Assembly (NCBI GenBank): GCA_947625195.1
Contig: CANQNK010000006.1
Span: 28,955 to 92,954 of the forward strand
Length of the DNA: 64,000 nt
Direction of reading: 5' to 3'
From: an uncultured Clostridia bacterium
Lineage (GTDB): Bacteria; Bacillota; Clostridia; Oscillospirales; Ruminococcaceae
In this document: piece after piece, positions 1 through 64,000 of the stretch
Numbering within the stretch: position 1 is the stretch's first letter
Layout: each line of letters starts with the position of its first letter
Notes under the pieces: generated by a model
Told to the model about the DNA's origin: nothing
What the model saw: only the letters and a program-made list of their open reading frames with translations
The model's database searches: none
Translations under genes and position numbers: made by a program

Positions 1-822
1 AACGACAAAACAGATTTATCGTCTCTTAGTCCGGAGGACTTCCCTATTCTTTCGGATTTACTTCAAACTGTTCGAGAAAGGTTGTATGAGAAAGACGGTA
101 CCCACTATAAAGAAAATATTACCGAATCAAAGAAAACTATATACGAGCGTATAGAAGCGTGGATTAAACCTATTGCTGAAGGTATATACGCTTCAATGTT
201 TAACGGTCACAGCACTGTAAAAATCACAGACGAAAAGCTCATTGTTTTCGATGTTCAAGCTTTAGCTGAGCTTGAAGAAAACATATATAACGCTGTATTG
301 TTTCAACTGCTATCTATGATGTGGGCTGAAACCTGTGACAATGCCTACTATAATAAAGTGATAGATAAAAATTATGACAGATCGTATATTGTATCACTGA
401 TCGATGAAGCACATAGGTTTATGAGCAGCAAAAATCCTGAGTGTACCAATTTTATAGCTAAAATGACCAGACGGTCTAGGAAATATGATGCCGGACTTTG
501 GTTTGCATCGCAATCTATTACAGACTTTTTCCCTGACGGTGTATCAGACGGTACAGATACTATCCGGACGATATTCGGACTGGTACAGTACAAGCTTATT
601 TTTAAGCAGCCTCCTGAAGCTATCAATGCTCTTATTAAAGCATTTCCACAATTCACTCAATCCGAGTTAATGAGTACCGGTAATTTTATTCCGGGTGAAA
701 TGCTTATGAGCCTTGGAGGTAAACTAAAGCTCAGATGTCAGAGGTATATTTCACCGGAGGACTTCGATTATTTCGGTAATTCCCGTGATAAACGATTCGA
801 GGATGGTGATAACTATGAGTAA
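1..822 (+). CDS. VirB4/TraE-family conjugation ATPase, C-terminal part
   Basis: The frame is open from base 1 (it reads NDKTDLSSLSPEDFP...), so this is the 3' end of a gene that begins outside the window; the TTG at 82 in the ORF track is not a real start. The visible ~273 residues hold the end of the ATPase domain: a Walker B stretch SLIDEAHRF followed by the RRSRKYDAGLWFASQS segment typical of VirB4 ATPases. VirB4 hexamers power assembly of the type IV secretion channel at the inner face of the membrane. The Walker A motif would lie upstream. The stop overlaps the next start by 8 bp, indicating translational coupling. Confidence 0.88.
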   Translation, partial: NDKTDLSSLSPEDFPILSDLLQTVRERLYEKDGTHYKENITESKKTIYERIEAWIKPIAEGIYASMFNGHSTVKITDEKLIVFDVQALAELEENIYNAVLFQLLSMMWAETCDNAYYNKVIDKNYDRSYIVSLIDEAHRFMSSKNPECTNFIAKMTRRSRKYDAGLWFASQSITDFFPDGVSDGTDTIRTIFGLVQYKLIFKQPPEAINALIKAFPQFTQSELMSTGNFIPGEMLMSLGGKLKLRCQRYISPEDFDYFGNSRDKRFEDGDNYE

Positions 823-1582
823 GCTTCAGGATAAAATCAACACCTTTAGTGATAAACTTAAGGAAGATCAGAAACGCATCATATCAACAAAATCCCGTGG
901 AAAGAAGTTTTATATTGCGTTTACTGTTGTTATCGTTACCGTCTATTTATTGGCATTTACTTCAAAGCCATTTGCTATGATGCTGAGCAATAATAACAAA
1001 ACCGACATAGTAAGCGAAGATTATAATCAGACTATTTCAATTGAAGGTGAATATGATCTTAAGGTTACCAATGCCCAAATCAACAAAGCTTCTAAAGAAT
1101 TAAGATTTGACTTGCTGATAAAGCACTTTTATGAATCTTACAATATTACAAATTCTGATACTAGCTATGTTAATCGTGTTTCAAAGCCTAAAATTATCAA
1201 GGTATTATTTGACTCTGAGTCAATCGAGGATAAATCCGCTGAATACAAGATTGTTGACAATACTGAGCAAAGATTTCATAGTACAGTAACAGTCAACCTT
1301 GATGATGTGGATTTTAAGAGCTGCATCATATTATTTGAATATAAAAATCTTGCATATTCAGACGATGATACAGTTGACGAATATGGCAATATCATAAAAG
1401 GCGAAAAGCATAACAGCGAAATATGTAAATGCTACATTCGTATTAGTCGTAATGATTTTAAATCAGTCAGCAAATGGGATAATGTGGAATTTGTACAGCC
1501 TACCACAGAAGCACCGACGGAATCAACAACCGTTGCTACATCTAAGACTAGAAAGGGAGTAAAAGATGCAATTCAAGAGTAA
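815..1582 (+). CDS. Membrane-anchored conjugation-module protein, unknown function
   Basis: I chose ATG 815 (MSKLQDK) over the upstream GTG of the ORF track because it overlaps the VirB4 stop by 8 bp and has an AGGA-type ribosome binding site. The 255-aa product has a charged cytoplasmic N-terminus, one membrane segment at about residues 32-49, then a ~190-residue extracytoplasmic domain ending in a Thr/Glu/Pro-rich tail. The topology recalls VirB8-like or TcpC-like bitopic channel components, but I see no motif proving that. Position between VirB4 and the SSB genes supports a role in the transfer apparatus. Confidence 0.7.
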   Translation: MSKLQDKINTFSDKLKEDQKRIISTKSRGKKFYIAFTVVIVTVYLLAFTSKPFAMMLSNNNKTDIVSEDYNQTISIEGEYDLKVTNAQINKASKELRFDLLIKHFYESYNITNSDTSYVNRVSKPKIIKVLFDSESIEDKSAEYKIVDNTEQRFHSTVTVNLDDVDFKSCIILFEYKNLAYSDDDTVDEYGNIIKGEKHNSEICKCYIRISRNDFKSVSKWDNVEFVQPTTEAPTESTTVATSKTRKGVKDAIQE

Positions 1583-1892
1583 AACCAACGCCATAAAATT
1601 GATCGGATATGTAAACTCTTTGCCACAGATAAGTAACGCAAGTCAATACGCTATTGAGTTCAAGCTGACCGTGCCCCGACCTTGTGATAAGGGTGAACGG
1701 CAATATTATGATGTAATAAACGTCTATGTGTCCGACCATAACACAGTGCTGTTTTGTAAAAATAATCTTCAGAAAGGTCAGACAATAATCGTTAAAGGAG
1801 AACTAAGAAAGTTTAAAGAAAACAACACCTACAAGGTATGTTCTTCAGACATATCTATTCAATCATCTTATAATAACAGAGGAGGAAAATAA
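1566..1892 (+). CDS. OB-fold single-stranded-DNA-binding-like protein (short)
   Basis: A 108-aa protein starting inside the preceding gene (17-bp overlap) behind a GAAAGGGAG site. The pattern of short beta strands with GYVNSLP near the start and GQTIIVKGELRKF in the second half is that of an OB-fold SSB: strand L45 and the QKGQ.I.V.GEL motif. It lacks the acidic C-terminal tip of housekeeping SSB. It is paired with a fuller SSB directly downstream, so the two may act on the transferred strand together or as a heteromer. Family assignment rests on the motif only. Confidence 0.6.
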   Translation: MQFKSKTNAIKLIGYVNSLPQISNASQYAIEFKLTVPRPCDKGERQYYDVINVYVSDHNTVLFCKNNLQKGQTIIVKGELRKFKENNTYKVCSSDISIQSSYNNRGGK

Positions 1893-1893
1893 A

Positions 1894-2313
1894 ATGTTAA
1901 ATACAGCAACTTTTAACGGCAGATTTACTGCCAATCCAGAAATTGAGGTAGCAAAAAACGGAAAGGGATATGTCCGGTTTACGATTGCAGTTGAACGCTC
2001 GTATAAAAATAAGAATAATGAGCGCTTAACCGATTTCTTCACTTGCTTTGCTAGTGAAGTCATTGCCAAAGTCATTTGTGATCACTTTAAGAAAGGAGAC
2101 GGCATAATAGTCAGCGGTGAGATGCGAAACTCAAAGTTTACGACTAAAGAAGGTGTGGAAGTAAACACAAATATTTTACAGGTAAAAGGCTTTGATTTTC
2201 CTGTGTCACGCCCGAAAGAAAAAACTGACACCATAGCCAGAGCGTTAAGTGATGCGTCAATAGATGACTTTGAAGAAATCTTACCGGCGGCAGAATCCGA
2301 TGTTCCGTTTTGA
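1894..2313 (+). CDS. ssb: Single-stranded DNA-binding protein, element-borne
   Basis: 139 aa behind a strong GAGGAGG site, one base after the previous stop. It has the SSB start (NTATFNGRFTANPEIE), the FTIAVER strand, DFFTCFASEVIAKVI (counterpart of D(F)(I/F)xxVxWxxxAE) and KKGDGIIVSGEMR. The C-terminus ends in an acidic stretch and DVPF, matching the DIPF-type tip through which SSBs recruit partner proteins. On a conjugative element it would coat incoming single-stranded DNA and help replication and establishment. A hairpin copy lies 4 bases after the stop. Confidence 0.9.
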   Translation: MLNTATFNGRFTANPEIEVAKNGKGYVRFTIAVERSYKNKNNERLTDFFTCFASEVIAKVICDHFKKGDGIIVSGEMRNSKFTTKEGVEVNTNILQVKGFDFPVSRPKEKTDTIARALSDASIDDFEEILPAAESDVPF

Positions 2314-2316
2314 TAT

Positions 2317-2339
2317 GAGTGGGACTTTTAGTCCCACTC
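2317..2339. repeat. Element hairpin repeat, copy 1 (TTT loop)
   Basis: GAGTGGGACT-TTT-AGTCCCACTC, a perfect 10-bp stem with 3-nt loop, between ssb and the next ribosome binding site. The tract after it (TTTATTTTTAT) could allow some termination. One of four copies in this module. Confidence 0.95.
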
Positions 2340-2363
2340 TTTATTTTTATAAGGAGAAACACT

Positions 2364-2693
2364 ATGAAGATCACTGTTAGAATTAACGATGATATTGCGC
2401 AGAAACTTGATGCAGCTTTTGAAAACTATCACATAAAGTTTAAAACTAAAAACGACTTTTATAATCATATTCTGGAATCGTTTTTAAATTCTAATACTCC
2501 ATCAATATCTAATTTTTTACCGGAGATTATTAAAGCAATATGTCAAGAAACTATCAATAAAAACATAGAAGAAAATCGACTTCTTGTTAAAGAAGTTGTA
2601 AGGACTACTGAACTTGCTTGTGCTAAAATAAGCAATGTTGCAGACAGTCTCATAGACTACATTCCTCAAGAAAGTGATCTTGAGGAAACTTAA
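2364..2693 (+). CDS. Small ribbon-helix-helix-like protein
   Basis: The ORF track starts at a GTG inside the hairpin; the real start is ATG 2364, preceded by AAGGAG at 2351. The 109-aa protein opens with MKITVRINDDIAQKLDAAF followed by a helical segment, the beta-strand-then-two-helices pattern of CopG/Arc-like DNA-binding proteins. The rest is helical with no motif I recognise. Its position directly before the putative oriT suggests an accessory oriT-binding or copy-control protein; this is inference. Confidence 0.6.
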   Translation: MKITVRINDDIAQKLDAAFENYHIKFKTKNDFYNHILESFLNSNTPSISNFLPEIIKAICQETINKNIEENRLLVKEVVRTTELACAKISNVADSLIDYIPQESDLEET

Positions 2694-2699
2694 TTTTTT

Positions 2700-2940
2700 T
2701 TACTTTTTGATGTTAAATAATGTTCAACACAGTGTTTAACATTGTTAAAAAGCGGTTAAAAATTATTTAACATTGCTTGAAAAATAGCTAAAAAGTGTTT
2801 AATCCTGTTAAACACTGCCGTCATTTTTTTTGAGCGAAAGCCCAGTTTTACTGGGTTTCGCAACCGGACTGCCAGCAGTCCTTTATGCTCCTTTCTTGAG
2901 CGAAGCGAAAGAAAGAGGCAAAAAAATTTATTGGAGGTAT
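2700..2940. other. Putative origin of transfer (oriT) with repeats and hairpins
   Basis: A 250-bp gene-free stretch between two ribbon-helix-helix-like genes and upstream of the relaxase. The left half has repeated GTTTAAC/GTTAAA words, including TGTTTAACATTGTTAA and GTGTTTAATCCTGTTAAACAC. The right half has a strong hairpin GCGAAA(G)CCCAGT-TTT-ACTGGGTTTCGC (2834-2861, one bulged G), a second GGACTGC-CA-GCAGTCC (2866-2881), and a third pairing CTTTCTT with AAGAAAG (2891-2915). GAGCGAA occurs twice. Iterons plus inverted repeats just upstream of mobC and relaxase genes is the usual oriT layout. The nick site is not identified; a replication origin is an alternative. Confidence 0.6.
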
Positions 2941-2944
2941 TTTT

Positions 2945-3427
2945 ATGGAAAAAGAAAGAAAGTTTGTCGGTATAAGAATTGATTCAAATCTCAACAGCAT
3001 AATAAACAAATGTTTAGCTGCTAATAGGTACTGTTCTAACACATCAGAGCTTGTCCGATATGCAATAGTTTTTTACTCAGTTGCTACTAAGACTATCTCC
3101 TTAGAGGATGTTCCAAAGGATATAAAAGGTAGGGTCAGCTTAATGATTGATGGATTAAATTTCGGTGGCTCAATAAATAAGGCAGATAGCGAGTTTGAAA
3201 AAATATTGCAGCGCCTTGGAAAGATAACAAAGAACACTGAAATGCTTTTGGGAGTGATAAACAATATTATGTATTTTTCGCCGGAAGCATTATCAAACAA
3301 TCCCCCATCAGACACATATCAATCTCACAAAACAAGCCCGCATAACTTTTTAAAAGCAGCAGAAACCGAATATAACAAATTGACCGAGTACAGACGAATA
3401 GATCAGGCAAATAAAAATGGTGTGTAA
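2945..3427 (+). CDS. MobC-like relaxosome accessory protein
   Basis: 160 aa behind TTGGAGG. The N-terminus (KFVGIRIDSNLNSIINKC...TSELVRYAIVFYS) fits a ribbon-helix-helix DNA-binding fold; the middle and C-terminal helices contain FEKILQRLGKITKNTEMLLGVI, similar to the helical part of MobC-type proteins that bind oriT and help the relaxase open it. It lies between the putative oriT and the relaxase, as expected. No enzymatic motif is seen. A hairpin copy follows the stop by one base. Confidence 0.7.
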   Translation: MEKERKFVGIRIDSNLNSIINKCLAANRYCSNTSELVRYAIVFYSVATKTISLEDVPKDIKGRVSLMIDGLNFGGSINKADSEFEKILQRLGKITKNTEMLLGVINNIMYFSPEALSNNPPSDTYQSHKTSPHNFLKAAETEYNKLTEYRRIDQANKNGV

Positions 3428-3428
3428 T

Positions 3429-3447
3429 GTGGGACTAAAAGTCCCAT
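3429..3447. repeat. Element hairpin repeat, copy 2 (AAA loop)
   Basis: GTGGGACT-AAA-AGTCCCAT, 7 perfect base pairs plus a closing G-T pair, between the MobC-like gene and the relaxase ribosome binding site. The loop is in the opposite orientation to copy 1. Confidence 0.93.
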
Positions 3448-3466
3448 TTCAAAGGGAGGTGTTAAA

Positions 3467-6400
3467 ATGCCAGCTATTGTCTTTTTGGGGTCTTTTGACT
3501 ATTCTTGGAAAATAGGAGGATTGTGGGATTATGATGAACGTGAAGAGAAATTTGTCCAGAGAGCGTTTCAAAAAAAATATGCAGAACTGAAAAGAAAAAT
3601 TTTAGATGAAAAGGTTTATGCAAAAGAAGCAGCTAAAAAATATGATTATTACGATTATATGGCTAATGAAGAAAAATCTGTTGGTAACTTTTCGGCTACA
3701 AAAGATTTTTGTGATGACAATGACAGAACAGAATTTATAAACTTTGAAAAAAATGCTCAGTCGCTCGGACTGCCAAGATACAGAGGCGTGTGCAGTTTTG
3801 ATAATAAGTTTTTAGAAGAGAATGAGGTGCTTAACCCTCTTGGACTTATTGATCACGACAAACTGCGTGATGCAGTCAGAAAATCAATGGCAGCTATGTT
3901 TGACAAAACACAAAAGATAGATAGCGACAATGTAATATGGAGTGCTTCTATACATACAAACACCGATAATATTCATGTTCACTGGCAGTTTATTGAAAAA
4001 GAAAAGAGAAAGAAAAAAGGTGCTTTGTTCAGAGATGGTGATAAAATTGAAATTGAGGCGTTTGATAAATTCAAAACCACTATGATAAAAACGCTCACAA
4101 AACAATCGCCGTTACTGGAACTTACAAAATTCCAGAAAGATGTTTTAATTCCGTGTACTAAAGAATTGTTACAGACACCTACCGATAAGATGTTGGCGCT
4201 TAGACAACTGTTACCAAAAAACAAAAATATCTGGGAATACGGGCGAAAAGTTCTTGATGATATAAGACCTATTATTGACGAAACAGTATTATCAATAATA
4301 CGAGCTGACGAAAAATCGCTTGCCAATTATTATCAGTTTCAAGATCGTCTGTCTGAAATTCGCCAAAAGTATGTTGAGTGGTTTGGTGACGGTTTCGGAC
4401 ATATAACCTATGTTGACAAGAAAAGCGGCGAAGTAATTACAAAATTCAGCGCTAGGACAAATATCCCACTTAGAATGTATAACAATTATGCTTTTGCTCT
4501 GAAAAAAGAATTAGGCAACGCCCTTCTAAAGCATATGAGAAATTTACCGGATGAAAGTTTTCATTCTGATAACAAAAAACTTGCTACATTAAACATTGAG
4601 TTATATCATATGCCTATTAACGATGCTGACATAGATGTTGATACAAATACTATTGATGATATTACCTCAGATTCCTTTAATATCAAAACTGATAAGGTAA
4701 AAATCAATTTGCCTGAAATGAATCTGCACACAGTAGACTTTCGCGATGAGAATTATACAACCGCAAAAGAGTTTATCAGAAAATCTCAAAATGCAAAGAA
4801 AGAAGATGATGAAAAACGATCTCTTTTTGAATCTGCGATAAGATGTTACAGCAAATCAGCTGAGAATGGCAATATAGTTTCTGCATTACAACTTGCAAAG
4901 TATTATAAGCACGGTCACAAGTATTTAGAACAAAACGAGGAGTATGGTGATTTGATATATTCATCTTGCTATTACGCTATATCCAGTTTACTATTATTAT
5001 CTAAGGACACACCTAAATTTGAATTTCTTAATGATTGGTGTTCTTATAGGATCGGAATGCTGCTTCAAAACGGTGACGGCATAACCAAAGATGATAAGGA
5101 AGCTTTGAATATGTTTTTATCAAACAATTCGTCTATGTGTCGTTACGCAGCAGCAAGTATTTATTATCGTGGGACTGAACACATTGACAAATCATATATC
5201 AAAGCTTTGGATTTATTAAAAGATGTGAATGATAACCCGTATGCGTCTATGATCAAGGGAAACATTTATACATACGGAGATCAATTATTACAGCCAGATT
5301 CTTTCAAAGCTAAGGAGGAGTACAGTAATGCTCTACGATTATTCCTTGAGATAAAGGATAAATCAGAGTACGATAATTATAATATCGGCAAAATCTACTA
5401 TAAAGGCTTAAGCGGTGAAAAGAATATTGATTTGGCTGTTGAATATCTGCAGAAAGCTGAACAGGAAAACAATGTAGATGCTACTGAACTACTCGGCAGC
5501 ATTTTTCTTTTTGAACCATTATACGAAAATTATAGGGCTAAGGGCATTGAGCTAATGCTAAAAGCCAAACAACAAAAGAGCAAAAGCGCTGCTTTTGAAC
5601 TTGGAAAATATTATTTACAAATTGGCAACATAGAAAGCGCTGTAGATAATCTAATGTATGCGTCTGTTACAGATAATAACATAAACGCACAGTATAAACT
5701 GGGTAAGCTTTTATACGAACAGAACGATACTTTACAGGCAAAAACTTACCTTACGATGGCGGCAAACCAAAACAACAGTTACGCAGAATACTTACTCGGT
5801 AAAATTGCACTTGGCGAAAGCGACTACCCTACTGCCGAGGCATTGTTTTTGAAATCCGCATTACATGATAACGATAATGCTATGTATGCTCTTGGCAAAA
5901 TGTATTTACAACAAGGCGAAGAATCAAAAGCTGTCAAATGGCTTACCATATCTGCTAACAAGAATAACAACAAATTTGCTCAGTATGCACTCGGTAAATA
6001 CTATGCTGATAACGGGATTATAGAGTGTGGTAAAGAGTATCTGTTGCGATCAGCAGATAACGGTTTCTCAACTGCATTGTACAAGTTAGCGTTAATCGAA
6101 AATAGGAAACAAAACTACCCCGATGCTATTTACTATCTTACACAATATCTTAAGTCAAATCCGGATAATAAAGACAACGGTACTTCTTTACACATACTTG
6201 GCAAGTTGTATATAAAGGTCAAAGATTATGATAAAGCTTCTGCTTGTCTTACTATGTCAATAGCTGACGGTTGTAAAGAAGCCAGATATACACTCGGAAA
6301 GTTGTATACTCAGAAGGATCACTTCTTCCCTTCCCTAGCGTTACCCCTGCTTAAACAATCTGCTGATGAGGATAACAATACTCACGCACAAATGACACTT

Positions 6401-6679
6401 GGTCTGCTTTACCTGAATTACTTTCACAATCCTGTGCTCGCAAAAAAATATATTGATAAAGCTTATGAAAACAGATTAAGTAAAAAACAATACATTGGAA
6501 AACGCTTCAAACCTCGTTCCCATATAGTTAATGCCTCTGCATTGTCAATAGCCAGGCGGGTCAGAATTGTCGCTGAAATTCAAACACAGAAGCTTATAAA
6601 TGAATTTGAGCGAACATTTAACGAAAATGTCGAACGGCGAAAATGGGAAAACGAACACAATCAAACAATATCAATTTAG
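3467..6679 (+). CDS. MobL/MobP-type relaxase with long Sel1/TPR repeat tail
   Basis: 1070 aa behind AAAGGGAGG. The N-terminal ~200 residues are a relaxase: the motif HTNTDNIHVHW at residues 163-173 supplies the histidine triad (H163, H170, H172) that holds the metal, and VCSFDNKFL precedes it as in MobL proteins. It would nick oriT and lead the strand through the channel. A helical linker follows, then from about residue 430 to 1010 a series of at least ten Sel1/TPR-like repeats with cores such as LGKIYYKG, LGKLLYEQ, LGKIALGE, LGKMYLQQ and LGKLYTQK. The repeat tail replaces the usual primase or helicase extension and is probably a protein-binding scaffold. Confidence 0.85.
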   Translation: MPAIVFLGSFDYSWKIGGLWDYDEREEKFVQRAFQKKYAELKRKILDEKVYAKEAAKKYDYYDYMANEEKSVGNFSATKDFCDDNDRTEFINFEKNAQSLGLPRYRGVCSFDNKFLEENEVLNPLGLIDHDKLRDAVRKSMAAMFDKTQKIDSDNVIWSASIHTNTDNIHVHWQFIEKEKRKKKGALFRDGDKIEIEAFDKFKTTMIKTLTKQSPLLELTKFQKDVLIPCTKELLQTPTDKMLALRQLLPKNKNIWEYGRKVLDDIRPIIDETVLSIIRADEKSLANYYQFQDRLSEIRQKYVEWFGDGFGHITYVDKKSGEVITKFSARTNIPLRMYNNYAFALKKELGNALLKHMRNLPDESFHSDNKKLATLNIELYHMPINDADIDVDTNTIDDITSDSFNIKTDKVKINLPEMNLHTVDFRDENYTTAKEFIRKSQNAKKEDDEKRSLFESAIRCYSKSAENGNIVSALQLAKYYKHGHKYLEQNEEYGDLIYSSCYYAISSLLLLSKDTPKFEFLNDWCSYRIGMLLQNGDGITKDDKEALNMFLSNNSSMCRYAAASIYYRGTEHIDKSYIKALDLLKDVNDNPYASMIKGNIYTYGDQLLQPDSFKAKEEYSNALRLFLEIKDKSEYDNYNIGKIYYKGLSGEKNIDLAVEYLQKAEQENNVDATELLGSIFLFEPLYENYRAKGIELMLKAKQQKSKSAAFELGKYYLQIGNIESAVDNLMYASVTDNNINAQYKLGKLLYEQNDTLQAKTYLTMAANQNNSYAEYLLGKIALGESDYPTAEALFLKSALHDNDNAMYALGKMYLQQGEESKAVKWLTISANKNNNKFAQYALGKYYADNGIIECGKEYLLRSADNGFSTALYKLALIENRKQNYPDAIYYLTQYLKSNPDNKDNGTSLHILGKLYIKVKDYDKASACLTMSIADGCKEARYTLGKLYTQKDHFFPSLALPLLKQSADEDNNTHAQMTLGLLYLNYFHNPVLAKKYIDKAYENRLSKKQYIGKRFKPRSHIVNASALSIARRVRIVAEIQTQKLINEFERTFNENVERRKWENEHNQTISI

Positions 6680-6697
6680 TGGGACTTTTAGTCCCAC
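6679..6697. repeat. Element hairpin repeat, copy 3 (TTT loop)
   Basis: GTGGGACT-TTT-AGTCCCAC, perfect 8-bp stem. The G of the relaxase TAG stop codon is the first base of the stem; the coupling-protein ribosome binding site lies 10 bases after it. Confidence 0.95.
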
Positions 6698-6719
6698 ATA
6701 TTTTTATGGAGGTAAAATT

Positions 6720-9515
6720 ATGAAGAAAATTTTTGATAGTCTACGAAAAAAAATTACACACTCAGCAAAAACAATTTTACTGTTTGCTTTTATGTTTTTA
6801 CTTGCCTGGGTTACTCTGTCATTTTTAACTAACTTTGTTACAGACTTGTGGCGCTGCATCGGAATTGGAAGCCTTGCAACATTAGCACCAATCACTATTT
6901 CAACCTTTTTTGTTCCAAAGAAATCCGTTATTATTCATCTTTGTCTTGTCTTTATTATTGCTTTTGCTATTACACTTCGTGTTCAAATGATCAAACGCAG
7001 CAAAAACAAAGACATAATGGGAGCTGAGCGTACAGGAAAGCCGTCTGATTTTATTGACCAGCCTCATGTTCGTAAGGTGGATGAAAGGCACTTGGAAAAT
7101 GCTGAAAATATGGGATTAGTTCTTGCAAGGTACGGACATATATTATACTATGATACATCCACAACAAATGTATTGTGTATTGGCTCTACTCGTTCAGGCA
7201 AGACACAGTATTTTATTCTGCAAACTATTCACAATATTATTCATTCAAAGGACAAACAACATCTGGTTATCAACGATCCAAAAGGCGAAATATTCGCTAA
7301 CACTTACAACTCTTTGAAGAAACAAGGATATACAGTACACACCCTAAATCTTAGAGACACTAATATGTCCGAACTCTGGAATGCTTTTCAAAACATCATT
7401 GATGATTATGTAGAAATGAGAAAATCTAATTCTGACGATCTCAGCAGAATAAACACTAAGATAGCAACATTGACATTACTGTTTACCTATAACGACAAAT
7501 CTGATCCTATCTGGCCGCAATCAGCTCAGTCGCTTTTTAAAGCTATCATTCTTCTTTTACTTGAAATAGGATACGATAACAATGAACTTGATAAGCTTAA
7601 TCTGTATAGCTTATACACATTCTTCATTGAATTTGTAGGACACGAGGAAAAATGGAAGACAACGCCCGGAGACGCTAACTTCACGACACACAAGGCTTTG
7701 ACCGAGTTGTTTGAGGCTCTGCCTGCCGGATCAGCAGCTAAGAACGCTTACGGAACTGTAAAACTGGCATCCGGTGAAATGCTTACATCAATACTTGCAA
7801 CGCTATCGTCAAATATCTCACTATTCGGAGAAGATGTTGGAATACAAAAGGTAACCTCCGGAAACGAAATCAATCTCAAGGAATTGCTTTCTGATGATAA
7901 ACCTTGTGCGATCTTCTTGATTGTTCCTGACGATAATCCATCAAGACACAGTTTAGCGTCTCTTTTTGTTACACAGTGCTATGAGGTTTTAGTAGATCAT
8001 ACATCAAACTACAAGCTATGCCCGGAACGTAAACTTAAAAAACGAGTGAATTTCATCCTTGATGAGTTTGGAAATATGCCTGTTATTCCTAATTTTGGAA
8101 ACATTATCACTGTTTGTTTAGGAAGGAATATATTGTTTTACCTCGCTGTCCAATCATTATCGCAGATTGAGACTAAGTATGGACAAAGTGCTGCAACTAT
8201 TACATCAAACTGCGGCAACATTGTATATGTTTATACTAATGATCAGGGCACAAACGAACATATGTCAAATATGCTGGGTCAGATGACCGGTGAATACGAA
8301 ACATATAACGGTGCGCTAACCGCATTTATGTTTGAGCAGCGTCATCAGAATTACACCGGACGAGCTATTAAGACAGCTGCCGAACTCGGCAGAATGGATA
8401 CAGGGTACTTATTGGTAAAGCCGCAGCGTATGTACGGATTTATTACTAAGTTTGAACCGTTTTACAAAAAGCATCTTCCCGAAAAAAGTGTTGAAGCTAT
8501 TTATCCGGAACGCCATATTATTCTTAAAGACACGCTGTTTAATCTTTGGTATGGTTGGGATATATTCTTTAAACGAAAGTTAAAGCTCGATTATAACTCA
8601 ACCGAAGATACGATAGCAGATGAAATTATAAATGTCAAAAAGGAATTAGGACTTCCTTTTAAAAGAAAGCTTATTCCTGCCGATACAATAATCATTTATG
8701 TTTTGACAATAAAAGATATTTACTCGGAAATTACTCCGGAGCGTGCAAAAAAGAAGCTGATTATTCTTGACGGCAAATACAACAAAATCATTGAAACCAC
8801 TATAAACGATATAATGCTGAGCGAGGATGAGAATGTATCACAATGTAACGAAATCAAAAAAATCATATCCCGGTACACAGATTTGATATTTTTTAACCGT
8901 CAGGCTGTAAGTCTTGTGGCTGCACTTATTCTTAATGAAGTTACAGAAAGTCAGAATATAGTCTCTATTTTTGATGATAACCGAGTTTATGAGTATTCAA
9001 ATCCCAGAAACCTTACAGTAGATAACATCTGTAAACAGTTTAATGCGAATCCGGATAATGATATTGAAGCAGCTCAGGCACTATTGGCATTTACATTTGC
9101 AATGAACGATATGCCTGATGAAGCAAATAAATGTCCGGCTATTACTGCTAATGATGATGAATCAGAAAACGGAGAAGAGTTTGCTGCTCCTCGTGATTTT
9201 GTCCCAACGGATTTGCAAAACGGCGCTGATGAGGACAGCGATCCTCTGGCGTCGCCTAAAGCTAATCGTGTTATTCCTAAATCAAATATCACTGTAAACA
9301 ACATTGATGTTTTGTTGTATTTGATTGCAACCAAGACCGAGAACGAAATATACAATTTAATTGAGGTCGGTTCTGAAGTTCAGGCAATAAATCTTATTTA
9401 CACTACTGCTAAAAGACTGGATACTATCACACCGGATGAAAGCAACCTATTAGTAAAATACATTACTAAAACTATCAGAGAAAGGAGAATAAATACTAAT
9501 GAAAATAAGAAGTAA
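6720..9515 (+). CDS. VirD4/TraG-type coupling protein
   Basis: Start placed at ATG 6720 (GGAGG at 6708) rather than the upstream ATG in the relaxase. The 931-aa protein has two N-terminal membrane segments (about 17-40 and 60-88), Walker A GSTRSGKT at 155-162, the NDPKGE motif near 185, Walker B FILDEFGNM near 445-453 and the TSNCGN...GQMTGEYE segment typical of TraG/VirD4. It would carry the relaxase-DNA complex to the secretion channel. Family members are often near 600 aa; the extra ~270 C-terminal residues here are acidic and unrecognised and may bind the relaxase tail. Confidence 0.92.
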   Translation: MKKIFDSLRKKITHSAKTILLFAFMFLLAWVTLSFLTNFVTDLWRCIGIGSLATLAPITISTFFVPKKSVIIHLCLVFIIAFAITLRVQMIKRSKNKDIMGAERTGKPSDFIDQPHVRKVDERHLENAENMGLVLARYGHILYYDTSTTNVLCIGSTRSGKTQYFILQTIHNIIHSKDKQHLVINDPKGEIFANTYNSLKKQGYTVHTLNLRDTNMSELWNAFQNIIDDYVEMRKSNSDDLSRINTKIATLTLLFTYNDKSDPIWPQSAQSLFKAIILLLLEIGYDNNELDKLNLYSLYTFFIEFVGHEEKWKTTPGDANFTTHKALTELFEALPAGSAAKNAYGTVKLASGEMLTSILATLSSNISLFGEDVGIQKVTSGNEINLKELLSDDKPCAIFLIVPDDNPSRHSLASLFVTQCYEVLVDHTSNYKLCPERKLKKRVNFILDEFGNMPVIPNFGNIITVCLGRNILFYLAVQSLSQIETKYGQSAATITSNCGNIVYVYTNDQGTNEHMSNMLGQMTGEYETYNGALTAFMFEQRHQNYTGRAIKTAAELGRMDTGYLLVKPQRMYGFITKFEPFYKKHLPEKSVEAIYPERHIILKDTLFNLWYGWDIFFKRKLKLDYNSTEDTIADEIINVKKELGLPFKRKLIPADTIIIYVLTIKDIYSEITPERAKKKLIILDGKYNKIIETTINDIMLSEDENVSQCNEIKKIISRYTDLIFFNRQAVSLVAALILNEVTESQNIVSIFDDNRVYEYSNPRNLTVDNICKQFNANPDNDIEAAQALLAFTFAMNDMPDEANKCPAITANDDESENGEEFAAPRDFVPTDLQNGADEDSDPLASPKANRVIPKSNITVNNIDVLLYLIATKTENEIYNLIEVGSEVQAINLIYTTAKRLDTITPDESNLLVKYITKTIRERRINTNENKK

Positions 9516-10029
9516 AACTAAAAAGCTTATTTGCTTTGCAGTCTGTATGTTACTGTTTTTAGGACTATGTTTATCTTTTGTATTTATGAATGTCTCGTCA
9601 TTATCATCGTATTTGTTTTTGGCATTCTTAATACTGTTATTTTTGGGCGCATATTTTGTTAATAGGTACATTATGAATTCTGACACACTACCAGTCTTAA
9701 AATTCAAGGACGATATTTTAAAAATTGTTTCTTTTGATGCCAAAGTTAAGACAGTATTCAGAATTTACTATGAGGACATAATAACAGCAATGATCAACCA
9801 AAAAGGTTGTTTAGTTGTTATATTTAAAAGTGGTGGCAAATCAAATTGTATCTGCATAAAAAATGGCTCTGCAAAAGAAAAAATCACCCATTCTTATGTC
9901 TCTCCACCTATTCCGCCTGACTCTGAGTTAGCAAATTATATAGTCGATAACAAGTTTTATGAGATCACATTGTCTAAACGGTATTACAAGAAATATACAA
10001 AGGTACTTAAAAAGAAGAAGTGGGACTAA
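9499..10029 (+). CDS. Small membrane protein with PH-like domain
   Basis: 176 aa; starts 17 bp inside the coupling-protein gene behind AAAGGAG. Two adjacent membrane segments (about residues 8-30 and 34-53) are followed by a short soluble domain (VLKFKDDILKIVS...RIYYEDIITAMIN) resembling the bacterial PH/YcxB-like fold found after paired helices. Function unknown. The last two codons (TGG GAC) and the stop TAA lie inside hairpin copy 4, so the repeat has been co-opted as the gene end. Confidence 0.6.
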   Translation: MKIRSKTKKLICFAVCMLLFLGLCLSFVFMNVSSLSSYLFLAFLILLFLGAYFVNRYIMNSDTLPVLKFKDDILKIVSFDAKVKTVFRIYYEDIITAMINQKGCLVVIFKSGGKSNCICIKNGSAKEKITHSYVSPPIPPDSELANYIVDNKFYEITLSKRYYKKYTKVLKKKKWD

Positions 10030-10040
10030 AAGTCCCACTT
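10018..10040. repeat. Element hairpin repeat, copy 4 (AAA loop)
   Basis: AAGTGGGACT-AAA-AGTCCCACTT, perfect 10-bp stem. It encodes the final Trp-Asp-stop of the preceding gene and is followed by TTGTTTTG. Last feature attributable to the element. Confidence 0.95.
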
Positions 10041-10074
10041 TGTTTTGCACTGTGTAAGATTACTGAAATTTCTA

Positions 10075-10103
10075 TTGACAAGTCGTAAATATTGTGGTAA
10101 AAT
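10075..10103 (+). promoter_or_regulatory. tRNA-Ser promoter
   Basis: TTGACA, 17-bp spacer, TAAAAT, 58 bases before the tRNA. The leader holds two inverted repeats, GGGATA-TG-TATCCC (10110-10123) and TATAAGC-N7-GCTTATA (10131-10151). Confidence 0.85.
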
Positions 10104-10161
10104 AATCATGGGATATGTATCCCTTAGCTTTATAAGCAGACATAGCTTATATGTATATAAT

Positions 10162-10253
<92 letters not shown>

Positions 10254-10261
10254 AGCAATAA

Positions 10262-10290
10262 AGCCCCGAAAAATCGGGGCTGTTTTTGTT
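10262..10290 (+). terminator. tRNA-Ser terminator
   Basis: AGCCCCGA-AAAA-TCGGGGCT hairpin followed by GTTTTTGTTT. Confidence 0.9.
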
Positions 10291-10379
10291 TATACCTGCA
10301 ACGGGTCTGCAATCTGAATATAATAAAAATCCCTCATTAGATATATCAGAGCTGTTTAAAAATCAGTCGAGCAAATCTC

Positions 10380-10408
10380 TTGCAAAATGTGTAAAGCTGT
10401 GCTAAAAT
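10380..10408 (+). promoter_or_regulatory. purC promoter
   Basis: TTGCAA, 17-bp spacer, TAAAAT, about 35 bases before the purC start. No purine riboswitch-like structure is seen in the short leader. Confidence 0.7.
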
Positions 10409-10443
10409 GGTTTTATCGACAGCAATGGAAAGGAAATGTTAGA

Positions 10444-11289
10444 ATGAAAAAAATCATCAGCGGAAAAGTAAGAGAAGTATACGATCTTGAAAACGGGCAA
10501 CTGGTTATAGTTACTACCGACAGAATTTCGGCATTTGATGTGATATTGCCTACCGAGATACCCGACAAGGGAAAGGTTTTAAATCAGATGTCGCTTTTCT
10601 GGTTTGATTACGTAAAGGATATAATCCCAAATCACATAATCTCAAGCGACTTGAAAGATATGCCGAAGGAGTTTCAGAGGCCCGAGTACGAAGGCAGAAC
10701 TATTCTGGTCAAGAAGCTTAAAATGCTCAGCTATGAGTTTATTGTACGAGGATATATGTTCGGAAGTATGTGGGAGGCGTACAAGAAAGGCGAAGAATTC
10801 TGCGGACATAAGTTTGATAAAGAGTATCAACAGGCGCAGAAGCTTGATGAGCCGATGTTCACCCCATCAACAAAAGCAAGCGAAGGACACGATATCTATG
10901 TGAGCTATGAGAGTATGGCTCAAAATATCGGCACGGAGCTTGCCCAAAAAGTAAAAGATGTATCGATCAGGCTTTACAACAAGTGCTTTGAATACGCAAA
11001 GAAGCACGGTATCATTTTGGTAGACACAAAGTTTGAGTTTGGAATGGATGAAAACGGTGTGCTCACCATAGCGGACGAGCTTTTCACTCCGGATTCATCA
11101 CGCTTCTGGGATGCAGATGAGTATAAAATCGGCACAAGCCCCAAGAGCTTTGACAAGCAGTTTGTGCGCGACTGGCTAAAGGAAATGGGCATTGACGGAA
11201 AGGAAGGCATAAAGCCGCTTCCAAAGGATGTCGTAGATAACACAAGCCGCATTTACAAAGAAGGACTTTCAAGACTAAAAGGCGAATAA
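10444..11289 (+). CDS. purC: Phosphoribosylaminoimidazole-succinocarboxamide synthase
   Basis: Start at ATG 10444 (MKKIISGKVREVYD) with AAAGGAAA upstream. The 281-aa enzyme ligates aspartate to CAIR with ATP to give SAICAR, step 8 of purine synthesis. Family marks are the GKVREVYDLENG start, TTDRISAFDVILPTEIPDKG, VKKLKMLSYEFIVRGYMFGSMW, and VDTKFEFGMDENG near the C-terminus. The length fits the ~280-300-aa single-domain form. It stands alone, with its own promoter and a terminator shared with the convergent transporter gene; other pur genes are not in the window. Confidence 0.97.
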   Translation: MKKIISGKVREVYDLENGQLVIVTTDRISAFDVILPTEIPDKGKVLNQMSLFWFDYVKDIIPNHIISSDLKDMPKEFQRPEYEGRTILVKKLKMLSYEFIVRGYMFGSMWEAYKKGEEFCGHKFDKEYQQAQKLDEPMFTPSTKASEGHDIYVSYESMAQNIGTELAQKVKDVSIRLYNKCFEYAKKHGIILVDTKFEFGMDENGVLTIADELFTPDSSRFWDADEYKIGTSPKSFDKQFVRDWLKEMGIDGKEGIKPLPKDVVDNTSRIYKEGLSRLKGE

Positions 11290-11306
11290 ATTCATATGGT
11301 ATAATA

Positions 11307-11338
11307 AAATCCGGCAGATAAAATAATCTGTCGGATTT
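11307..11338. terminator. Bidirectional terminator between purC and MFS gene
   Basis: AAATCCGGCAGAT-N6-ATCTGTCGGATTT, 13-bp stem with one G-T pair, between convergent genes. Confidence 0.85.
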
Positions 11339-11339
11339 A

Positions 11340-12512
11340 TCATTTGTCAGTGTTTATTCTTAAAAAAGCTGTGCCTATTACCATTACCGCAGGAAATATA
11401 ACCGCTGCCAGAAGTCCGGTTTTAAGATTTGCCGAGGCATCTCCCACAAAGCCCGCTAAGGCAGGACCTGCCGTGCACCCTACATCCCCTGCAAGGGCAA
11501 GTACTGCAAACAACGCCGTGCCTCCCTGCTCAAAGCGCCTTGCGGCAAGGCTGTAAGTACCCGGCCACATTATTCCGACCGAAAGTCCACAAAAAGCACA
11601 GCCTATAAGCGATAAAACCGGAACCGAAGCAAACACAGCGGTAAAATAGCTTATCACGCACAAAATCCCGCTGCCTAATATAAAGTATCTTAAGTTCATT
11701 TTAGCGCCGAAAATTCCATACACGGTTCTTGATATTCCCATCAGAGCGGCAAATGCACAAGGGCCAAGCAGGTCTCCGAACGTTTTTGATACCCCTATAC
11801 CCTCCTCAGCGAACAGCGACGCCCACTGGCTCATAGCGAGCTCGCTTGCGCCGGCGCATATCATAAGAATTATAAACAACCAGAACGCCTTTTTGCAAAA
11901 CAGCTTTTTAACCGGCACCGACTCGCCGTTTTCGTTCAGGTGCCTTATGGGAACTTTGCAAAAAAAGAATACATTGAAAAGCGGAATAATTGCCCAGATA
12001 AAAGGCAAGAATCTCCATTCACCTGCGCCGAAAAGGCTGAAGTATATCGTTGAGAGCAGCACCACCAATACCTGACCCCAGCAGTAAAATGAATGCAGAA
12101 GGCTCATAGCAGACTCCTTTTCGTCACCGGGAAGCGCCTCTACAACAGGAGAAATAACGACCTCCGTAAGACCTCCCCCTATTGCGCACACCGCCGAACA
12201 AATCAAAAGTCCCGCATAGGGTGAAATAACAAACGGCAAAACGCCGTACCCCACAAGACCTGCCGCAGCTAATATATGGGCGATCAAACAAGCGAATCTG
12301 TAGCCGATTCTGTCTACGCATCTGGCTGCTATTAAGTCAGTAATTATCTGGACGCCGAAGTTTGTTGTTATAAGAACACTTATCCTGTCAAGCGATAGAG
12401 AAAACTCCCTTTGAAAAGAAACAAACAAAAGCGGTGCTAAATTGTTCACTATCGCCTGAGTGACGTATCCTATGTAGGCAGCATATTTGGTATGTTTGTA
12501 TGTTAATGCCAT
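11340..12512 (-). CDS. Major facilitator superfamily transporter
   Basis: I set the start at MALTYKH (12512) because GGAGG lies 6 bases ahead; the ORF-track ATG five codons upstream has no site. The 390-aa product has about 12 hydrophobic segments in two six-helix halves, an intracellular loop with RCVDRIGYR after helix 2 in the place of the MFS motif A, and a polar central loop (RHLNENGESVPVKKL). It probably exports a drug or moves a small solute across the inner membrane; the substrate cannot be told from sequence. It reads away from purC and shares its terminator. Confidence 0.85.
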   Translation of the reverse strand: MALTYKHTKYAAYIGYVTQAIVNNLAPLLFVSFQREFSLSLDRISVLITTNFGVQIITDLIAARCVDRIGYRFACLIAHILAAAGLVGYGVLPFVISPYAGLLICSAVCAIGGGLTEVVISPVVEALPGDEKESAMSLLHSFYCWGQVLVVLLSTIYFSLFGAGEWRFLPFIWAIIPLFNVFFFCKVPIRHLNENGESVPVKKLFCKKAFWLFIILMICAGASELAMSQWASLFAEEGIGVSKTFGDLLGPCAFAALMGISRTVYGIFGAKMNLRYFILGSGILCVISYFTAVFASVPVLSLIGCAFCGLSVGIMWPGTYSLAARRFEQGGTALFAVLALAGDVGCTAGPALAGFVGDASANLKTGLLAAVIFPAVMVIGTAFLRINTDK

Positions 12513-12548
12513 GATTCCTCCGTGCATATGTACAAAATCCCGCGCTTG

Positions 12549-12731
12549 TCAGCCGCAGGATTTTTTATTTTCAGTAGTATTGCAAAGCTCTCTTTGTGCG
12601 GCGATGGTTTCAAGCGTGTCGCCGAGCTGAGTAAAAACAGCACCGATAAGAGAAAGCTCTGCGTTATCAAATCTTGCCGCAATTGTATTTGCAAGCGCAG
12701 TTACAGCTGCGGTAATTTCACAGGCATTCAT
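12549..12731 (-). CDS. Small DUF6774-like protein
   Basis: 60 aa behind AAAGGA, upstream of the MFS gene on the same strand. The sequence MNACEITAAVTALANTIAARF followed by LSLIGAVFTQLGDTLETIAAQ is a short helical protein typical of Clostridia and matches my memory of the DUF6774 family; no function is known to me. It is probably a free-standing gene. The hydrophobic-amphipathic helices and small size recall other spore-associated small proteins encoded nearby, which is only circumstantial. Confidence 0.65.
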   Translation of the reverse strand: MNACEITAAVTALANTIAARFDNAELSLIGAVFTQLGDTLETIAAQRELCNTTENKKSCG

Positions 12732-12837
12732 ACAATCATTCCTTTAGTTTTTATTATATTGTATGATGTTTTTGCCTAGTGGGTTAAGACAATATAAATT
12801 GTATCATAGGTATATTTGAATGTCAATACAGTCAAAT

Positions 12838-12870
12838 CGGGAAAAGGCATATAGTTTCTGCCCTTTCCCG
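12838..12870 (-). terminator. Terminator after the coat-protein gene
   Basis: CGGGAAAAGGCA-N9-TGCCCTTTCCCG, one mismatch in the 12-bp stem, 6 bases beyond the stop codon on the minus strand. Confidence 0.65.
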
Positions 12871-12876
12871 ATAAGG

Positions 12877-13125
12877 TTAGTTCTGATTTGAATACTTGCT
12901 TTTTACTTCCTGAATTTTCTGCTGTTCAACCGGTTTTTCATTATACCAGCCCTTTTGCGACATCTGCTTGTAAAGGGTATCCTGAATACAAAGCGACTCG
13001 TTGAGAGCCTTTGAAAACGTCTGTCTTACATTTCCAGGCGTAGATTCAATAGTTCCGTGCATATAAAGGTCACACACACCTTTTTCGGTAAGCAGTATAC
13101 CCTCCATCAAATTCTGATCGTTCAT
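12877..13125 (-). CDS. CotF-like spore coat protein
   Basis: 82 aa: MNDQNLMEGILLTEKGVCDLYMHGTIE... then ALNESLCIQDTLYKQMSQKGWYN and a Gln-rich end. This matches the small coat-F family of Clostridia, helical ferritin-like-half proteins placed in the spore coat. It indicates a spore-forming lineage. A second, 57-aa helical protein on the same strand lies 43 bp upstream, so the two may be cotranscribed late in sporulation. Start has AAAGGAATG upstream. Confidence 0.8.
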   Translation of the reverse strand: MNDQNLMEGILLTEKGVCDLYMHGTIESTPGNVRQTFSKALNESLCIQDTLYKQMSQKGWYNEKPVEQQKIQEVKSKYSNQN

Positions 13126-13168
13126 AACTTAAATCATTCCTTTCCTTCTGAAAATTTAATTTTCGTCT

Positions 13169-13342
13169 TTAAAGCAGTCCGTACAAGCTCTTGAAAATCT
13201 GATCGTGCTTTTGCATCAGCTCTGAAACACAGGTTTTAAGCTCAGCGTCCTCAAGCTTTGACAATACGTCCTTGCACTGGGATTTAAAAAACTTTTCATG
13301 GCTCAGTGCGTCTTCTACATAAAGCAGGTCTTTTGAAGTCAT
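13169..13342 (-). CDS. 57-aa helical protein, coat-associated candidate
   Basis: Too short for the ORF track. ATG at 13342 with GGAAAGGAATGG upstream; it reads MTSKDLLYVEDALSHEKFFK... and ends KSLYGLL. The pattern of two amphipathic helices with YVEDALSHEKFF and LSKLEDAELK is like the small ferritin-fold partners encoded next to CotF-type proteins in Clostridia (known family pattern; my assignment is inference). It lies 43 bp upstream of the CotF-like gene on the same strand. Confidence 0.65.
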   Translation of the reverse strand: MTSKDLLYVEDALSHEKFFKSQCKDVLSKLEDAELKTCVSELMQKHDQIFKSLYGLL

Positions 13343-13591
13343 TTTTTACCATTCCTTTCCGAGCAATCGATTCGCTCTGCATTTATTATTTGCATACAGG
13401 AAAAAATTATACTAAAGCAAAAGCATTTTTTTGTGAAGAAACATTTATTTGCTTGCTTTTTTTCACGGCATGATATCATTAGAACAGTAAAAATGGTAAA
13501 TATATTTTTGAGACTAATATAGATTTACATTTTAGAAAGAATATCTTTTTAAAGCTTCAAAAACATATTATTAAAAAATTGGTAATAAGTC

Positions 13592-13620
13592 TTGACAAAT
13601 ATAGTTAGGTATGATAAAAT
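13592..13620 (+). promoter_or_regulatory. Promoter of the tRNA-Gln pair
   Basis: TTGACA, 17-bp spacer, TAAAAT, 37 bases before the first tRNA. The rest of the 13343-13657 gap is AT-rich with no other feature I can support. Confidence 0.85.
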
Positions 13621-13657
13621 ATATACCGCTAAAGCTGTTTGAGTGGTGTATAGATAT

Positions 13658-13733
13658 TGGGATATAGCCAAGCGGTAAGGCAGCGGACTTTGACTCCGTC
13701 ATTCCGATGGTTCGAATCCATCTATCCCAACCA
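13658..13733 (+). tRNA. tRNA-Gln (anticodon TTG)
   Basis: 76 nt with acceptor TGGGATA/TATCCCA, anticodon loop CTTTGAC giving TTG, T-arm GATGGTTCGAATCCATC and encoded CCA. The leading T is usual for glutamine tRNAs. Confidence 0.97.
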
Positions 13734-13766
13734 AACGACGCTGAGTGGTCTCGGCGCCAAATACTT

Positions 13767-13842
13767 TGGGGTATCGCCAAGTGGTAAGGCCCCGGATTCT
13801 GATTCCGGTATTCCGTAGGTTCGAATCCTACTACCCCAGCCA
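13767..13842 (+). tRNA. tRNA-Gln (anticodon CTG)
   Basis: 76 nt with acceptor TGGGGTA/TACCCCA, anticodon loop TTCTGAT giving CTG, T-arm GTAGGTTCGAATCCTAC and encoded CCA. 33 bases after the first Gln tRNA, so the pair reads both Gln codons from one transcript. Confidence 0.97.
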
Positions 13843-13866
13843 ACGGCAATCGCCGCATATAATTTG

Positions 13867-13895
13867 CGCACCTCGTTTTCGGGGTGCGTTTTGTT
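13867..13895 (+). terminator. Terminator of the tRNA-Gln pair
   Basis: CGCACCTCG-TTTT-CGGGGTGCG hairpin (one G-T pair) then TTTTGTTTTT. Confidence 0.9.
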
Positions 13896-14083
13896 TTTGC
13901 AATAGTTTAATATAGACCTCAGGGTATTGTTGCTCTGTTTTGTTTGTACCCCGAATAACCTGTGTAAAAAACACCAATCAAAAAAAGCTTAAAATTAAGC
14001 ACATCTAGGACTTTCTTGTATTCATAGTCTGACTCAATGTAAATTTTATGAAATAGGTTTGATTAAGAATATCTCATTTATTT

Positions 14084-14111
14084 AAAAAGCCTAGCAAGAG
14101 CTAGGCTTTTT
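14084..14111. terminator. Symmetric terminator hairpin
   Basis: AAAAAGCCTAGC-AAGA-GCTAGGCTTTTT, perfect 12-bp stem with A and T runs on both sides, so it can act in both directions. The 13900-14080 stretch before it holds no gene that I can support. Confidence 0.85.
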
Positions 14112-14124
14112 CGTCATAATAAAC

Positions 14125-14146
14125 CTGCCCGAAAGATATCGGGCAG
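14125..14146 (-). terminator. Terminator of the VanY-like gene
   Basis: CTGCCCGA-AAGATA-TCGGGCAG, 8-bp stem, 22 bases beyond the stop codon on the minus strand. Confidence 0.6.
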
Positions 14147-14167
14147 CAAAAATTTTATTAATATTTT

Positions 14168-15298
14168 TTAATCTGCCGAAGGTATAAACGGCGTAACCGT
14201 AGTGGTTGTAATATTAGAAACTACTGTTTCTTTGGAGTCAAATACACTTGCCGAAGTATCTGTCTGAGCAGCAGAATCCTGATTATCGCCTGCGCCTTGA
14301 TCTTCTGCGGGAGCGCTTGTCGTCTGAGCCGATGATTTCTCTACAGCAACTGTCACAATATAACCGTCTGAATTATTTCCGGATACAGAGTATGTATACT
14401 CCGTTGCATCGTCCTTCGTCGGAATCTTCACGTCAGTGGTGTTGCCTTTCTTCATTTCTGTGTAATAAACAGCGTATTTAATTCCGTTAGAGCCGTCGTA
14501 CTCAAGAGGACTTTCATAAGTATAGCTCTTTAGATATTCAACGTATTCCTCAAGACAAAAGCCGTTTTCGTTCATAATCTCTGCGTGCGGAAGACCCACA
14601 TATCTTATAAGCGCAGCATCATACTCCGCTTTGGTAATATCACTCTTGCCCTCTGGATATCTGACAACAAAACCGTATTTTGCCATATTTTGTGTAATCC
14701 ACTCAAAATCTCCAGTGCCGTCATATGTTCCCATAGCACCGTCGGCCCACGTTCCCAGACTTAGAGAAAGCCCCGTTCCTACATCGTTGCTTCCTGCTGC
14801 AAAAGCTTCTCCATCCTGATTATCGTTTGAAACGAATCCGCTGGCAATAAACAGTGTGGAGTTCTGATACTTCTTGTAAAAGTCACTCATCATCGACTGC
14901 AATTGCAAAGCCGCAGATTCGGTAGCAGTTACCGAGCTGTCAGTGAGCGAAAAAAGCTGATTTCCGTCGCTGTCGGTGTTGTACCCCATCAATGACACAA
15001 CCTCGCCTGAAGCGTCCTTATCAAAAGTGTGCTCACCATTTACCAAAGCGAGATTTCCGCTGGATAAAGCATCGTCATTCTGTAATGTCAACGTTGTAGA
15101 GGTTTTAAACAAAACCGATTCCGATTCCTTATCGGCAACCTTGCTCTCGGTAATAGTCTGAACCTTTTTGGCATTCGGGTTGATATCAGCAGTTCCGTTA
15201 GAGCAAGCCGCACATATAATAAGTATCACCAGCAAAATAATTGCAAGTAAAACCGCAACATTTTTATATTTCAAGTTTTTCCAGATATTATTCGACAT
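14168..15298 (-). CDS. VanY-like (M15B) lipoprotein lacking zinc ligands
   Basis: 376 aa with a basic start, a hydrophobic segment at 14-31 and a lipobox-like IICAACS (C29 or C32), so membrane-anchored outside the cell. From about residue 80 it follows the VanY D-alanyl-D-alanine carboxypeptidase fold: NLALVNGEHTFDKD, IASGFVSNDNQDG (SGYRS position), NDVGTGLSLS at 171-180, FEWITQNMAKYGFVVRYPEGK at 198-218 and YDAALIRYVG at 226-235. In active enzymes the last motifs read SxHxxGxAxD and EPWHxRYVG; here the His, Asp, Glu and His positions are Val, Ser, Asp and Leu. It should not be a zinc peptidase; a peptidoglycan-binding or sensing role is inferred. The C-terminal ~60 residues are Thr/Ser/Gln-rich. 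Confidence 0.8.
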   Translation of the reverse strand: MSNNIWKNLKYKNVAVLLAIILLVILIICAACSNGTADINPNAKKVQTITESKVADKESESVLFKTSTTLTLQNDDALSSGNLALVNGEHTFDKDASGEVVSLMGYNTDSDGNQLFSLTDSSVTATESAALQLQSMMSDFYKKYQNSTLFIASGFVSNDNQDGEAFAAGSNDVGTGLSLSLGTWADGAMGTYDGTGDFEWITQNMAKYGFVVRYPEGKSDITKAEYDAALIRYVGLPHAEIMNENGFCLEEYVEYLKSYTYESPLEYDGSNGIKYAVYYTEMKKGNTTDVKIPTKDDATEYTYSVSGNNSDGYIVTVAVEKSSAQTTSAPAEDQGAGDNQDSAAQTDTSASVFDSKETVVSNITTTTVTPFIPSAD

Positions 15299-15490
15299 TG
15301 TAATTCCTCCGTAATACCTTTAAGTTTATTGTACAATCGTCTATCGCCGAAAGGGCAACAGACTTTTTAAACAGTATACCACACTTTCCAAATTTTTTAA
15401 AGAGGAAATTACAAAGTGTGACTTTTTACACAAAATTTTTTATTTTAAATTGTTACATTTGCATATAAATTTTAAATAAAAGTGCAAAAT

Positions 15491-15522
15491 AGCAGACTCG
15501 AAATAAATTTTTCGAGTCTGCT
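15491..15522 (-). terminator. Terminator after the Asn/Gln-rich gene
   Basis: AGCAGACTCGAAA-N6-TTTCGAGTCTGCT, perfect 13-bp stem, followed on the minus strand by ATTTTGCACTTTTATTT. Confidence 0.85.
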
Positions 15523-15540
15523 AAATAACTATAGCCGTAT

Positions 15541-15699
15541 TTAGTTGTTTGAATTGTTAGAATTCTTGTTGCTAGGGTTCTGTTTTTTATTAGAGCCGCC
15601 GTTAGGTGTTTTATTTGAAGGGCAGTTCTGGTTCTGATTCTGATTATTTTCCGAATTGTTCGGTGCTTTGTTTTGTGAATTGTTATTCTGGTTTTGCAT
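15541..15699 (-). CDS. 52-aa Asn/Gln-rich protein
   Basis: Not in the ORF track, which lists an Arg/Thr-rich shadow frame instead. ATG at 15699 has AAAGGAGTG at a good distance and the gene ends in TAA 19 bases before a strong terminator, so the unit is complete. The product begins MQNQNNNSQNKAPNN and about 29 of 52 residues are Asn or Gln (22 Asn), with one Cys and several Pro, Ser and Lys. No fold is expected. Low-complexity Asn-rich proteins of this size occur among spore or coat proteins in Clostridia; a role there is a guess. Confidence 0.75.
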   Translation of the reverse strand: MQNQNNNSQNKAPNNSENNQNQNQNCPSNKTPNGGSNKKQNPSNKNSNNSNN

Positions 15700-15788
15700 T
15701 TTACAATCACTCCTTTCAGTAATATTATCTGTATCAGTAAAAGTTTTATTATCGGAAAATTCTGTATAAAAAATATATTTTAAAAATG

Positions 15789-15817
15789 TTGCTTTTTGTA
15801 AAAAAAAGTGTTAAAAT
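15789..15817 (+). promoter_or_regulatory. mscL promoter
   Basis: TTGCTT, 17-bp spacer, TAAAAT, 36 bases before the TTG start. Confidence 0.65.
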
Positions 15818-15853
15818 GTATATTGACAAAAATGTGTAAGGGAGGTAATCTTT

Positions 15854-16261
15854 TTGAAAAAAATAATAAAGGAATTTAAGGAATTCATTTCCAGAGGAAA
15901 TGTAGTCGATATGGCAGTCGGTGTTGTAATAGGCGCCGCTTTCAAGGCTATAGTTGACTCATTTGTTGCCGATCTTCTCACTCCTATCATAGGCATTCTG
16001 CTCAAAGCAGTCGGAATTCAGGATGATTTTGCGGCGTGGAAAATTTACGGATTCGGTGTCGGCAACTTTATCAACACGGTAATCAGCTTCTTTATTATTG
16101 CTCTCGGCGTATTCATTATGGTCAAGGCAATCAATGCGATGCGTAATCTTTCAAAGAAGAAGGAAGAAGTCGAAGATGAAGTCGAAGAAGCGGTTATTGA
16201 GACCGATCTTTCCGTTTTGCAGGAGATCAGAGATATGCTTAAAGAGCAAAACAGCAAATAA
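15854..16261 (+). CDS. mscL: Large-conductance mechanosensitive channel
   Basis: 135 aa; starts with TTG 8 bases after GGAGG, with no nearby ATG, so the alternative start is well supported. The sequence FKEFISRGNVVDMAVGVVIGAAFKAIVDSFVADLLTPIIG is the amphipathic N-terminal helix and first pore helix of MscL; FINTVISFFIIALGVFIMVKAIN is the second helix; a charged helix ends the protein. MscL opens under membrane tension to release solutes after osmotic downshock. Single gene with its own promoter and terminator. Confidence 0.97.
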   Translation: MKKIIKEFKEFISRGNVVDMAVGVVIGAAFKAIVDSFVADLLTPIIGILLKAVGIQDDFAAWKIYGFGVGNFINTVISFFIIALGVFIMVKAINAMRNLSKKKEEVEDEVEEAVIETDLSVLQEIRDMLKEQNSK

Positions 16262-16285
16262 CTTTTCGTGAAACTAAAAAGCTGA

Positions 16286-16318
16286 ACAGACGGAAAATGA
16301 CCGTCTGTTTTTCTTTTT
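16286..16318 (+). terminator. mscL terminator
   Basis: ACAGACGG-N7-CCGTCTGT hairpin then TTTTCTTTTTT. Confidence 0.9.
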
Positions 16319-16472
16319 TAACTTATTATAACCTTTTATAAGCATTAAAATTTTTACAAATATTTAGTATGTTAAAATCATAGTAGTTTCTCTGGAATTG
16401 CCTTATTTTTTATCATTTTCTTATTATTTGAATTTTTTACCAATAAGTATAAAAGTATAATCAGTTAAATAA

Positions 16473-16545
16473 TGTCAAAATAGATAAAAAATTGTCAAAA
16501 ACATCGCAAAAAATCATTGACTTATTTAGAAAAGTGTGTTAAAAT
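16473..16545 (+). promoter_or_regulatory. Promoter of the AraC gene with tandem direct repeats
   Basis: TTGACT, 17-bp spacer, TAAAAT (16517-16545). Upstream are two copies of TGTCAAAA starting at 16473 and 16493, exactly 20 bp apart, the second ending 16 bp before the -35. Tandem half-sites about two helical turns apart next to the -35 are the usual arrangement for AraC-family binding, so autoregulation is likely. The rest of the 16319-16470 gap is AT-rich without a gene. Confidence 0.55.
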
Positions 16546-16596
16546 AATTTTTGAAATGTAATAACATTTGTATGTAGCATTATTGGAGGTAAAAAT

Positions 16597-17463
16597 ATGA
16601 TGCCTGAAAACAAAACAGAAGCAAAAGGAAACTCATATTACATTTATCCGGTTATCAACTCAGAGATCGGACACGAAGGTGCACTGCCTATTTACGTCTA
16701 CGGAATCGGCTCAAACGAATGTGAGCGTCACGTTATCCGTGAGCATGGATACGCACACCCGCATATTATCTATTCGGTCAGCGGAGAAGGAACCTTGATT
16801 GTTAATGGAGTTTCACACACAATTTCACCTAATATGGGATTTTTCATTCCTGCGCACACTCCGCATGAGTATTACAGCTCCACAGGTGAAAACTGGTCTA
16901 CCAAGTGGGTAGTTCTATCGGGTTTTGCCATTGAAATGACCCTTACGTCTCTGGGCCTTGACAAGCCTTACATTGTGGCTTTGGGAAACACTTCAAAGCT
17001 TGATAAGCTTATCACAGAAATGTACTATTCAATTATAAGGGACAATTTCTACGGCTCTATGACTGCTGCGGGACTTCTTTATTCATTCCTGATTGAATTT
17101 TATAAATGTACAAGCAATCAGGGAAAGATTGATAACCTTGCGGCAAATTCGCCTTTGAACAAAGTCTTGGCGTACATAGATTTGCATTACGCTGACAATC
17201 TTACTCTTGAGAGTATGTGCTCTGTGTCAGACATTTCTCCTCAGCACCTGTGCAGACTTTTCAGAAGAAAGCTCAATATACGTCCTATGGAGTATATTGC
17301 AAAGAAAAGGATTCAGGAAGCAAAGGCGCTGCTTTTGAACTCTCCGAGAAACATAGCGGAAATATCCAGAATTGTCGGATATAACAACTGCAATTATTTC
17401 TGCATTACATTTAAAAAGTACGAGGGCGTTTCTCCTACCGAATATAGAAAGACAATGGGATAA
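16597..17463 (+). CDS. AraC-family transcriptional regulator with cupin sensor
   Basis: 288 aa behind TTGGAGG. Residues ~45-100 form a cupin-like sensor (HPHIIYSVSGEGTLIVNG...FFIPAHTPHEYYS), which in this family usually binds a sugar. The C-terminal ~100 residues carry two helix-turn-helix motifs (NLTLESMCSVSDISPQHLCRLFRRK and NIAEISRIVGYNNCNYFCITFKKYEG) with the PTEYR end typical of AraC/XylS. No sugar-utilisation genes lie next to it, so the target is not evident; the nearest downstream gene, pheA, is convergent. Confidence 0.92.
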   Translation: MMPENKTEAKGNSYYIYPVINSEIGHEGALPIYVYGIGSNECERHVIREHGYAHPHIIYSVSGEGTLIVNGVSHTISPNMGFFIPAHTPHEYYSSTGENWSTKWVVLSGFAIEMTLTSLGLDKPYIVALGNTSKLDKLITEMYYSIIRDNFYGSMTAAGLLYSFLIEFYKCTSNQGKIDNLAANSPLNKVLAYIDLHYADNLTLESMCSVSDISPQHLCRLFRRKLNIRPMEYIAKKRIQEAKALLLNSPRNIAEISRIVGYNNCNYFCITFKKYEGVSPTEYRKTMG

Positions 17464-17466
17464 AGC

Positions 17467-17499
17467 AAAAAGACTTCGGGAAGTTTCCGAAGTCTTTTT
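17467..17499. terminator. Bidirectional terminator, AraC gene and pheA
   Basis: AAAAAGACTTCGG-N7-CCGAAGTCTTTTT, perfect 13-bp stem between convergent genes. Confidence 0.92.
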
Positions 17500-17509
17500 T
17501 GTTTTCACA

Positions 17510-18622
17510 CTATAACTCTTTAAAGTTTCCCAGAAACTTAAAGTACGCAAGCTCATTAGAAAGCTCGGTTAAAAGGCTCATTACATCCTTGCTTTTGACG
17601 CTGCCCTCAAAGTCCAGATAAAATACAACGTCAAAGTCTTTCGAGGCAATCGGCTTGTTTTCAAGTCTTAAAAGGTTAAGCCCCGATACCGAGAACTTTG
17701 TAAGCAGTCTGTAAAGTGCAGATCGACTGTGCGGAAGTGAAAGCGATACGCTTATGATATCGGCTCCTTCTGCTATAAATATATCCTTTGATATAAGAAT
17801 AAAGCGGGTATAGTTTTCTGCAGAATTGCCTATCTTTTTGCAGATTATGTCAAGACCAAGCTCCTTTGCGCACTCCTCAGAGCAGATTGCAGCATACGGC
17901 TCAGGCGAATTTTTGACAAACTCAGCGGCAAGAGCTGTGTTTACATATTCTTCAGTAGCAAGGCCGTATTGCTTTAAAAATTCACTGCACTGCATTAGCC
18001 CCTGCTCGTGAGATAAAACGGCTTTCACTTCGTCAAGTCCTACGCCTTTGCGAACGGCAAGACAGTGATCTACCTTTACCCGTGTGCCTCCAGCAATAAA
18101 GAAGTTATAGCGCTTCATAAGTTCGTATGTCTGTGTTACAGAGCCGGCAGTTGAGTTTTGAATCGGCAGGATGCCAAAATCACACTCGCCCTTTATGACG
18201 GCGTCAAAAACCTCGTCAAAGGTGTTGTAAAACTTTATTTCTGCATTTTGGGATATCTGTCCGCACGCTATCTGGGAATATGAGCCGTATGTGCCCGGAC
18301 ACGCAATTTTGCCAATTGTGTTATAATCAAGCTCTTTGTGTTTGATTTCACCGGTTGCAGGAAAAAACTCCTGATACTGTCTAGACTTTGAAATATCCAT
18401 AATGGTGTTAAACAGAATTTCAGCGCCGTTTTTAAGATTATCGGGCACCATTCCTCTGACCTTGCTGATTATTTCCTTTTCCCTTGCACTTTGAAAAACG
18501 TCAAGGCCGTTTTTTATTTTGTATAGCGCCACCTCTCTGGCAATTCCCATTCGCTTTTCAAAAAGCCTGAGTATTTCCTCGTCTATTGTGTTTATGTCAT
18601 CTCTTAGCTGGTTAAGATCCAT
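17510..18622 (-). CDS. pheA: Chorismate mutase/prephenate dehydratase (P-protein)
   Basis: 370 aa. Residues 1-85 are an AroQ-type chorismate mutase helix bundle (LRDDINTIDEEILRLFEKRM); about 105-285 are prephenate dehydratase (CPGTYGSYSQIAC, DFGILPIQNSTAGSV, ENYTRFILIS with the TRF motif); the end is an ACT domain. It turns chorismate into phenylpyruvate for phenylalanine. The ACT effector motifs are altered: the GALV position reads SALY and ESRP reads ENKP, so phenylalanine feedback may differ. Start follows a CTCCGGAGGTAAAAA site. Single-gene unit. Confidence 0.95.
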   Translation of the reverse strand: MDLNQLRDDINTIDEEILRLFEKRMGIAREVALYKIKNGLDVFQSAREKEIISKVRGMVPDNLKNGAEILFNTIMDISKSRQYQEFFPATGEIKHKELDYNTIGKIACPGTYGSYSQIACGQISQNAEIKFYNTFDEVFDAVIKGECDFGILPIQNSTAGSVTQTYELMKRYNFFIAGGTRVKVDHCLAVRKGVGLDEVKAVLSHEQGLMQCSEFLKQYGLATEEYVNTALAAEFVKNSPEPYAAICSEECAKELGLDIICKKIGNSAENYTRFILISKDIFIAEGADIISVSLSLPHSRSALYRLLTKFSVSGLNLLRLENKPIASKDFDVVFYLDFEGSVKSKDVMSLLTELSNELAYFKFLGNFKEL

Positions 18623-18716
18623 TTTTACCTCCGGAGGTGTAAATATCGGCGAGCTTATGCAGCCCTAACGCTCCGAATATAATTTTACTATATATTCCGC
18701 TTTTTTTCAATATCTA

Positions 18717-18745
18717 TTTACAAAAATAAGTCTATATGATAAAAT
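18717..18745 (+). promoter_or_regulatory. Promoter of the esterase gene
   Basis: TTTACA, 17-bp spacer, TAAAAT, 36 bases before the start codon. Confidence 0.65.
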
Positions 18746-18780
18746 AAAATAAAATCTTCCGCTTAATAAAGGAGAATGTT

Positions 18781-19608
18781 ATGATATACGAAAACACGAA
18801 AATCAAGGTGGATTACAGCCGTGCTGGAATAACCTACAAAGGGCTTGAACCCTCCCTTACCGTTTATGCGCCCGACAAAAGTCCTGAGATCAACACACAG
18901 CCTTATCCTGCGGTGCTTATTCTGCCGGGCGGCGGATATGATTACTGCTCAGACCGTGAGGCAGACCCGGTTGCGTTTCGGTTTATGGGGCTTGGCGTTG
19001 CTTCGTTCGTGCTGAGGTATTCCTGCGTTAAGAAGAAATTCCCCACCGCTCTTTTAGAGGCGCTAACCGCTATAAAGTACATAAAGGAAAACGCCGACAG
19101 ATTTTTTATAAATCCGGATAAGCTTTCGGTTATGGGATTCTCGGCGGGAGGACACCTTGCCGCATGTGTTTCAAATTTTTATCACGACAGCGAGATTCTT
19201 TCTCTGCTTGGAGCCGAGGAAAATGAAGTCAAGCCTTACAAATCGGTTTTATGCTACCCTGTTTTGACCAGCGGCGAATTCACTCACGAAAGCTCGATTT
19301 TAAATTTGCTTTCCGACGGCGGCGACGATAAACTCAGAAGCAGGCTTTCACTTGAAACGCAGGTCAGCAAAAAGACTCCGCCGACATTCCTTTGGCACAC
19401 CGCCGACGATGACTGCGTACCTGTAGAAAACTCGCTGTTTTATATGGAGGCGCTTTCAAAGGCAAAAGTTCCGTTTGAGGCGCACATATATGAGTGGGGC
19501 GGCCACGGACTCAGTTTGTGCGATGAAACTACTGTAAATCAGCCGTACCAGATGATGCCGGTAAACGCACAGTGGGCAGCGGCAGCGGCTGAATTTATAA
19601 AAAGGTAA
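18781..19608 (+). CDS. Alpha/beta-hydrolase esterase (acetyl-xylan-esterase-like)
   Basis: 275 aa behind AAAGGAGAATGTT. It has the oxyanion-hole strand LILPGGGYDYCSDREADP, nucleophile elbow GFSAGGHLAA near residue 120, an acid in the TPPTFLWHTADDDCVPV stretch and the catalytic His in YEWGGHGLSL, the full triad of the BD-FAE/acetyl-esterase group. No signal peptide, so it acts in the cytoplasm, probably deacylating imported acetylated oligosaccharides or small esters. A lone gene; substrate not deducible. Confidence 0.88.
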   Translation: MIYENTKIKVDYSRAGITYKGLEPSLTVYAPDKSPEINTQPYPAVLILPGGGYDYCSDREADPVAFRFMGLGVASFVLRYSCVKKKFPTALLEALTAIKYIKENADRFFINPDKLSVMGFSAGGHLAACVSNFYHDSEILSLLGAEENEVKPYKSVLCYPVLTSGEFTHESSILNLLSDGGDDKLRSRLSLETQVSKKTPPTFLWHTADDDCVPVENSLFYMEALSKAKVPFEAHIYEWGGHGLSLCDETTVNQPYQMMPVNAQWAAAAAEFIKR

Positions 19609-19620
19609 AAACCATAAAAT

Positions 19621-19660
19621 AAACGGCTTGCAAGCATTTAATTTTGCCCGCAAGCCGTTT
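19621..19660. terminator. Terminator after the esterase gene
   Basis: AAACGGCTTGC-N18-GCAAGCCGTTT, 11-bp stem followed by TTTCTTTTC. The A-rich other side could serve the convergent ABC operon too, although that lies 156 bp away. Confidence 0.8.
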
Positions 19661-19815
19661 TTTCTTTTCTGTTTTTATTTCCTCGTCTTCACTGTAAAAT
19701 ATTCCCGGCATGAATATCGAAAGCATTTTGTTTGATAATGCCAGCTTATTTTATCAGTGATGTACGTTATCGTGCAATGAATGGTAAAAAGCGCCTGTTG
19801 GTGAAAAGCTTTAAA

Positions 19816-21744
19816 CTAAACGTCTGAATCCTGATTACCGCTTGTTAGCTCAAAAGCTCCGGTATAAAGCTGATAATACTTACCCTTCTGGGCAATAAGC
19901 GCATCGTGGTTTCCGCGCTCGATAATTCGTCCCATCTCAAGCACTATAATAACATCTGAGTTCTGAATGGTAGATAACCTGTGCGCGATAACAAAAACCG
20001 TTCTGCCGTACATAAGACTATCCATACCCTTTTGAACTATACGCTCGGTTCTGGTATCTATTGAGGAAGTAGCCTCGTCCAGAATCATAACCGGCGGATC
20101 GGCAACAGCACACCGGGCAATAGACAAAAGCTGTCTTTGTCCCTGAGAAATAGAAGAACCGTTTTCTGTTATTTCGGTGTTATAGCCCTCCGGGAGCCGC
20201 ATTATAAAGTCGTGTGCGTTAGCAAGCTTAGCCGCAGCAATGCACTCCTCGTCGGAAGCGTCCAGTCTGCCGTAGCGTATATTCTCCATAATTGTTCCCG
20301 TAAACAGGTTGGTGTCCTGCAAAACTATTCCAAGAGAACGCCTTAAGTCAGACTTCTTTATCTTGTTTATGTTTATTCCGTCGTATCTAATTTTACCGTC
20401 TGCAATGTCGTAAAAACGGTTGATTAGATTCGTAATTGTCGTTTTTCCTGCACCCGTTGCTCCTACAAATGCAACCTTTTCACCCGGATGAGCATATATC
20501 GAAATATCGTGAAGCACTATCTTTTCGGGAACATACCCGAAATCCACCTCATTGAGGACCACATCGCCCTCAAGCTTTGTATAGGTCACGGTACCGTCCT
20601 TGTGAGGATGCTTCCATGCCCACATTTCAGTGCGCTCATCGCACTCCTCTATCTCGCCGTTTTTGTTGTACTTGGCGTTTACAAGCGTAACATAGCCGTC
20701 GTCCTTTTCGGGCTCTTCATCCAGAAGATCAAAAACCCTCTTTGCTCCCGCAAGAGCCATAACAACGGCGTTAATCTGCTGGGAGATCTGAGTTATAGGC
20801 TGTGTAAAGTTACGAGAAAGCTGCAAAAACGACACAATAACTCCTATGGTTATTCCGCTGACAGCACCGCTTAAGGCAAGCGCTCCGCCAACAACTGCTA
20901 TCAGAACGTACTGAACGTGTCCTAAGTTTCCCATAATCGGCATAAGTATGTTTGCATACTTGTTGGCCTGAAAAGCGTTTTCAACAAGCTCTTCATTTAT
21001 CCTGTCAAAGCCGTCCTTACATTTTTGCTCGTGAGTAAAGGCTTTTACAACCTTTTGTCCGGTTACCATTTCCTCTATATAGCCGTTGATCTCACCTATT
21101 GACTTCTGCTGAAGCACAAAGTGCTTTGAGCTTCTTGAGCCGACGTATTTTACAATAAACAGCATAGCAACTACCGTGAGAAGAACAAAAATCGTAAGCC
21201 AGATGTTTTCCCGCAGCATTGCCACAAGAGCAACCAGTATCGAAAACATTGAAGACATAGTCTGAGGAATACTCATTCCTATCATCTGGCGCAATGTGTC
21301 GGTATCGTTTGTATAGCGGCTCATAAGATCGCCGAAAAGATGCGTGTCAAAATACTTTATCGGCAAAGACTGCATATGACAGAACATATCGTCCCTTACT
21401 TCTTTGAGCATTCTCTGAGAGACTATCGCCATTAAATAACTCTGAAGCCAGCTTGCAAAAACCCCGACTATAAACAGCGCTCCAAGCTTTATAATGGCGA
21501 TAAGCAACGGATGAAAATCCGCGGTTTTCTGTCCCAGAAGAGGCACTACATAATCATCTATCAGAGAGCCCAGAAATACGCTTGAGGTAGTTGTCGCGAC
21601 TGCAACTGTTATAATGCAGACAAGAACAATTATAAAATATAAACGGTTTTTACCTCTTAGGTAAGATAAGATTCTTTTTATTATCTTTCCCGGATTGTCT
21701 ATTTTGGGTCTGGGTCCCATATTTCTCGGTCTAGGTCCCGGCAT
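19816..21744 (-). CDS. ABC exporter half-transporter, catalytic-site subunit (642 aa)
   Basis: Six-helix membrane domain (about residues 35-340) plus ATPase domain with Walker A GATGAGKTT, Q-loop VLQDTNLF, signature ISQGQRQLL, Walker B VMILDEATSSID and IAHRLS switch His. It is about 60 residues longer than its partner: a Pro/Arg-rich start and an insert before the ATPase domain. Its signature is altered (ISQGQ for LSGGQ), matching the altered Walker B of the partner, as in asymmetric heterodimeric multidrug exporters of the BmrCD/TM287-288 type. Starts on the last base of the partner gene. Confidence 0.92.
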   Translation of the reverse strand: MPGPRPRNMGPRPKIDNPGKIIKRILSYLRGKNRLYFIIVLVCIITVAVATTTSSVFLGSLIDDYVVPLLGQKTADFHPLLIAIIKLGALFIVGVFASWLQSYLMAIVSQRMLKEVRDDMFCHMQSLPIKYFDTHLFGDLMSRYTNDTDTLRQMIGMSIPQTMSSMFSILVALVAMLRENIWLTIFVLLTVVAMLFIVKYVGSRSSKHFVLQQKSIGEINGYIEEMVTGQKVVKAFTHEQKCKDGFDRINEELVENAFQANKYANILMPIMGNLGHVQYVLIAVVGGALALSGAVSGITIGVIVSFLQLSRNFTQPITQISQQINAVVMALAGAKRVFDLLDEEPEKDDGYVTLVNAKYNKNGEIEECDERTEMWAWKHPHKDGTVTYTKLEGDVVLNEVDFGYVPEKIVLHDISIYAHPGEKVAFVGATGAGKTTITNLINRFYDIADGKIRYDGININKIKKSDLRRSLGIVLQDTNLFTGTIMENIRYGRLDASDEECIAAAKLANAHDFIMRLPEGYNTEITENGSSISQGQRQLLSIARCAVADPPVMILDEATSSIDTRTERIVQKGMDSLMYGRTVFVIAHRLSTIQNSDVIIVLEMGRIIERGNHDALIAQKGKYYQLYTGAFELTSGNQDSDV

Positions 21745-23480
21745 TACTCAAGTCCTCCCTTCTGCTGAGAACTGTAGATTTCCTTGTATATCTCGTTTCT
21801 TGAAAGAAGCTCTTTATGACTTGCAAAATCATTTATTTTTCCGCCGTCGAGAACTATAATCTTATCGGCATCCTGAACAGACGAAACACGCTGCGCAATA
21901 ATAATCTTTGTGGTATTTGGTATCTCCTCTGCAAAGGCCTTTCTGATAAGAGCATCGGTTTTGGTATCTACAGCACTCGTTGAATCGTCAAGTATCAGTA
22001 TCTTTGGCTTTCTGATGAGCGCTCGTGCAATGCAAAGACGCTGTTTCTGTCCGCCCGATACGTTTGTACCTCCCTGCTCTATATAGGTATCGTATCCGTC
22101 TGGGAATGTGTTTATAAATTCAGACGCCTGCGAAAGCTCGCACGCGTGAACTATCTCCTCATCGGTGGCGTCCTCTTTTCCCCAGCGCAGGTTATCCTTT
22201 ATGGTGCCGGAAAACAGCACGTTTTTCTGAAGCACCATAGCAACCTCTCCCCTGAGAGCGGCAAGGTCATAATCCTTAACATTTTTTCCGCCAACCAGCA
22301 CCTCTCCTTCAGTTACGTCGTAAAGGCGTGGTATGAGCTGTACGAGAGAGCTTTTTGAAGAACCGGTAGCGCCTATTATGCCTATTGTTTCTCCAGAATT
22401 GATCTTGAGATTTATATTGCTTAAGCATGCCTTACTCGAATCATCTGCATAGCTGAAGGTAACGTTTTTAAACTCAATGCTTCCGTCAAAAATATCAAAG
22501 TCGGGATTTTCAGGAGGAGTGATATCCGGCTCTTCGACCAGAACCTCATATATTCTCTGTATAGACGCACGGGACATAATTATCATAACCATGATCATCG
22601 AAAGCATCATAAGGCTCATAAGCATCTGCATTGCATATGTAAACATACTGGTGAGCTCTCCTGTAGTTAGCGCGGTTTCCCCGCTGTTTACAACTATCGT
22701 GGCACCTATCCACGATATTGCTATGATAGAGCCGTATACGCAAAGGTTCATTACCGGCATATTAAGAGCTATGATCTTTTCAGCCTTTGAACCCAGCTTA
22801 TACACATATTCTGATATGTCAAAAAACTTTTTCTTTTCGTATTCTTCCCTTACAAAGCTTTTTACAACCCTTATTCCGTGAAGGTTTTCGCCAACGACAT
22901 TGTTAAGCTTATCGTAGCCTTTGAACATCTTCATAAATACCGAGTGTACCCTTGTGACTATCAGATAAAGAGCTATCGCAAGAATCGGTATTACCGCGAC
23001 AAAAATCAAGGAAAGCTTGAAGTTTATCGTCATAGCCACCGCAACAGACGATATAAGCATGATCGGCGAGCGTATAGCTCCTCTTATAAGCATCTGATAT
23101 GCGTTTTGTACGTTGGTGACATCTGTGGTAAGACGTGTTACCAGCGATGAGGTTTTAAACCTATCTATGTTCTTAAACGAAAACCTCTGGATATTGTAAA
23201 ACATATCCTTTCTTAGATTTTTTGCAACTCCTGCCGAAGCCTTTGCTGCAAACAAACCTGAAAGCGCTCCGCAGGAAAGCGAGCATATACAAGCCACAAG
23301 CAGAATAGCTCCCATAAACAAAATATAGCTCATATCCTGCTTTAAAATTCCGTTGTCTATAAGCCTTGCCATCAGCACCGGAATAATAACCTCAAGCACT
23401 ACCTCTCCTATTACAAAAGCAGGAGCAAGCACAGATGCAAGCTTATACTCTCTGATACATTTCATAAGTCTTCTTATCAT
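21744..23480 (-). CDS. ABC exporter half-transporter, degenerate-site subunit (578 aa)
   Basis: Membrane domain with six helices then ATPase domain: Walker A GATGSSKSS, Q-loop VLQKNVLF, signature VSGGQKQRL, Walker B ILILDDSTSAVD, IAQRVS. The catalytic Glu after Walker B is Asp and the switch His is Gln, so its own ATP site is degenerate, while its intact signature completes the active site of the partner. Second gene of the MarR-ABC-ABC unit; overlaps marR by 4 bp. Likely drug or lipid export at the inner membrane. Confidence 0.93.
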   Translation of the reverse strand: MIRRLMKCIREYKLASVLAPAFVIGEVVLEVIIPVLMARLIDNGILKQDMSYILFMGAILLVACICSLSCGALSGLFAAKASAGVAKNLRKDMFYNIQRFSFKNIDRFKTSSLVTRLTTDVTNVQNAYQMLIRGAIRSPIMLISSVAVAMTINFKLSLIFVAVIPILAIALYLIVTRVHSVFMKMFKGYDKLNNVVGENLHGIRVVKSFVREEYEKKKFFDISEYVYKLGSKAEKIIALNMPVMNLCVYGSIIAISWIGATIVVNSGETALTTGELTSMFTYAMQMLMSLMMLSMIMVMIIMSRASIQRIYEVLVEEPDITPPENPDFDIFDGSIEFKNVTFSYADDSSKACLSNINLKINSGETIGIIGATGSSKSSLVQLIPRLYDVTEGEVLVGGKNVKDYDLAALRGEVAMVLQKNVLFSGTIKDNLRWGKEDATDEEIVHACELSQASEFINTFPDGYDTYIEQGGTNVSGGQKQRLCIARALIRKPKILILDDSTSAVDTKTDALIRKAFAEEIPNTTKIIIAQRVSSVQDADKIIVLDGGKINDFASHKELLSRNEIYKEIYSSQQKGGLE

Positions 23481-23950
23481 AAACCAGATTTATCCCCTTC
23501 CATTTTTGTCTGTTTTTCCGCATTCTGACCAATCTTTCTCAAAACGCTCATAAACGCAGCAAGCTCCGCATCAGATATACCGTTGCGCAGAATTCCCTCC
23601 TGCTCGGCTCTGTCCTCCTCTGCAATAGCGTGGATCTTAATGGCCTTATCTGTAAGAACAAGCCTTTTAAGACGCGCGTCACCCTTTACACTTTCACGCC
23701 TGACCAAGCCCTTTTCCTCAAGCGACGAAAGCATTTTTGACACAGACGAGCGCCGGATGGAAAACTGCTTCTCAAGATCCTTCTGATAGATGTCGCCGCT
23801 TGACTTGGCAATATACCCTATCACCCAGCCGTTGGTGCTCCCAAGCACATTGTCGATGTATTTATGTCGCTGAGACGAATCTATCATACGCCTTATCGTG
23901 TGGGCAAGCTTGCATATCTCCGGACCTATCTGATAATCGGCGTTATTCAT
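23477..23950 (-). CDS. MarR-family transcriptional regulator
   Basis: 157 aa winged-helix protein: helices at the start (LAHTIRRMIDSSQRHKYIDN), recognition region DIYQKDLEKQFSIRRSSVSKMLSSLEEKGLV and wing RRESVKGDARLKRLVLTDKAIKI. First gene of the exporter operon, so it probably represses the exporter until a ligand binds. A palindrome lies on its own promoter (see next entry). Ribosome binding site AAAGGAG. Confidence 0.93.
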   Translation of the reverse strand: MNNADYQIGPEICKLAHTIRRMIDSSQRHKYIDNVLGSTNGWVIGYIAKSSGDIYQKDLEKQFSIRRSSVSKMLSSLEEKGLVRRESVKGDARLKRLVLTDKAIKIHAIAEEDRAEQEGILRNGISDAELAAFMSVLRKIGQNAEKQTKMEGDKSGL

Positions 23951-23986
23951 TTTATTCTCCTTTCATACGTCTGACTTCCTTAAAAT

Positions 23987-24045
23987 TGTTAGCTTTGAAA
24001 CAGTTTCGTTCCTAACATTATATCCCTTTAACTTTGCATTGTCAA
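23987..24045 (-). promoter_or_regulatory. marR operon promoter with nested palindromic operator
   Basis: On the minus strand TTGACA, 17-bp spacer, TATAAT (24045 to 24017). Directly downstream, over the start site, lies TGTTAG-N19-CTAACA enclosing GAAACAGTTTC (23997-24007). A palindrome over the transcription start of marR is the usual MarR autorepression layout. The divergent queH promoter is only 10 bp from this -35, so binding may also affect it. Confidence 0.7.
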
Positions 24046-24053
24046 GAGATATT

Positions 24054-24082
24054 TTGCATTTTTTCAAAAAATATGTTATACT
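24054..24082 (+). promoter_or_regulatory. queH promoter
   Basis: TTGCAT, 17-bp spacer, TATACT, 44 bases before the GTG start. Confidence 0.65.
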
Positions 24083-24125
24083 TGGTTTATCAGACAAAAT
24101 CTTAATATGTAAAGGTGAAAGTTTT

Positions 24126-24716
24126 GTGAATTACGACAAAGAGCTTGATAACATTATATGTGGGTTAAACGGCAAAAAGCCGTCGCTTTTACTGCACGCC
24201 TGCTGCGCACCGTGCTCAAGCTATGTGCTTGAGTACTTAAACTCCCACTTTAACATAACGCTGTTTTTTTCAAACCCTAACATATCTCCCGAAGAGGAAT
24301 ATCAAAAACGGCTGCGTGAGCTTGAAAGGCTTGTCGCTCTAATGGGGCTTTCGGTAAAAATTATTGAAGACGATTATACCCCGCAGGAGTTTTTCGATAT
24401 GGCAAAAGGTCTTGAGGCGCTTCCCGAGGGCGGAGAGAGATGCAGAAAATGCTATCGCTTAAGGCTTTTAAAAGCTGCCGCTCAAGCAAAGCAGGACGGA
24501 TTTGACTACTTTTGTACCACACTTTCTATCAGCCCTTACAAAAACGCTCAGTGGATAAACGAAATAGGCGAGGAGCTTTCTGAAAAGTTCGGCGTGCATT
24601 TTCTTCCGAGTGACTTTAAAAAGAAAAACGGCTACAAGAGAAGTATTGAGCTTTCGAGAAAATATGATCTTTATCGCCAGAATTTCTGCGGATGTGTGTT
24701 TTCTAAAAAGGAGTGA
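24126..24716 (+). CDS. queH: Epoxyqueuosine reductase QueH
   Basis: Start set at GTG 24126 (NYDKELDN) with AAAGGTGAAAG ahead; the ORF-track start would precede the promoter's start site. The 196-aa protein has the QueH marks: LLHACCAPCSSYVLEYL near the start, RCRKCYRLRL in the middle, YFCTTLSISPYKN and FCGCVFS at the end, giving the cysteines that hold iron-sulfur and a second metal. It performs the last step of queuosine synthesis in tRNA wobble positions and replaces QueG in many Clostridia. Other que genes are not nearby. Confidence 0.93.
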   Translation: MNYDKELDNIICGLNGKKPSLLLHACCAPCSSYVLEYLNSHFNITLFFSNPNISPEEEYQKRLRELERLVALMGLSVKIIEDDYTPQEFFDMAKGLEALPEGGERCRKCYRLRLLKAAAQAKQDGFDYFCTTLSISPYKNAQWINEIGEELSEKFGVHFLPSDFKKKNGYKRSIELSRKYDLYRQNFCGCVFSKKE

Positions 24717-24742
24717 ACAAATTAAGAAATTCTTAATTACAC

Positions 24743-24770
24743 TTGATTATTACTGAAAATTTGATACAAT
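24743..24770 (+). promoter_or_regulatory. Promoter of the rubredoxin-flavoprotein leader
   Basis: TTGATT, 16-bp spacer, TACAAT; transcription would start near 24777, giving a ~120-nt leader. Confidence 0.65.
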
Positions 24771-24780
24771 AATTCAATAA

Positions 24781-24893
24781 GGGGCAACGTCCCGTCATTT
24801 AATAAGCGACGACCTGGGCTTAAACCTAATAGAAATTCAGCGAGAGAATAATTTAACGCTGAAAGGCCGATATAGTCGCGGTTAAACGGAGGA
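24781..24893 (+). ncRNA. Structured 5' leader, candidate cis-regulatory RNA
   Basis: The leader between promoter and start codon has long-range complementarity: GCGAC (24806-24810) pairs with GTCGC (24875-24879), enclosing a hairpin TTCAGCG/CGCTGAA (24836-24863). A first stem can form by CGTC/GACG (24793-24811). CCGT (24792-24795) could pair with ACGG (24886-24889) at the ribosome binding site, and AACC with GGTT. I do not recognise a known riboswitch class (not FMN, T-box, S-box, c-di-GMP-I, fluoride, preQ1 by motif). It may sense redox state, flavin or metal given the gene it precedes; that is inference. Confidence 0.5.
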
Positions 24894-24899
24894 ATAAAA

Positions 24900-25532
24900 A
24901 TGAATAAAAATGTAATGTTTAAACTAAGCTACGGATTATTTGTGCTAAGCTCAAAGGATAACGAAAAGCAGTCAGGCTGTATCGTAAACACGGTTATTCA
25001 GCACTCCACAGAACCTAATCAGATATCAGTCACCGTTAATAAGGCAAACTATACCCTTGAGCTTATCAAGAAAAGCGGTATCTTTACGGTCTCTGTTCTT
25101 GACGAGTCCGCACCGTTTTCCGTTTTTGAAAACTTTGGCTTTAGAAGCGGTCGTGACTGTGACAAATTCTTAGACTTTACTGACAAAAAGACCGGCGCTA
25201 ACGGCATCTATTACATCACAAAGGGTGTAAATTCATACATCAGCGCAAAAGTGACCGAGATAAAAGACATAGGCTCTCATATGCTTATTATGGCTGAGGT
25301 CACAGACGGCGAGATACTTTCCGACATTCCATCAATGACCTACGCTTATTACTTTAAAAATGTAAAGCCAAAGCCTAAAAAGGTTCAAAGCAGCGGTAAG
25401 GTTTGGGTCTGCAAGATATGCGGATATGTTTACGACGAGAGAAAGACGGGCATTCCCTTTGACGAGCTTCCCGATGACTTTATGTGTCCCTTATGCAAGC
25501 ACCAGAAAAGCGATTTTGTTTTGCAGGAATAG
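24900..25532 (+). CDS. Flavin reductase-rubredoxin fusion (high-molecular-weight rubredoxin)
   Basis: 210 aa behind CGGAGG. Residues 1-155 are a flavin-reductase-like FMN-binding split barrel (KLSYGLFVLSSKDNEKQSGCIVNT...VTVNKANYTLELI), and the end is a rubredoxin with CKICGYVYD and CPLCKHQKSDF, the four iron-binding cysteines. Such fusions pass electrons from NAD(P)H through FMN and iron to flavo-diiron proteins or peroxidases for oxygen and NO detoxification in anaerobes. The preceding leader may regulate it. Shares a terminator with argF. Confidence 0.93.
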   Translation: MNKNVMFKLSYGLFVLSSKDNEKQSGCIVNTVIQHSTEPNQISVTVNKANYTLELIKKSGIFTVSVLDESAPFSVFENFGFRSGRDCDKFLDFTDKKTGANGIYYITKGVNSYISAKVTEIKDIGSHMLIMAEVTDGEILSDIPSMTYAYYFKNVKPKPKKVQSSGKVWVCKICGYVYDERKTGIPFDELPDDFMCPLCKHQKSDFVLQE

Positions 25533-25546
25533 CTTAATATACAGCG

Positions 25547-25574
25547 AAAAGCGAGAGAACATTCTCTCGCTTTT
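25547..25574. terminator. Bidirectional terminator, rubredoxin gene and argF
   Basis: AAAAGCGAGAGAA-CA-TTCTCTCGCTTTT between convergent genes, T-rich on both strands. Confidence 0.9.
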
Positions 25575-25596
25575 TATTCTATATTCCGAACTTACC

Positions 25597-26517
25597 TTAC
25601 TCCTCACAATTCCCTTTCATACACAGAACCATAACAGCCTTTTGTGCGTGCAAACGGTTTTCAGCCTCTTCAAAGATCTCATCAGCGTGAGCCTCAAAGA
25701 CTTCCTCGGTGATCTCTTCACCTCTGTGAGCCGGCAGACAGTGCTGAACCATACACTCGTCATTGGTGACAGACATAAGCTCTCCGTTTACCTGATAACC
25801 GTCAAACGCGACCTTGCGCTTTGCAGTCTCATTCTCCTGTCCCATAGACGTCCAGACATCCGTAAATACAACATCCGCGCCCTTTGCGGCTTCAAGCGGA
25901 ACATTTGTAATTTTAAATTTATCTCCGTACGCCTTTGCAAAATCAAGAACAGTCTTGTCGGGGCGATAATCATCTGGACAGGCAACAGACACCTCCATAC
26001 CTACCTTTAAACCGCCGACGATAAGCGAATTAGCCATATTGTTTCCGTCGCCGATATAGCACATTTTAAGTCCGTCAAAGCGTCCTTTGAACTCTCTTAT
26101 CGTCATAAGATCCGCAAGCACCTGGCACGGATGACAAAAATCAGTAAGTCCGTTTATTACCGGAATAGAGCCGTATTTTGCAAGATCCTCGACCTCTTTT
26201 TGCTCAAAGGTTCGTATCATTATTCCGTCAATATACCTTGAAAGAACGCGGGCGGTGTCCTGCACCGGCTCGCCGCGGCCTATCTGCAAATCGCGGTTTG
26301 ACAAAAAAAGCGCATTTCCTCCGAGCTGATACATGCCCGTCTCAAACGAAACACGGGTCCTTGTAGATGACTTCTGAAAAATCATTCCGAGAGTTTTCCC
26401 CTTTAGCAGGTGATGTTCAATGCCGTTTTTGACCTCGTACTTTAGCTGATCAGCCAGATTCAAAATCTCAATTATCTCCTCTTTCGTAAGATCAAGAAGC
26501 TTTAACAGGTTTTTCAT
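25597..26517 (-). CDS. argF: Ornithine carbamoyltransferase
   Basis: 306 aa, last gene of the arginine operon. It joins carbamoyl phosphate and ornithine to citrulline. Motifs: FQKSSTRTRVSFE (carbamoyl-phosphate binding), HPCQVLADLMTI, and VQHCLPAHRGEEIT with the catalytic Cys and His. Length matches anabolic enzymes. It follows argD by 15 bp. A catabolic arcB is unlikely because the neighbours are all biosynthetic and no arcA or arcC is present. Confidence 0.97.
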   Translation of the reverse strand: MKNLLKLLDLTKEEIIEILNLADQLKYEVKNGIEHHLLKGKTLGMIFQKSSTRTRVSFETGMYQLGGNALFLSNRDLQIGRGEPVQDTARVLSRYIDGIMIRTFEQKEVEDLAKYGSIPVINGLTDFCHPCQVLADLMTIREFKGRFDGLKMCYIGDGNNMANSLIVGGLKVGMEVSVACPDDYRPDKTVLDFAKAYGDKFKITNVPLEAAKGADVVFTDVWTSMGQENETAKRKVAFDGYQVNGELMSVTNDECMVQHCLPAHRGEEITEEVFEAHADEIFEEAENRLHAQKAVMVLCMKGNCEE

Positions 26518-26532
26518 AAATTTTTCTCCCTT

Positions 26533-27708
26533 CTAATTTTTAAGGCAAGAGCAAAGTATTTCAAGTCCCTTGTCGATTTGTTCATATGTTATAGTGAGCG
26601 GTGGCAAGAGCCTTAGCTTTTCTTTTGCGGTGAGCACCAGAAGCCCGTTATCAAGACACTTCTTACAAAGCGAAGCAGCTTCTATACCATCAAGCTCGAT
26701 ACCTATCATCATACCAAGTCCGCTTACGGATTTTACCTTTTCCATTTTCAAAAGCTCGGTTTTTATGTATTCGCCCTTCCTTGTGACTTCATCTAAAAAC
26801 TCGGCGTTCATCACTCTGTTTAAAACAACATTTCCGCCCGCACAGCAAACTGGATTTCCGCCGAAGGTAGAGCCGTGCATGCCCTTTGTAAGCACATCAC
26901 AGCAGATTTCGTCCGCCATGCACACGCCTATCGGGATTCCTCCCGCTAGTCCCTTTGCAAGTGTGGTAATATTGGGCTTTATTCCGTAATGCTCGCTTGC
27001 CAAGAATTTTCCCGTTCTTCCGACTCCCGTCTGTACCTCGTCGCAGATAGTGAGAATATCCCTCTTTGCACACTCCTTTGCAATCGTGCTGACGTAATCA
27101 TAATTTAGCGGGATAACTCCGCCCTCGCCCTGTATACACTCAAACATCACAGCGCAAACCGTATCCTTGTATTCTTCAAGAAGCTTTATAAACGCTGCGG
27201 TATCGTTTGCGGGAGCGTAAATGAATCCCCCGGCAAACGGGAAAAAGTAATTGTGAAAAACCTCCTGCCCGGTTGCGGTAAGCGTTAGGAGCGTTCTTCC
27301 GTGAAAGCTGTTTACAAGAGTGATTATGTTATGCCTTCCCTTTCCGTATTTGTCAAAGGAATACTTTCTGGCAAGCTTTATTGCACACTCGTTTGCCTCA
27401 GCGCCGGAGTTTGCAAAAAACAGTTTGGAATATCCGCACCCATTTGTAAGCTTATCTGCAAAATCCGCGGACACTTTTGTATAATAATAATTTGACGTAT
27501 GCTGAAGTGTATGCGCCTGCTGTGATACGGCATCAGCCCACTCTTCATCGCAAAAGCCCAGACTGTTTGTTCCTATCCCTGAGCCGAAGTCGACATATTC
27601 ATTTCCGTTTTCATCGGTCGCAGTAGTGCTCTCTCCCTTTTTCAGTACCACATCAAACCGTCCGTAGGTGGGCATTATATGCTCGTTAAATTTGTCTATC
27701 GTATTCAT
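26533..27708 (-). CDS. argD: Acetylornithine aminotransferase
   Basis: Start set at MNTIDKF (27708) with AAGAAGGAAA upstream; the ORF-track start lies inside argB. The 391-aa PLP enzyme converts N-acetylglutamate semialdehyde to N-acetylornithine using glutamate. Marks: FGSGIGTNSLGF, GAEANECAIKLARKYS, SFHGRTLLTLTATG, the pyridoxal-contacting DEVQTGVGRTG and the Schiff-base Lys in TTLAKGLAGGIPIG. Fourth step of arginine synthesis, between argB and argF in the operon. Confidence 0.96.
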   Translation of the reverse strand: MNTIDKFNEHIMPTYGRFDVVLKKGESTTATDENGNEYVDFGSGIGTNSLGFCDEEWADAVSQQAHTLQHTSNYYYTKVSADFADKLTNGCGYSKLFFANSGAEANECAIKLARKYSFDKYGKGRHNIITLVNSFHGRTLLTLTATGQEVFHNYFFPFAGGFIYAPANDTAAFIKLLEEYKDTVCAVMFECIQGEGGVIPLNYDYVSTIAKECAKRDILTICDEVQTGVGRTGKFLASEHYGIKPNITTLAKGLAGGIPIGVCMADEICCDVLTKGMHGSTFGGNPVCCAGGNVVLNRVMNAEFLDEVTRKGEYIKTELLKMEKVKSVSGLGMMIGIELDGIEAASLCKKCLDNGLLVLTAKEKLRLLPPLTITYEQIDKGLEILCSCLKN

Positions 27709-27745
27709 ATGTATTTCCTTCTTATATATTTTCTTTATGCTTTCT

Positions 27746-28606
27746 TTACATAAACTGCGTTCCGACGCCTTCATTTGACAAAAGCTCGATAAGGATCGAG
27801 TGCGGAACTCTTCCGTCTATGATGCAGGTCTTTTTAACTCCGCGCCGAACCGCTTCTACACAGCAGTCGATCTTTGGTATCATTCCGCCGCTTATTATCC
27901 CCGTCTTTTTAAGATACGGAACCTCTGAGACATTTACAGCAGGAATAAGAGTAGATTCATCGTTCTTATCCTCCAAAAGCCCTGCGATGTCCGTCATCAG
28001 AATAAGGTTTTCCGCTCTTAAGCAGGAGGCTATCCTAGCCGCAGCAGTATCCGCGTTTATGTTATAGGTTTTGCCGTCCTCGCCGGTGGCGACGGTTGAA
28101 ATAACCGGAATGTATCCGTTTGAAATAGCGTCAAGTATCGGCTTTGTCGTAACTCTTTTTATATCTCCAACATAGCCGAGATCTGTTTCCGACTGCTTTT
28201 TCTCGGCAACGATTATCTCCCCGTCAATGCCGCAAAGACCAAGCGCTTTTCCGCCGTGAAGCTGGATATTTGACACTAGCTCTTTATTTACCTTTCCGGC
28301 AAGCACCATTTTAACTATGTCGATAGTTTCTTCATCAGTATAGCGAAGCCCGCCGATAAATCTGCTTTCTATCCCTACCCTGTCAAGCATTGAGTTTATC
28401 TCAGGTCCTCCGCCGTGGACAAGAACTACGTTTATTCCGACCTCTGCAAGAAGTACAATGTCGCTCATTACCGCTTCTTTCAGCGTTTCATTTGTCATTG
28501 CATTTCCGCCGTATTTTACAACGACTATTTTATTGTGATACTTCTGTATATACGGCAAAGCGTCCATCAGAACCTTTGACCGTGTGTAATTTGAAATTAC
28601 TTCCAT
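27746..28606 (-). CDS. argB: Acetylglutamate kinase
   Basis: 286 aa with KIVVVKYGGNAM at the start (Gly-rich phosphate loop and Lys), VLVHGGGPEINSML for acetylglutamate binding, and LTDIAGLLED with SGGMIPKI near the end. It phosphorylates N-acetylglutamate. It has the N-terminal helix (YTRSKVLMDALPYIQKY) found in hexameric, arginine-inhibited forms, so feedback control by arginine is likely (inference from the family). 38 bp separates it from argD and 32 bp from argJ. Confidence 0.97.
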   Translation of the reverse strand: MEVISNYTRSKVLMDALPYIQKYHNKIVVVKYGGNAMTNETLKEAVMSDIVLLAEVGINVVLVHGGGPEINSMLDRVGIESRFIGGLRYTDEETIDIVKMVLAGKVNKELVSNIQLHGGKALGLCGIDGEIIVAEKKQSETDLGYVGDIKRVTTKPILDAISNGYIPVISTVATGEDGKTYNINADTAAARIASCLRAENLILMTDIAGLLEDKNDESTLIPAVNVSEVPYLKKTGIISGGMIPKIDCCVEAVRRGVKKTCIIDGRVPHSILIELLSNEGVGTQFM

Positions 28607-28638
28607 TGTTTAATTCTCCTCCAAAATTTTATCTTACC

Positions 28639-29877
28639 CTACGACCTGTAATCTCCGTTTATTTTAACATAATCGTATGTGAGATCACAGCCCCAAGCAG
28701 TGGCTTTGCCATCGCCGTTACCTATATTTATATCTATGATTATTTCGTCCTCAAGCAGAATTTCCTTTGCCTTTTCTTCCGAAAACGCGATCCCTGCTCC
28801 GTTTTCACAAACGTAAATTTTTCCCTTTGAACTTTCAAGCGTTACTGACACATTATTTATGTCGAACTCAGCGTCTGCATAGCCTATCGCACAGAGTATT
28901 CTTCCCCAGTTTGCGTCTGCGCCGAACATCGCGCACTTAAATAGAGGAGAGCATATAACGCTTTTTGCAACTGTTCTTGCCGTTTCAAAATCTTTAGCTC
29001 CGTTTACGTTGCACTCAAGCAGCTTTGTTGCACCCTCGCCATCGGCGGCTAACATTCTTGTCATATTCATCATTACAGCGTACAATGCTTGTTTAAAGGT
29101 TTCAAAATTTGCATTATCACTCATTATCTCGTCGTTGCCCGCAAGTCCGTTCGCCATAACCGATACCATATCGTTTGTGGAAGTATCTCCGTCAACAGAC
29201 AGGCAGTTGTAAGTAGTTTTAACGACCTCGCTTAGCGCCTTTTGAAGCATTTCAGCCCTGATATTGACATCAGTAGTTATAAAATTGAGGGTCGTCGCCA
29301 TATTCGGGTGGATCATTCCGCTGCCCTTTGCCATACCGCCAAGGCGGCAGGTCTTTCCGCTTACATCAAACTCGACCGCAACCTGCTTCATTACCGTATC
29401 GGTCGTCATAATTGCATTTGCCGCCTTGTCGTTTCCCGTATACGAAAGCCCCTCGACAAGCGGTTTTATTCCGCTTTCAATTGGCTCTATCGGCAAAACC
29501 TGTCCGATAACTCCTGTTGAGGCAACTATAACCTCGTCGCTCGGTATTCCGAGAGCATCGCCCGCAAGAGAACACATTCTCTCTGCCTTCTCCTCTCCGT
29601 CAGCGTTGCAGGTATTTGCGTTCTTTGAATTTGCAATGACCGCTCTCGACTTTCCGCCTGTTTTTTTAAGATGGACTTTCGTAACATAAATCGGCGCGCC
29701 CTTTACCTTGTTCTGCGTGTAAACGCAGGCGGTGTTGCAAAGCGTGTCGGAAACTATAAGCGCCAAGTCGTTTTTATTCTTATCAGAATTAAGTCCGCAG
29801 TTTACGCCGTTTGCCTTAAATCCCTTTGCGGCGCACACTCCGCCCCCAATAAATTTATCATTACCTTTTAGTATCAT
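28639..29877 (-). CDS. argJ: Glutamate N-acetyltransferase/acetylornithine acetyltransferase
   Basis: Start at MILKGNDKF (29877) with AAAAGGAC ahead. 412-aa self-cleaving enzyme that moves the acetyl group from acetylornithine to glutamate, closing the acetyl cycle. The cleavage motif is KGSGMIHPNMATTLNFI, where the Thr after NMA becomes the nucleophile of the beta chain; TNDMVSVMANGLAGN follows. Presence of argJ means the cyclic route, and no argE or argA is seen in the operon. A CxxTxNxVKGAP-like segment (VYTQNKVKGAPI) is also typical. Confidence 0.96.
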   Translation of the reverse strand: MILKGNDKFIGGGVCAAKGFKANGVNCGLNSDKNKNDLALIVSDTLCNTACVYTQNKVKGAPIYVTKVHLKKTGGKSRAVIANSKNANTCNADGEEKAERMCSLAGDALGIPSDEVIVASTGVIGQVLPIEPIESGIKPLVEGLSYTGNDKAANAIMTTDTVMKQVAVEFDVSGKTCRLGGMAKGSGMIHPNMATTLNFITTDVNIRAEMLQKALSEVVKTTYNCLSVDGDTSTNDMVSVMANGLAGNDEIMSDNANFETFKQALYAVMMNMTRMLAADGEGATKLLECNVNGAKDFETARTVAKSVICSPLFKCAMFGADANWGRILCAIGYADAEFDINNVSVTLESSKGKIYVCENGAGIAFSEEKAKEILLEDEIIIDINIGNGDGKATAWGCDLTYDYVKINGDYRS

Positions 29878-29914
29878 ATTATTGTCCTTTTTATCTGTAT
29901 ATCTTGATATTAAA

Positions 29915-30493
29915 TTATCTGAATTCTTTCCTGACAGCAAGCTCAACCTGTGAACCTATACAATTATTGCCGTCAAAATCAAGCCTTATAATGAATGGCA
30001 TAAAATCCACAATTTTCTTAAAGCATTCAAAATCAAACTTCGGATAAAAGTAATTTAATATAGTGCTCAACGCTGTTCCGTGAGTTGCAATAACTATATT
30101 TTCATTTTTATGCTCTAAAAGAACTTTTTTCAATGCTTTGATATTACGCTCACGAACTTCATTTAAACACTCACCGTCTTTTATGTGATAATTAAAATCC
30201 GCCCATTGCTTTTGTATGTAATCAAAGAACCCTTCACCGTGCCAGCCTCCGGCGTCACGCTCTCTGAAATTCTCATCTGTGTGAATTTCCATATTAAGAG
30301 TTTTTGCAAGGTCACTAATCGTATCAATACTTCTCTTATAAGGACTAGACATCACAAAATCAATACCCTTGTTCTTTAAAACATTCGTAACCTCTAAAGA
30401 ATCCCGAAGCCCCTCATCAGTAAGCGGTCTTGTCCTGTCATCATGAATGTTCCTGTCAGGCTCTGCGTGGCGCACAAAATAAACTTTTGTCAT
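29915..30493 (-). CDS. Histidine phosphatase-family protein inside the arg operon
   Basis: Start at MTKVYFV (30493) with GAGGACAAAA ahead. The 192-aa product has the phosphohistidine motif VRHAEPDRN at 6-13, a second Arg in SSPYKRS, Glu in NFRERDAGGW and His in IATHGTALST, the complete catalytic set of the phosphoglycerate-mutase-like phosphatase family. Substrate unknown. It sits between argC and argJ with gaps of 36 bp on each side and reads in the same direction, so it is cotranscribed with arginine genes. A housekeeping phosphosugar or nucleotide phosphatase is an alternative to any arginine-linked role. Confidence 0.88.
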   Translation of the reverse strand: MTKVYFVRHAEPDRNIHDDRTRPLTDEGLRDSLEVTNVLKNKGIDFVMSSPYKRSIDTISDLAKTLNMEIHTDENFRERDAGGWHGEGFFDYIQKQWADFNYHIKDGECLNEVRERNIKALKKVLLEHKNENIVIATHGTALSTILNYFYPKFDFECFKKIVDFMPFIIRLDFDGNNCIGSQVELAVRKEFR

Positions 30494-30529
30494 TTTTGTC
30501 CTCATTTCGTTATTTACACACTTAAAACT

Positions 30530-31483
30530 CTATTCAAGCCCTATTTTTTCATCAAGCCCCAGAACTATGTTCATACACTGAACCGCCGCACCGCTTGCAC
30601 CTTTTCCCAGATTGTCAAGCCGTGAGCATAGCAAAACTCGCTCGTCATTTCCGCAGACAAAAATCTGCATATTGTTTGTTCCCTCAAGAGTATTTGCAGC
30701 CAAAAAGCCGTCAGGCAAAGTTTCTGTAGCACCGAACTCTAAAACCCGAACAAAATGCTCATTTTTATAATGCTCGCTTAATGCTTTGTGTATGTCAGAC
30801 GCTGTGTATCTGCCGTTCAAAAGCCTTGTTATTATCGGCACAGTAACCACCATTCCCGCATAATAATTATCAACTATCGGATTAAACACAGGCGGATAGT
30901 CAAGACCGCAGATTTTCTGCATTTCGGGCAGGTGCTTATGATTCTGCGTAAGCGCATACTGCCTTGGGGAGTTATACTCATATGGCATTTCATCACCCTC
31001 ATAGACGGCTATCATTTTCTTGCCTGCACCCGAATATCCCGACACCGCATGGCAGATAACTGGATAATCACGCGGCAGAATTCCTGCGGTTATAAGAGGG
31101 TAAACCAGACTTATAAATCCGCTTGCATAACAGCCGGGAACAGCAATTCTGCTTGAGTTTTTTATCTTTTCTCTATGTGCTGAAGACAACTCGGGAAAGC
31201 CGTATACCCAGTCCGGATTTGTTCTATGAGCGGTAGATGCGTCGATTATCTTTGTATGGACGTTATTTTTATCAATCAGCGATACGGATTCTATCGCCGC
31301 TTTATCAGGCAGACACAGAAAAGTAATATCCGACTCATTTATAAATTTAGCGCGCTCACTTTTATCCTTGCGCTTATCTTCATCTATAAGCATTATCTCA
31401 AGGTCATCACGGTTTTTAAATCGCTCATAGATTTTAAGACCGGTCGTTCCTTCTTTTCCGTCTATAAAGATTTTTGTTTTCAT
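30530..31483 (-). CDS. argC: N-acetyl-gamma-glutamyl-phosphate reductase (type 2)
   Basis: 317 aa with the shortened NADP-binding start FIDGKEGTTGLKIYERF of type-2 ArgC, active-site Cys in IAVPGCYASGF and SGYSGAGKKM substrate loop. It reduces N-acetylglutamyl phosphate to the semialdehyde. Type-2 enzymes are ~310 aa against ~345 for type 1, and the length here agrees. It lies 21 bp after argH. Confidence 0.96.
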   Translation of the reverse strand: MKTKIFIDGKEGTTGLKIYERFKNRDDLEIMLIDEDKRKDKSERAKFINESDITFLCLPDKAAIESVSLIDKNNVHTKIIDASTAHRTNPDWVYGFPELSSAHREKIKNSSRIAVPGCYASGFISLVYPLITAGILPRDYPVICHAVSGYSGAGKKMIAVYEGDEMPYEYNSPRQYALTQNHKHLPEMQKICGLDYPPVFNPIVDNYYAGMVVTVPIITRLLNGRYTASDIHKALSEHYKNEHFVRVLEFGATETLPDGFLAANTLEGTNNMQIFVCGNDERVLLCSRLDNLGKGASGAAVQCMNIVLGLDEKIGLE

Positions 31484-31504
31484 ATATCTTTTGCCTTTCG
31501 ATTT

Positions 31505-32878
31505 TTACTTATCAATTTCTCTCAAAACATACTCTATCTGCGCCTTAACGCTTTCTGGCGCAGGTCCTCCTGCCGACTTTCTCTCGTTCACGCAGGTGTC
31601 AAGAGAAATAGCTTTATACACATCTTCATCAAAGCTGTCGCTCAGCTTTTTATACTCGCTTATCGGTAGCGTTTCCAAAGTAACTCCCAGTTCTATACAT
31701 CTTGCAACCAAAGTACCCGTGATTTTATATGCGTCCCTGAAAGGCAGTCCCTTTTTTACGAGATAGTCCGCGCAGTCGGTTGCGTTTATGAATCCCTTAG
31801 CTGCGGCCAGTCGCATATTGTCACTTAGCACTGTCATCGTTGATAGCATCGGTATAAATGTGTTTATACAAAGCTTGACAGTATCGACCGCGTCAAATAT
31901 TGCCTCCTTGTCCTCCTGCATATCCTTGTTATATGCAAGCGACAGGTTTTTCATCATAGAAAGCAAGGTGTTCAAATCTCCATAAACACGTGCTGTCTTT
32001 CCTCTGATAAGCTCGGTAACGTCGGGATTTTTCTTCTGCGGCATAATGCTTGAGCCGGTTGCATAAGCGTCGTCAAGCTCGACAAACTTAAACTCCCACG
32101 AACACCATAAAATAATTTCCTCAGAAAAGCGTGAAAGGTGCATCATAAGAATCGATATTGCGCTCGCAAGCTCAATACAGAAATCTCTGTCAGAAACTCC
32201 GTCAAGCGAGTTTTGAGTAATTCCGTCAAAGCCTAAAAGCTCGCAAACTCTCTGCCTGTCTATCTTGTAGGTAGTACCCGCTAAAGCGCCGCTTCCCAAA
32301 GGCATCTGGTTCATTCTCTTGTAGGTATCGTCAAGCCTGCCGATGTCGCGCAAAAGCATATTTGCATATGCCATAAGGTGATGTGCAAAGGTTATCGGCT
32401 GTGCTCTCTGAAGATGCGTATATCCCGGCATAACGGTTTCAAGATGCACTTTCGCCATATCTGTAATGGTATGGACCAGCTTTACGGTTATTTCTTTTAT
32501 TTCTTTTATCTCGTCTAAAAGATACATTCTTATATCAAGAGCTATCTGATCGTTTCTGCTCCTTGCGGTATGAAGGCGCTTTCCCGCGTCTCCGATCCTT
32601 TTTGTAAGCTCCGCCTCGACAAACATATGTATATCCTCGGCGGTGTAATCAAACTCAAGCTTTCCCGATTCAATATCCGAAAGTATTTCATTCAACCCGT
32701 CAATAATCTTTTCGCTGTCGGTTTTATCTATTATCCCCTGTTCTCCGAGCATAGTCGCGTGAGCTATCGAGCCTTTTATGTCCTGCTTATACATTCTTGC
32801 ATCAAACTTGATAGACGAATTAAAGTCGTTCACACGCTCGTCTATCTCCTTTGAAAATCTTCCCGCCCACATCGGCAT
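31505..32878 (-). CDS. argH: Argininosuccinate lyase
   Basis: Start at MPMWAGRF (32878) with AAAGGAGAG ahead; the ORF-track start lies within the argG-argH gap. 457 aa of the fumarase/aspartase fold: WAGRFSKEID start, HTARSRNDQIALDIRMY, PGYTHLQRAQPITFAHH, and the signature GSSIMPQKKNPD with the catalytic Ser. It splits argininosuccinate to arginine and fumarate, the final step. Confidence 0.97.
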   Translation of the reverse strand: MPMWAGRFSKEIDERVNDFNSSIKFDARMYKQDIKGSIAHATMLGEQGIIDKTDSEKIIDGLNEILSDIESGKLEFDYTAEDIHMFVEAELTKRIGDAGKRLHTARSRNDQIALDIRMYLLDEIKEIKEITVKLVHTITDMAKVHLETVMPGYTHLQRAQPITFAHHLMAYANMLLRDIGRLDDTYKRMNQMPLGSGALAGTTYKIDRQRVCELLGFDGITQNSLDGVSDRDFCIELASAISILMMHLSRFSEEIILWCSWEFKFVELDDAYATGSSIMPQKKNPDVTELIRGKTARVYGDLNTLLSMMKNLSLAYNKDMQEDKEAIFDAVDTVKLCINTFIPMLSTMTVLSDNMRLAAAKGFINATDCADYLVKKGLPFRDAYKITGTLVARCIELGVTLETLPISEYKKLSDSFDEDVYKAISLDTCVNERKSAGGPAPESVKAQIEYVLREIDK

Positions 32879-32917
32879 AAAAATCTCTCCTTTAAATCCG
32901 TCTATAAAAGTCTGTAA

Positions 32918-32940
32918 GGGCAGCACGAAAAATGCTGCCC
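32918..32940 (-). terminator. Intergenic hairpin between argG and argH
   Basis: GGGCAGCA-N7-TGCTGCCC in the 87-bp argG-argH gap. On the minus strand it is followed by TTACAGACTTTTATAG rather than a clean T run, so partial attenuation or mRNA stabilisation is more likely than full termination. Confidence 0.55.
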
Positions 32941-32965
32941 CGACAGTTTATTTTTCAACAATCTG

Positions 32966-34195
32966 TTATTTCTTATTGCGCTTCTGGTCAAGCTTAGCTT
33001 TCACCTTTATAGGAAGTCCGAACAGATTTATAAAGCCTGCCGAATCCTTCTGATCGTATACATGATCCTCGTCAAAGGTCGCGACCTCTTCATCGTAAAG
33101 AGTGTAGGGAGAAGTAACTCCGGCATTTATCATGTTGCCCTTATAAAGCTTTAGCCTTACATCTCCTGTAACCGTTTTCTGCGTTTCGGTTACAAATGCG
33201 GAAAGCGCCTCTCTTAGCGGGGTGAACCACTGACCGTTATACACGATATCCGCAAACTTTATTCCCAGATACTGCTTTACCCTTGCGGTTTCCTTGTCGA
33301 TAGTTATAGTCTCCAAAACCTCATGCGCACGGTAAAGTATCGCTCCTCCCGGAGTTTCATAAACACCTCTTGACTTCATACCTACAAGGCGGTTTTCTAC
33401 CAGATCCTCAATGCCTATTCCGTTTTCCCCGCCGAGCTTGTTAAGCGTTTTTACTATCTCAACTCCGCTCATCTCCTTGCCGTCGATAGCGGTAGGCACT
33501 CCCTTTTCAAAGTGGATAGTAACATATGTCGGCTTATCCGGCGCCTGAATAGGCGATACGCCAAGCTCAAGAAATCCCTCCTTCTCATACTGAGGCTCGT
33601 TTGCAGGGTCTTCAAGATCAAGTCCCTCATGAGAAAGATGCCACAGATTCTTGTCCTTTGAATAGTTTGTTTCTCTGTTTATCTTAAGAGGTATGTTGTG
33701 CGCCTCGGCATAATCTATCTCCTCGTCTCTGGACTTTAAATTCCAGATTCTCCACGGTGCGATTATCTTCATATCGGGTGCAAAGGCCTTTATCGCAAGC
33801 TCAAACCTTACCTGATCGTTTCCTTTTCCCGTGCAGCCGTGACAGATAGCATCAGCGCCCTCCTTTATAGCGATCTCCGCTATCCTCTTTGCAATAATAG
33901 GTCTTGCAAAGGAGGTTCCCAGCATATATCTGTTTTCGTAAACAGCGCCCGCCTGTACAGTCGGAAAAACATAATCCTCAACAAACTCCTTGTTAAGGTC
34001 CTCAATATAAAGCTTAGAAGCGCCCGTCTTTAAGGCCTTTTCCTCAAGGCCTTCAAGCTCTGTTCCCTGTCCCACATCTCCGGATACAGCTATTACCTCA
34101 CAGTTGTTGTAGTTCTCCTTAAGCCACGGGATAATGATAGATGTGTCAAGTCCGCCAGAATATGCAAGCACTACCTTTTTGATCTCATTTGCCAT
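32966..34195 (-). CDS. argG: Argininosuccinate synthase
   Basis: 409 aa, first gene of the arginine operon. It condenses citrulline and aspartate with ATP. Motifs: [17 protein letters not shown] (PP-loop), [16 protein letters not shown], and [11 protein letters not shown]. The promoter lies 42 bp upstream with ARG-box-like operators. Placing argG at the front of the operon means that the whole pathway from glutamate to arginine is made from one leftward transcript, in reverse metabolic order for the last two steps. Confidence 0.98.
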
Positions 34196-34236
34196 TTTAA
34201 TTTTCTCCTTTTGTTGGTTTTTACTTTCAAATGTAA

Positions 34237-34277
34237 ATTATACACATAAATTTTCCAATGTCAAGCGTTTATTCAAA
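34237..34277 (-). promoter_or_regulatory. argG operon promoter with proximal ARG-box-like site
   Basis: Minus strand: TTGACA (34264-34259), 16-bp spacer, TATAAT (34242-34237). Immediately upstream is TTTTGAATAAACG (34277-34265), half of an ARG box, touching the -35. ArgR binding here would block RNA polymerase in arginine excess. Confidence 0.75.
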
Positions 34278-34308
34278 ATAATTTATAAAAAGTTCCGATG
34301 ATAGCAAA

Positions 34309-34341
34309 TTTCCTGCATATAACATGTATATATGCAGGAAA
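34309..34341. terminator. Hairpin between the 34366 gene and the argG promoter
   Basis: TTTCCTGCATATA-N7-TATATGCAGGAAA, perfect 13-bp stem. It lies downstream of the leftward 34366-34656 gene and may terminate it, although only a short T tract follows. Confidence 0.65.
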
Positions 34342-34344
34342 ATA

Positions 34345-34358
34345 TGAATATTTATTCA
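34345..34358. promoter_or_regulatory. Distal ARG-box-like operator
   Basis: TGAATATTTATTCA; on the minus strand GTGAATAAATATTCATAT, close to the Bacillus ARG box (CATGAATAAAAATTCAAG, from memory). It lies about 80 bp upstream of the argG -35, so ArgR hexamers could bridge it to the proximal half-site. Confidence 0.6.
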
Positions 34359-34365
34359 CTTTGGA

Positions 34366-34656
34366 TTATTTATGCACGCGCTTTCTTTGCTTTTCCATCT
34401 CGCTTATATTGATTCCCGCCGCTTTGAATTCCGAGTTAAGCCGGTTGTTGAGTCTGGCTCTCGCTGCGCGAACGTAAATATCAAGCGCGATAGCCGTTAC
34501 CGCACACAAAACTGCAATTATGATAAGCGGTATGCCTGAACCGACAGACATTGCAATAATTGCCAAAATTACAGCCGCAATATATAAAACAAAATAAATC
34601 AACATCAGCACGCTGAGTCTGTTGACCTCCTTAACAGGGTCTTTAATTTCTTTCAT
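34366..34656 (-). CDS. Small two-helix membrane protein
   Basis: Start at MKEIKDP (34656) with AAAGGAGTAAACACT. 96 aa: a short charged head, two hydrophobic segments (about 14-36 and 39-63) and a basic tail (RARLNNRLNSEF...EMEKQRKRVHK). No motif recognised. It follows trmB by 13 bp on the same strand, so probably cotranscribed with it. Confidence 0.65.
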   Translation of the reverse strand: MKEIKDPVKEVNRLSVLMLIYFVLYIAAVILAIIAMSVGSGIPLIIIAVLCAVTAIALDIYVRAARARLNNRLNSEFKAAGINISEMEKQRKRVHK

Positions 34657-34669
34657 AGTGTTTACTCCT

Positions 34670-35338
34670 TTACAGATATGCCACAAGTCTGTATATCTTA
34701 CAGCCTTCGCTTAAAAAGCGCCGCTCGTATTCAGTGAGGATATTTCCCTCAAAGCCGCTGCCGTGAAGATCAAAAGTAACATTTTTTAGCTTAAAACCCG
34801 ATTGTGAGAACTGCTCTATCGAAAACTCAAAAAAATGTGCGTTGTCGGTTTTCTGATGTATCTCTGCACCGTCAGCCATAAGCTTTTTATATATTTCAAG
34901 AAAACCGCTGTGTGTAAGCCTGTGAGACGCATACCGCTTTTTGGGATACGGACAGGAAAAGTTTAAGTATATCCTGCTTATGCTTTTATTCTCAATAAAT
35001 CTCGGAAGGTACTCAGCAGGCCCCAGCAGAAACTTAAGATTCTTAACCCCCGTCTCTCTCGCCCTTTCAGCAGCTTCAACTATAACGTTGCTTATCTTTT
35101 CTACCGCTAAAATGTTTATTCCGGGATTTTTCAGCGCAAGCTCTGTGGCAAAGCTTCCCTTTCCGCACCCGATTTCAAGGTAAAGCGGATTGTCATTACC
35201 AAAAATTTCGGTTGTATCAAGGTAATTTTTCTTATCGTCAAAGGTCTTGAAATTTCTGTCCTCAGAGTACATACTTATGATAACGTCATCGCAGGCTTCA
35301 AGCCGCTCGTCAAGGTGCTTTTTTCTTCGCATTCTCAT
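34670..35338 (-). CDS. trmB: tRNA (guanine-N7)-methyltransferase
   Basis: 222 aa. SAM-binding motif LYLEIGCGKGSFATELA near residue 53, then ILAVEKISNVIVEAAERA and the TrmB-specific ISRIYLNFSCPYPKKRYASHRLTH. It makes m7G46 in the variable loop of tRNAs. The usual PDPWPK is here SCPYPKK. Length and motif order fit. First gene of a short leftward unit with the small membrane protein. Confidence 0.95.
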   Translation of the reverse strand: MRMRRKKHLDERLEACDDVIISMYSEDRNFKTFDDKKNYLDTTEIFGNDNPLYLEIGCGKGSFATELALKNPGINILAVEKISNVIVEAAERARETGVKNLKFLLGPAEYLPRFIENKSISRIYLNFSCPYPKKRYASHRLTHSGFLEIYKKLMADGAEIHQKTDNAHFFEFSIEQFSQSGFKLKNVTFDLHGSGFEGNILTEYERRFLSEGCKIYRLVAYL

Positions 35339-35364
35339 ATGAAAACAATCCTTAAAGCCCGCCG

Positions 35365-35538
35365 CTATTCCAAGGGCCTTGAAAGCGTTATCGCAAGAAA
35401 GTCCTCCGCCGACGGATTCTTGACATACTTCCCGTTCAAAGCGTCGTATTTAGGCTGATAAAACACCCTTATTTTCTGATTTTCAAGAGCTGTTAAGAAA
35501 AGCTCGTCCACATTTTCCCTGCAAACATCAAAACTCAT
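35365..35538 (-). pseudogene. EAL-domain fragment (57 codons)
   Basis: An open stretch below the ORF-track cut-off reads MSFDVCRENVDELFLTALEN then QKIRVFYQPKYDALNGKYV. The second part is the start of a cyclic-di-GMP phosphodiesterase (EAL) domain, which normally goes on to GAEALxRW; here it continues KNPSAEDFLAI and stops after 57 residues. The rest of an EAL domain (~240 aa) is absent, so this is most likely a gene remnant. Expression as a tiny protein cannot be excluded, as the frame is open and has an ATG, but its ribosome binding site is weak. Confidence 0.5.
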
Positions 35539-35591
35539 ATTCTTTACCCTAAGCGTTAACGCAGTATTTTACCTTTTTGTTCGTCGTTCGA

Positions 35592-36077
35592 TTACAAATA
35601 AATATCCAGATCACTATCGCCTCTTTCAAATGCGTTGTCTACCGGATTTTTATTTATTTCATCTTCATTTTTCTCAAGCTCCTGAAGCTTTTTCTCCTGA
35701 TACTCAACCTTTGCCTTTTCTGTAGAAATTTTATCTTTATCCTGTAATAAAGAAGCGTCTGAGACCGTATTTTTTTTGTGTCTGACTGCGCTTATAACTG
35801 CGAAAACAACTATGCCGATGCACAGCACGATCTCCTCAATCTCCAGAATAAAAATAAAAGTTCTGCTTGAAGAAAAGCCGGGCATCTGCGTTAATAAAGT
35901 GGACGCAGTGGCCGCAGCCATCAGAAGATAGTGTATTCCGCCCTTTCTGTAAAACTGTATAAAAAATATCGCAACCGCCGCCCCTACAAATATAAGATGC
36001 GCAACCAGTGGAAACGGAGTGTATACGTTTTGCAAGGTTTCAACTGATTCTGTTGTTCCTATTAGCAAATTTATCAT
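35592..36077 (-). CDS. Membrane protein with C-terminal coiled-coil tail
   Basis: I favour the start MINLLIG (36077), preceded by GGAAAGG, because the upstream part of the track ORF is AT-rich Lys/Ile/Phe-rich sequence before a plausible promoter; the spacing to the ATG is unusually short, so the start is uncertain. About 161 aa: three to four membrane segments (25-45, 55-70, 85-110) then a charged helical tail (STEKAKVEYQEKKLQELEKNEDE) in the cytoplasm. No family recognised. Confidence 0.6.
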   Translation of the reverse strand: MINLLIGTTESVETLQNVYTPFPLVAHLIFVGAAVAIFFIQFYRKGGIHYLLMAAATASTLLTQMPGFSSSRTFIFILEIEEIVLCIGIVVFAVISAVRHKKNTVSDASLLQDKDKISTEKAKVEYQEKKLQELEKNEDEINKNPVDNAFERGDSDLDIYL

Positions 36078-36300
36078 CCTTTCCGATTTTATTTTACATT
36101 TAAGTATAACACAACATAATGAAAAAAGCAAGATTTCAATAGATTTCTTTTTAGATCTTATGGATTTTAAAACAATGCAAGCAAAAAACACAAGCGAATC
36201 AAATCAAACTTTCAAAGCGCAAAGTCGCTTATTTTCATTTATCACATTTTATCACACGCCTTCATAATATACTGGTAAGCTAAGAAAATGAGGTGACATT

Positions 36301-38136
36301 ATGTGCGCTATTGCTGGTGCAATAAATCAAAGCGATTTATTTTACAATGATCCGAGGGTAGCTGTTGAGATAAGAAACTGTCTTAAGCACCGAGGTCCGG
36401 ATCAGGACGGAATTTACATAAAGGACGAAGCTGTGCTTATTCACACACGGCTGGCAATAATAGACGTCGAAAACGGTATTCAGCCTATGATAGCCGAGCA
36501 CGGCGGTGAGGAATACGTTATCGTATATAACGGCGAGCTGTATAATACCGATGATATCAGAGCGGAGCTTATAAGCCTTGGGCACAGCTTTAAAACCCAC
36601 GCCGATACGGAAGTTGTTCTTAAGGCGTTCATTCAGTGGCGGGAGGACGCTTTAAAACGCTTTAACGGAATCTTCGGCTTTGCCATTTGGGAGGCAAAAA
36701 AGAAAAGCCTTTTTATCGCACGTGACAAATTAGGCGTAAAGCCTTTGTTTTACGGACTCTTCGGGGATAAGCTTTTGTTTGCAAGCGAGATAAAAGGAAT
36801 ACTGTGTAACCCGATCGCAAAGCCGAGAGTAAACACTTCAGGCATTGCCGAGATAATGCTTATCGGCCCGGGAAGAACAAGCGGCTTCGGAGTTTTTGAA
36901 AATATATATGAGCTAAAGCCCGGTGAATGCGGATATTTTAAAGACGGCAGACTGAAAACTCATATGTACTTTGAACTTGTGGAACAAGAAAACAAAGAGA
37001 GTTTTGAAGAAGCTCTGGAACATACAAGGTTTCTTGTAACAGACGCTATAAAACGGCAGATGGTTTCTGACGTGGGTATAGGCACCTTCCTTTCAGGCGG
37101 ACTTGATTCAAGCGGAATATCTTCGATAGCTGCGGGAATTCTTAAGGAAAACGGCGAACAGCTAAAAACCTTCTCTGTAAACTATCTTGACAATGACAAA
37201 TACTTCAAGCAAAATAAATTTCAGCCCAACAGCGATAACGAGTTTATCAAGATAATGAGCGATTACCTTGACAGCGACCACAGAGTTATAACCGTCGACA
37301 CGCCAGAGCTTGTTGAGACCAACTACCGAGCTGTAGATTCAAGAGACCTTCCGGGCATGGTCGATGTAGACTCCTCCCTGATGCTGTTTTGCGAAAAGGT
37401 CAAGGAGGATCGCTCGGTTGTGCTTTCCGGCGAATGTGCAGACGAACTGTTCGGAGGTTACCCGTGGTACAGAGATAAGGAAATACGAATGATCGACGGT
37501 TTCCCTTGGTCACAGACGACCGCTTTAAGAGCCTCTCTTTTAAATGACAAGATAAAGTCCAGAATAAACCCCCAGGCTTTCGTGTATCATAAGTATAAGG
37601 ACACCATAAGCAAAGTGAGCGGTGAGTTTGACAAAACCGAAACCGATAAGCGAATGAGAGAAATGTACCTTTTAAACGTATACTGGTTTATGCAAAACCT
37701 GCTTGAAAGAAAGGACAGAATGAGTATGAGCTGCGGGCTTGAGGTGAGAGTTCCGTTCTGTGACTACAGGATTGCTGAATATATGTATAACGTTCCGTGG
37801 GAATACAAGGACTACAAAGGCAGGGAAAAAGGTCTTTTAAGAAAGGCTCTTGAGGACGTTTTACCTAAAGAGATAGTCTGGCGAAAGAAAAGTCCTTATC
37901 CTAAAACTCACAACCCGAGCTACACAATAGAAATCAATACTGAGTTCAAGAAAATGGCTGAGGATAAAAGCTCTCCGATTTTTGAAATCCTAAAGCAGTC
38001 TGAAGTAAAAAAGCTTATTGACACAACCGACACCATTTACTGGTACGGTCAGCTTATGGCGACGCCGCAGACAAAAGCATACCTTTTGCAGGTGAATTAC
38101 TGGATAAAGAAAAAGAACGTTATATTTGTAGATTGA
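36301..38136 (+). CDS. asnB: Asparagine synthase (glutamine-hydrolysing)
   Basis: 611 aa behind GAGGTGACATT. Cys2 is the glutaminase nucleophile (MCAIAGAIN), with HRGPDQDG and YIVYNGELYN; the synthetase half has the PP-loop GIGTFLSGGLDSSGISS and GECADELFGGYPWY. It makes asparagine from aspartate, glutamine and ATP. The full two-domain length is present. Monocistronic, with a cluster of repeats upstream but no clear control element. Confidence 0.97.
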   Translation: MCAIAGAINQSDLFYNDPRVAVEIRNCLKHRGPDQDGIYIKDEAVLIHTRLAIIDVENGIQPMIAEHGGEEYVIVYNGELYNTDDIRAELISLGHSFKTHADTEVVLKAFIQWREDALKRFNGIFGFAIWEAKKKSLFIARDKLGVKPLFYGLFGDKLLFASEIKGILCNPIAKPRVNTSGIAEIMLIGPGRTSGFGVFENIYELKPGECGYFKDGRLKTHMYFELVEQENKESFEEALEHTRFLVTDAIKRQMVSDVGIGTFLSGGLDSSGISSIAAGILKENGEQLKTFSVNYLDNDKYFKQNKFQPNSDNEFIKIMSDYLDSDHRVITVDTPELVETNYRAVDSRDLPGMVDVDSSLMLFCEKVKEDRSVVLSGECADELFGGYPWYRDKEIRMIDGFPWSQTTALRASLLNDKIKSRINPQAFVYHKYKDTISKVSGEFDKTETDKRMREMYLLNVYWFMQNLLERKDRMSMSCGLEVRVPFCDYRIAEYMYNVPWEYKDYKGREKGLLRKALEDVLPKEIVWRKKSPYPKTHNPSYTIEINTEFKKMAEDKSSPIFEILKQSEVKKLIDTTDTIYWYGQLMATPQTKAYLLQVNYWIKKKNVIFVD

Positions 38137-38176
38137 CATTTTTATATCAGTCTGATAAAATATATTTGTAAAAAAT

Positions 38177-38878
38177 ATGTTGAAAGGATTGATAAATATA
38201 AAAAGACTGTTTTGTGTGATCTTCTGCCTTGCGGCGTCCGGCTTTTGTCTGGCGGCCTCAGTACACGCAGAGGACGATATACCAACTGATCCTGTAATGC
38301 AGGATCAGATTACCGAGAGCGCTTTTACTCAGACAGAGCTGGAATCTGAAACGATCTTACAGACTCAGATTGTAACCGAGGCGCCGACCGCTGAACCGAC
38401 TTCACAGACCTCTCTTCAGACCACTGCGACAACGCAGTCAACCGCCGAAGAAAACGACATACCTACCGATGCATATGTGCCTGAAGAAACATACGCTCCT
38501 CCTGCCGCAGAGGTAACAAACGTACCCTATGAAACCGATTATCAGGAGCAGAATCAGGCAAGGTCTTCAGAATCAGAGACTTCCCAGAACAAAACAACTA
38601 AAGTCTCAAGCGCAACACCTGCGTATATGAAGCTTTTGTTTCCGATAATGGCTATGATAGCAATAGTTCTTGCAGCGGCAATAATAATCGTGGTGATATG
38701 GATAAAGCGCAAGAGCAAGGCGTCGGATCAGCAAAACAGCGACGGCGATGAAGAAGAAGGCGTTTATGACGACGACGGAAATTTTTATCCCGGATACTAC
38801 GATGAAAACGGAACCTTTATTGAAACACGTGACGGCTACTATAATTCAAAGGGAAAATTCGTAAAATACGATAAATAG
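38177..38878 (+). CDS. Secreted/anchored Thr-rich surface protein
   Basis: 233 aa: signal-like segment at 8-30 (LFCVIFCLAASGFCLAASVHA), a long Thr/Gln/Glu/Pro-rich extracellular stretch, one membrane helix near 150-175 (FPIMAMIAIVLAAAIIIVVIW), and a cytoplasmic acidic tail with repeated Tyr-Asp-Gly units (VYDDDGNFYPGYYDENGTF...GYYNSKGKFV). Similar tails occur in Clostridia proteins of unknown role. ATG 38177 lacks a clear ribosome binding site; a TTG five codons on is an alternative. Confidence 0.7.
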   Translation: MLKGLINIKRLFCVIFCLAASGFCLAASVHAEDDIPTDPVMQDQITESAFTQTELESETILQTQIVTEAPTAEPTSQTSLQTTATTQSTAEENDIPTDAYVPEETYAPPAAEVTNVPYETDYQEQNQARSSESETSQNKTTKVSSATPAYMKLLFPIMAMIAIVLAAAIIIVVIWIKRKSKASDQQNSDGDEEEGVYDDDGNFYPGYYDENGTFIETRDGYYNSKGKFVKYDK

Positions 38879-38921
38879 ATAAAGCCCCGGCTTTGAACCG
38901 CCCAGATTGTGCAGACATAAC

Positions 38922-38966
38922 AAAAAAGCCACTTGATGTATATTCTACATCAAGGAGGCTTTTTTT
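38922..38966. terminator. Terminator after the surface protein gene
   Basis: AAAAAAGCC(A)CTTGATGTA-TATTC-TACATCAAG(GA)GGCTTTTTT, long stem with a small internal loop and T run; A run on the other strand. Confidence 0.85.
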
Positions 38967-39022
38967 ATTGTCCGTTTTTACTGGACTTGCGCATTTTGCG
39001 GGGCTTTGTTTTTTATATATGA

Positions 39023-40402
39023 TCAGTCTGCAAGAGGCTTTATCACCCTTTTATATATTCTTGAGAAAAATACTAAGCAAAGAGTAAGTGACATAAGCTC
39101 TGCTATCGGGAATGACAGCCATATCACGTTTATCGAATCAAACATGCTGGCAAGTATATAAGCCGCAGGTACAAGTATCACAAGCTGTCGGCATATTGAT
39201 ATTATCATTGAGTATATTCCGTGACCGAGAGCCTGGATTGTCGATATGATTATTATGCAAAATCCTGCAAACAAAAATGACGGCGCTATTTCACGAAACG
39301 CTATTGAGCCCATTTGTATCATCTCAGGATCGTCTGTAAACATTTTTAAAAACAGAGAGGGCACTATCTCAAACAGCGAAAATCCCACAATCATAACCGA
39401 AACCGCAATTATCATTCCGAGCTTCATTGTAGACATAATGCGCTTTTTGTGATTTGCACCGTAATTATATGCGATAATAGGCACCATACCGTTGTTCATT
39501 CCGAATATCGGCATAAAGATAAACGACTGTACTTTAAAGTAAACGCCAAGAACGTTTACGCCGTTTTTTGCAACATTTTCCGGAAACATATAGCAGATTT
39601 TATTTAACGTGAGCGTCATAACAGAGGTTATCGACTGCATTATAATGGCCGGAACGCCCACTGAGTAAATCTTTTTTATGATCCTTCCCGATGGTCTGAA
39701 GCCCTTGAGGGAAATGTTAAGCTCCTTATTAAACTTAAGGTTAAAAACCAAGCCCATAAGCGCCGCTACAATCTGTCCTATAACAGTAGCTATTGCCGCT
39801 CCCATAGCGTCAAGCTTCGGGAAACCGAAGTATCCGAATATGAGTATCGGGTCAAGTATCAGATTTATTATTGCTCCCGTGCCCTGCATTATCATGCTGT
39901 AAATCGTTTTTCCCGTTGACTGCAAAAGCCTCTCAAAGGTTACCTGAAAAAACAGACCGAACGAAAAAATCGTGACTATCGATAGATAATCAATTCCGTA
40001 ATCCTGTATCGACTTTGTCGGCGTTTGAAAGCTGTAAAACATTTTAACGGCAAAAAGTCCGAACATCAGCGCCAAAATCCATGAAAGCGCCGTCAAAAAC
40101 AATGCGTTTGTTGCGGTCTTGTTAGCCTCTGAAAACTTTTTCATTCCAAGATTTTTAGACAGGTACGCGTTTACTCCTACGCCGGTTCCCGCCGCTATCG
40201 CTATCATAAACGTCTGCACCGGAAACGCCAGCGAAACCGCCGCAAGCGCGTGCTGCTCTTCATCTACTCTAGCCACAAAAACGCTGTCCACAATATTGTA
40301 AAGCGCCTGCACCAGCATTGAAATTATCATCGGCAGCGACATAGTAATAAGCAGTTTATTTGTGGGCATTGTACCCATTTTGTTTTCTTTTACTTCTTCC
40401 AT
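39023..40402 (-). CDS. MATE-family efflux transporter
   Basis: 459 aa with about 12 membrane helices in two halves, each opening with the MATE pattern (LLITMSLPMIISMLVQALYNIVDSVFV and IIKKIYSVGVPAIIMQSITSVMTLTLN). It would export cationic drugs or metabolites driven by Na+ or H+. Start MEEVKENK follows GGACATATAAAG. Monocistronic; no regulator adjacent. Confidence 0.93.
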   Translation of the reverse strand: MEEVKENKMGTMPTNKLLITMSLPMIISMLVQALYNIVDSVFVARVDEEQHALAAVSLAFPVQTFMIAIAAGTGVGVNAYLSKNLGMKKFSEANKTATNALFLTALSWILALMFGLFAVKMFYSFQTPTKSIQDYGIDYLSIVTIFSFGLFFQVTFERLLQSTGKTIYSMIMQGTGAIINLILDPILIFGYFGFPKLDAMGAAIATVIGQIVAALMGLVFNLKFNKELNISLKGFRPSGRIIKKIYSVGVPAIIMQSITSVMTLTLNKICYMFPENVAKNGVNVLGVYFKVQSFIFMPIFGMNNGMVPIIAYNYGANHKKRIMSTMKLGMIIAVSVMIVGFSLFEIVPSLFLKMFTDDPEMIQMGSIAFREIAPSFLFAGFCIIIISTIQALGHGIYSMIISICRQLVILVPAAYILASMFDSINVIWLSFPIAELMSLTLCLVFFSRIYKRVIKPLAD

Positions 40403-40537
40403 TCTTTATATGTCCTTTCATAACACTTACATCGATCCTCTTAACACACAAGTGTAATTATACCACTTTTGTGTCGAATTTAAAAGACATTAAAACATAG
40501 AAAAACAAAGAACAAAAAAGAATTTTTTTAGCGTACT

Positions 40538-41089
40538 TTACAAAATGTTCCGCTGCTTTTTTATAAAATCCCTTGACCTCAATATTGCAAGCTGCGTTTT
40601 CGCATCGGGTATCTCATCGTTTAAAACCATTTCGTACGCCTTGTCAAACGGAATTTTCACAACATCTATAAACTCGTCCTCATCAAGGTGGTTGTCCGAA
40701 AATGTAAGATCGGTCGCCAGAAACATATAGATTATCTCCGTGTCGTAAGCAACGGTTGGGTAAAGCTTGCCAAGGCTTATGATGTTGCCCGCAGTAGCTC
40801 CTATTTCTTCCTTTAGCTCTCTTGTTCCGCAGCTTATCGGATCTTCTCCCTCTTCACGCTTTCCGGCTGGGATTTCCAAAAGCACAGCCTTATAAGGATA
40901 ACGGAACTGCTTAACAAAATAAACATCTCCGCTTCTGTCAATCGGAAGCACGCATACACCGCCCGAATGATGCACAAGTTCCCTTATTGTTTTCTCACCG
41001 TTTTCAAGCAGAGCCACTTCTCTGGTGACTCTTATGATCTTTCCGTTGTAAACTTCCTTAACTGACAGAGTTTTTTCCTCTAAATGCAT
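40538..41089 (-). CDS. NUDIX hydrolase, ADP-ribose pyrophosphatase type
   Basis: Start at MHLEEKT (41089) with GGAGGAAAAGAAA ahead. 183 aa with the complete NUDIX box GKREEGEDPISCGTRELKEE plus IG, and the flanking VLPIDRSGDVYFVKQFRYPY typical of ADP-sugar pyrophosphatases. It hydrolyses ADP-ribose or related nucleotides. Its start overlaps the 3' end of the YfhO-family gene by 10 bp, so the two are translationally coupled although no shared role is known. Confidence 0.93.
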   Translation of the reverse strand: MHLEEKTLSVKEVYNGKIIRVTREVALLENGEKTIRELVHHSGGVCVLPIDRSGDVYFVKQFRYPYKAVLLEIPAGKREEGEDPISCGTRELKEEIGATAGNIISLGKLYPTVAYDTEIIYMFLATDLTFSDNHLDEDEFIDVVKIPFDKAYEMVLNDEIPDAKTQLAILRSRDFIKKQRNIL

Positions 41090-43404
41090 TTTCTTTTCCT
41101 CCTTACGCAAACAAGAATATATATCGCAAAAAGACATAAGCCGACAGCACTGAGCACTGCGCCCTCCTTTACACCATAGGTGAAGTATGAAAATTCGATT
41201 CTGCTTTCTCCCTTTCCCACAAAAACGGCGGTAAGTCCGTTATCCACCTTTAAAACTTCGGTGTCATTTCCGTTTACCTTCGCTGAAAAGCCCTTATCAT
41301 ACGGCACGCTGAAGAGAACTACTCCTTCTGTGTCTGTATCTATATTTGCCGAGAATCCGTATGCTGTGTACTCAAAATCCGTACAGCAGGAATCCCTCAG
41401 CTTATCCGCCGCATCCTTTAATACAAAGGTATTAAACACCGTTCTGGGCTTATTCACCTCAGTCAATACACCCGAAAGAGACTTTTGCATATTCTCATCA
41501 AGCACTACGGAATTGAGCAGCATCTGGCACTTCTGATAGGTTGAGAGGTTGTCAAAATCATTCTTTGAAATATACTTGTCAAACAGAATTCCCATCGGCA
41601 GGTAATTTTCGTTTTCATATATCTTATATCCGCTTTGCGTGTCGATATGCTTAAAGCCATTTTCGTCAAAGTCATTTTCGTCGTCATCGTCGATCTCATC
41701 AAGATAATACTTGACCGACAAAAGCGAGCGCAAAGATGTGTAGTCCGTGTCTATTCTTGAAGCCACATCTCTTGTAAGTCCCAGAGAAATATAAAACTCC
41801 ATTATGGACGTTGAAACATTCGTGTTAAAGCACCTCATAGTCGGATAGTTCCAGAACATAGGGAAATTGTCTGTGTTCTCGCTGGTTTCTATTCGGTAAA
41901 AGGTATCAGATTCAGGAAGGCTTATATCCGCATTGACCGACTTCGCAAGGTACTCTTCCGGATACGGTCCCTGAGAAATTCCGTAATAGACGTTTATTGC
42001 CAAAAACAAGGCAGAGCATACGGCAGTCATCAATGCCACTCTGCGGCAATACCTTTCGTCTTTTTTTATATAGTATATCAAAAGAACCGCAATAAGGAAA
42101 AACGCAAGTGTTATCGCCGCCTGCAAAATAAACAGCGTATCGTACTCTGCCATTTCAAAAAAACGGATATTTCCGTCTTCATCTCTTGATGGCAAAAAGT
42201 ATATAAGAATAAACAGAGCCGTTATTATCCCAGTTGGTACAACGCCCTTTTTTATGTCAACCTCGTCCGCCTTATCAAAGCAGTACGCCGTCATCAGCGC
42301 GGTTATAAGTGAAAACTCATAAAACCACCTTGCATAATAAGTCGTATTAAAGAGCTGAAACGATGCATTTAGTATCGGCACAAGCGCGATCACAAAAAGC
42401 GTTATGCAAAGCGTTTTTAAAAAGCTTTTTTTCCTGACTCTTATAAAAGCAATTACGCCTATCATAGAAAACAGCGGCAGATATCCCGCAATAGACGCCC
42501 AGTTAGCATTGTCGGGACTGAAAAGATTGCTGCGCGCAGGCGGATCCGGCATCATAAAAAACGACTGAATGATCCTGAGCAGTCTGTACTTATCGGAATA
42601 CACGACCAGATCAAGCCCTGACAGAGTTTCGTCAAGCCTTGGGTTATCCACAATAGACAAAGCGCTTGGCAGCAGAATTACGGCAGCAATAAGTATTCCC
42701 AAGCCACACTCCAAAACTATTCCAAAACACTTTTTAATTGTAATGTCAAAGCCCCCGCCTTTATAAATACAGCGAACGGCAAAATAAATCAAAAAGAATA
42801 TTCCCTCTGAAATAAAAAAGTAATAGTTTGTCAATGCCACTAGCGCAGTCACAAGAGCCAAAGCTGCCCTTCTGCCGTCATTTACATACATCTCAAGAGC
42901 CAGAAGCAACAAAGGGAAAAACGCGGCGGCATCGTGAAAATGATAAAAAAAGAAATTATAACACTGAGCCCCAGAAAATGCGTAAAGCATTGATCCTATA
43001 AAGCAGGCAGAATTTTTCTTTAAAAATCTCTGCATAAAGGCGTATGACGTTAATGCGGCAACCGCCGTCTTAAGAGCCATTATTATCGGCATAACGTATA
43101 TCACAGCACCCTGTGGCACAAGCAGCGTAAGATAGAAAAACACGCTTCCCGTATTGTAAAATGAGTATGACGTAAAAAGACTTGAGCCTAAATCTGTACC
43201 CCAATCAAAGCCGAACAGTCCGTTTTGTCTTATCTCTTTATTCACGTGATAGTAAAATGGTATCTCCTGCGAATTGTAATCACCGTAATAGGTAAAAATT
43301 CCGCCGTTATATATTATCATAGGCAGCAGTACCGCAAGCATTATAGTAAACGCCGTGAAAAACACATAAGCATAGCCCTTTTTTTGGCTCAGACTTTCTG
43401 TCAA
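41080..43404 (-). CDS. YfhO-family membrane glycosyltransferase-like protein
   Basis: 774 aa: a signal-anchor helix, about 12 further membrane segments up to residue ~480 and one at the C-terminus (GAVLSAVGLCLFAIYILVCV), with a large extracytoplasmic domain between. The start pattern (MIIYNGGIFTYYGDYNSQEIPFYYH) and NTTYYARWFYEFSL are typical of YfhO (GT-C fold), which in Bacillus adds sugars to lipoteichoic acid. The acceptor here is unknown. The C-terminal DxEGVVLFSVPYDKGFSAKVNG segment is a conserved YfhO mark. Confidence 0.88.
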   Translation of the reverse strand: MTESLSQKKGYAYVFFTAFTIMLAVLLPMIIYNGGIFTYYGDYNSQEIPFYYHVNKEIRQNGLFGFDWGTDLGSSLFTSYSFYNTGSVFFYLTLLVPQGAVIYVMPIIMALKTAVAALTSYAFMQRFLKKNSACFIGSMLYAFSGAQCYNFFFYHFHDAAAFFPLLLLALEMYVNDGRRAALALVTALVALTNYYFFISEGIFFLIYFAVRCIYKGGGFDITIKKCFGIVLECGLGILIAAVILLPSALSIVDNPRLDETLSGLDLVVYSDKYRLLRIIQSFFMMPDPPARSNLFSPDNANWASIAGYLPLFSMIGVIAFIRVRKKSFLKTLCITLFVIALVPILNASFQLFNTTYYARWFYEFSLITALMTAYCFDKADEVDIKKGVVPTGIITALFILIYFLPSRDEDGNIRFFEMAEYDTLFILQAAITLAFFLIAVLLIYYIKKDERYCRRVALMTAVCSALFLAINVYYGISQGPYPEEYLAKSVNADISLPESDTFYRIETSENTDNFPMFWNYPTMRCFNTNVSTSIMEFYISLGLTRDVASRIDTDYTSLRSLLSVKYYLDEIDDDDENDFDENGFKHIDTQSGYKIYENENYLPMGILFDKYISKNDFDNLSTYQKCQMLLNSVVLDENMQKSLSGVLTEVNKPRTVFNTFVLKDAADKLRDSCCTDFEYTAYGFSANIDTDTEGVVLFSVPYDKGFSAKVNGNDTEVLKVDNGLTAVFVGKGESRIEFSYFTYGVKEGAVLSAVGLCLFAIYILVCVRRKRKCI

Positions 43405-43465
43405 CTCGTATCCCTCCTTATCACGCTTACGTAATTATACTACATAAAAGCCTTTTCAGTCAATA

Positions 43466-43494
43466 TTGAAATAATACTGTTTTTATGTTATACT
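43466..43494 (+). promoter_or_regulatory. yjbQ-ydcF promoter
   Basis: TTGAAA, 17-bp spacer, TATACT, 28 bases before the start codon. Confidence 0.7.
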
Positions 43495-43521
43495 GATAAA
43501 AAAACATAGGAGTGGAAAACA

Positions 43522-43917
43522 ATGATATACGAATATACATTAAAAACAGAGCGGCAGAATTTTTACAGCATAACAAGCTCTGTCAAAGACGCTGTAAAGC
43601 GCAGCGGTGTTATAAACGGCATAGCGGTAGTTTACTGTCCGCATACTACCGCCGGCATAACCATAAACGAAAACGCCGATCCTGACGTTGTAAAGGACCT
43701 TTTATTTGCGCTTGATATGACATATCCCGACCGAAAGGAGTTTCGCCACGCCGAAGGGAACACTGCGGCACATCTTAAATCATCGGTAATGGGCGTTTCC
43801 AAAACGATAATTATAGATAACGGCAGACTTATGCTTGGAACCTGGCAGGGGGTTTACTTTACCGAATTCGACGGGCCCAGAATAAGAAAATATTACGTTA
43901 AGGTTATTTCTGAATAA
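43522..43917 (+). CDS. YjbQ/UPF0047-family protein
   Basis: 131 aa, a complete YjbQ: VVYCPHTTAGITINENADPDV, HAEGNTAAHLKSSVMG and LGTWQGVYFTEFDGPR. The conserved His and Asp residues and the trimeric fold are known; a thiamine-phosphate synthase side activity has been reported, but the true role is unsettled. ATG is preceded by TAGGAGTGGAA. The stop overlaps the start of the next gene by one base (TAATG). Confidence 0.93.
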   Translation: MIYEYTLKTERQNFYSITSSVKDAVKRSGVINGIAVVYCPHTTAGITINENADPDVVKDLLFALDMTYPDRKEFRHAEGNTAAHLKSSVMGVSKTIIIDNGRLMLGTWQGVYFTEFDGPRIRKYYVKVISE

Positions 43918-44678
43918 TGAGCGCGGTCAGATATTTTTTGATTGCCTTTGAAATAATTGGGCTTTGTGTTTTTCTGCTCCCGATTTTTGTAGACACCGTG
44001 AATGCAGGCAACACAATAGGAGTTTTGTTTTTTACTTTCCTTTTATTCATAACCTCACAGTCCGACAAGGTTTCTTCATTTGTAAGTATCCTCCTACGGC
44101 GCACATTCGGAAAAGTTGCCTTGATTGCTGCGGCAATTATTATTGCGGCATTTTTAATACTTGCCGTGCTTTTGTCTGTATTGATGATAAAAGCACAGCT
44201 AAATAAGCCCGTCGGTGACACTACCGTTGTCGTTTTGGGCTGCAAAGTTAGGGGCGAACGTCCAAGCAGAATGCTCAGGTATCGTCTTGACAAAGCCTGC
44301 GAATATCTTAAAGACAATGAAAACACCGTTTGCATCGTATCCGGAGGTAAGGGCAAGGACGAGGCTATTTCCGAAGCGCAGTGTATGTTTAACTATCTCA
44401 CAAACAAAGGTATCCCGGCAGACAGGGTAATAATGGAGGATAAAAGCACCAACACCTATCAAAATATCGCTTTCTCCAAGGAAATCATCAAGCAGAGAAA
44501 TCTGCCCGAAAATATAACGATAGTCACAGACGGATTTCACCAGTACCGGGCGTCTTACATCGCAAAGCGGTGTAAAGTCATAAAAAGCTACTCTCTTTCG
44601 GCAAAAACCGAGCTGTTTTTCCTGCCAACCTATTGGGTAAGAGAATGGGCGGCAATTTTATACGAATGGGTAAAATAA
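43917..44678 (+). CDS. YdcF/DUF218-family membrane protein
   Basis: 253 aa. Three N-terminal membrane segments (about 4-26, 33-50, 62-85) then a DUF218 domain outside: VVVLGCKVRGERPSRMLRYRLDKA, CIVSGGKGKDEAISEAQCM, IMEDKSTNTYQNI and VTDGFHQYRA. Family members such as SanA/YdcF affect cell-envelope integrity and bind SAM or lipid-linked substrates; the exact function is unknown. Coupled to yjbQ. Confidence 0.92.
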   Translation: MSAVRYFLIAFEIIGLCVFLLPIFVDTVNAGNTIGVLFFTFLLFITSQSDKVSSFVSILLRRTFGKVALIAAAIIIAAFLILAVLLSVLMIKAQLNKPVGDTTVVVLGCKVRGERPSRMLRYRLDKACEYLKDNENTVCIVSGGKGKDEAISEAQCMFNYLTNKGIPADRVIMEDKSTNTYQNIAFSKEIIKQRNLPENITIVTDGFHQYRASYIAKRCKVIKSYSLSAKTELFFLPTYWVREWAAILYEWVK

Positions 44679-44686
44679 AGTAATAT

Positions 44687-44716
44687 AGGGGCGTCATCTT
44701 AACTGATGACGCCCCT
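44687..44716. terminator. Terminator after ydcF
   Basis: AGGGGCGTCATC-TTAACT-GATGACGCCCCT, perfect 12-bp stem then TTGCTTTTT. Shared with the leftward 44746 gene. Confidence 0.92.
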
Positions 44717-44745
44717 TTGCTTTTTAATATAATACTTATATACTC

Positions 44746-45213
44746 TTATTTGTCTATCGGGATAATCTCCGTCAGGTTGACCCAATAATTGTCCTCCTGA
44801 GACCAGAAGATAAAGTCGTCCTTAGCCTTGCTGTAAAACACAGGTATTCCCTCGTCGTATACATCCGATACCAGGTTTTTGTCGGGAATCTCTCCATTTT
44901 CAGCTTTTGCGACGGTCAGACCTATGAACTCATAACCGTCAAGTACGCTACTGTCAAGCTTTGAAAGCTCTCCGTCATATATATCATCATACAAAAGATA
45001 TTCGTACAGCTTATTGTAGTAAAATCTGTGGTTTGCCTCTTTGATAGGTACATCAAGCTTGACTTTAAGTTTAGGTGAGGTGACGGTACCGGAAACTTTT
45101 TGTACAGTAGTTGGCTCGTTTAACGAGTCATCAATGCTACTGTCATCATCGCCGCAAGCTGAAAGAGCAAAAATCAAAGCGAAAAGCAATAATACCAGAT
45201 TTACTTTCTTCAT
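44746..45213 (-). CDS. Lipoprotein, unknown function
   Basis: 155 aa with a lipoprotein signal (LLFALIFALSACGDDD, Cys20), an acidic Ser/Asp linker, then a ~120-residue domain (VKLDVPIKEANHRFYYNKLYEYLLYDD...VSDVYDEGIPVFYSKAKDDFIFWSQED) that I do not recognise. Third and last gene of an envelope cassette with the six-helix protein (gap 9 bp). Translocated and lipid-anchored outside. Confidence 0.75.
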   Translation of the reverse strand: MKKVNLVLLLFALIFALSACGDDDSSIDDSLNEPTTVQKVSGTVTSPKLKVKLDVPIKEANHRFYYNKLYEYLLYDDIYDGELSKLDSSVLDGYEFIGLTVAKAENGEIPDKNLVSDVYDEGIPVFYSKAKDDFIFWSQEDNYWVNLTEIIPIDK

Positions 45214-45222
45214 ACGATACTC

Positions 45223-45792
45223 CTATGCTACTCCTTTATTGCATTTATAAAACAAATGAGATATAACCGAAACTGTTAACAGAATTACCCATCCGAATAT
45301 TACTACAAACATCTCGTGAGAATTAAAATATGTATTAAATCCTATTGAATCTCTAAGGGAAATAAACAAATTCGGAAAATACCATATAATTAAATATGAT
45401 GCTGTTGCCAAAAATGTCAGAAAAAGACAAATCACATTTTTCTTCATTACCCCGGTTGCAAAGAAATACAGCAGTAAGAATACATAGATTATTTCAAATG
45501 TAGAAATCGGAAAATCAAAGTCAAGCTTGACACTGAACGCCGCTATAATAAGCTTTACCAAAAGTAACATTATAGCAACAGACGATAATACACTAATAAC
45601 ATAAGCTTTGGCTTTTATACACTTTACCAAGGACGCCGACATTATTCCTATGCTCAGCACACAAGCTAATGAGGTCGTTATAACATAACTTATATTAGAA
45701 TATGTGAGTTCAAAAACTATTCTTGAAACTGATAATATCGCAAGCACCAAAACAAAAGGCATTGCCTGCAAAAATAACGATTTTTGTTTCAT
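45223..45792 (-). CDS. Six-helix integral membrane protein, unknown function
   Basis: Start at MKQKSLFL (45792) with AGAGGTG 6 bases ahead; the ORF-track start three codons upstream has none. 189 aa with six hydrophobic segments at about 5-25, 32-53, 61-83, 95-113, 120-141 and 160-182 and very short loops, almost no soluble part. AT-rich. No family recognised; gene lies between a secreted protein and a lipoprotein on the same strand. Confidence 0.7.
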   Translation of the reverse strand: MKQKSLFLQAMPFVLVLAILSVSRIVFELTYSNISYVITTSLACVLSIGIMSASLVKCIKAKAYVISVLSSVAIMLLLVKLIIAAFSVKLDFDFPISTFEIIYVFLLLYFFATGVMKKNVICLFLTFLATASYLIIWYFPNLFISLRDSIGFNTYFNSHEMFVVIFGWVILLTVSVISHLFYKCNKGVA

Positions 45793-45825
45793 TAATAACA
45801 CCTCTGTTTAATATTAAGCCTTAAA

Positions 45826-46419
45826 CTAGACTTTTAAATATTGACTATAATGCGAAACTTTAAATTCATTTAAATTAACTCTTTGTTTACCATTACTACT
45901 TGGATTCGTGAATTTAAAACAGTATTTATGAGATTTATTCATATTACTGTATTTAAGGTTCCATGAATATGATGAACAGTCATTAAGACTCGAACTAACT
46001 TTAACCTTTGTTGAAGTACTACTGTCCATGTCAATTAATATTACTTCCAAAGGTAAATTAAAAGTATCAGATGAATATGCCCTTCCCTTCATATACATTA
46101 GACCATAATTATTTGATTTAAAATAGTATGCAGAAAACAATGGACTAACATCCCAATATCCAGTTCCAGAATAATAATTAACTTTAGACAAATCATAGAA
46201 TTTTGTAGGTTTGTAAGCACCTCTTTCAGTCTCAACATACGGCTCTGTTTCACAAGTAACACTGACACCTGCATCAACAGTTATCTCAAGAGAGATATCC
46301 CCTGTATCATAATAATAAGTTTCTTTTTCTCCTTCATTAGATGCACTTGCGTAAATTCCGCAACACCATGCACATGCAGCTGCAACAGCAACTGAAACTA
46401 CTTTTTGAAATCTTTTCAT
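45826..46419 (-). CDS. Secreted protein, unknown function
   Basis: 197 aa; signal peptide VVSVAVAAACAWCCGIYASASN with likely cleavage after ASA, then an acidic stretch and a beta-rich domain (VNYYSGTGYWDVSPLFSAYYFKSNN..., SYSWNLKYSNMNKSHKYCFKFTNPSSNGKQRVN). The segment with Trp, Tyr and Ser/Asn pattern is like small beta-sandwich secreted proteins with similarity to bacteriocin or surface-adhesion modules, but no named family fits. GGAGG precedes the start. First gene of a three-gene cassette that is clearly more AT-rich than its neighbours, suggesting acquired DNA. Confidence 0.7.
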   Translation of the reverse strand: MKRFQKVVSVAVAAACAWCCGIYASASNEGEKETYYYDTGDISLEITVDAGVSVTCETEPYVETERGAYKPTKFYDLSKVNYYSGTGYWDVSPLFSAYYFKSNNYGLMYMKGRAYSSDTFNLPLEVILIDMDSSTSTKVKVSSSLNDCSSYSWNLKYSNMNKSHKYCFKFTNPSSNGKQRVNLNEFKVSHYSQYLKV

Positions 46420-46563
46420 AATTAACCTCCCATAATATTTAGTATCAAAACTATGTGACTAACCCCTGTATTTAAACAGTCTGCGTATGATTTGCATTAA
46501 AATGCTGCTATAATAAAAACCTTTTTAAATTTTACATCGGACTATCTCCTTTCATATTTTTGT

Positions 46564-46579
46564 ACTGAGTTTACTCAGT
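46564..46579. promoter_or_regulatory. Palindrome upstream of the envelope cassette
   Basis: ACTGAGT-TT-ACTCAGT, 145 bp upstream of the secreted-protein start in a 396-bp gap. Possible operator or hairpin in the leader. Confidence 0.4.
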
Positions 46580-46683
46580 CGGGATATTCTCCAAGATAAT
46601 ATTAGCACAATAAAAAACTTTTCTATCTATATTGTAGCATACTATACAGAAAATTCAACCAATTTTTGCTAATTTTTTAAAGT

Positions 46684-46700
46684 TTGTATAAATTATACAA
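46684..46700. promoter_or_regulatory. 17-bp perfect palindrome, operator candidate
   Basis: TTGTATAA-A-TTATACAA in AT-rich intergenic DNA between the cassette and gpmI. Symmetry and length fit a dimeric repressor or activator site; no regulator gene is adjacent. Nothing else in the 46420-46775 gap is supported. Confidence 0.45.
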
Positions 46701-46775
46701 TTATATCTTTTAATATTATGCAACATATACAAGGTATTTAGTTGATTATTTTAAAAACCAAACTGTACAAATAAA

Positions 46776-46794
46776 GGCACGCTAAAAGCGTGCC
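46776..46794 (-). terminator. gpmI terminator
   Basis: GGCACGCT-AAA-AGCGTGCC, followed on the minus strand by TTTATTTG. Confidence 0.85.
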
Positions 46795-46815
46795 CTCAGT
46801 ATAAATATCACGGTA

Positions 46816-48384
46816 TTAAACCATACTGTCCTCCCAGCAGTCGGGCGCTTCAATTCCCAAAATCTTAAGCACCGTTGGGGCGACGTTTGCAAGCCCATAG
46901 TTCCCCTCTTTTATCTCAAACTTTGTATCCTTATCGTATATTATGAAAGGAACTCTGTTAAGAGAGTGAGCCGTGCGCGTCTGTATCTCGCCCTTCTTGT
47001 TTTTCTCAAGCATCTCATCGGCATTTCCATGGTCTGCCGTAACTATAAGCGTGCAGTCATACTCATCAACTACCTTGAGAAGCCTTGAAAGCCCAAGGTC
47101 AACAGACTCAACACCGATAATCGTGGCGTCCATATTTCCCGTATGTCCTACCATATCACCGTTAGGATAATTGCATCTTAAAAAGCCGTACTTTCCACTC
47201 TTAATTGCCTCGATCAGATCGTCAGTTACCTCCGCAGATTTCATCCACGGACGCTCGTCAAACGACACCTTATCAGAGGGTATCTCTTTCCAGGTCTCAA
47301 GCTTTTCTGAAAACTTTTCGCTTCTGTTTCCGTTCCAGAAATATGTCACATGACCATACTTCTGTGTTTCAGAAACCGCGTACTGATTTACTCCGGCATT
47401 AACAAGAACCTCTGAAAGAGTGTTAGTAATCTCAGGCGGATTTACAAGGTATTTTTTGGGAAGATTGAGGTCACCGTCATACTGAAGCATTCCTGCGTAT
47501 ACGACATCGGGTACTAACTCTCTGTCAAACTTGTCAAAATCCTTGTCGTCAAACGCCATAGATAACTCTATAGCTCTGTCGCCCCTGAAGTTAAACAGGA
47601 CTACGCTGTCTGAGTCGAGAATTTTTCCGACAGGCTCACCGTTTTCCGCAATTACAAAAGCAGGAAGATCCTGATCTATTATTCCTTCCGTTTCTTTTCT
47701 TGCCGTTTCAATAGCAATGGTAGCGTTTGCAAACTGTCTGCCCTTTCCGAGTACATGTGTATCCCAGCCGGCTTTTACCATAGCCCAGTCAGCCTGATAC
47801 CTGTCCATGGTTATCTTCATTCTTCCGCCGCCTGAAGCAATTTTCGCATCAAAATCGCCGTCGTTTAACGACTTCATATGGTTTTCAAGCTCATCAACAT
47901 ACTGCAAAGCCGAGGTTGCGGGAACGTCTCTACCGTCGAGAAGAATATGACACCTTACTTTTTTAACTCCGTCCTCTTTAGCCTTTGAGATCATCCTTTC
48001 AAGATGTGATATGTTCGAGTGAACATTACCGTCGGAGAGAAGTCCTATAAAGTGTAGCGTTGAATTCTTAGCCTTGCAGTTGCCAGAAATTTCCTTCCAC
48101 GTATCGCTTTCAAACATCTTTCCGCTCTCGATTGATTCGTTTACAAGCTTTGCCCCCTGGGAGTAGATCTGTCCGCAGCCGAGCGCGTTGTGTCCTACCT
48201 CAGAGTTGCCCATATCATCGTCTGTCGGAAGTCCGACTGCGCCGCCGTGAGCCTTTAAAGACGTGTTCGGACACTGTGCCAGAAGCTTATCCAGCGTTGG
48301 CGTATTCGCCTGAGATACGGCATCGCCAAGCCCGGTAACAGAGTATCCTACGCCGTCCATTACTACTAAAACAACAGGTTTCAT
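46816..48384 (-). CDS. gpmI: 2,3-bisphosphoglycerate-independent phosphoglycerate mutase
   Basis: Start at MKPVVLVV (48384) with AAAGGAGTAAATAGA ahead. 522 aa, alkaline-phosphatase fold: PVVLVVMDGVGYS, the phospho-Ser in DDMGNSEVGHNALG, RCHILLDGRDVPATSA, and VTADHGNADEM near the end, which give the Mn-binding Asp and His residues. It interconverts 3- and 2-phosphoglycerate. Downstream of pgk and tpiA on the same strand, so part of a lower-glycolysis operon. Confidence 0.97.
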   Translation of the reverse strand: MKPVVLVVMDGVGYSVTGLGDAVSQANTPTLDKLLAQCPNTSLKAHGGAVGLPTDDDMGNSEVGHNALGCGQIYSQGAKLVNESIESGKMFESDTWKEISGNCKAKNSTLHFIGLLSDGNVHSNISHLERMISKAKEDGVKKVRCHILLDGRDVPATSALQYVDELENHMKSLNDGDFDAKIASGGGRMKITMDRYQADWAMVKAGWDTHVLGKGRQFANATIAIETARKETEGIIDQDLPAFVIAENGEPVGKILDSDSVVLFNFRGDRAIELSMAFDDKDFDKFDRELVPDVVYAGMLQYDGDLNLPKKYLVNPPEITNTLSEVLVNAGVNQYAVSETQKYGHVTYFWNGNRSEKFSEKLETWKEIPSDKVSFDERPWMKSAEVTDDLIEAIKSGKYGFLRCNYPNGDMVGHTGNMDATIIGVESVDLGLSRLLKVVDEYDCTLIVTADHGNADEMLEKNKKGEIQTRTAHSLNRVPFIIYDKDTKFEIKEGNYGLANVAPTVLKILGIEAPDCWEDSMV

Positions 48385-48467
48385 TCTATTTACTCCTTTA
48401 GATTGCAATATATTTATTCAGATAACGAAAATAGTACGCAAGATAATGCACGATCTGGTGCTTACAC

Positions 48468-49241
48468 TTAACCGTTTACCGCTGCCTGTACTATCGTATT
48501 AAAGTCGTTTGCCTTTAGAGAAGCTCCGCCGATAAGTCCTCCGTCTACGTTTTCCTTAGACAAAAGCTCCGCGCAGTTCGCAGCGTTCATAGAGCCGCCG
48601 TACTGAATGGTAACCGCCTGAGCCGTAGCCTCATCGTAAAGCTTTGCAAGAGTGCTGCGGATAAGAGCACAAACTTCTTCCGCCTGATCGGCTGTTGCAG
48701 TCTTTCCAGTGCCTATCGCCCAAACAGGCTCATAAGCAATGACTGTCTTTTTAACGTCCTCAGCTGAAACATCAAACAGATCAAGCTTTATCTGGCGAGA
48801 AATAACCTCCTCAGTAATATTGCACTCACGCTCCCAAAGAAGCTCACCCACACATACAATCGGCTTTAAGCCTGCCGCCAGTGCAGCCTTTGTTCTCTTA
48901 TTAACTGTCTCATCGGTTTCTCCGAAATACTGTCTTCTTTCAGAGTGCCCTATAACCACATACTCAACTCCAAGCTCTGTGAGCATATCAGCCGAGATCT
49001 CTCCCGTAAACGCTCCGCTCTTTTCAAAGTGAACATTCTCCGCACCGATTTTTATATTTGTTCCCTCTGTTGCCGCAATGGCGGTTTCAAGATTTGTAAA
49101 CGGAACACACGCCACTACCTCAACTTCACCGGCATTTGCAACAAGAGGCTTTATCTCTTCCAAAAGAGCCTTTGCCTCGGGCCTTGTTTTGTTCATCTTC
49201 CAGTTTCCGGCAATTATAGCCTTTCTTGCAGTCTTTTTCAT
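48468..49241 (-). CDS. tpiA: Triosephosphate isomerase
   Basis: 257 aa with AGNWKMNKT (Lys), VVIGHSERRQYFGE (His), IAYEPVWAIGTGKTA (Glu) and YGGSM phosphate loop, all catalytic residues present. It interconverts dihydroxyacetone phosphate and glyceraldehyde-3-phosphate. A hairpin in the 73-bp gap from pgk may set its relative expression. The start (ATGAAAAAGACT) has AGGAGAAATTT ahead. Confidence 0.98.
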   Translation of the reverse strand: MKKTARKAIIAGNWKMNKTRPEAKALLEEIKPLVANAGEVEVVACVPFTNLETAIAATEGTNIKIGAENVHFEKSGAFTGEISADMLTELGVEYVVIGHSERRQYFGETDETVNKRTKAALAAGLKPIVCVGELLWERECNITEEVISRQIKLDLFDVSAEDVKKTVIAYEPVWAIGTGKTATADQAEEVCALIRSTLAKLYDEATAQAVTIQYGGSMNAANCAELLSKENVDGGLIGGASLKANDFNTIVQAAVNG

Positions 49242-49280
49242 AATTAAATTTCTCCTATTCGTTATTTAAAGTAAAAGAAC

Positions 49281-49300
49281 TGCCCGAAATTTAACGGGCA
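49281..49300 (-). terminator. Hairpin in the pgk-tpiA gap
   Basis: TGCCCG-N8-CGGGCA; on the minus strand followed by GTTCTTTTAC, so it could partly terminate or protect the upstream pgk transcript. Confidence 0.55.
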
Positions 49301-49314
49301 ATCCCAAGTGATTC

Positions 49315-50529
49315 TTACTTGTCGGCTATTACAGCTATTCCGGGAAGAACCTTGCCCTCAAGATACTCAAGAGACGCTCCACCGCCTGTTGAAATGTGGC
49401 TCATATTATCGGCAAAGCCAAGCGAGATAACCGCAGCCGCCGAATCTCCTCCGCCGATAATTGTCGTTGCGTCCGTGTCTGCCAAGGCCTTTGCAACCGC
49501 AATAGTGCCCTTTGCAAGCGTCGGGTTCTCAAACACGCCCATAGGTCCGTTCCATACAACCGTTTTTGCGTTCTTTACAGCCTCTGCGTAAAGCTCAGCC
49601 GTCTTGGTGCCTATATCAAGTCCCATCTTGTCGGCAGGAATATTCTCTGTTACCTCAACCGCAATTTCAGCGTCTATCGGATCAGGGAACTCAGCCGCAA
49701 CGGTTGTGTCAACCGGCAAAAGAAGCTTTTTGCCTGCTGCCGCTGCCTTTTGGATCATTTCCTTACAGTAATCGATCTTTGTATCATCAACGAGGCTCGT
49801 TCCTACTTCCTTTCCCTGAGCCTTTAAGAAAGTATATGCCATTCCTCCGCCTATGATAAGTGTGTCACACTTTTCAATAAGGTTTGAAATAACGTTTAAC
49901 TTATCGGCAACCTTTGCACCTCCCAAAATTGCAACAAAAGGTCTTACCGGATCCTCAACCGCATTTCCGAGAAAATTTATCTCCTTCTGCATAAGATAGC
50001 CTACGGCAGTCTCTTTTACAAACTTGGTAACGCCCGCAGTAGAAGCGTGAGCTCTGTGTGCAGAGCCGAATGCGTCCATAACAAAAACCTCATTGTCAAC
50101 GAGGTCGGCAAGCTCCTTGGCGAACTCTTCACCGTTTTTGGTTTCCTCCGCACCGCGGAATCTAGTATTCTCAAGTACAACTATCTCGCCTTCGCTCATT
50201 TCACAAACAGCCTTCTTTGCATTGTCGCCCACTACTGTGTCGTCCTTTGCAAATATAACCTTTGCATCAATAAGCTGTGCTAATCTGTCCGCTGCCGGTT
50301 TAAGTGAAAACTTATCCTCAGGGCCGTTCTTCGGCTTTCCCAGGTGCGAACACAAAACTACCTTTCCGCCTTCTTCTACCAGCTTTTTGATGGTCGGCAA
50401 AGCAGCTGTTATTCTGTTATCGTTAGTGATAACTCCGTCCTTAAGCGGAACATTAAAGTCAACCCTTACCAAAACCTTTTTGCCCTTTACGCTAAGGTCT
50501 TCAACCGTAACCTTATTAAGTCCTGCCAT
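49315..50529 (-). CDS. pgk: Phosphoglycerate kinase
   Basis: 404 aa. [70 protein letters not shown] and [10 protein letters not shown], all at the usual places of the two-lobe kinase. It makes ATP from 1,3-bisphosphoglycerate. First gene of pgk-tpiA-gpmI; no gap gene in the window. Confidence 0.98.
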
Positions 50530-50605
50530 ATTATAATACCTCTCTTAAAATATATTTGAATTCGCACTTCTCTGCGAACTCACCTAACGTAAACACGCTA
50601 AGTAT

Positions 50606-50634
50606 ATTGTATACCATTTTAATCCAAATTACAA
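50606..50634 (-). promoter_or_regulatory. pgk operon promoter
   Basis: Minus strand TTGTAA, 17-bp spacer, TACAAT; the leader has a TTCGCA-N6-TGCGAA hairpin. Confidence 0.65.
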
Positions 50635-50699
50635 GTGGCTTTTTTACATAATTTACATAGTTTTAATAATTTATTTGCCCTATACTTCTTGTGCTGTAT

Positions 50700-51578
50700 T
50701 CAGCATTCTGTTTTCCCCTTTATCACAACGCCTGCCACTCTGTGCCCGGCATTGCACGCAACAGCCGCTCCGATCTGACAAAAGTCTGCCGGAGGATATC
50801 CAAGCGTCTTTTCCATAGCCTTTGCCATTTCATCTCTTAAAGTTTCGTCACTTCCCCAGATGATAACATAAGGCGTTTTCGGTATCATATCATCTTCTGC
50901 AATTTCAATAATCGCCGGAATAATGCTCTTTTCTCCCCTTACTTTTTTAAGTATAGACGAAACCCCGTGAGAAATCTTTAAAATAGGCTTAAGGCCCAGA
51001 AGCTCCCCTGCAAAAGCTGCTGCTGCGGATATTCTTCCCGACTTTTTTGCGTACTTCAAATTATAGCACGCAAACAAGACATATGCGCTTTTAAGCCAGT
51101 CGTTTACAAATGCGATTATCTCGTTTGCCTTGGCGCCGTTTTTTGCCTTTATTGCCGCCTGAACTACGGCATATCCGTAAACGCCCGTGTAGTTATCGCT
51201 GTCTACAACGTGGATATTAAGCTTTTTCTCAAGCTCCGGGTGCTTTATGTAAAAATTTTTCTTTGCTATAACAGCGTTATCATAGGTTGCCGAACCATGG
51301 GAAGAAATCGTTATGTTAATTACGTCCGATATCGATTTGTCCTTTGATATCTCCTCATACGCATCAAGCCATTCTATGCTTGTGACCTGACTGGTTGCGG
51401 GTATTCCCTCGTAATCGTCCATAACCTTATAAAAATCAAAATTGTCTATATCTACCCTCGGAAGATAGCTTTTATCACCGACCGCCACTTTAAACGGCAC
51501 TATTTTAACACCCAGATCTTGCTCTTCTTCTTTAGTGATATCGCAAGCGGCATCTGAAAGAATCAAAACCTTTCCCAT
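50700..51578 (-). CDS. DegV-family fatty-acid-binding protein
   Basis: Start set at MGKVLILSD (51578), as AAAGGA sits 9-11 bases ahead; two upstream ATGs overlap that site. 292 aa: ILSDAACDIT, PATSQVTSIEWLDAYEE and ITISSHGSATYDNA are the DegV marks for the bound fatty-acid head group. Such proteins (FakB) present exogenous fatty acids to the FakA kinase. Last gene of the long leftward operon. Confidence 0.92.
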   Translation of the reverse strand: MGKVLILSDAACDITKEEEQDLGVKIVPFKVAVGDKSYLPRVDIDNFDFYKVMDDYEGIPATSQVTSIEWLDAYEEISKDKSISDVINITISSHGSATYDNAVIAKKNFYIKHPELEKKLNIHVVDSDNYTGVYGYAVVQAAIKAKNGAKANEIIAFVNDWLKSAYVLFACYNLKYAKKSGRISAAAAFAGELLGLKPILKISHGVSSILKKVRGEKSIIPAIIEIAEDDMIPKTPYVIIWGSDETLRDEMAKAMEKTLGYPPADFCQIGAAVACNAGHRVAGVVIKGKTEC

Positions 51579-51635
51579 TACTGTGTTCATTCCTTTCATA
51601 ATTCTTTTGTTTTTCAGCAGTCCTTCTAAATCCGG

Positions 51636-52130
51636 CTACCAGATGTATTTTGTAAGGCTTCCCTCTCGTGTAAGATCGGGAAAGTCCCACTGCCGCAGTA
51701 TCTCATAAACCGCAACAGCAACCGAATTCGAAAGATTAAGACTTCTTAAATCCTTTCTCATCGGTATCCTTACGCATGATTCTTTGTTTTTATAAAGCAA
51801 ATCCTCAGGTAACCCTTTGTCCTCTCTGCCGAAAATAATATACGCGTTATCGGGGTAATCGATCTCAGTGTATACGTTTTTCGCCTTTGTAGTAAAGAAA
51901 AAATACTCGCCCGAAGTCCTATTAAAGAATTCGTCCAGATTTTCGTACTCATACACTTCAAGCTTATCCCAGTAATCAAGTCCCGCACGCTTCAGCTGCC
52001 TGTCGCTTATTTCAAATCCGTATGGCTTTACAAGATGAAGCGCCGCACCCGTTACGGCACAGGTCCTTGAAATATTGCCCGTGTTCTGCGGGATCTGCGG
52101 CTCTACCAGAACAATATTAAGCCTTTTCAT
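51636..52130 (-). CDS. trmL: tRNA (cytidine/uridine-34 2'-O)-methyltransferase
   Basis: 164-aa SPOUT enzyme: LVEPQIPQNTGNISRTCAVTG, IIFGREDKGLPEDLL and RIPMRKDLRSLNLSNSVAVAVYEIL are the three knot motifs of TrmL/YibK. It methylates the wobble ribose of certain leucine tRNAs. It begins 1 bp after pyrF ends, so cotranscription is clear. Confidence 0.96.
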   Translation of the reverse strand: MKRLNIVLVEPQIPQNTGNISRTCAVTGAALHLVKPYGFEISDRQLKRAGLDYWDKLEVYEYENLDEFFNRTSGEYFFFTTKAKNVYTEIDYPDNAYIIFGREDKGLPEDLLYKNKESCVRIPMRKDLRSLNLSNSVAVAVYEILRQWDFPDLTREGSLTKYIW

Positions 52131-52131
52131 T

Positions 52132-53061
52132 TTACAGCGTGATTTTAGGAAGATACGATAAAATATCCTCTTTCATTCTTATGCACTCGCGTCTTGCGGC
52201 GCGGGCATACTCCTCTTCGTCACACTCTTCATTTTTGTATGCGCACATTACAGCGCGCGAGGAATTAACTATTGCTCCAAGCCCGTTTGAATCAAACGCC
52301 TTTGAAACTCCCTCTGCGCCGCCTCCCTGCGCTCCGTAGCCCGGAACCAGGAAAAAGGTATTCGGAAGCTTTGCTCTCATTTCTGCAAGCTGTTCGGGAT
52401 AGGTCGCGCCCACTACCGCACCAACAGAGGAATATCCGAGCTTTCCTGGAGCGGTCTCTCCCCATTTCTCGCACATCTCTCCCATCAGTCCGTAAACTGT
52501 CTTATCGCCTATCTTCTGATCCTGAAGCTCTCCGCTTGACTTATTGGATGTCTTTACAAGCACAAAAATCCCCTTGTCGTGCTCCCTGCACTCCTTTAAA
52601 AGCGGCTCTACTCCGTCGGTTCCTAAATAACCGTTAACCGTCATAGCGTCTGCGCCAAAGGGTGTAAACTCCTCGCCGTCCACCAAAACCGTTCCCAGAT
52701 GAGCCGCCGCATACGCCTCCATAGTCGCGCCGATATCGCTTCTCTTAGCGTCCGTTATAACGTACATTCCCTTTTTCTGAGCGTAGGAAATGGTTTTATA
52801 AAGCGTTTTCACTCCTTGATAGCCGTACATTTCATAATACGCAGCCTGAGGCTTGATCGCCGGAACTATATCGCATATTTCATCAATTATTCCCCTGTTA
52901 AACTCCAAAACCGCCTTTGCAGCACCCTTCAGAGTCTTGCCGTATTTCTTAAACACCTTTTTCTTTATAAACTCCGGAACATATTCAAGCTTCGGGTCAA
53001 GTCCCGCAACGGTAGGGTTCTGTGTTTTGATAATTTTCTCAATAAGTCTGTCAAATGACAT
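52132..53061 (-). CDS. pyrF: Orotidine-5'-phosphate decarboxylase (long type)
   Basis: 309 aa: TVAGLDPKLEYVPEF, VPAIKPQAAYYEMYG, VITDAKRSDIGATMEAYAA with the catalytic Lys-Asp, and NSSRAVMCAY at the end. This is the longer type-2 form, about 70 residues above the E. coli-like type. It makes UMP. Placed between pyrC and trmL, 16 bp after pyrC. Confidence 0.96.
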   Translation of the reverse strand: MSFDRLIEKIIKTQNPTVAGLDPKLEYVPEFIKKKVFKKYGKTLKGAAKAVLEFNRGIIDEICDIVPAIKPQAAYYEMYGYQGVKTLYKTISYAQKKGMYVITDAKRSDIGATMEAYAAAHLGTVLVDGEEFTPFGADAMTVNGYLGTDGVEPLLKECREHDKGIFVLVKTSNKSSGELQDQKIGDKTVYGLMGEMCEKWGETAPGKLGYSSVGAVVGATYPEQLAEMRAKLPNTFFLVPGYGAQGGGAEGVSKAFDSNGLGAIVNSSRAVMCAYKNEECDEEEYARAARRECIRMKEDILSYLPKITL

Positions 53062-53077
53062 TTTTTACTCTCCTTAT

Positions 53078-54343
53078 TTATTCGTTCAAGCTGTAAACGA
53101 CCTTTCCCTTGGAAATCGTATACACAGCTCTTCCTTTAAGCCTTTCGCCCTTAAATACGCTGTTTCTGCTCTTTGAATGAAGCTTTTCTAAAACAACCTC
53201 CCACTCAAGCCCGGCGTCTACGACAGTGATGTCCGCAGGATAACCTGCCTGTATTTTAAGTGTGGGCAAAGAAAGGATCCTCCGCGGGTTTTCGCTCATA
53301 ACTCTTTCTATATCACTCATGCTCATTTTGCCCGTGTGATAAAGCTTGGAAAGCGTTGCGGCAAGAGATGTCTCAAGTCCGACAACTCCGTTCAAAGCCT
53401 TGTTAAAATCAGCCTTTTCGTCCTTAGTGTGCGGAGCGTGATCGGTCACAATGCAGTCTATAGTTCCGTCGATAACGGCAGCTTCAACAGCCTGCCTGTC
53501 CTCCTCTTCCCGCAGCGGAGGATTCATTCTGTAATCCGCGTCCTTAGCTTTAAGCTTTTCATCGGTATAGGTAAAATAATGCGGCGCAGTTTCGCATGTT
53601 ACCTTTACTCCGTCTGCCTTTGCGGCTCTGATTATGCTAACTGAGCCTTTTGTAGAAACATGACAAATGTGAACACTTGCGCCGCAACTCATCGCAAGCG
53701 CTATTTCACGCGCGGTGATGTAGTCCTCGCTGGCTCTGTCCATTCCCAAAACGCCGAGCAGACTGCTCACCTTTCCCTTATTCATAATCCCGCCGTTAAT
53801 TATCTTTAGGTCCTCGCAGTGGCTTAAAACCAAAAGTCCGCTTTCGCAAGACTTCTCAAGTGCTTTACGCATAAGTTCTGCATTTTCTACCGGACGCCCG
53901 TCGTCCGATATTACCTTTATCCCCAGCCTTTTATACGTGTCAAAATCCGCAAGAGCCTCTCCGCGCATTCCCTTTGTAACGCACGCCACCGGGATCACAT
54001 CTATACCGGTCTGCTCAGCCTTTTTAAGGATATATGAAATAACCTCTTCGCTGTCAACCGGAGGAGTGGTATTCGGCATACACGCAACTGCCGTAAAACC
54101 GCCTGCCTTTGCGGCAGTTGCGCCGGTTATTATGTCCTCCTTGTGCGTCTGCCCGGGATCGCGAAAATGCACGTGCATATCGCACAGCCCCGTCAAAGCG
54201 TAAAGCTTTCCCTCTCCGTTGACGACCTCTGCGTCATCTGCGGTTACGTTATCCGAAACCTCTTTTATAAGACCATCTTCTATAAGAATATCGCATAGAG
54301 TTTCATCAGAAAGCCGAACACTTTTTAAAAGAAGTCTGTCCAA
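53078..54343 (-). CDS. pyrC: Dihydroorotase
   Basis: 421 aa amidohydrolase: DMHVHFRDPGQTHKED (metal HxH), GFTAVACMPNTTPPVDS, LSHCED, HICHVSTKGSV, and DCIVTDHAPHTKDEK (catalytic Asp). Type-I dihydroorotase of Gram-positives. It forms dihydroorotate from carbamoyl aspartate. The pyrB/pyrD genes are not in the window, so the pathway is split across loci. Confidence 0.96.
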   Translation of the reverse strand: MDRLLLKSVRLSDETLCDILIEDGLIKEVSDNVTADDAEVVNGEGKLYALTGLCDMHVHFRDPGQTHKEDIITGATAAKAGGFTAVACMPNTTPPVDSEEVISYILKKAEQTGIDVIPVACVTKGMRGEALADFDTYKRLGIKVISDDGRPVENAELMRKALEKSCESGLLVLSHCEDLKIINGGIMNKGKVSSLLGVLGMDRASEDYITAREIALAMSCGASVHICHVSTKGSVSIIRAAKADGVKVTCETAPHYFTYTDEKLKAKDADYRMNPPLREEEDRQAVEAAVIDGTIDCIVTDHAPHTKDEKADFNKALNGVVGLETSLAATLSKLYHTGKMSMSDIERVMSENPRRILSLPTLKIQAGYPADITVVDAGLEWEVVLEKLHSKSRNSVFKGERLKGRAVYTISKGKVVYSLNE

Positions 54344-54345
54344 AG

Positions 54346-54834
54346 CTACTTTTCCTCAATTCCTAAAATTTCGTACGTCAGGGTAACAAGACTGTCTGTT
54401 TCCGATGCTGTTTGAAGAGAGTTAAGCTGTGCAACTATCTCTCGTGCGTCAAGCGTTACCTCGTCTCCCTTAGACTCGATATACATGATAATTCTTTTTA
54501 CCGTTTCGTTCTTTGCGTTTGCGTTAGACTGCGTCCAGTCGCTGTAGGTAAGAGCCTTTACCGCGTCCTCATTAACACTTATTGACTCTTCGGTTGTATC
54601 CGCTGCGCCGCCTGACTGAGTTTCGATCCGAGCTTGAGAAGCGTCTTGTTCGGTTTTGCTCTGCTCTTCGGTTGTATCTTCGCTCTCAGAGCCTGTGTGC
54701 TCTGAAGTTACCTCAGTAGATTCAGTTGTCGTCTGAATTTCAGAAGAGTCCGGCTGTGAATACGGAACATCCTCGCACGAACATAAAACCGCAGACATCA
54801 TAACTGCACATATAAAAGCCAGCAACTTTTTCAT
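54346..54834 (-). CDS. Small lipoprotein, unknown function
   Basis: 162 aa: signal FICAVMMSAVLCSCEDVP (Cys19-20 region), then Ser/Thr/Glu-rich disorder (TTESTEVTSEHTGSESEDTTEEQ) to about residue 90, and a short conserved-looking C-terminal helix region (VKRIIMYIESKGDEVTLDAREIVAQLNSLQT). It lies 2 bp before pyrC and 18 bp after ilvD, an odd place for a secreted protein in an anabolic operon. Confidence 0.75.
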   Translation of the reverse strand: MKKLLAFICAVMMSAVLCSCEDVPYSQPDSSEIQTTTESTEVTSEHTGSESEDTTEEQSKTEQDASQARIETQSGGAADTTEESISVNEDAVKALTYSDWTQSNANAKNETVKRIIMYIESKGDEVTLDAREIVAQLNSLQTASETDSLVTLTYEILGIEEK

Positions 54835-54852
54835 TTTTATCTTCCTTTCCTT

Positions 54853-56520
54853 TTATTCTTTTGTTTCCAGAATTGCTCCTCTGTTTCCGGATGTAACTAA
54901 TGACGCATATCTTGCAAGATATCCGGTGGTTATCCTCGGCTTTCTTGGTGTCCATTTTGATGTTCTTTCAGCCATTTCAGCATCGCTTATTTTTACCTCT
55001 ATCTTATTCGCGGGAATGTCGATACTTATTATGTCTCCGTCCTGTATCATAGCAATCGGTCCGCCAACGGCGGCTTCGGGAGAAACGTGGCCGATAGCCG
55101 CTCCTCTTGTCGCACCCGAAAAGCGTCCGTCTGTAATAAGTGCCACTGTCGAGCCGAGTCCCATTCCGATAATTGCAGATGTGGGGTTGAGCATTTCTCT
55201 CATTCCCGGACCGCCCTTAGGGCCTTCGTATCTTATAACTACAACGTCTCCGTCCTTGATTTTTCCGCCGAGAATAGCGCTCATTGCGTCCTCCTCGCAG
55301 TCAAACACCCTTGCAGGTCCCTCGTGCCTGAGCATCTCCTCCGATACCGCCGAACGCTTTACAACACATGAATCAGGAGCCAAATTTCCCCTTAGCACTG
55401 CAATTCCGCCGGTCTTTGAGTAAGGATTGTCTATCGGTCTTATTATATCCGTATTTTTATTTTCACATCCCTTGATATTCTCAGCTACGGTCTTTCCCGT
55501 GCAGGTCATTACGTCCGTGTGCAGAAGATTATGCTTGTCAAGCTCATTCATAAGCGCATAAACTCCGCCCGCTTCGTCCAGCTCCTCTATATAATTTCTT
55601 CCCGCAGGCGCAAGATGACATAGGTTAGGCGTCTTATCTGAAATCTCATTTGCTATATCAAGGTTTATCTCAATTCCGCATTCATGGGCAATGGCAGGAA
55701 GATGAAGCATTGAGTTTGTCGAGCAGCCAAGAGCCATATCGCAAGCAAGCGCATTCATAAACGCATCCTTGGTCATAATATCACGCGGCTTTATATCCTT
55801 TTTCAGAAGCTCCATTATCTGCATACCCGTATGCTTTGCAAGCTCTATTCTCCTTGAATAAACGGCGGGTATCGTGCCGTTTCCCTGTAAAGCCATTCCC
55901 AGAACTTCCGTCAGGCAGTTCATTGAGTTTGCCGTATACATTCCCGAGCACGAACCGCAGGTAGGACAGGTTTTAACCTCGTACTCCTTTAGCTTATCGT
56001 CGTTGATCTTCCCGGCATTATACTCGCCAACCGCTTCGGAGATAGAACTGAACGACGTTTTTTTCCCGTCAACGTGTCCTGCAAGCATAGGACCTCCCGA
56101 AACAAAAATCGTCGGAATATTAAGTCTTGCGGCGGCCATCAAAAGTCCCGGAACATTCTTGTCGCAGTTCGGCACCATTACAAGTGCGTCAAATGCGTGA
56201 GCCATCGCCATAGCTTCTGTAGAATCCGCAATAAGGTCGCGGGTAACAAGAGAATACTTCATTCCCTGATGTCCCATTGCTATGCCGTCACAAACCGCAA
56301 TCGCAGGGAAAACTATCGGCGTTCCTCCCGCCATAGCAACGCCGATCTTTACGGCGTCAACTATTTTGTCGATATTCATATGCCCCGGTACTATTTCGTT
56401 ATAAGACGATACTATACCGACCAGAGGACGTGATACCTCCTCCTCGGTCAGCCCCAATGCGTGAAACAGCGCTCTGTGCGGAGCGTTATTTACGCCCTCC
56501 TTGATAGGATTACTTTTCAT
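54853..56520 (-). CDS. ilvD: Dihydroxy-acid dehydratase
   Basis: 555 aa. The iron-sulfur cysteines are in [12 protein letters not shown] and [42 protein letters not shown] and [19 protein letters not shown] are the C-terminal marks. It gives 2-keto acids for valine, isoleucine and leucine. Length is full. No ilvB, ilvC or leu genes are adjacent. Confidence 0.98.
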
Positions 56521-56544
56521 TTTCAGGTCATTCCTTTCCAGTAT

Positions 56545-57042
56545 TTAGTCATTAAGCTTTGACAGTATGTTGTTTGCAACGGTAAGAGCACCGTGATTTC
56601 CGTTTACCGTAAAGCTTGAATTTTTAATATACTTCGGCTTTCTATCATTATACCGCTTTAAGAGTTCCTCCTTTGTGGAGTTTGCGGCAATAGGGCGGTT
56701 TTTGTCGTTCTTAATCCTCATATAACAGGTATTGAACTTAACGTCTATAAAAACCACCGTGCCGATTTCCTTTGCCGCCCGGCCGTTTTCATCTCTTAAA
56801 AGAGCGCCTCCGCCCGTAGCTATAACGCCCGTTTTTCCGACAAATGACTTTATCACCCTTGTTTCAACGTCTCTGAAATATTCTTCTGAGTATTGAGAGA
56901 ATATCTCGGGAATAGTTTTACCCTCAAGCGTTTGTATGTAATCGTCCATATCGGTAAAGTCGCACCCCAGAAGCTTTGAAAGCCGCTTTCCGACAGTTGT
57001 TTTTCCGCAGCCCATAAAGCCGCACAAAAATACGGGCCTCAT
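56545..57042 (-). CDS. aroK: Shikimate kinase
   Basis: 165 aa: FLCGFMGCGKTTVGKRLSKLLG (Walker A), DMDDYIQT, RVIKSF, TGGGALLRDEN and RPIAANSTKEELLKRYNDRKPKY. It phosphorylates shikimate. Stop and start overlap by one base with aroE, so the two steps are coupled. Confidence 0.97.
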   Translation of the reverse strand: MRPVFLCGFMGCGKTTVGKRLSKLLGCDFTDMDDYIQTLEGKTIPEIFSQYSEEYFRDVETRVIKSFVGKTGVIATGGGALLRDENGRAAKEIGTVVFIDVKFNTCYMRIKNDKNRPIAANSTKEELLKRYNDRKPKYIKNSSFTVNGNHGALTVANNILSKLND

Positions 57043-57890
57043 CAGATAAAATCCCTCTTTACTATTTCGTTCATCTCGCTGATAATGCCGTTTACCTCAT
57101 CGGTGTCATACTCGTCCCCGTCCCATATCCTGTGGGCAGAGACCGCCTGCCAGACAAGCATTGCCATTCCTCCGGCAGTTTTTATGCCCATTTCTCCTGC
57201 CTTTTTCAAAAGCAGGGTTTCTCCCGGATTGTAAACAATATCAAACACAGCCTTCGCCCTTTCAATTATTTTGTCCGGCACAGGGCAGGCGTCAACTTTC
57301 GGAAACATTCCCACTGGGGTTGCGTTTATTAAAAGATCGTAGTTTTTTTCAGCGTCTATCTCAGTGTTTAAAACAATGTTCACCTCGGCGTTCGGCCTTG
57401 CCGCAATTATTTCGCTTTTTGTCCTTTTAGCAAGCGGCATATCGCTTTCAAGCACCGCGATATTAAGTCTTGCTCCCGCGAAAGCTGCCTCTATCGCCGC
57501 CATTCTTCCTACTCCTCCGCAACCTATAAGAATGACCTCTCCCGATAGGTCTGCGTCCATTGAACGAACTGTTTCCAAAAAGCCGTCGCAGTCTGTGTTA
57601 TATCCTGTTAATATTCCGTTTTTATTGTCAACGCAGTTTACTGAATTATATCTCTTTGCAGACTCATCAAGCCTGTCTAAAAGATCTATTACAGCCACCT
57701 TATGAGGAATTGTTACGTTATATCCCGCCAGGGAGTTAAGCTTATCCTTACTTTCCGTTAAGCTGTCAGGGGTTATTTCCATTATGTCATACTCAAACTC
57801 ACGGTTTTTAAGCTCAAACAGCCTTTTGTGTATAGGCGGTGACATTGTGTGTTTTAATGTTTCCCCCACAACCGCATATTTTCTGTGCAT
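57042..57890 (-). CDS. aroE: Shikimate dehydrogenase
   Basis: Start set at MHRKYAVVG (57890) with CGGAGATGAAGTG before it; the track uses a TTG six codons upstream. 282 aa: VVGETLKHTMSPPIHKRLF, AGYNVTIPHKVAVID (catalytic Lys), NTDCDGFLETV, LIGCGGVGRMAAIEA (NADP) and INATPVGMFP. It reduces dehydroshikimate. Pair with aroK. Confidence 0.96.
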   Translation of the reverse strand: MHRKYAVVGETLKHTMSPPIHKRLFELKNREFEYDIMEITPDSLTESKDKLNSLAGYNVTIPHKVAVIDLLDRLDESAKRYNSVNCVDNKNGILTGYNTDCDGFLETVRSMDADLSGEVILIGCGGVGRMAAIEAAFAGARLNIAVLESDMPLAKRTKSEIIAARPNAEVNIVLNTEIDAEKNYDLLINATPVGMFPKVDACPVPDKIIERAKAVFDIVYNPGETLLLKKAGEMGIKTAGGMAMLVWQAVSAHRIWDGDEYDTDEVNGIISEMNEIVKRDFI

Positions 57891-57904
57891 CACTTCATCT
57901 CCGA

Positions 57905-58384
57905 TCAAAGTTTTATGTATATCTCTCTATCTGTTTTTTCGTATTGTCGGCATTTTACGCCCGATTTTTCAAACATTGAAACGGAAGCCTTCACAGCATC
58001 AGAATCTGGATATTTGTTGTCGGCGTAGATAACCTCTTTAATTCCGCTCTGAATGATCGCCTTGGCACATTCGTTGCACGGAAACAAGGTAACGTATATC
58101 CTTGCGTTTTGTGTGGTAACAGCCTGCCTGTTTAAAATGGCGTTAAGCTCTGCGTGGCATACAAACGGATACTTTGTTTCAAGCACATCGCCGTCTCTTT
58201 CCCAGGGCATATCGTCGTCGTTACAGCCTATTGGCATTCCGTTATAGCCCACCGATATTATCTTGTTCTCATCACTTACAATACAGGCGCCAACCTGAGT
58301 ATTTGAATCCTTGCTGCGCATGGCGGAAAACTTCGCCACGCCCATAAAGTACTCATCCCATGAAATATAGTCGGTTCTTTTCAT
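57905..58384 (-). CDS. dCMP/cytidine deaminase family (ComEB-like)
   Basis: 159 aa with KFSAMRSKDSNTQVGACIVSD, zinc motif CHAELNAIL and PCNECAKAIIQSG, and the extra SVGYNGMPIGCNDDDMPWERDG segment of deoxycytidylate deaminases. It likely makes dUMP from dCMP for thymidylate. It is not near competence genes, so the housekeeping role is more likely than ComEB function. Confidence 0.93.
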   Translation of the reverse strand: MKRTDYISWDEYFMGVAKFSAMRSKDSNTQVGACIVSDENKIISVGYNGMPIGCNDDDMPWERDGDVLETKYPFVCHAELNAILNRQAVTTQNARIYVTLFPCNECAKAIIQSGIKEVIYADNKYPDSDAVKASVSMFEKSGVKCRQYEKTDREIYIKL

Positions 58385-58404
58385 AACTGCCTCCCATAAA
58401 AAGC

Positions 58405-58998
58405 TCAGTCGCCGAAATCGTCCGAATGTCCTCTGATGTAGTTTACCAGAAGTCTGTTTATATCCTTTTTTGAGATCTCTGTTTCAAATTCGTAGTCAAG
58501 ATCGGTGAGAGCATTGTTCCCGTAATCTAACATAAACCTTGAAAAGTATTCCTCACCGTGCTTTGCCAAAAGCTTTTGATAACTCTCCCTAGATCTTTCG
58601 GTTATCTCTAAAAGCTCATACTCCTTAAGTTCCCGAAAGCCTTCAATTGCAAAGTCCACAAACTGTGCGTTTTGTGAGTTTTCGTAAAACTTGTTAAACC
58701 CGTTTTTCTCAAATTCGTCTACAAGGAGCTTTATGCCGTATACTAAGCCGCAAGGTTCAGGAAGCCCTGAGAGGGTGTCGGTTTTTTCGATTCCCTCTTC
58801 AATGCCGTCCTCCATTTTTTGCTCAATCCATATGCAGACCGCCTTGACCAGATCATCGCTTGAGATCTCGTTTATCTGTTCTATTGTAAGCTCACGGTAG
58901 TCGATGTTATTGTCACCCACATCAACCGACAGGCTTTCAAGCAGTCTGTCAAGCTCCTCCTCGGATTCTGTTTTGTCTTTTAAATCATAAAGTCCCAT
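58405..58998 (-). CDS. DMP19 (DUF4375)-family protein
   Basis: 197 aa: helical start (SEEELDRLLESL), ELTIEQINEISSDDLVKAVCIWIEQKM, then NGFNKFYENSQNAQFVDFAIEGFREL, the core DMP19 pattern that in Neisseria mimics DNA and sequesters a repressor. Strongly acidic overall, in line with DNA mimicry. Role here unproven. It lies between glk and the dCMP deaminase with 7- and 20-bp gaps. Confidence 0.8.
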   Translation of the reverse strand: MGLYDLKDKTESEEELDRLLESLSVDVGDNNIDYRELTIEQINEISSDDLVKAVCIWIEQKMEDGIEEGIEKTDTLSGLPEPCGLVYGIKLLVDEFEKNGFNKFYENSQNAQFVDFAIEGFRELKEYELLEITERSRESYQKLLAKHGEEYFSRFMLDYGNNALTDLDYEFETEISKKDINRLLVNYIRGHSDDFGD

Positions 58999-59005
58999 AA
59001 ATCTC

Positions 59006-59965
59006 CTACCGGCGTTTATTAAGCCCTAAGAACGCCGCTCCTATAATACCTGCGTCATTGCCAAGACTTGCAATTACTATCCTTGTATTCCTCGGCGAAT
59101 TTCTCGTATATACCTCTTTTGAAACTATATCCTTGACGGGAACCAAAAGCGCGTCGCCCTCATTACACACTCCGCCGCCGATGCAAAGCACATCCGGCTG
59201 AAAAATATTTATCATATTGGTAATTCCCAAAGAAAGATACTTTATATACTTGGCGCAGACATCTTTTGCAATTTCGCATCCCATCCGCATTGCGTCAAAA
59301 GAATGTCTTGCAGAAACCTTACCGTCCTTTTGCGCCATTTTTGCCATTAAGCAACCGGGATGTTCGTTTATAGCCTCTCTTGTCATACGCACAAGTCCTG
59401 TCGCAGAGGAAAACACCTCAAAGCAGCCCTTTCTGCCACAGGTACATTCGGGGCCGGAAGGATCGATAACCGTGTGTCCGACCTCCGCTCCCGCATAGTT
59501 AAATCCGGAATAGATCCTGCCGTTTATTATTATTCCACCGCCTACTCCGGTTCCCAGAGTAATGCATACAGCATCGTTTGCACCTTTTGCTGAGCCCGCC
59601 AAAAATTCACCGTAAGCCGCTGCATTCGCATCGTTTTCAATATACACGGGTATATTGATATGGCTTTTTACTATGTCAGCCATACGGAAATTGTTAAATC
59701 CGAGGTTGCAGGAATACTCAATCACTCCGCTGTCGGTGTTGGCAATTCCCGGAGTGCCTATACCAATGCTTGTCACCTCTGAAAGCTGTATATCGGCAAT
59801 TTTTGCTGTTTCTTTTACCAGATCAACTATATCTGCACATATTTCCTCGCCTGGTCTTGGAAGGCTGGTCTTTTTCGCCGCCTTAGATAAAATTCTGTAG
59901 TTATCGTCTACAATTCCGGCAACGATATTTGTACCTCCAAGATCCACACCCGCATAATACCTCAT
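59006..59965 (-). CDS. glk: Glucokinase, ROK family
   Basis: 319 aa: YYAGVDLGGTNIVAGIVD phosphate loop, GIGTPGIANTDSG, ENDANAAAYGEFLAGSAKG (catalytic Asp), ITLGTGVGGGIIING, the zinc motif ECTCGRKGCFEVFSS, and CIGGGVCNEGD. It makes glucose-6-phosphate. No N-terminal DNA-binding domain, so an enzyme and not a ROK repressor. First gene of the long leftward operon. Confidence 0.96.
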   Translation of the reverse strand: MRYYAGVDLGGTNIVAGIVDDNYRILSKAAKKTSLPRPGEEICADIVDLVKETAKIADIQLSEVTSIGIGTPGIANTDSGVIEYSCNLGFNNFRMADIVKSHINIPVYIENDANAAAYGEFLAGSAKGANDAVCITLGTGVGGGIIINGRIYSGFNYAGAEVGHTVIDPSGPECTCGRKGCFEVFSSATGLVRMTREAINEHPGCLMAKMAQKDGKVSARHSFDAMRMGCEIAKDVCAKYIKYLSLGITNMINIFQPDVLCIGGGVCNEGDALLVPVKDIVSKEVYTRNSPRNTRIVIASLGNDAGIIGAAFLGLNKRR

Positions 59966-60077
59966 TATATATTCATCCTTTCAAAAACCAACTGCTATAT
60001 ATTATCATAATTCCCCTGTGCCAGAATATACACTGATATACAATCACCTCAGCCGAACCAAACGTTACATATAGTTA

Positions 60078-60106
60078 GTATACCATATAGGCTTTTTAAA
60101 GTCAAC
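60078..60106 (-). promoter_or_regulatory. Promoter of the glk operon
   Basis: Minus strand TTGACT, 17-bp spacer, TATACT, giving a ~105-nt leader before glk. It could drive the whole glk-to-degV unit. Confidence 0.75.
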
Positions 60107-60159
60107 GCCGTAAACCACAAAAGCCGCAGAGAAGAGTGTAGGTTTACAATAGATGAGTT

Positions 60160-60270
60160 ATGCCAGATAGGGACAAAAACAAAACAATCGTGTTTTATGG
60201 CAGCGAAATGGGTTTTGAAGTGAAAGCTTATTTTGGAGGATTACACGATGAACGAACAAATTACCGATGA
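60160..60270 (+). CDS. 36-aa ORF overlapping the TnpV remnant
   Basis: Reads MPDRDKNKTIVFYGSEMGFE and ends GGLHDERTNYR, overlapping the tnpV start by 23 bases in another frame. The composition is protein-like and the arrangement suggests a short coupled leader peptide kept from the parent element, but no family is recognised and no strong ribosome binding site is seen. Confidence 0.35.
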   Translation: MPDRDKNKTIVFYGSEMGFEVKAYFGGLHDERTNYR

Positions 60271-60493
60271 AAAGACGAACATCCGCTACACCCTGCAAGG
60301 CGCATACTATCAGCCTGATTTTACATCACCCACCGAGGAAGAACAGCCCATTGGAATATGGGGGCGCGGGTGTCCGGGGGACACCTCTACCGAAGACAGA
60401 AGCACCGACCGAGCCGGCAGGCGAGACCGGGCTATGAACAATATCCAAAATCGAGTAACTGAAATCGTCAATAACTATTTGATTTACAGTTAA
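60248..60493 (+). pseudogene. TnpV-family transposon protein, internally deleted
   Basis: Start ATG 60248 (TTTTGGAGGATTACACG ahead). The first ~38 residues (MNEQITDEKTNIRYTLQGAY...PIGIWG) and last ~20 (AMNNIQNRVTEIVNNYLIYS) match both ends of TnpV proteins from Tn4451-type mobilizable elements, as I remember the family (~115-120 aa). The middle ~60 residues are replaced by 23 Arg/Asp-rich ones coded by a GC-rich insert with the hairpin GGTGTCC-GGG-GGACACC. Total 81 aa. It marks a decayed mobile element. Confidence 0.7.
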
Positions 60494-60499
60494 GTAGCG

Positions 60500-60530
60500 C
60501 GGCGGCAAGGGAAAAGCCTTGCCGCCGTTT
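60500..60530 (+). terminator. Terminator after the TnpV remnant
   Basis: CGGCGGCAAGG-GAAAAG-CCTTGCCGCCG then TTTT, perfect 11-bp stem. Confidence 0.92.
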
Positions 60531-60539
60531 TGATGGCAG

Positions 60540-60568
60540 TTGAAGAATACATAGTTGTGTGTTATAAT
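60540..60568 (+). promoter_or_regulatory. Orphan promoter-like site
   Basis: TTGAAG, 17-bp spacer, TATAAT. No gene starts within 230 bp, so it may be a remnant or a distant promoter for the Sel1 gene. Confidence 0.4.
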
Positions 60569-60723
60569 GCAAACAGATAAATAAAACTCCTTTCCACACG
60601 ACAATTATCTTTAAAACTCGGTTTTTCTAAGGACGAGAGCAAATAAAACAGATTATAAATAATAAAAAAGGTTTTATTAAAAGGTGTGATATCATATTCT
60701 TCGGATCGGGCAAGGGCAAAAAA

Positions 60724-60760
60724 CGCACGCGTGCGGTCAAAACAAAAAGTGTGCTATAAT
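60724..60760 (+). promoter_or_regulatory. Palindrome and -10 before the Sel1 gene
   Basis: CGCACGCGTGCG, a 12-bp perfect palindrome at the -35 position, then TATAAT at 60755, 40 bases before the start. The -35 itself is poor, so an activator or repressor on the palindrome is possible. The rest of 60570-60720 shows nothing. Confidence 0.45.
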
Positions 60761-60800
60761 ATTCTTTGAACCGATCACTTTTCTTATGGAGGACGAAGAA

Positions 60801-62090
60801 ATGGACGAACTCATCACCTTTTCCCCTGAATTTGAGCGTCTGCTCAATATACTTAACGGCGACCGTTCCGGCAACCCGGCGGCACAGTACGAACTTGCGG
60901 TTCTGCTTTTGAAAACCGGGACGCTCGAAAACACGAAAAAGGCGGTTGTGCAGTTTCGAGATCTTGCCCATGGAGAGTACACCACTTCGCAAACAAACGC
61001 ACAGTTTATGCTGGGACTTTGCTATGAAAACGGTTTTGGGGTTTCAAAAAGTTATCAGAGCGCCATTCGGTGGTATGAAAATGCCGTCAATAACATTTAT
61101 AATAATGATTTAACTAAAAACTCCGACCCCGTAAGTGAACGGGGATCCAAAATGCTTGATGAACTGACAAAGGGCAGAGATTTTGACGAGACGCTGGATG
61201 AAATTATTTTTGACAAAACCTCGGACGATAGCGTTGATTGCGTTACAGACTCGGCCGAAGCGGGCGATATGGAATCGCAGGAGTACCTGATGGAATTGTA
61301 TGACCTCGGAACAAAGGACGTCCCGGAAGATAAAGAAGAAGCCATGTACTGGGCGCAAAAGGCCGCCGAAAACGGAAGCACAAAGGCCATGGAATACGTA
61401 GCGGATAAATACTATTCCGGCTGGGACGTCGAAAAGGACGTCTCTTTGGGGCTTTATTGGTATGAAAAAGCAGCGCAGAACGGTTCGAACACCGCCCCGG
61501 GTGCGATTGCCAGACATTTACAGACACAAAAACGCTATAAAGAGGCCGCGGCTTGGTATCGGATTTTCTCCGAGCGGCAAATCAAGTATCGCAACTGGCG
61601 GCTCGGCTGGGAAGGCACACAAAACGAAAGTGAATCGATTAAAGCAGGGCGGACGGATATGGAGGCTCAAAAATATTCCGTAGAACAGTTAAATCTAAAC
61701 GGCGCATATAACGGCAACCGTTACATGAATGACATTTTTTATTACGATGCGAAGCGGGTGATTTCGGCGTCCGGTATGCCGGAGGGCGACGCGCTGATTG
61801 CATTTCCCACACGGCGGGAAAATAAAAGGCTGTCTGCGGAGGGTATGTCATATTTCGTGAATCATTTTAGCAGGCAGTGGGTTATAGGACGTTTTTTCCA
61901 CGGAATGCGGTATCATAACGGAAATTCCGTTTTTGACGACAATTCTCTGTGCGTAAACATTTCGGCAGCCACAACCGAGGACGCTTTGCAAACGGCGGTG
62001 AAAATTTGCAGGCGCTTCAATCAAAACGGTGCATTATTAAAACTGTGCAATACAAACGAGCTGTATGTTATCTGCCGGCACGACGAATAA
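60801..62090 (+). CDS. Sel1-repeat protein
   Basis: Start at ATG 60801 because the GGAGG of its site lies inside the track's upstream start. 429 aa. Residues 25-270 hold about five Sel1 repeats (AQYELAVLLLKTG, AQFMLGLCYENGFGVSKSYQSAIRWYENA, SQEYLMELYDLG, AMEYVADKYYSGWDVEKDVSLGLYWYEKAA, APGAIARHLQTQ); the C-terminal ~150 residues form an unrecognised domain (FYYDAKRVISASGMPEGDALIAFPTRRENKR...). No signal peptide. Sel1 proteins are adaptors; function unknown. Not related in detail to the relaxase tail. Confidence 0.78.
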   Translation: MDELITFSPEFERLLNILNGDRSGNPAAQYELAVLLLKTGTLENTKKAVVQFRDLAHGEYTTSQTNAQFMLGLCYENGFGVSKSYQSAIRWYENAVNNIYNNDLTKNSDPVSERGSKMLDELTKGRDFDETLDEIIFDKTSDDSVDCVTDSAEAGDMESQEYLMELYDLGTKDVPEDKEEAMYWAQKAAENGSTKAMEYVADKYYSGWDVEKDVSLGLYWYEKAAQNGSNTAPGAIARHLQTQKRYKEAAAWYRIFSERQIKYRNWRLGWEGTQNESESIKAGRTDMEAQKYSVEQLNLNGAYNGNRYMNDIFYYDAKRVISASGMPEGDALIAFPTRRENKRLSAEGMSYFVNHFSRQWVIGRFFHGMRYHNGNSVFDDNSLCVNISAATTEDALQTAVKICRRFNQNGALLKLCNTNELYVICRHDE

Positions 62091-62143
62091 TCCGAAAGTG
62101 CCGACGGAGAAAAAATATAAAATAAAGAAAAGGAGTGATCACA

Positions 62144-62308
62144 ATGGAACTGAAGAACGTATCAACAAAAGAGTTGGTGGAAGAGCTGGCGAAGCGAGAG
62201 GGCGTAGAGCTGCTTTCGGTCGAGCCATACGAGCCTTACAGCATTACCGCCAACGGGCAGACGATCAGTGACGGCGGGCCGGTGGTGATTTTGCGGATTT
62301 GGGACTGA
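62144..62308 (+). CDS. BC1881-like small protein
   Basis: Below the ORF-track size limit. 54 aa behind AAAGGAGTGATCACA; reads MELKNVSTKELVEELAKREG and ends GPVVILRIWD. The STKELVEELAKREGVE start and GP(V)VILRI end match the BC1881 family of short phage and plasmid proteins as I remember it. Function unknown. Supports a mobile origin of this end of the window. Confidence 0.7.
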   Translation: MELKNVSTKELVEELAKREGVELLSVEPYEPYSITANGQTISDGGPVVILRIWD

Positions 62309-62375
62309 ACTGCCGTAAACTACATTGGCATTCAGTAGACGAGAAAATTTATAAAAAACAAAGGAGAAATGAAAA

Positions 62376-62939
62376 ATGAACAAAGTTTTCAAAAGAGAAG
62401 GTCAAGATTATAAACTATTTGAGCAACCGGCGGAAATTTTAGCGCCTTGGCTTCTTGGTAAAATTCTATGTCGTCGACTTGATGAAAGAATACTGCGTTT
62501 CAGAATTTTAGAAACCGAAGCTTACAGTAAAAATGACAAAGCTACTCATGCAAATAAATATAAATCGGGCAATGCCGCAATAACGCAACGCATGATGGGC
62601 GGAACGATTTATGTGCATTATAAAAACAACGGATATTCAGGGAGCAGCTTTGATATAGTTGCCGGTGGACTTGGAGAAGCAGAGAGCGTTTTAATTCGTG
62701 GCGCTGTTGATTTAGACACCGGGGAAAAATATAACCAAATAAGATTGCTCGGAGAAGCATTACATATTGATTATGAACAGTTTAATCGCGCATATATTCT
62801 TAGTTTGGAAGATTTATGGCTTGAAGATGATGGATATATAACGGAAGGTAAAATCAAACGAAAAGAGAGAATCGGATTAGATGCGGCAGATATTGACGAA
62901 AAAGACAGCGCCGCGTTGAAAAGATATATTCTCGAATGA
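62376..62939 (+). CDS. DNA-3-methyladenine glycosylase, AAG/MPG-like
   Basis: 187 aa behind AAGGAG. LAPWLLGKILCRRLDERILRFRILETEAYSKNDKATHANKYKS contains the LLGK and ETEAY (catalytic Glu) marks of the family, and EAESVLIRGAVDLDTG the C-terminal AVLIRA motif. The YVYFIYG loop is replaced by IYVHYKNNGYSGSSFDIV and the N-terminal part is short, so this is a diverged member. It would remove alkylated bases. The last bases overlap the next start (ATGA). Confidence 0.85.
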   Translation: MNKVFKREGQDYKLFEQPAEILAPWLLGKILCRRLDERILRFRILETEAYSKNDKATHANKYKSGNAAITQRMMGGTIYVHYKNNGYSGSSFDIVAGGLGEAESVLIRGAVDLDTGEKYNQIRLLGEALHIDYEQFNRAYILSLEDLWLEDDGYITEGKIKRKERIGLDAADIDEKDSAALKRYILE

Positions 62940-63736
62940 TTTACTTTTCCTCTCTCCTTACCTCCACCCAGGACTATGCTCCGGCGGCAAGGCGGCTGTT
63001 CGATGCGCTGGATGCACAGGGCGTCGATTACCGCCTGCTCGACGGCGCAAAGGACATCTGGCTGCGGGATTTTATGCCGGTGTGCACCAAATCGGGCAAT
63101 GCCGTCTCGTTTCGTTATGAGCCGAGCTATCTTGCGGACGCGCCGGAGCTTCGCACGGATCTTCGACGTGACCTTGCCATGCATTTCCCAATGGAAAACC
63201 TCGTCTATTCCGACATCAATTTAGACGGCGGAAATATCGTATTTTCTCCCTCGCGGGAGACCGCCGTGATCAGCGACCGCATATTTTCGGAAAATCCGGC
63301 ATATTCCAAAGCCGCGCTCGTTGGGGAGCTGGAACGGCTTCTGGATGCCCGGGTGATCATTATCCCGTCACTTGCATCCGATCGGACAGGTCACGCCGAC
63401 GGAATGGTGCGGTTTCTTGATGAGCGCACAGTGCTCGGCAACGGCACGCCCTATCAAAACGGGCTGGAGCAACGAATCGCACGGACTCTGAAAGCAAACG
63501 GGATCAACACGCTCGATTTTCCCTATTTTTCCTCTCCGAAGGACAGCGCCGTCGGTAGTTATCTCAACTTTTTGGAAACGGAAAAGGCAGTTTTTCTGCC
63601 GATTTTCGGCGTATCCGAAGATGAAAGGGCTATCGCAAGAGCAAACGAATTGTTTTCAAAGCCTGTCGTGCCGGTCAAGCTAAACGAAATCGCAGAAGAA
63701 GGAGGCTGCCTGAATTGCATCAGCTGGGAGCAGTAA
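62936..63736 (+). CDS. Agmatine-deiminase-like guanidino-modifying enzyme
   Basis: 266 aa; ATG overlaps the previous stop (ATGA), so it is coupled. IWLRDFMPV, NLDGGNIVFS, SDRTGHADGMVRFL and the C-terminal EGGCLNCISWEQ supply the Asp, His and catalytic Cys of the PAD_porph/agmatine deiminase fold. It is ~100 residues shorter than AguA, so agmatine may not be the substrate. GC-rich compared with the glycosylase gene it overlaps, which suggests a different origin. Confidence 0.85.
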   Translation: MIYFSSLLTSTQDYAPAARRLFDALDAQGVDYRLLDGAKDIWLRDFMPVCTKSGNAVSFRYEPSYLADAPELRTDLRRDLAMHFPMENLVYSDINLDGGNIVFSPSRETAVISDRIFSENPAYSKAALVGELERLLDARVIIIPSLASDRTGHADGMVRFLDERTVLGNGTPYQNGLEQRIARTLKANGINTLDFPYFSSPKDSAVGSYLNFLETEKAVFLPIFGVSEDERAIARANELFSKPVVPVKLNEIAEEGGCLNCISWEQ

Positions 63737-64000
63737 GCGCAGAGAAGTGCTCCTCTGTCAAGATTCCGGACAACCGAAAGTGAAAAAACGTGAAACTGCA
63801 CAAAAGTGAGACTGCATTTATTCAACTGTCTGTTGACAATGAGCCTATGAAAAATGTGGTAGGCCGTCTGACGCGGCATATACGCTGGTTTCTGATCTTA
63901 TGATACACGACGCTGCTCGTAATTGCGTTCAAAGCCATCGCAAGCCTTGCACCAGTCCATTGAGGTGAACTGGCAGCCTCTGAATAATTTCCCGATCCAC
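63737..64000 (+). other. Gene-free window end with possible coding remnants
   Basis: No complete gene. One frame reads FIQLSVDNEPMKNVVGRLTR to a stop; a second frame then gives AYTLVSDLMIHDAARNCVQS. These look like pieces of a frameshifted coding sequence, but I cannot name the family. Confidence 0.3.

Follow-up and report, generated by a model that had tools for sequence, protein, structure and literature searches.

The ParB-family protein KorB of plasmid RK2/RP4 (IncP-1) binds palindromic OB operators outside parAB, with long-range control of replication and transfer genes and a role in stable inheritance (PMC11790492). In plasmid NAH7 (IncP-9), ParB binds six dispersed inverted repeats, parS1-6, and activates transfer genes (PMC12421886). 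These repeats occupy intergenic positions in the plasmid backbone, with one of them upstream of a transfer gene (PMC12421886). For ICEs, BisD from ICEclc (Pseudomonas putida) is described as a ParB-fold protein which regulates genes via CTP-dependent clamps (PMC12704722).

The locus considered here is part of an ICE from an uncultured Clostridia bacterium (genome G000). The window, which is the whole stretch of 64,000 nt that was analyzed, corresponds to contig C6:28955-92954 and begins within the transfer region of the ICE.

The palindrome in the transfer module

The features at the beginning of the window are as follows (window coordinates).

1..822, + strand: VirB4-type ATPase gene, 3' part (AAA_10); the gene start is outside the window, at C6:27317
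1566..1892, + strand: SSB-family gene (PF00436)
1894..2313, + strand: second SSB-family gene (PF00436)
2317..2339 (core 2319-2337), no strand: palindrome copy 1, GAGTGGGACT-TTT-AGTCCCACTC; 5 bp past the stop of the second SSB gene; identical in G013
2364..2693, + strand: small gene that separates copies 1 and 2; without a family match
2945..3427, + strand: 160-aa gene directly before the relaxase gene; no family match
3429..3447, no strand: palindrome copy 2, GTGGGACT-AAA-AGTCCCAT; immediately upstream of the relaxase gene
3467..6679, + strand: MobL/MobP2-type relaxase gene with Sel1/TPR repeats (PF18555, E 1.2e-46; MobP2 model score below cut-off)
6679..6697, no strand: palindrome copy 3, GTGGGACT-TTT-AGTCCCAC; shares bases with the relaxase stop codon and precedes the coupling-protein gene
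6720..9515, + strand: VirD4-type coupling protein gene (PF02534, PF12696)
9499..10029, + strand: 176-aa gene, the last of the ICE; its final codons are within copy 4
10018..10040 (core 10020-10038), no strand: palindrome copy 4, AAGTGGGACT-AAA-AGTCCCACTT; covers the end of the last ICE gene
10162..10250, + strand: tRNA-Ser(TGA), end of the element; a 67-bp repeat of this tRNA flanks the sister ICE in G013

At gathering scores, Rfam returned tRNAs and nothing else. The pattern GTGGGACT-NNN-AGTCCCAC has four matches (2319-2337, 3429-3447, 6679-6697, and 10020-10038), the second with one mismatch (final base T), and there is no further match in the 64,000 nt when up to three mismatches are allowed. 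Shuffled windows contained 0.11 matches on average, and four copies were found in 0 of 100 shuffles. The first-pass annotation, which had described four copies of one hairpin at these places and nowhere else in the window, is thus confirmed on both points. It had also described copies that touch stop codons, and indeed all four are intergenic or touch a stop codon, copy 3 being on the relaxase stop and copy 4 representing the final Trp-Asp-stop codons of the 176-aa gene.

Two of its generalizations require qualification. The set of four is real within the window but is only part of the 10 copies (up to two mismatches) in the G000 genome. Placement at the 3' end of a gene applies to all four window copies but not to those of the sister elements in G013 and G001, where one copy lies 11 bp behind a promoter-like TTGCAA-17-TATAAT and where, for some copies, the nearest gene is 100-300 bp or more away. 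A proposed alternation of TTT and AAA loops is refuted by the comparison of orthologous copies. The loop of copy 4 is AAA in G000 versus TTT in G013, with identical left flanks; of the copies upstream of parA in the three elements, two have TTT and one has TTA, and TTA also occurs in other copies. In the G013 orthologue of copy 2, a base is missing from the right arm. Because the stem, but not the loop, is mostly conserved between orthologous copies of the three elements, we consider the alternation a coincidence, and flips of the center would be expected for palindromic DNA. The general form of the palindrome is AGTGGGACT-n-AGTCCCACT, odd-centered and with about 10 copies per element.

The position of these copies might suggest intrinsic terminators, attenuators, or mRNA-end stabilizers, that is, RNA hairpins between the genes of an operon. 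Most copies of the window element are at most 10 bp behind a stop codon, and, with a folding energy of -10 to -16 kcal/mol, the RNA hairpin is stable. A simple terminator scan is passed by copies 1 and 3 on the plus strand and by copy 4 on the minus strand only; copy 2 fails. T tracts, described as weak in the first-pass annotation, vary between copies, and T-rich sequence follows only some of them. The copy right behind the promoter-like site in G013 and G001 argues against termination. An mRNA processing or stability element, which had also been suggested, found no positive support.

Extent of the ICE and distribution of the palindrome

Every one of the 10 copies in G000 is within one ICE. 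Seven are on C6 (2865 to 38992) and three on C23 (347, 2167, 3441), where they adjoin parA, parB, and an integrase gene. In G000, parB is thus on a different contig from the transfer module, and the link between them comes through G013, which has its ICE on a single contig (about C7:52.2-100.7 kb) with a full tRNA-Ser on one side and the 67-bp tRNA repeat on the other. Because the G013 element lies on one contig, C6 and C23 are very probably two parts of one ICE. The copies (10 in G000, 11 in G013) are dispersed across nearly 50 kb, with four of them within the transfer module; the element in G001 has seven.

Two sites deserve a separate description. The left-most copy in G013 (C7:52074-52092; L029:7074-7092) is located just outside the full tRNA-Ser at the left end of the ICE; its left flank resembles the parA-upstream region, and it may be left over from a previous ICE at this site. 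In the leader of a 1400-aa surface-protein gene (G000 C6:2865-2970, G013 C7:63469-63576), a palindrome directly follows a TATAAA box, and further on is a short ORF (AGGAGTATGAAGATGTTTAA...) that has an inverted repeat of its own (AAGATGT...ACATCTT). This is a possible leader-peptide or attenuator region.

Twelve further genomes of the genus, which are devoid of the ICE, have no copies of the palindrome. When 85,462 species genomes were scanned for the exact palindrome with an A/T center, matches were obtained in these Clostridia MAGs, and in the Clostridia sequences L038 and L043; three further hits, in unrelated bacteria, look like chance matches. A near-identical palindrome, AAGTGGGACTTnAAGTCCCACTT, occurs four times within 1.6 kb in L043 (4470-6019; JAQXZA010000041.1), three of the four directly after the stops of small genes, by an HTH_26 gene and an endonuclease-domain gene. 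L038 (7246-7264; CANQPS010000003.1) has a single copy near an HTH gene similar to that of L043. The surrounding genes in L043 and L038 differ from those of the window ICE.

Copies scattered all over the host genome would point to a motif independent of the element; in three genomes (G000, G013, G001) they are confined to it, so that an element-bound motif is not refuted. This bears on the possibility of a selfish repeat (REP- or MITE-like) that multiplied within the ICE; a spreading repeat was also among the options of the first-pass annotation. Numerous near-identical copies are what such a repeat would produce, and one copy in G000 is missing from G013 and G001. However, this indel shows neither a clean insertion scar nor a target duplication, no copies were found beyond the element, including the host chromosome, and copies are at orthologous places across elements. 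Equivalent places in five other ICEs are occupied by a different repeat (see below). We consider a spreading repeat extremely unlikely.

ParA and ParB of the ICE

The ICE encodes adjacent ParA (CbiA/AAA_31) and ParB (ParB_N) proteins, with all assignments above cut-off. ParB has 311 aa, carries the ParB N-domain (PF02195), and matches the structure chains of Spo0J and Noc by sequence. The NCBIfam model parB_part, which represents the N-domain and part of the HTH, gives 55.0 bits, just below its cut-off of 58.45, and the alignment to Spo0J covers the HTH. An AlphaFold model of ParB with two sequences was discarded (mean pLDDT 33). The parAB genes are bordered by palindromes, one 28 bp before parA and one 8 bp after parB.

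Among viral contigs, no relatives of this ParB were found. The relative on the R. albus plasmid pRUMAL01 was informative, while other plasmid-borne relatives are distant.

Homologous ICEs carry other palindromes

In the regions around ParB relatives, recurring palindromes with the same arms were counted, with no motif given beforehand. The closest relatives are flanked by dispersed identical palindromes, with a sequence unlike that of the window ICE.

G183: TGTGTCA-3-TGACACA
G130: TGTGCCACGTGGCACA
G234: TCGGACA-3-TGTCCGA
G245: TGTCGCCAnTGGCGACA, 3 copies
R. albus plasmid pRUMAL01: TGTGTCACGCGTGACACA, 4 copies

A search with VirB4 instead recovered G183, G130, and G234, plus G273, G376, and G044. 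G321 was left out because of too short contigs. G273 and G376, picked by VirB4 and not via a motif, both have parAB and a palindrome of their own: ACTGCCC-3-GGGCAGT in G273 (five copies, one on the parB stop and one upstream of parA), and sites of the CTTCGGGMACTnAGTKCCCGAAG type in G376 (four plus a fifth, shorter site, next to two ParB-like genes). In G044, a ParA gene is accompanied by only two exact and two near palindrome copies. Separate parAB genes and a dispersed palindrome particular to the element are present in each of five ICEs homologous to that of the window (VirB4 identity 25-37%), with few or no further copies in the rest of the genome: TGTGTCAnnnTGACACA (11 copies), TGTGCCACGTGGCACA (10), TCGGACAnnnTGTCCGA (7), ACTGCCCnnnGGGCAGT (5), and CTTCGGGMACTnAGTKCCCGAAG (4).

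Genome-wide, these palindromes keep to the element entirely or almost so: all 11 copies in G183 are on two contigs that bear parB and transfer genes, the 10 copies in G130 are on two contigs, and 5 of 5 in G273 are in the element; of those in G234, five belong to the ICE and two lie apart from it, at about 27 kb and about 250 kb. The search for the motif in the whole element and in related ICEs, which had been proposed earlier, led to copies confined to the element and to related ICEs with palindromes of their own. Site positions recur across lineages though the palindrome sequence differs. A palindrome precedes parA in most cases (window element, G183, G234, G273, G216, and R. albus), and in the window element as well as in G183 and G273 one also sits immediately before the relaxase gene.

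These ICEs also bear on the interpretation as RNA hairpins. Copies are found within genes, namely in parB of G234 and G376 and in another gene of G376, and most copies in G130, G234, and G273 have no T tract. An RBS often follows a copy immediately. Copies inside genes and missing T tracts point to an action of the palindrome as DNA. Neither uniformity within an element nor replacement as a set in homologous ICEs is needed for terminators, and genuine T-tailed hairpins of a different sequence occur beside the palindromes of G273. We thus consider it unlikely that the copies are terminators, attenuators, or stabilizers, while some may double as weak terminators.

Further observations concern individual elements. 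In G273 (L172; compare L054/L088, G234), T-tailed hairpins (AAGCCTGTAA...TTACAGGCTT) adjoin several palindromes, which looks like a terminator, then a ParB site, before the next gene. G376 has two ParB-like genes and two palindrome variants, CGGGCACT and CGGGAACT, in one ICE (C1, about 1104387-1107774; L167), perhaps two ParB-site pairs within one element. More than 100 short palindromes (CGCTCCC, 5-base spacer) form a tandem array with a period of about 67 bases in L079 (G183 C4:47208-54269); this array is CRISPR-array-like and 24 kb from the ParB of the G183 ICE.

Controls and correlation with ParB

No palindrome with three or more copies was found in 11 conjugative regions from more distant VirB4 lineages without ParB. 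None of 22 chromosomal stretches of 20 kb had four or more palindrome copies (one had three), and shuffled elements never had more than one. Lineage and ParB are confounded, since possession of ParB and palindromes coincides with the closest kinship by VirB4.

Half-site similarity among ten ParBs rises with the identity of their HTH domains (rho 0.43-0.51, permutation p 0.005 or less) when a register shift of 1-2 bp is allowed, sites being odd- or even-centered across elements; the correlation vanishes at zero shift. N-domain identity of the ten ParBs is uncorrelated with half-site similarity. Because the HTH correlation needs the shift, fails without it, and involves only ten ParBs, we treat it as supporting evidence only.

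The palindromes as putative ParB sites

The palindrome is uniform within an element and is swapped as a set between elements, which calls for a factor that changes along with it; ParB is the candidate that is present each time. Judging from sequence comparison, we consider it quite probable that the palindrome is a parS/KorB-operator-type site of the ParB from the same ICE, for partition and/or regulation. Among the options of the first-pass annotation, a protein-binding site is thus favored, with sites near transfer genes, but as a DNA palindrome for ParB rather than an RNA hairpin. Two observations do not fit easily: L043 has four copies of a near-same palindrome on a contig on which no ParB was found, and many distant ParB regions are without a repeated palindrome. 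Most ParB regions of more distant relationship, some of which possibly represent chromosomal ParB/Noc, have no palindrome that is repeated three or more times; G199 has six copies of a TAGCGGA palindrome, which are packed into 2 kb at a distance of about 13 kb from its ParB and were not counted as dispersed.

The palindrome could instead be the site of another protein of the element, for example the HTH_36 replication-type protein or the integrase. The element does encode an HTH_36 protein, and proteins of some related ICEs have similar N-termini. It is parAB, however, that recurs as the neighbor of the palindrome, including the R. albus plasmid, G245, and G216, palindromes of such type are known ParB ligands, and the half-site is tracked by the HTH similarity of ParB (ten ParBs, with the 1-2 bp shift). 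A site for another protein is thus considered very improbable.

If the palindromes are ParB sites, a ParB dimer would bind both half-sites through its helix-turn-helix, like other ParBs, and may load there as a clamp that slides. Copies by parAB would take part in the partition of the excised or replicating circle and in (auto)regulation of parAB, and through the copies between transfer genes and at two surface-protein promoters ParB would tune transcription, either as a repressor (as KorB) or as an activator (as NAH7 ParB). A wider scenario, which we put forward tentatively and with considerable doubt, is that in this ICE family ParB partitions the element and exerts long-range gene control via about 10 dispersed sites, and that the palindrome changed together with the DNA-binding domain of ParB in each lineage, so that several ICEs could share a cell without cross-talk, as with private address codes.

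If correct, integrated elements of gut Clostridia would bear a ParB network of the kind known from plasmids, with inheritance and transfer coupled to each other, and the matched pairs of ParB and palindrome would be a natural data set for changes of ParB specificity. The palindromes also offer an easy means of detecting such ICEs in draft assemblies, connecting their contigs, and setting their limits; in the present case, two contigs of one element were joined in this way.

Comparison with known systems

In the sopC region of the F plasmid, the sites for SopB form a clustered tandem array. The sopC half-site TGGGACC resembles TGGGACT of the window ICE, but a clustered array differs from dispersed sites and a resemblance over six bases is no evidence of kinship.

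RK2 KorB is similar in being a ParB-family protein with palindromic sites outside parAB. It differs in that RK2 is a plasmid of Proteobacteria, its OB operators are unlike the present palindrome in sequence, and KorB works with KorA. NAH7 shares dispersed palindromes, one of them upstream of a transfer gene; it is a Pseudomonas plasmid with an even-centered site of 18 bp (TTTCTCGCATGCGAGAAA), whereas the clostridial ICE has about 10 odd-centered sites, mostly right after stops. BisD, likened here by its description, is a ParB-fold regulator on an ICE.

The statement in the first-pass annotation that it knew of no such system described was too strong, as KorB-OB of RK2 and ParB-parS of NAH7 have the same design (PMC11790492, PMC12421886). 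An earlier description of such a dispersed ParB system in clostridial ICEs was not found in the literature searched, which is weak evidence of absence. The proposed working principle is known from RK2 KorB and NAH7 ParB; what would be new is the host group, the type of element, and the lineage-specific palindrome.

Follow-up and report, generated by a model that had tools for sequence, protein, structure and literature searches.

A 64,000-nucleotide stretch of genomic DNA from an uncultured Clostridia bacterium, from now on referred to as the window, encodes a membrane-anchored VanY-family protein in which the zinc site and nearly the whole substrate pocket have been replaced and the surrounding fold has been kept. 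The gene is complete (14168..15298, minus strand, 376 amino acids) as judged by its open reading frame, its homology and the presence of an orthologue in all 15 genomes examined from its genus. On comparative grounds the protein is well supported as a pseudoenzyme, that is, a retained homologue with lost catalytic residues and a fold under purifying selection, and it is almost certainly not a zinc carboxypeptidase. A preliminary description made from the window alone had called it a VanY-like lipoprotein and pseudoenzyme candidate; the gene coordinates and all motifs quoted there are correct.

Membership in the VanY/peptidase family M15B is established beyond chance by both sequence and fold, in agreement with the original VanY-like assignment. 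Pfam VanY (PF02557) matches at E 4.5e-8, above the gathering score, and NCBIfam vanY_AFMPt (NF000472) matches residues 61-317 at E 1.4e-33 and 116.3 bits, far below the exception cutoff of that model (425 bits), which places the protein outside the VanY-A/F/M subfamily. The nearest characterised protein is VanY-A (33% identity over residues 75-320), with the best plasmid matches coming from vanA clusters, and a sequence search of the PDB identified VanXYG (E 6.9e-20) and LdcB proteins as the nearest solved structures. Structure prediction, proposed in the preliminary description as a check, was carried out using AlphaFold2. The full-length protein modelled with four close orthologues gave a model that was not usable (pLDDT 34); the domain by itself, with three viral VanY proteins added to the input, yielded a model of medium confidence (pTM 0.67, mean pLDDT 59). 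Foldseek matched this predicted domain best to VanXYG (4f78; E 1.1e-10 over 217 columns including the C-terminal subdomain), and the top 24 matches were all VanY, VanXY or LdcB proteins. Based on these models, the extracytoplasmic VanY-like domain spans residues 80-321 (14336..15061, minus strand) and includes a C-terminal subdomain (residues 263-321; 14336..14512, minus strand), recognised by homology and fold match, which carries SGNNxDGYIVTV as found in VanY-A and VanXYG.

The alignment with VanY and LdcB proteins runs in register through the former active site, where SxHxxGxAxD has become NDVGTGLSLS and EPWHxRYVG has become DAALIRYVG. The first degenerate motif lies within GSNDVGTGLSLSLG (residues 169-182; 14753..14794, minus strand) and is preceded by a loop about 15 residues shorter than usual, the second occupies residues 227-235 (14594..14620, minus strand). 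The zinc ligands His, Asp and His are replaced by Val173, Ser180 and Leu230, and the catalytic Glu by Asp227, exactly at the positions named in the preliminary description. In the LdcB-product complex, the substrate is held by Arg120, Ser151, Trp206, Tyr201, Glu204 and zinc (PMC4087270). The counterparts of Arg120, Ser151, Trp206 and Tyr201 are Val156, Asn171, Ala229 and Ala224, with Val156 found in SGFV (residues 153-156; 14831..14842, minus strand), which takes the place of SGYR. Gln161, equivalent to LdcB Gln125, is the sole pocket residue retained. The preliminary description was thus right about the ligands and the Glu and too narrow in its estimate of the loss, which extends to the pocket residues and the loop. 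Of the features that mark a VanY/M15B D,D- or L,D-carboxypeptidase, the protein lacks the His/Asp/His ligands, the catalytic Glu and the pocket Arg, Ser and Trp. His and Cys residues in the ectodomain are limited to H90, H238 and C248, the latter two being invariant in the clade of five species described below, so that no substitute for the usual triad is evident and a replacement zinc site is very unlikely.

A single hydrophobic anchor is present at the N-terminus (residues 12-33; 15200..15265, minus strand) and closes with ...IICAAC, the last residue being Cys32. Cys32 is kept in 15/15 genus orthologues. However, the five-species clade carries a Cys at position -3, unlike the usual lipobox, making the motif non-canonical; the lipobox of the ten remaining congeners (ASSC/AASC) is acceptable. 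Judged by this motif, the earlier designation of the window protein as a lipoprotein is uncertain.

Each of the 15 genomes of the genus encodes a single-copy orthologue, and none of these orthologues has the complete ligand set. Five genomes, each of a different species (that of the window, G001, G013, G008 and G006), show a fully lost site. Among these, the patch GSNDVGTGLSLxLGTWxD is invariant, as is GSNDVGTGLSLSLG apart from position 180. Conservation among orthologues, suggested earlier as a check, holds for the altered site as a whole, with V173 the only one of the four altered residues that is itself invariant (180 is S/D, 227 is D/N and 230 is L/Q). The orthologues of the other ten genomes read SESHTGLSID...EPWHLRYVG; in these, the first His ligand is changed to Ser and the Arg, Gln, Asp, Glu, Trp and second His are retained. 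These congeneric genes (L009-L018), in which the remainder of the site is invariant, represent a natural half-way state, and catalysis might persist in this part of the genus. A shifted His ligand in SESHTGLSID was considered and found to be unsupported; intact relatives often carry SEHHTG, and the second His of the congeners is therefore probably ancestral. The neighbouring gene for chorismate mutase/prephenate dehydratase splits the species identically (72-91% versus 57-59% identity), and full loss was therefore probably a single event in one species group.

The replacements could in principle reflect a decaying gene or a sequencing error, an explanation for which nothing speaks beyond the lost residues themselves and to which we assign a negligible probability. 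The same loss is found in five assemblies of different species, and the absence of any genus orthologue with full ligands runs counter to the scenario of normal orthologues and a local error that the preliminary description had considered. Reading frames are open in 15/15 genomes. dN/dS is 0.03-0.10 in the two degenerate-clade pairs for which saturation of synonymous sites allowed it to be computed, and sister orthologues fall in the same range. In the absence of constraint, half of the observed divergence should already have produced about 7.7 stop codons, and none is seen. Low dN/dS and open frames therefore exclude error and decay. Expression signals are also in place. A GGAGG ribosome-binding site (15306..15310, minus strand) lies 5' of the ATG, and consensus matches indicate a promoter-like site (TTTAAA-17-TATACT with TG before the second hexamer; 15373..15401, minus strand) and a terminator-like hairpin 3' of the gene (14125..14146, minus strand). 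With signals of its own at both ends, the gene looks monocistronic. Purifying selection, open frames, the VanXYG fold match and the lack of an evident alternative site all bear out the original suggestion of a pseudoenzyme.

Loss of the VanY site extends beyond this genus, a recurrent pattern that could not be seen from the window alone. Homologues were collected from 299 genomes of the bacterial family; the 170 that were aligned include a small number from elsewhere in the order. An incomplete site was found in 99/170, a fraction that is not an unbiased frequency because the sample was retrieved with a degenerate query; an order-level sample drawn with an intact query contained mostly intact members and a few degenerate ones. 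A C-terminal subdomain was recognisable in 106 homologues; of these, 34 retain the full set of four catalytic residues and 19 retain none of the four. The 34 with an intact site show no variation (34/34) at Arg120, Gln125, Ser151, His153, Asp160, Glu204, Trp206 and His207 (numbered as in LdcB). Half of these eight positions served to define intact, and the Arg, Gln, Ser and Trp are independent of that definition. Degenerate homologues retain the Arg in 40/98, the Gln in 51/98, the Ser in 43/98 and the Trp in 27/98 cases. The structural positions (TG, YG, RY, RYVG and LEEY) are kept at 85-100% in the same 98 proteins, most of them at more than 90%. On a tree built without the motif columns, the intact/lost label changes 11 times, with at least 5 changes forced by well-supported branches; a thinned set analysed under a mixture model gave 8 changes, at least 4 of them forced. 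The method used leaves root and direction out of account, and the changes are read as losses because the intact state is that of the characterised enzymes. On the evidence of alignments and trees, the family has lost the VanY site several times over, and repeated replacement of the site with the fold kept suggests that such proteins assist or sense at the cell wall without cutting.

At the window locus, the neighbouring genes encode MscL, an AraC-type regulator, chorismate mutase/prephenate dehydratase, an alpha/beta hydrolase and tRNAs. No partner gene linked to the VanY-like gene was found there, and no conserved neighbourhood hinting at a wall role was found across the five-species clade. 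Between the VanY-like gene and mscL lies an extremely Asn/Gln-rich ORF of 52 amino acids with one CPSNK stretch (15541-15699, minus strand); ORFs overlapping this interval have weak matches in two relatives. Two short ORFs of spore-coat type are located at 12877-13342 (minus strand), the first of which (82 amino acids) matches Pfam Coat_F at E 1.6e-17. The genome of the window also encodes two VanY paralogues with complete sites, so that trimming need not depend on the window protein. One intact-site paralogue (L220:1201-2064) has a divergent C-terminal tail of its own. In most of the ten congeners, the orthologue is found beside a family-4 glycosyltransferase gene and near an LCP (LytR-CpsA-Psr) gene; no close homologue of this glycosyltransferase was found in the window genome.

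Two further associations are found in other degenerate clades. A separate clade with RDxH/SDCH motifs adjoins genes for serine D-Ala-D-Ala carboxypeptidases (Peptidase_S11) at 9/41 degenerate loci, all belonging to that one clade, compared with 0/19 intact-site loci. SxxK and KTG are kept by the adjoining S11 protein in eight loci, and the intergenic gaps range from -70 to +105 nt. Direct adjacency of this kind was observed in other genera of the same family (L275-L284), and in L282-L284 a further S11 homologue without SxxK is encoded downstream, possibly placing two pseudoenzymes side by side. In two degenerate members from one genus (L264:122-2860; L265, minus strand, a 931-aa ORF), a PlsC-type acyltransferase is fused to the N-terminal side and connected by an acidic linker and a single membrane span; these ORFs of approximately 910-930 amino acids include a long acidic region. 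With the degenerate VanY domain outside, the PlsC fusion could possibly provide a direct link from wall to phospholipid. For the window protein, associations seen in other clades are leads, not proof.

We propose that the window protein is a single-pass, envelope-anchored VanY (M15B) pseudopeptidase that would no longer bind zinc or act as a D,D-carboxypeptidase, its gene being kept for a non-catalytic task. The preserved fold would most likely offer a docking surface for a protein partner at the cell wall, allowing the protein to take part in wall maturation as an adaptor, regulator or sensor, on the model of degenerate LytM factors or of Sonic hedgehog, which has an M15 fold. Lack of activity, protein docking and the identity of any partner are what we infer here, and the chances that the protein has such a non-catalytic envelope role appear to us about evenly balanced. 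A broader and more tentative proposal, which we hold to be somewhat improbable in its entirety, is that the family has converted the VanY fold several times into envelope adaptors or sensors, some coupled to S11 enzymes and some wired through the membrane to a PlsC-type acyltransferase, with the window protein as a member whose docking cleft has been remodelled.

The preliminary description had instead favoured retention for binding, in which the old cleft would still hold stem peptides or D-Ala-D-Ala without cutting them and the protein would serve as a wall sensor or inhibitor. Such a sensor or inhibitor role is possible, and the kept fold, the structural cleft residues and Q161 (LdcB Gln125) are consistent with it. 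However, the equivalents of Arg120, Ser151, Trp206, Tyr201 and Glu204 have all been replaced together with the zinc that completes the LdcB pocket (PMC4087270), the lid loop is shortened, and across the bacterial family substrate residues were lost together with the ligands. Binding through the old pocket is weakened because the substrate-contacting residues went with the zinc ligands, and we regard it as rather unlikely.

A surface module unrelated to wall enzymes, which would recognise a non-wall ligand such as a host or dietary glycan or another surface protein, could account for the conserved patch GSNDVGTGLSLxLGTWxD that has replaced the active site and for the lack of a conserved wall-gene neighbour in the five-species clade. 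The membrane anchor and short linker, however, place the domain close to membrane and wall, members of a related clade are linked to S11 carboxypeptidases, and the orthologue of the congeners lies beside a glycosyltransferase gene and in most cases near an LCP gene; we consider this explanation unlikely. Pseudoenzymes with new chemistry exist, and a replaced motif that is strictly conserved across five species would also fit the acquisition of a zinc-independent hydrolytic or transferase activity. The one invariant His and the one invariant Cys, however, belong to the motifs PHA and CLEEY, which also occur in relatives whose zinc site is retained. Therefore, nothing both new and catalytic-looking has appeared, and new chemistry seems very improbable. 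The adaptor, regulator or sensor role remains the reading we prefer.

The open-access papers searched contained no earlier account of pseudoenzymes in the VanY family, and in the searched parts of a 2024 review of pseudometallopeptidases Sonic hedgehog alone was found listed for M15. Proteins of this kind are grouped under the name D-alanyl-D-alanine carboxypeptidase, which probably misdescribes many of those encoded in this bacterial family, also where they turn up in scans for vancomycin-resistance-like genes. If a non-catalytic role were confirmed, it would raise the question why one enzyme family so often loses its site here.

Compared with known systems, the window protein has the catalytic-domain fold and C-terminal subdomain in common with VanY-A, VanY-F and VanY-M (NF000472) and with VanXYG (4f78). 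In contrast to these enzymes, it is without zinc ligands, catalytic Glu, substrate Arg, Ser and Trp and lid loop, and its gene is located outside any glycopeptide-resistance cluster. The L,D-carboxypeptidases LdcB, DacB and YodJ (M15B) likewise share the fold and the motifs SG[YF], TGL, YGF..RY, RYVG and LEEY; the zinc ligands of LdcB, said to be universal there (PMC4087270), are absent from the window protein. The N-terminal domain of Sonic hedgehog has an M15 fold without peptidase activity, as proposed here, and its pseudoactive site is a protein-binding site (PMC11266112). Unlike the window protein, it keeps its zinc ligands, and it is an animal signalling protein that is not close in sequence. 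Degenerate LytM factors such as DipM and EnvC set a precedent for non-catalytic action (PMC10336132), and EnvC, NlpD, ActS and DipM (M23) all use a peptidoglycan peptidase fold without catalysis for the regulation of wall hydrolases (PMC10336132, PMC8360153). They belong to another peptidase family, are Gram-negative and have known partners; no comparable link to a wall hydrolase was found at the window locus, and a related degenerate clade adjoins S11 carboxypeptidases. With its non-catalytic role confirmed, the window protein would represent an M15 counterpart of the LytM-factor principle in Gram-positive bacteria.
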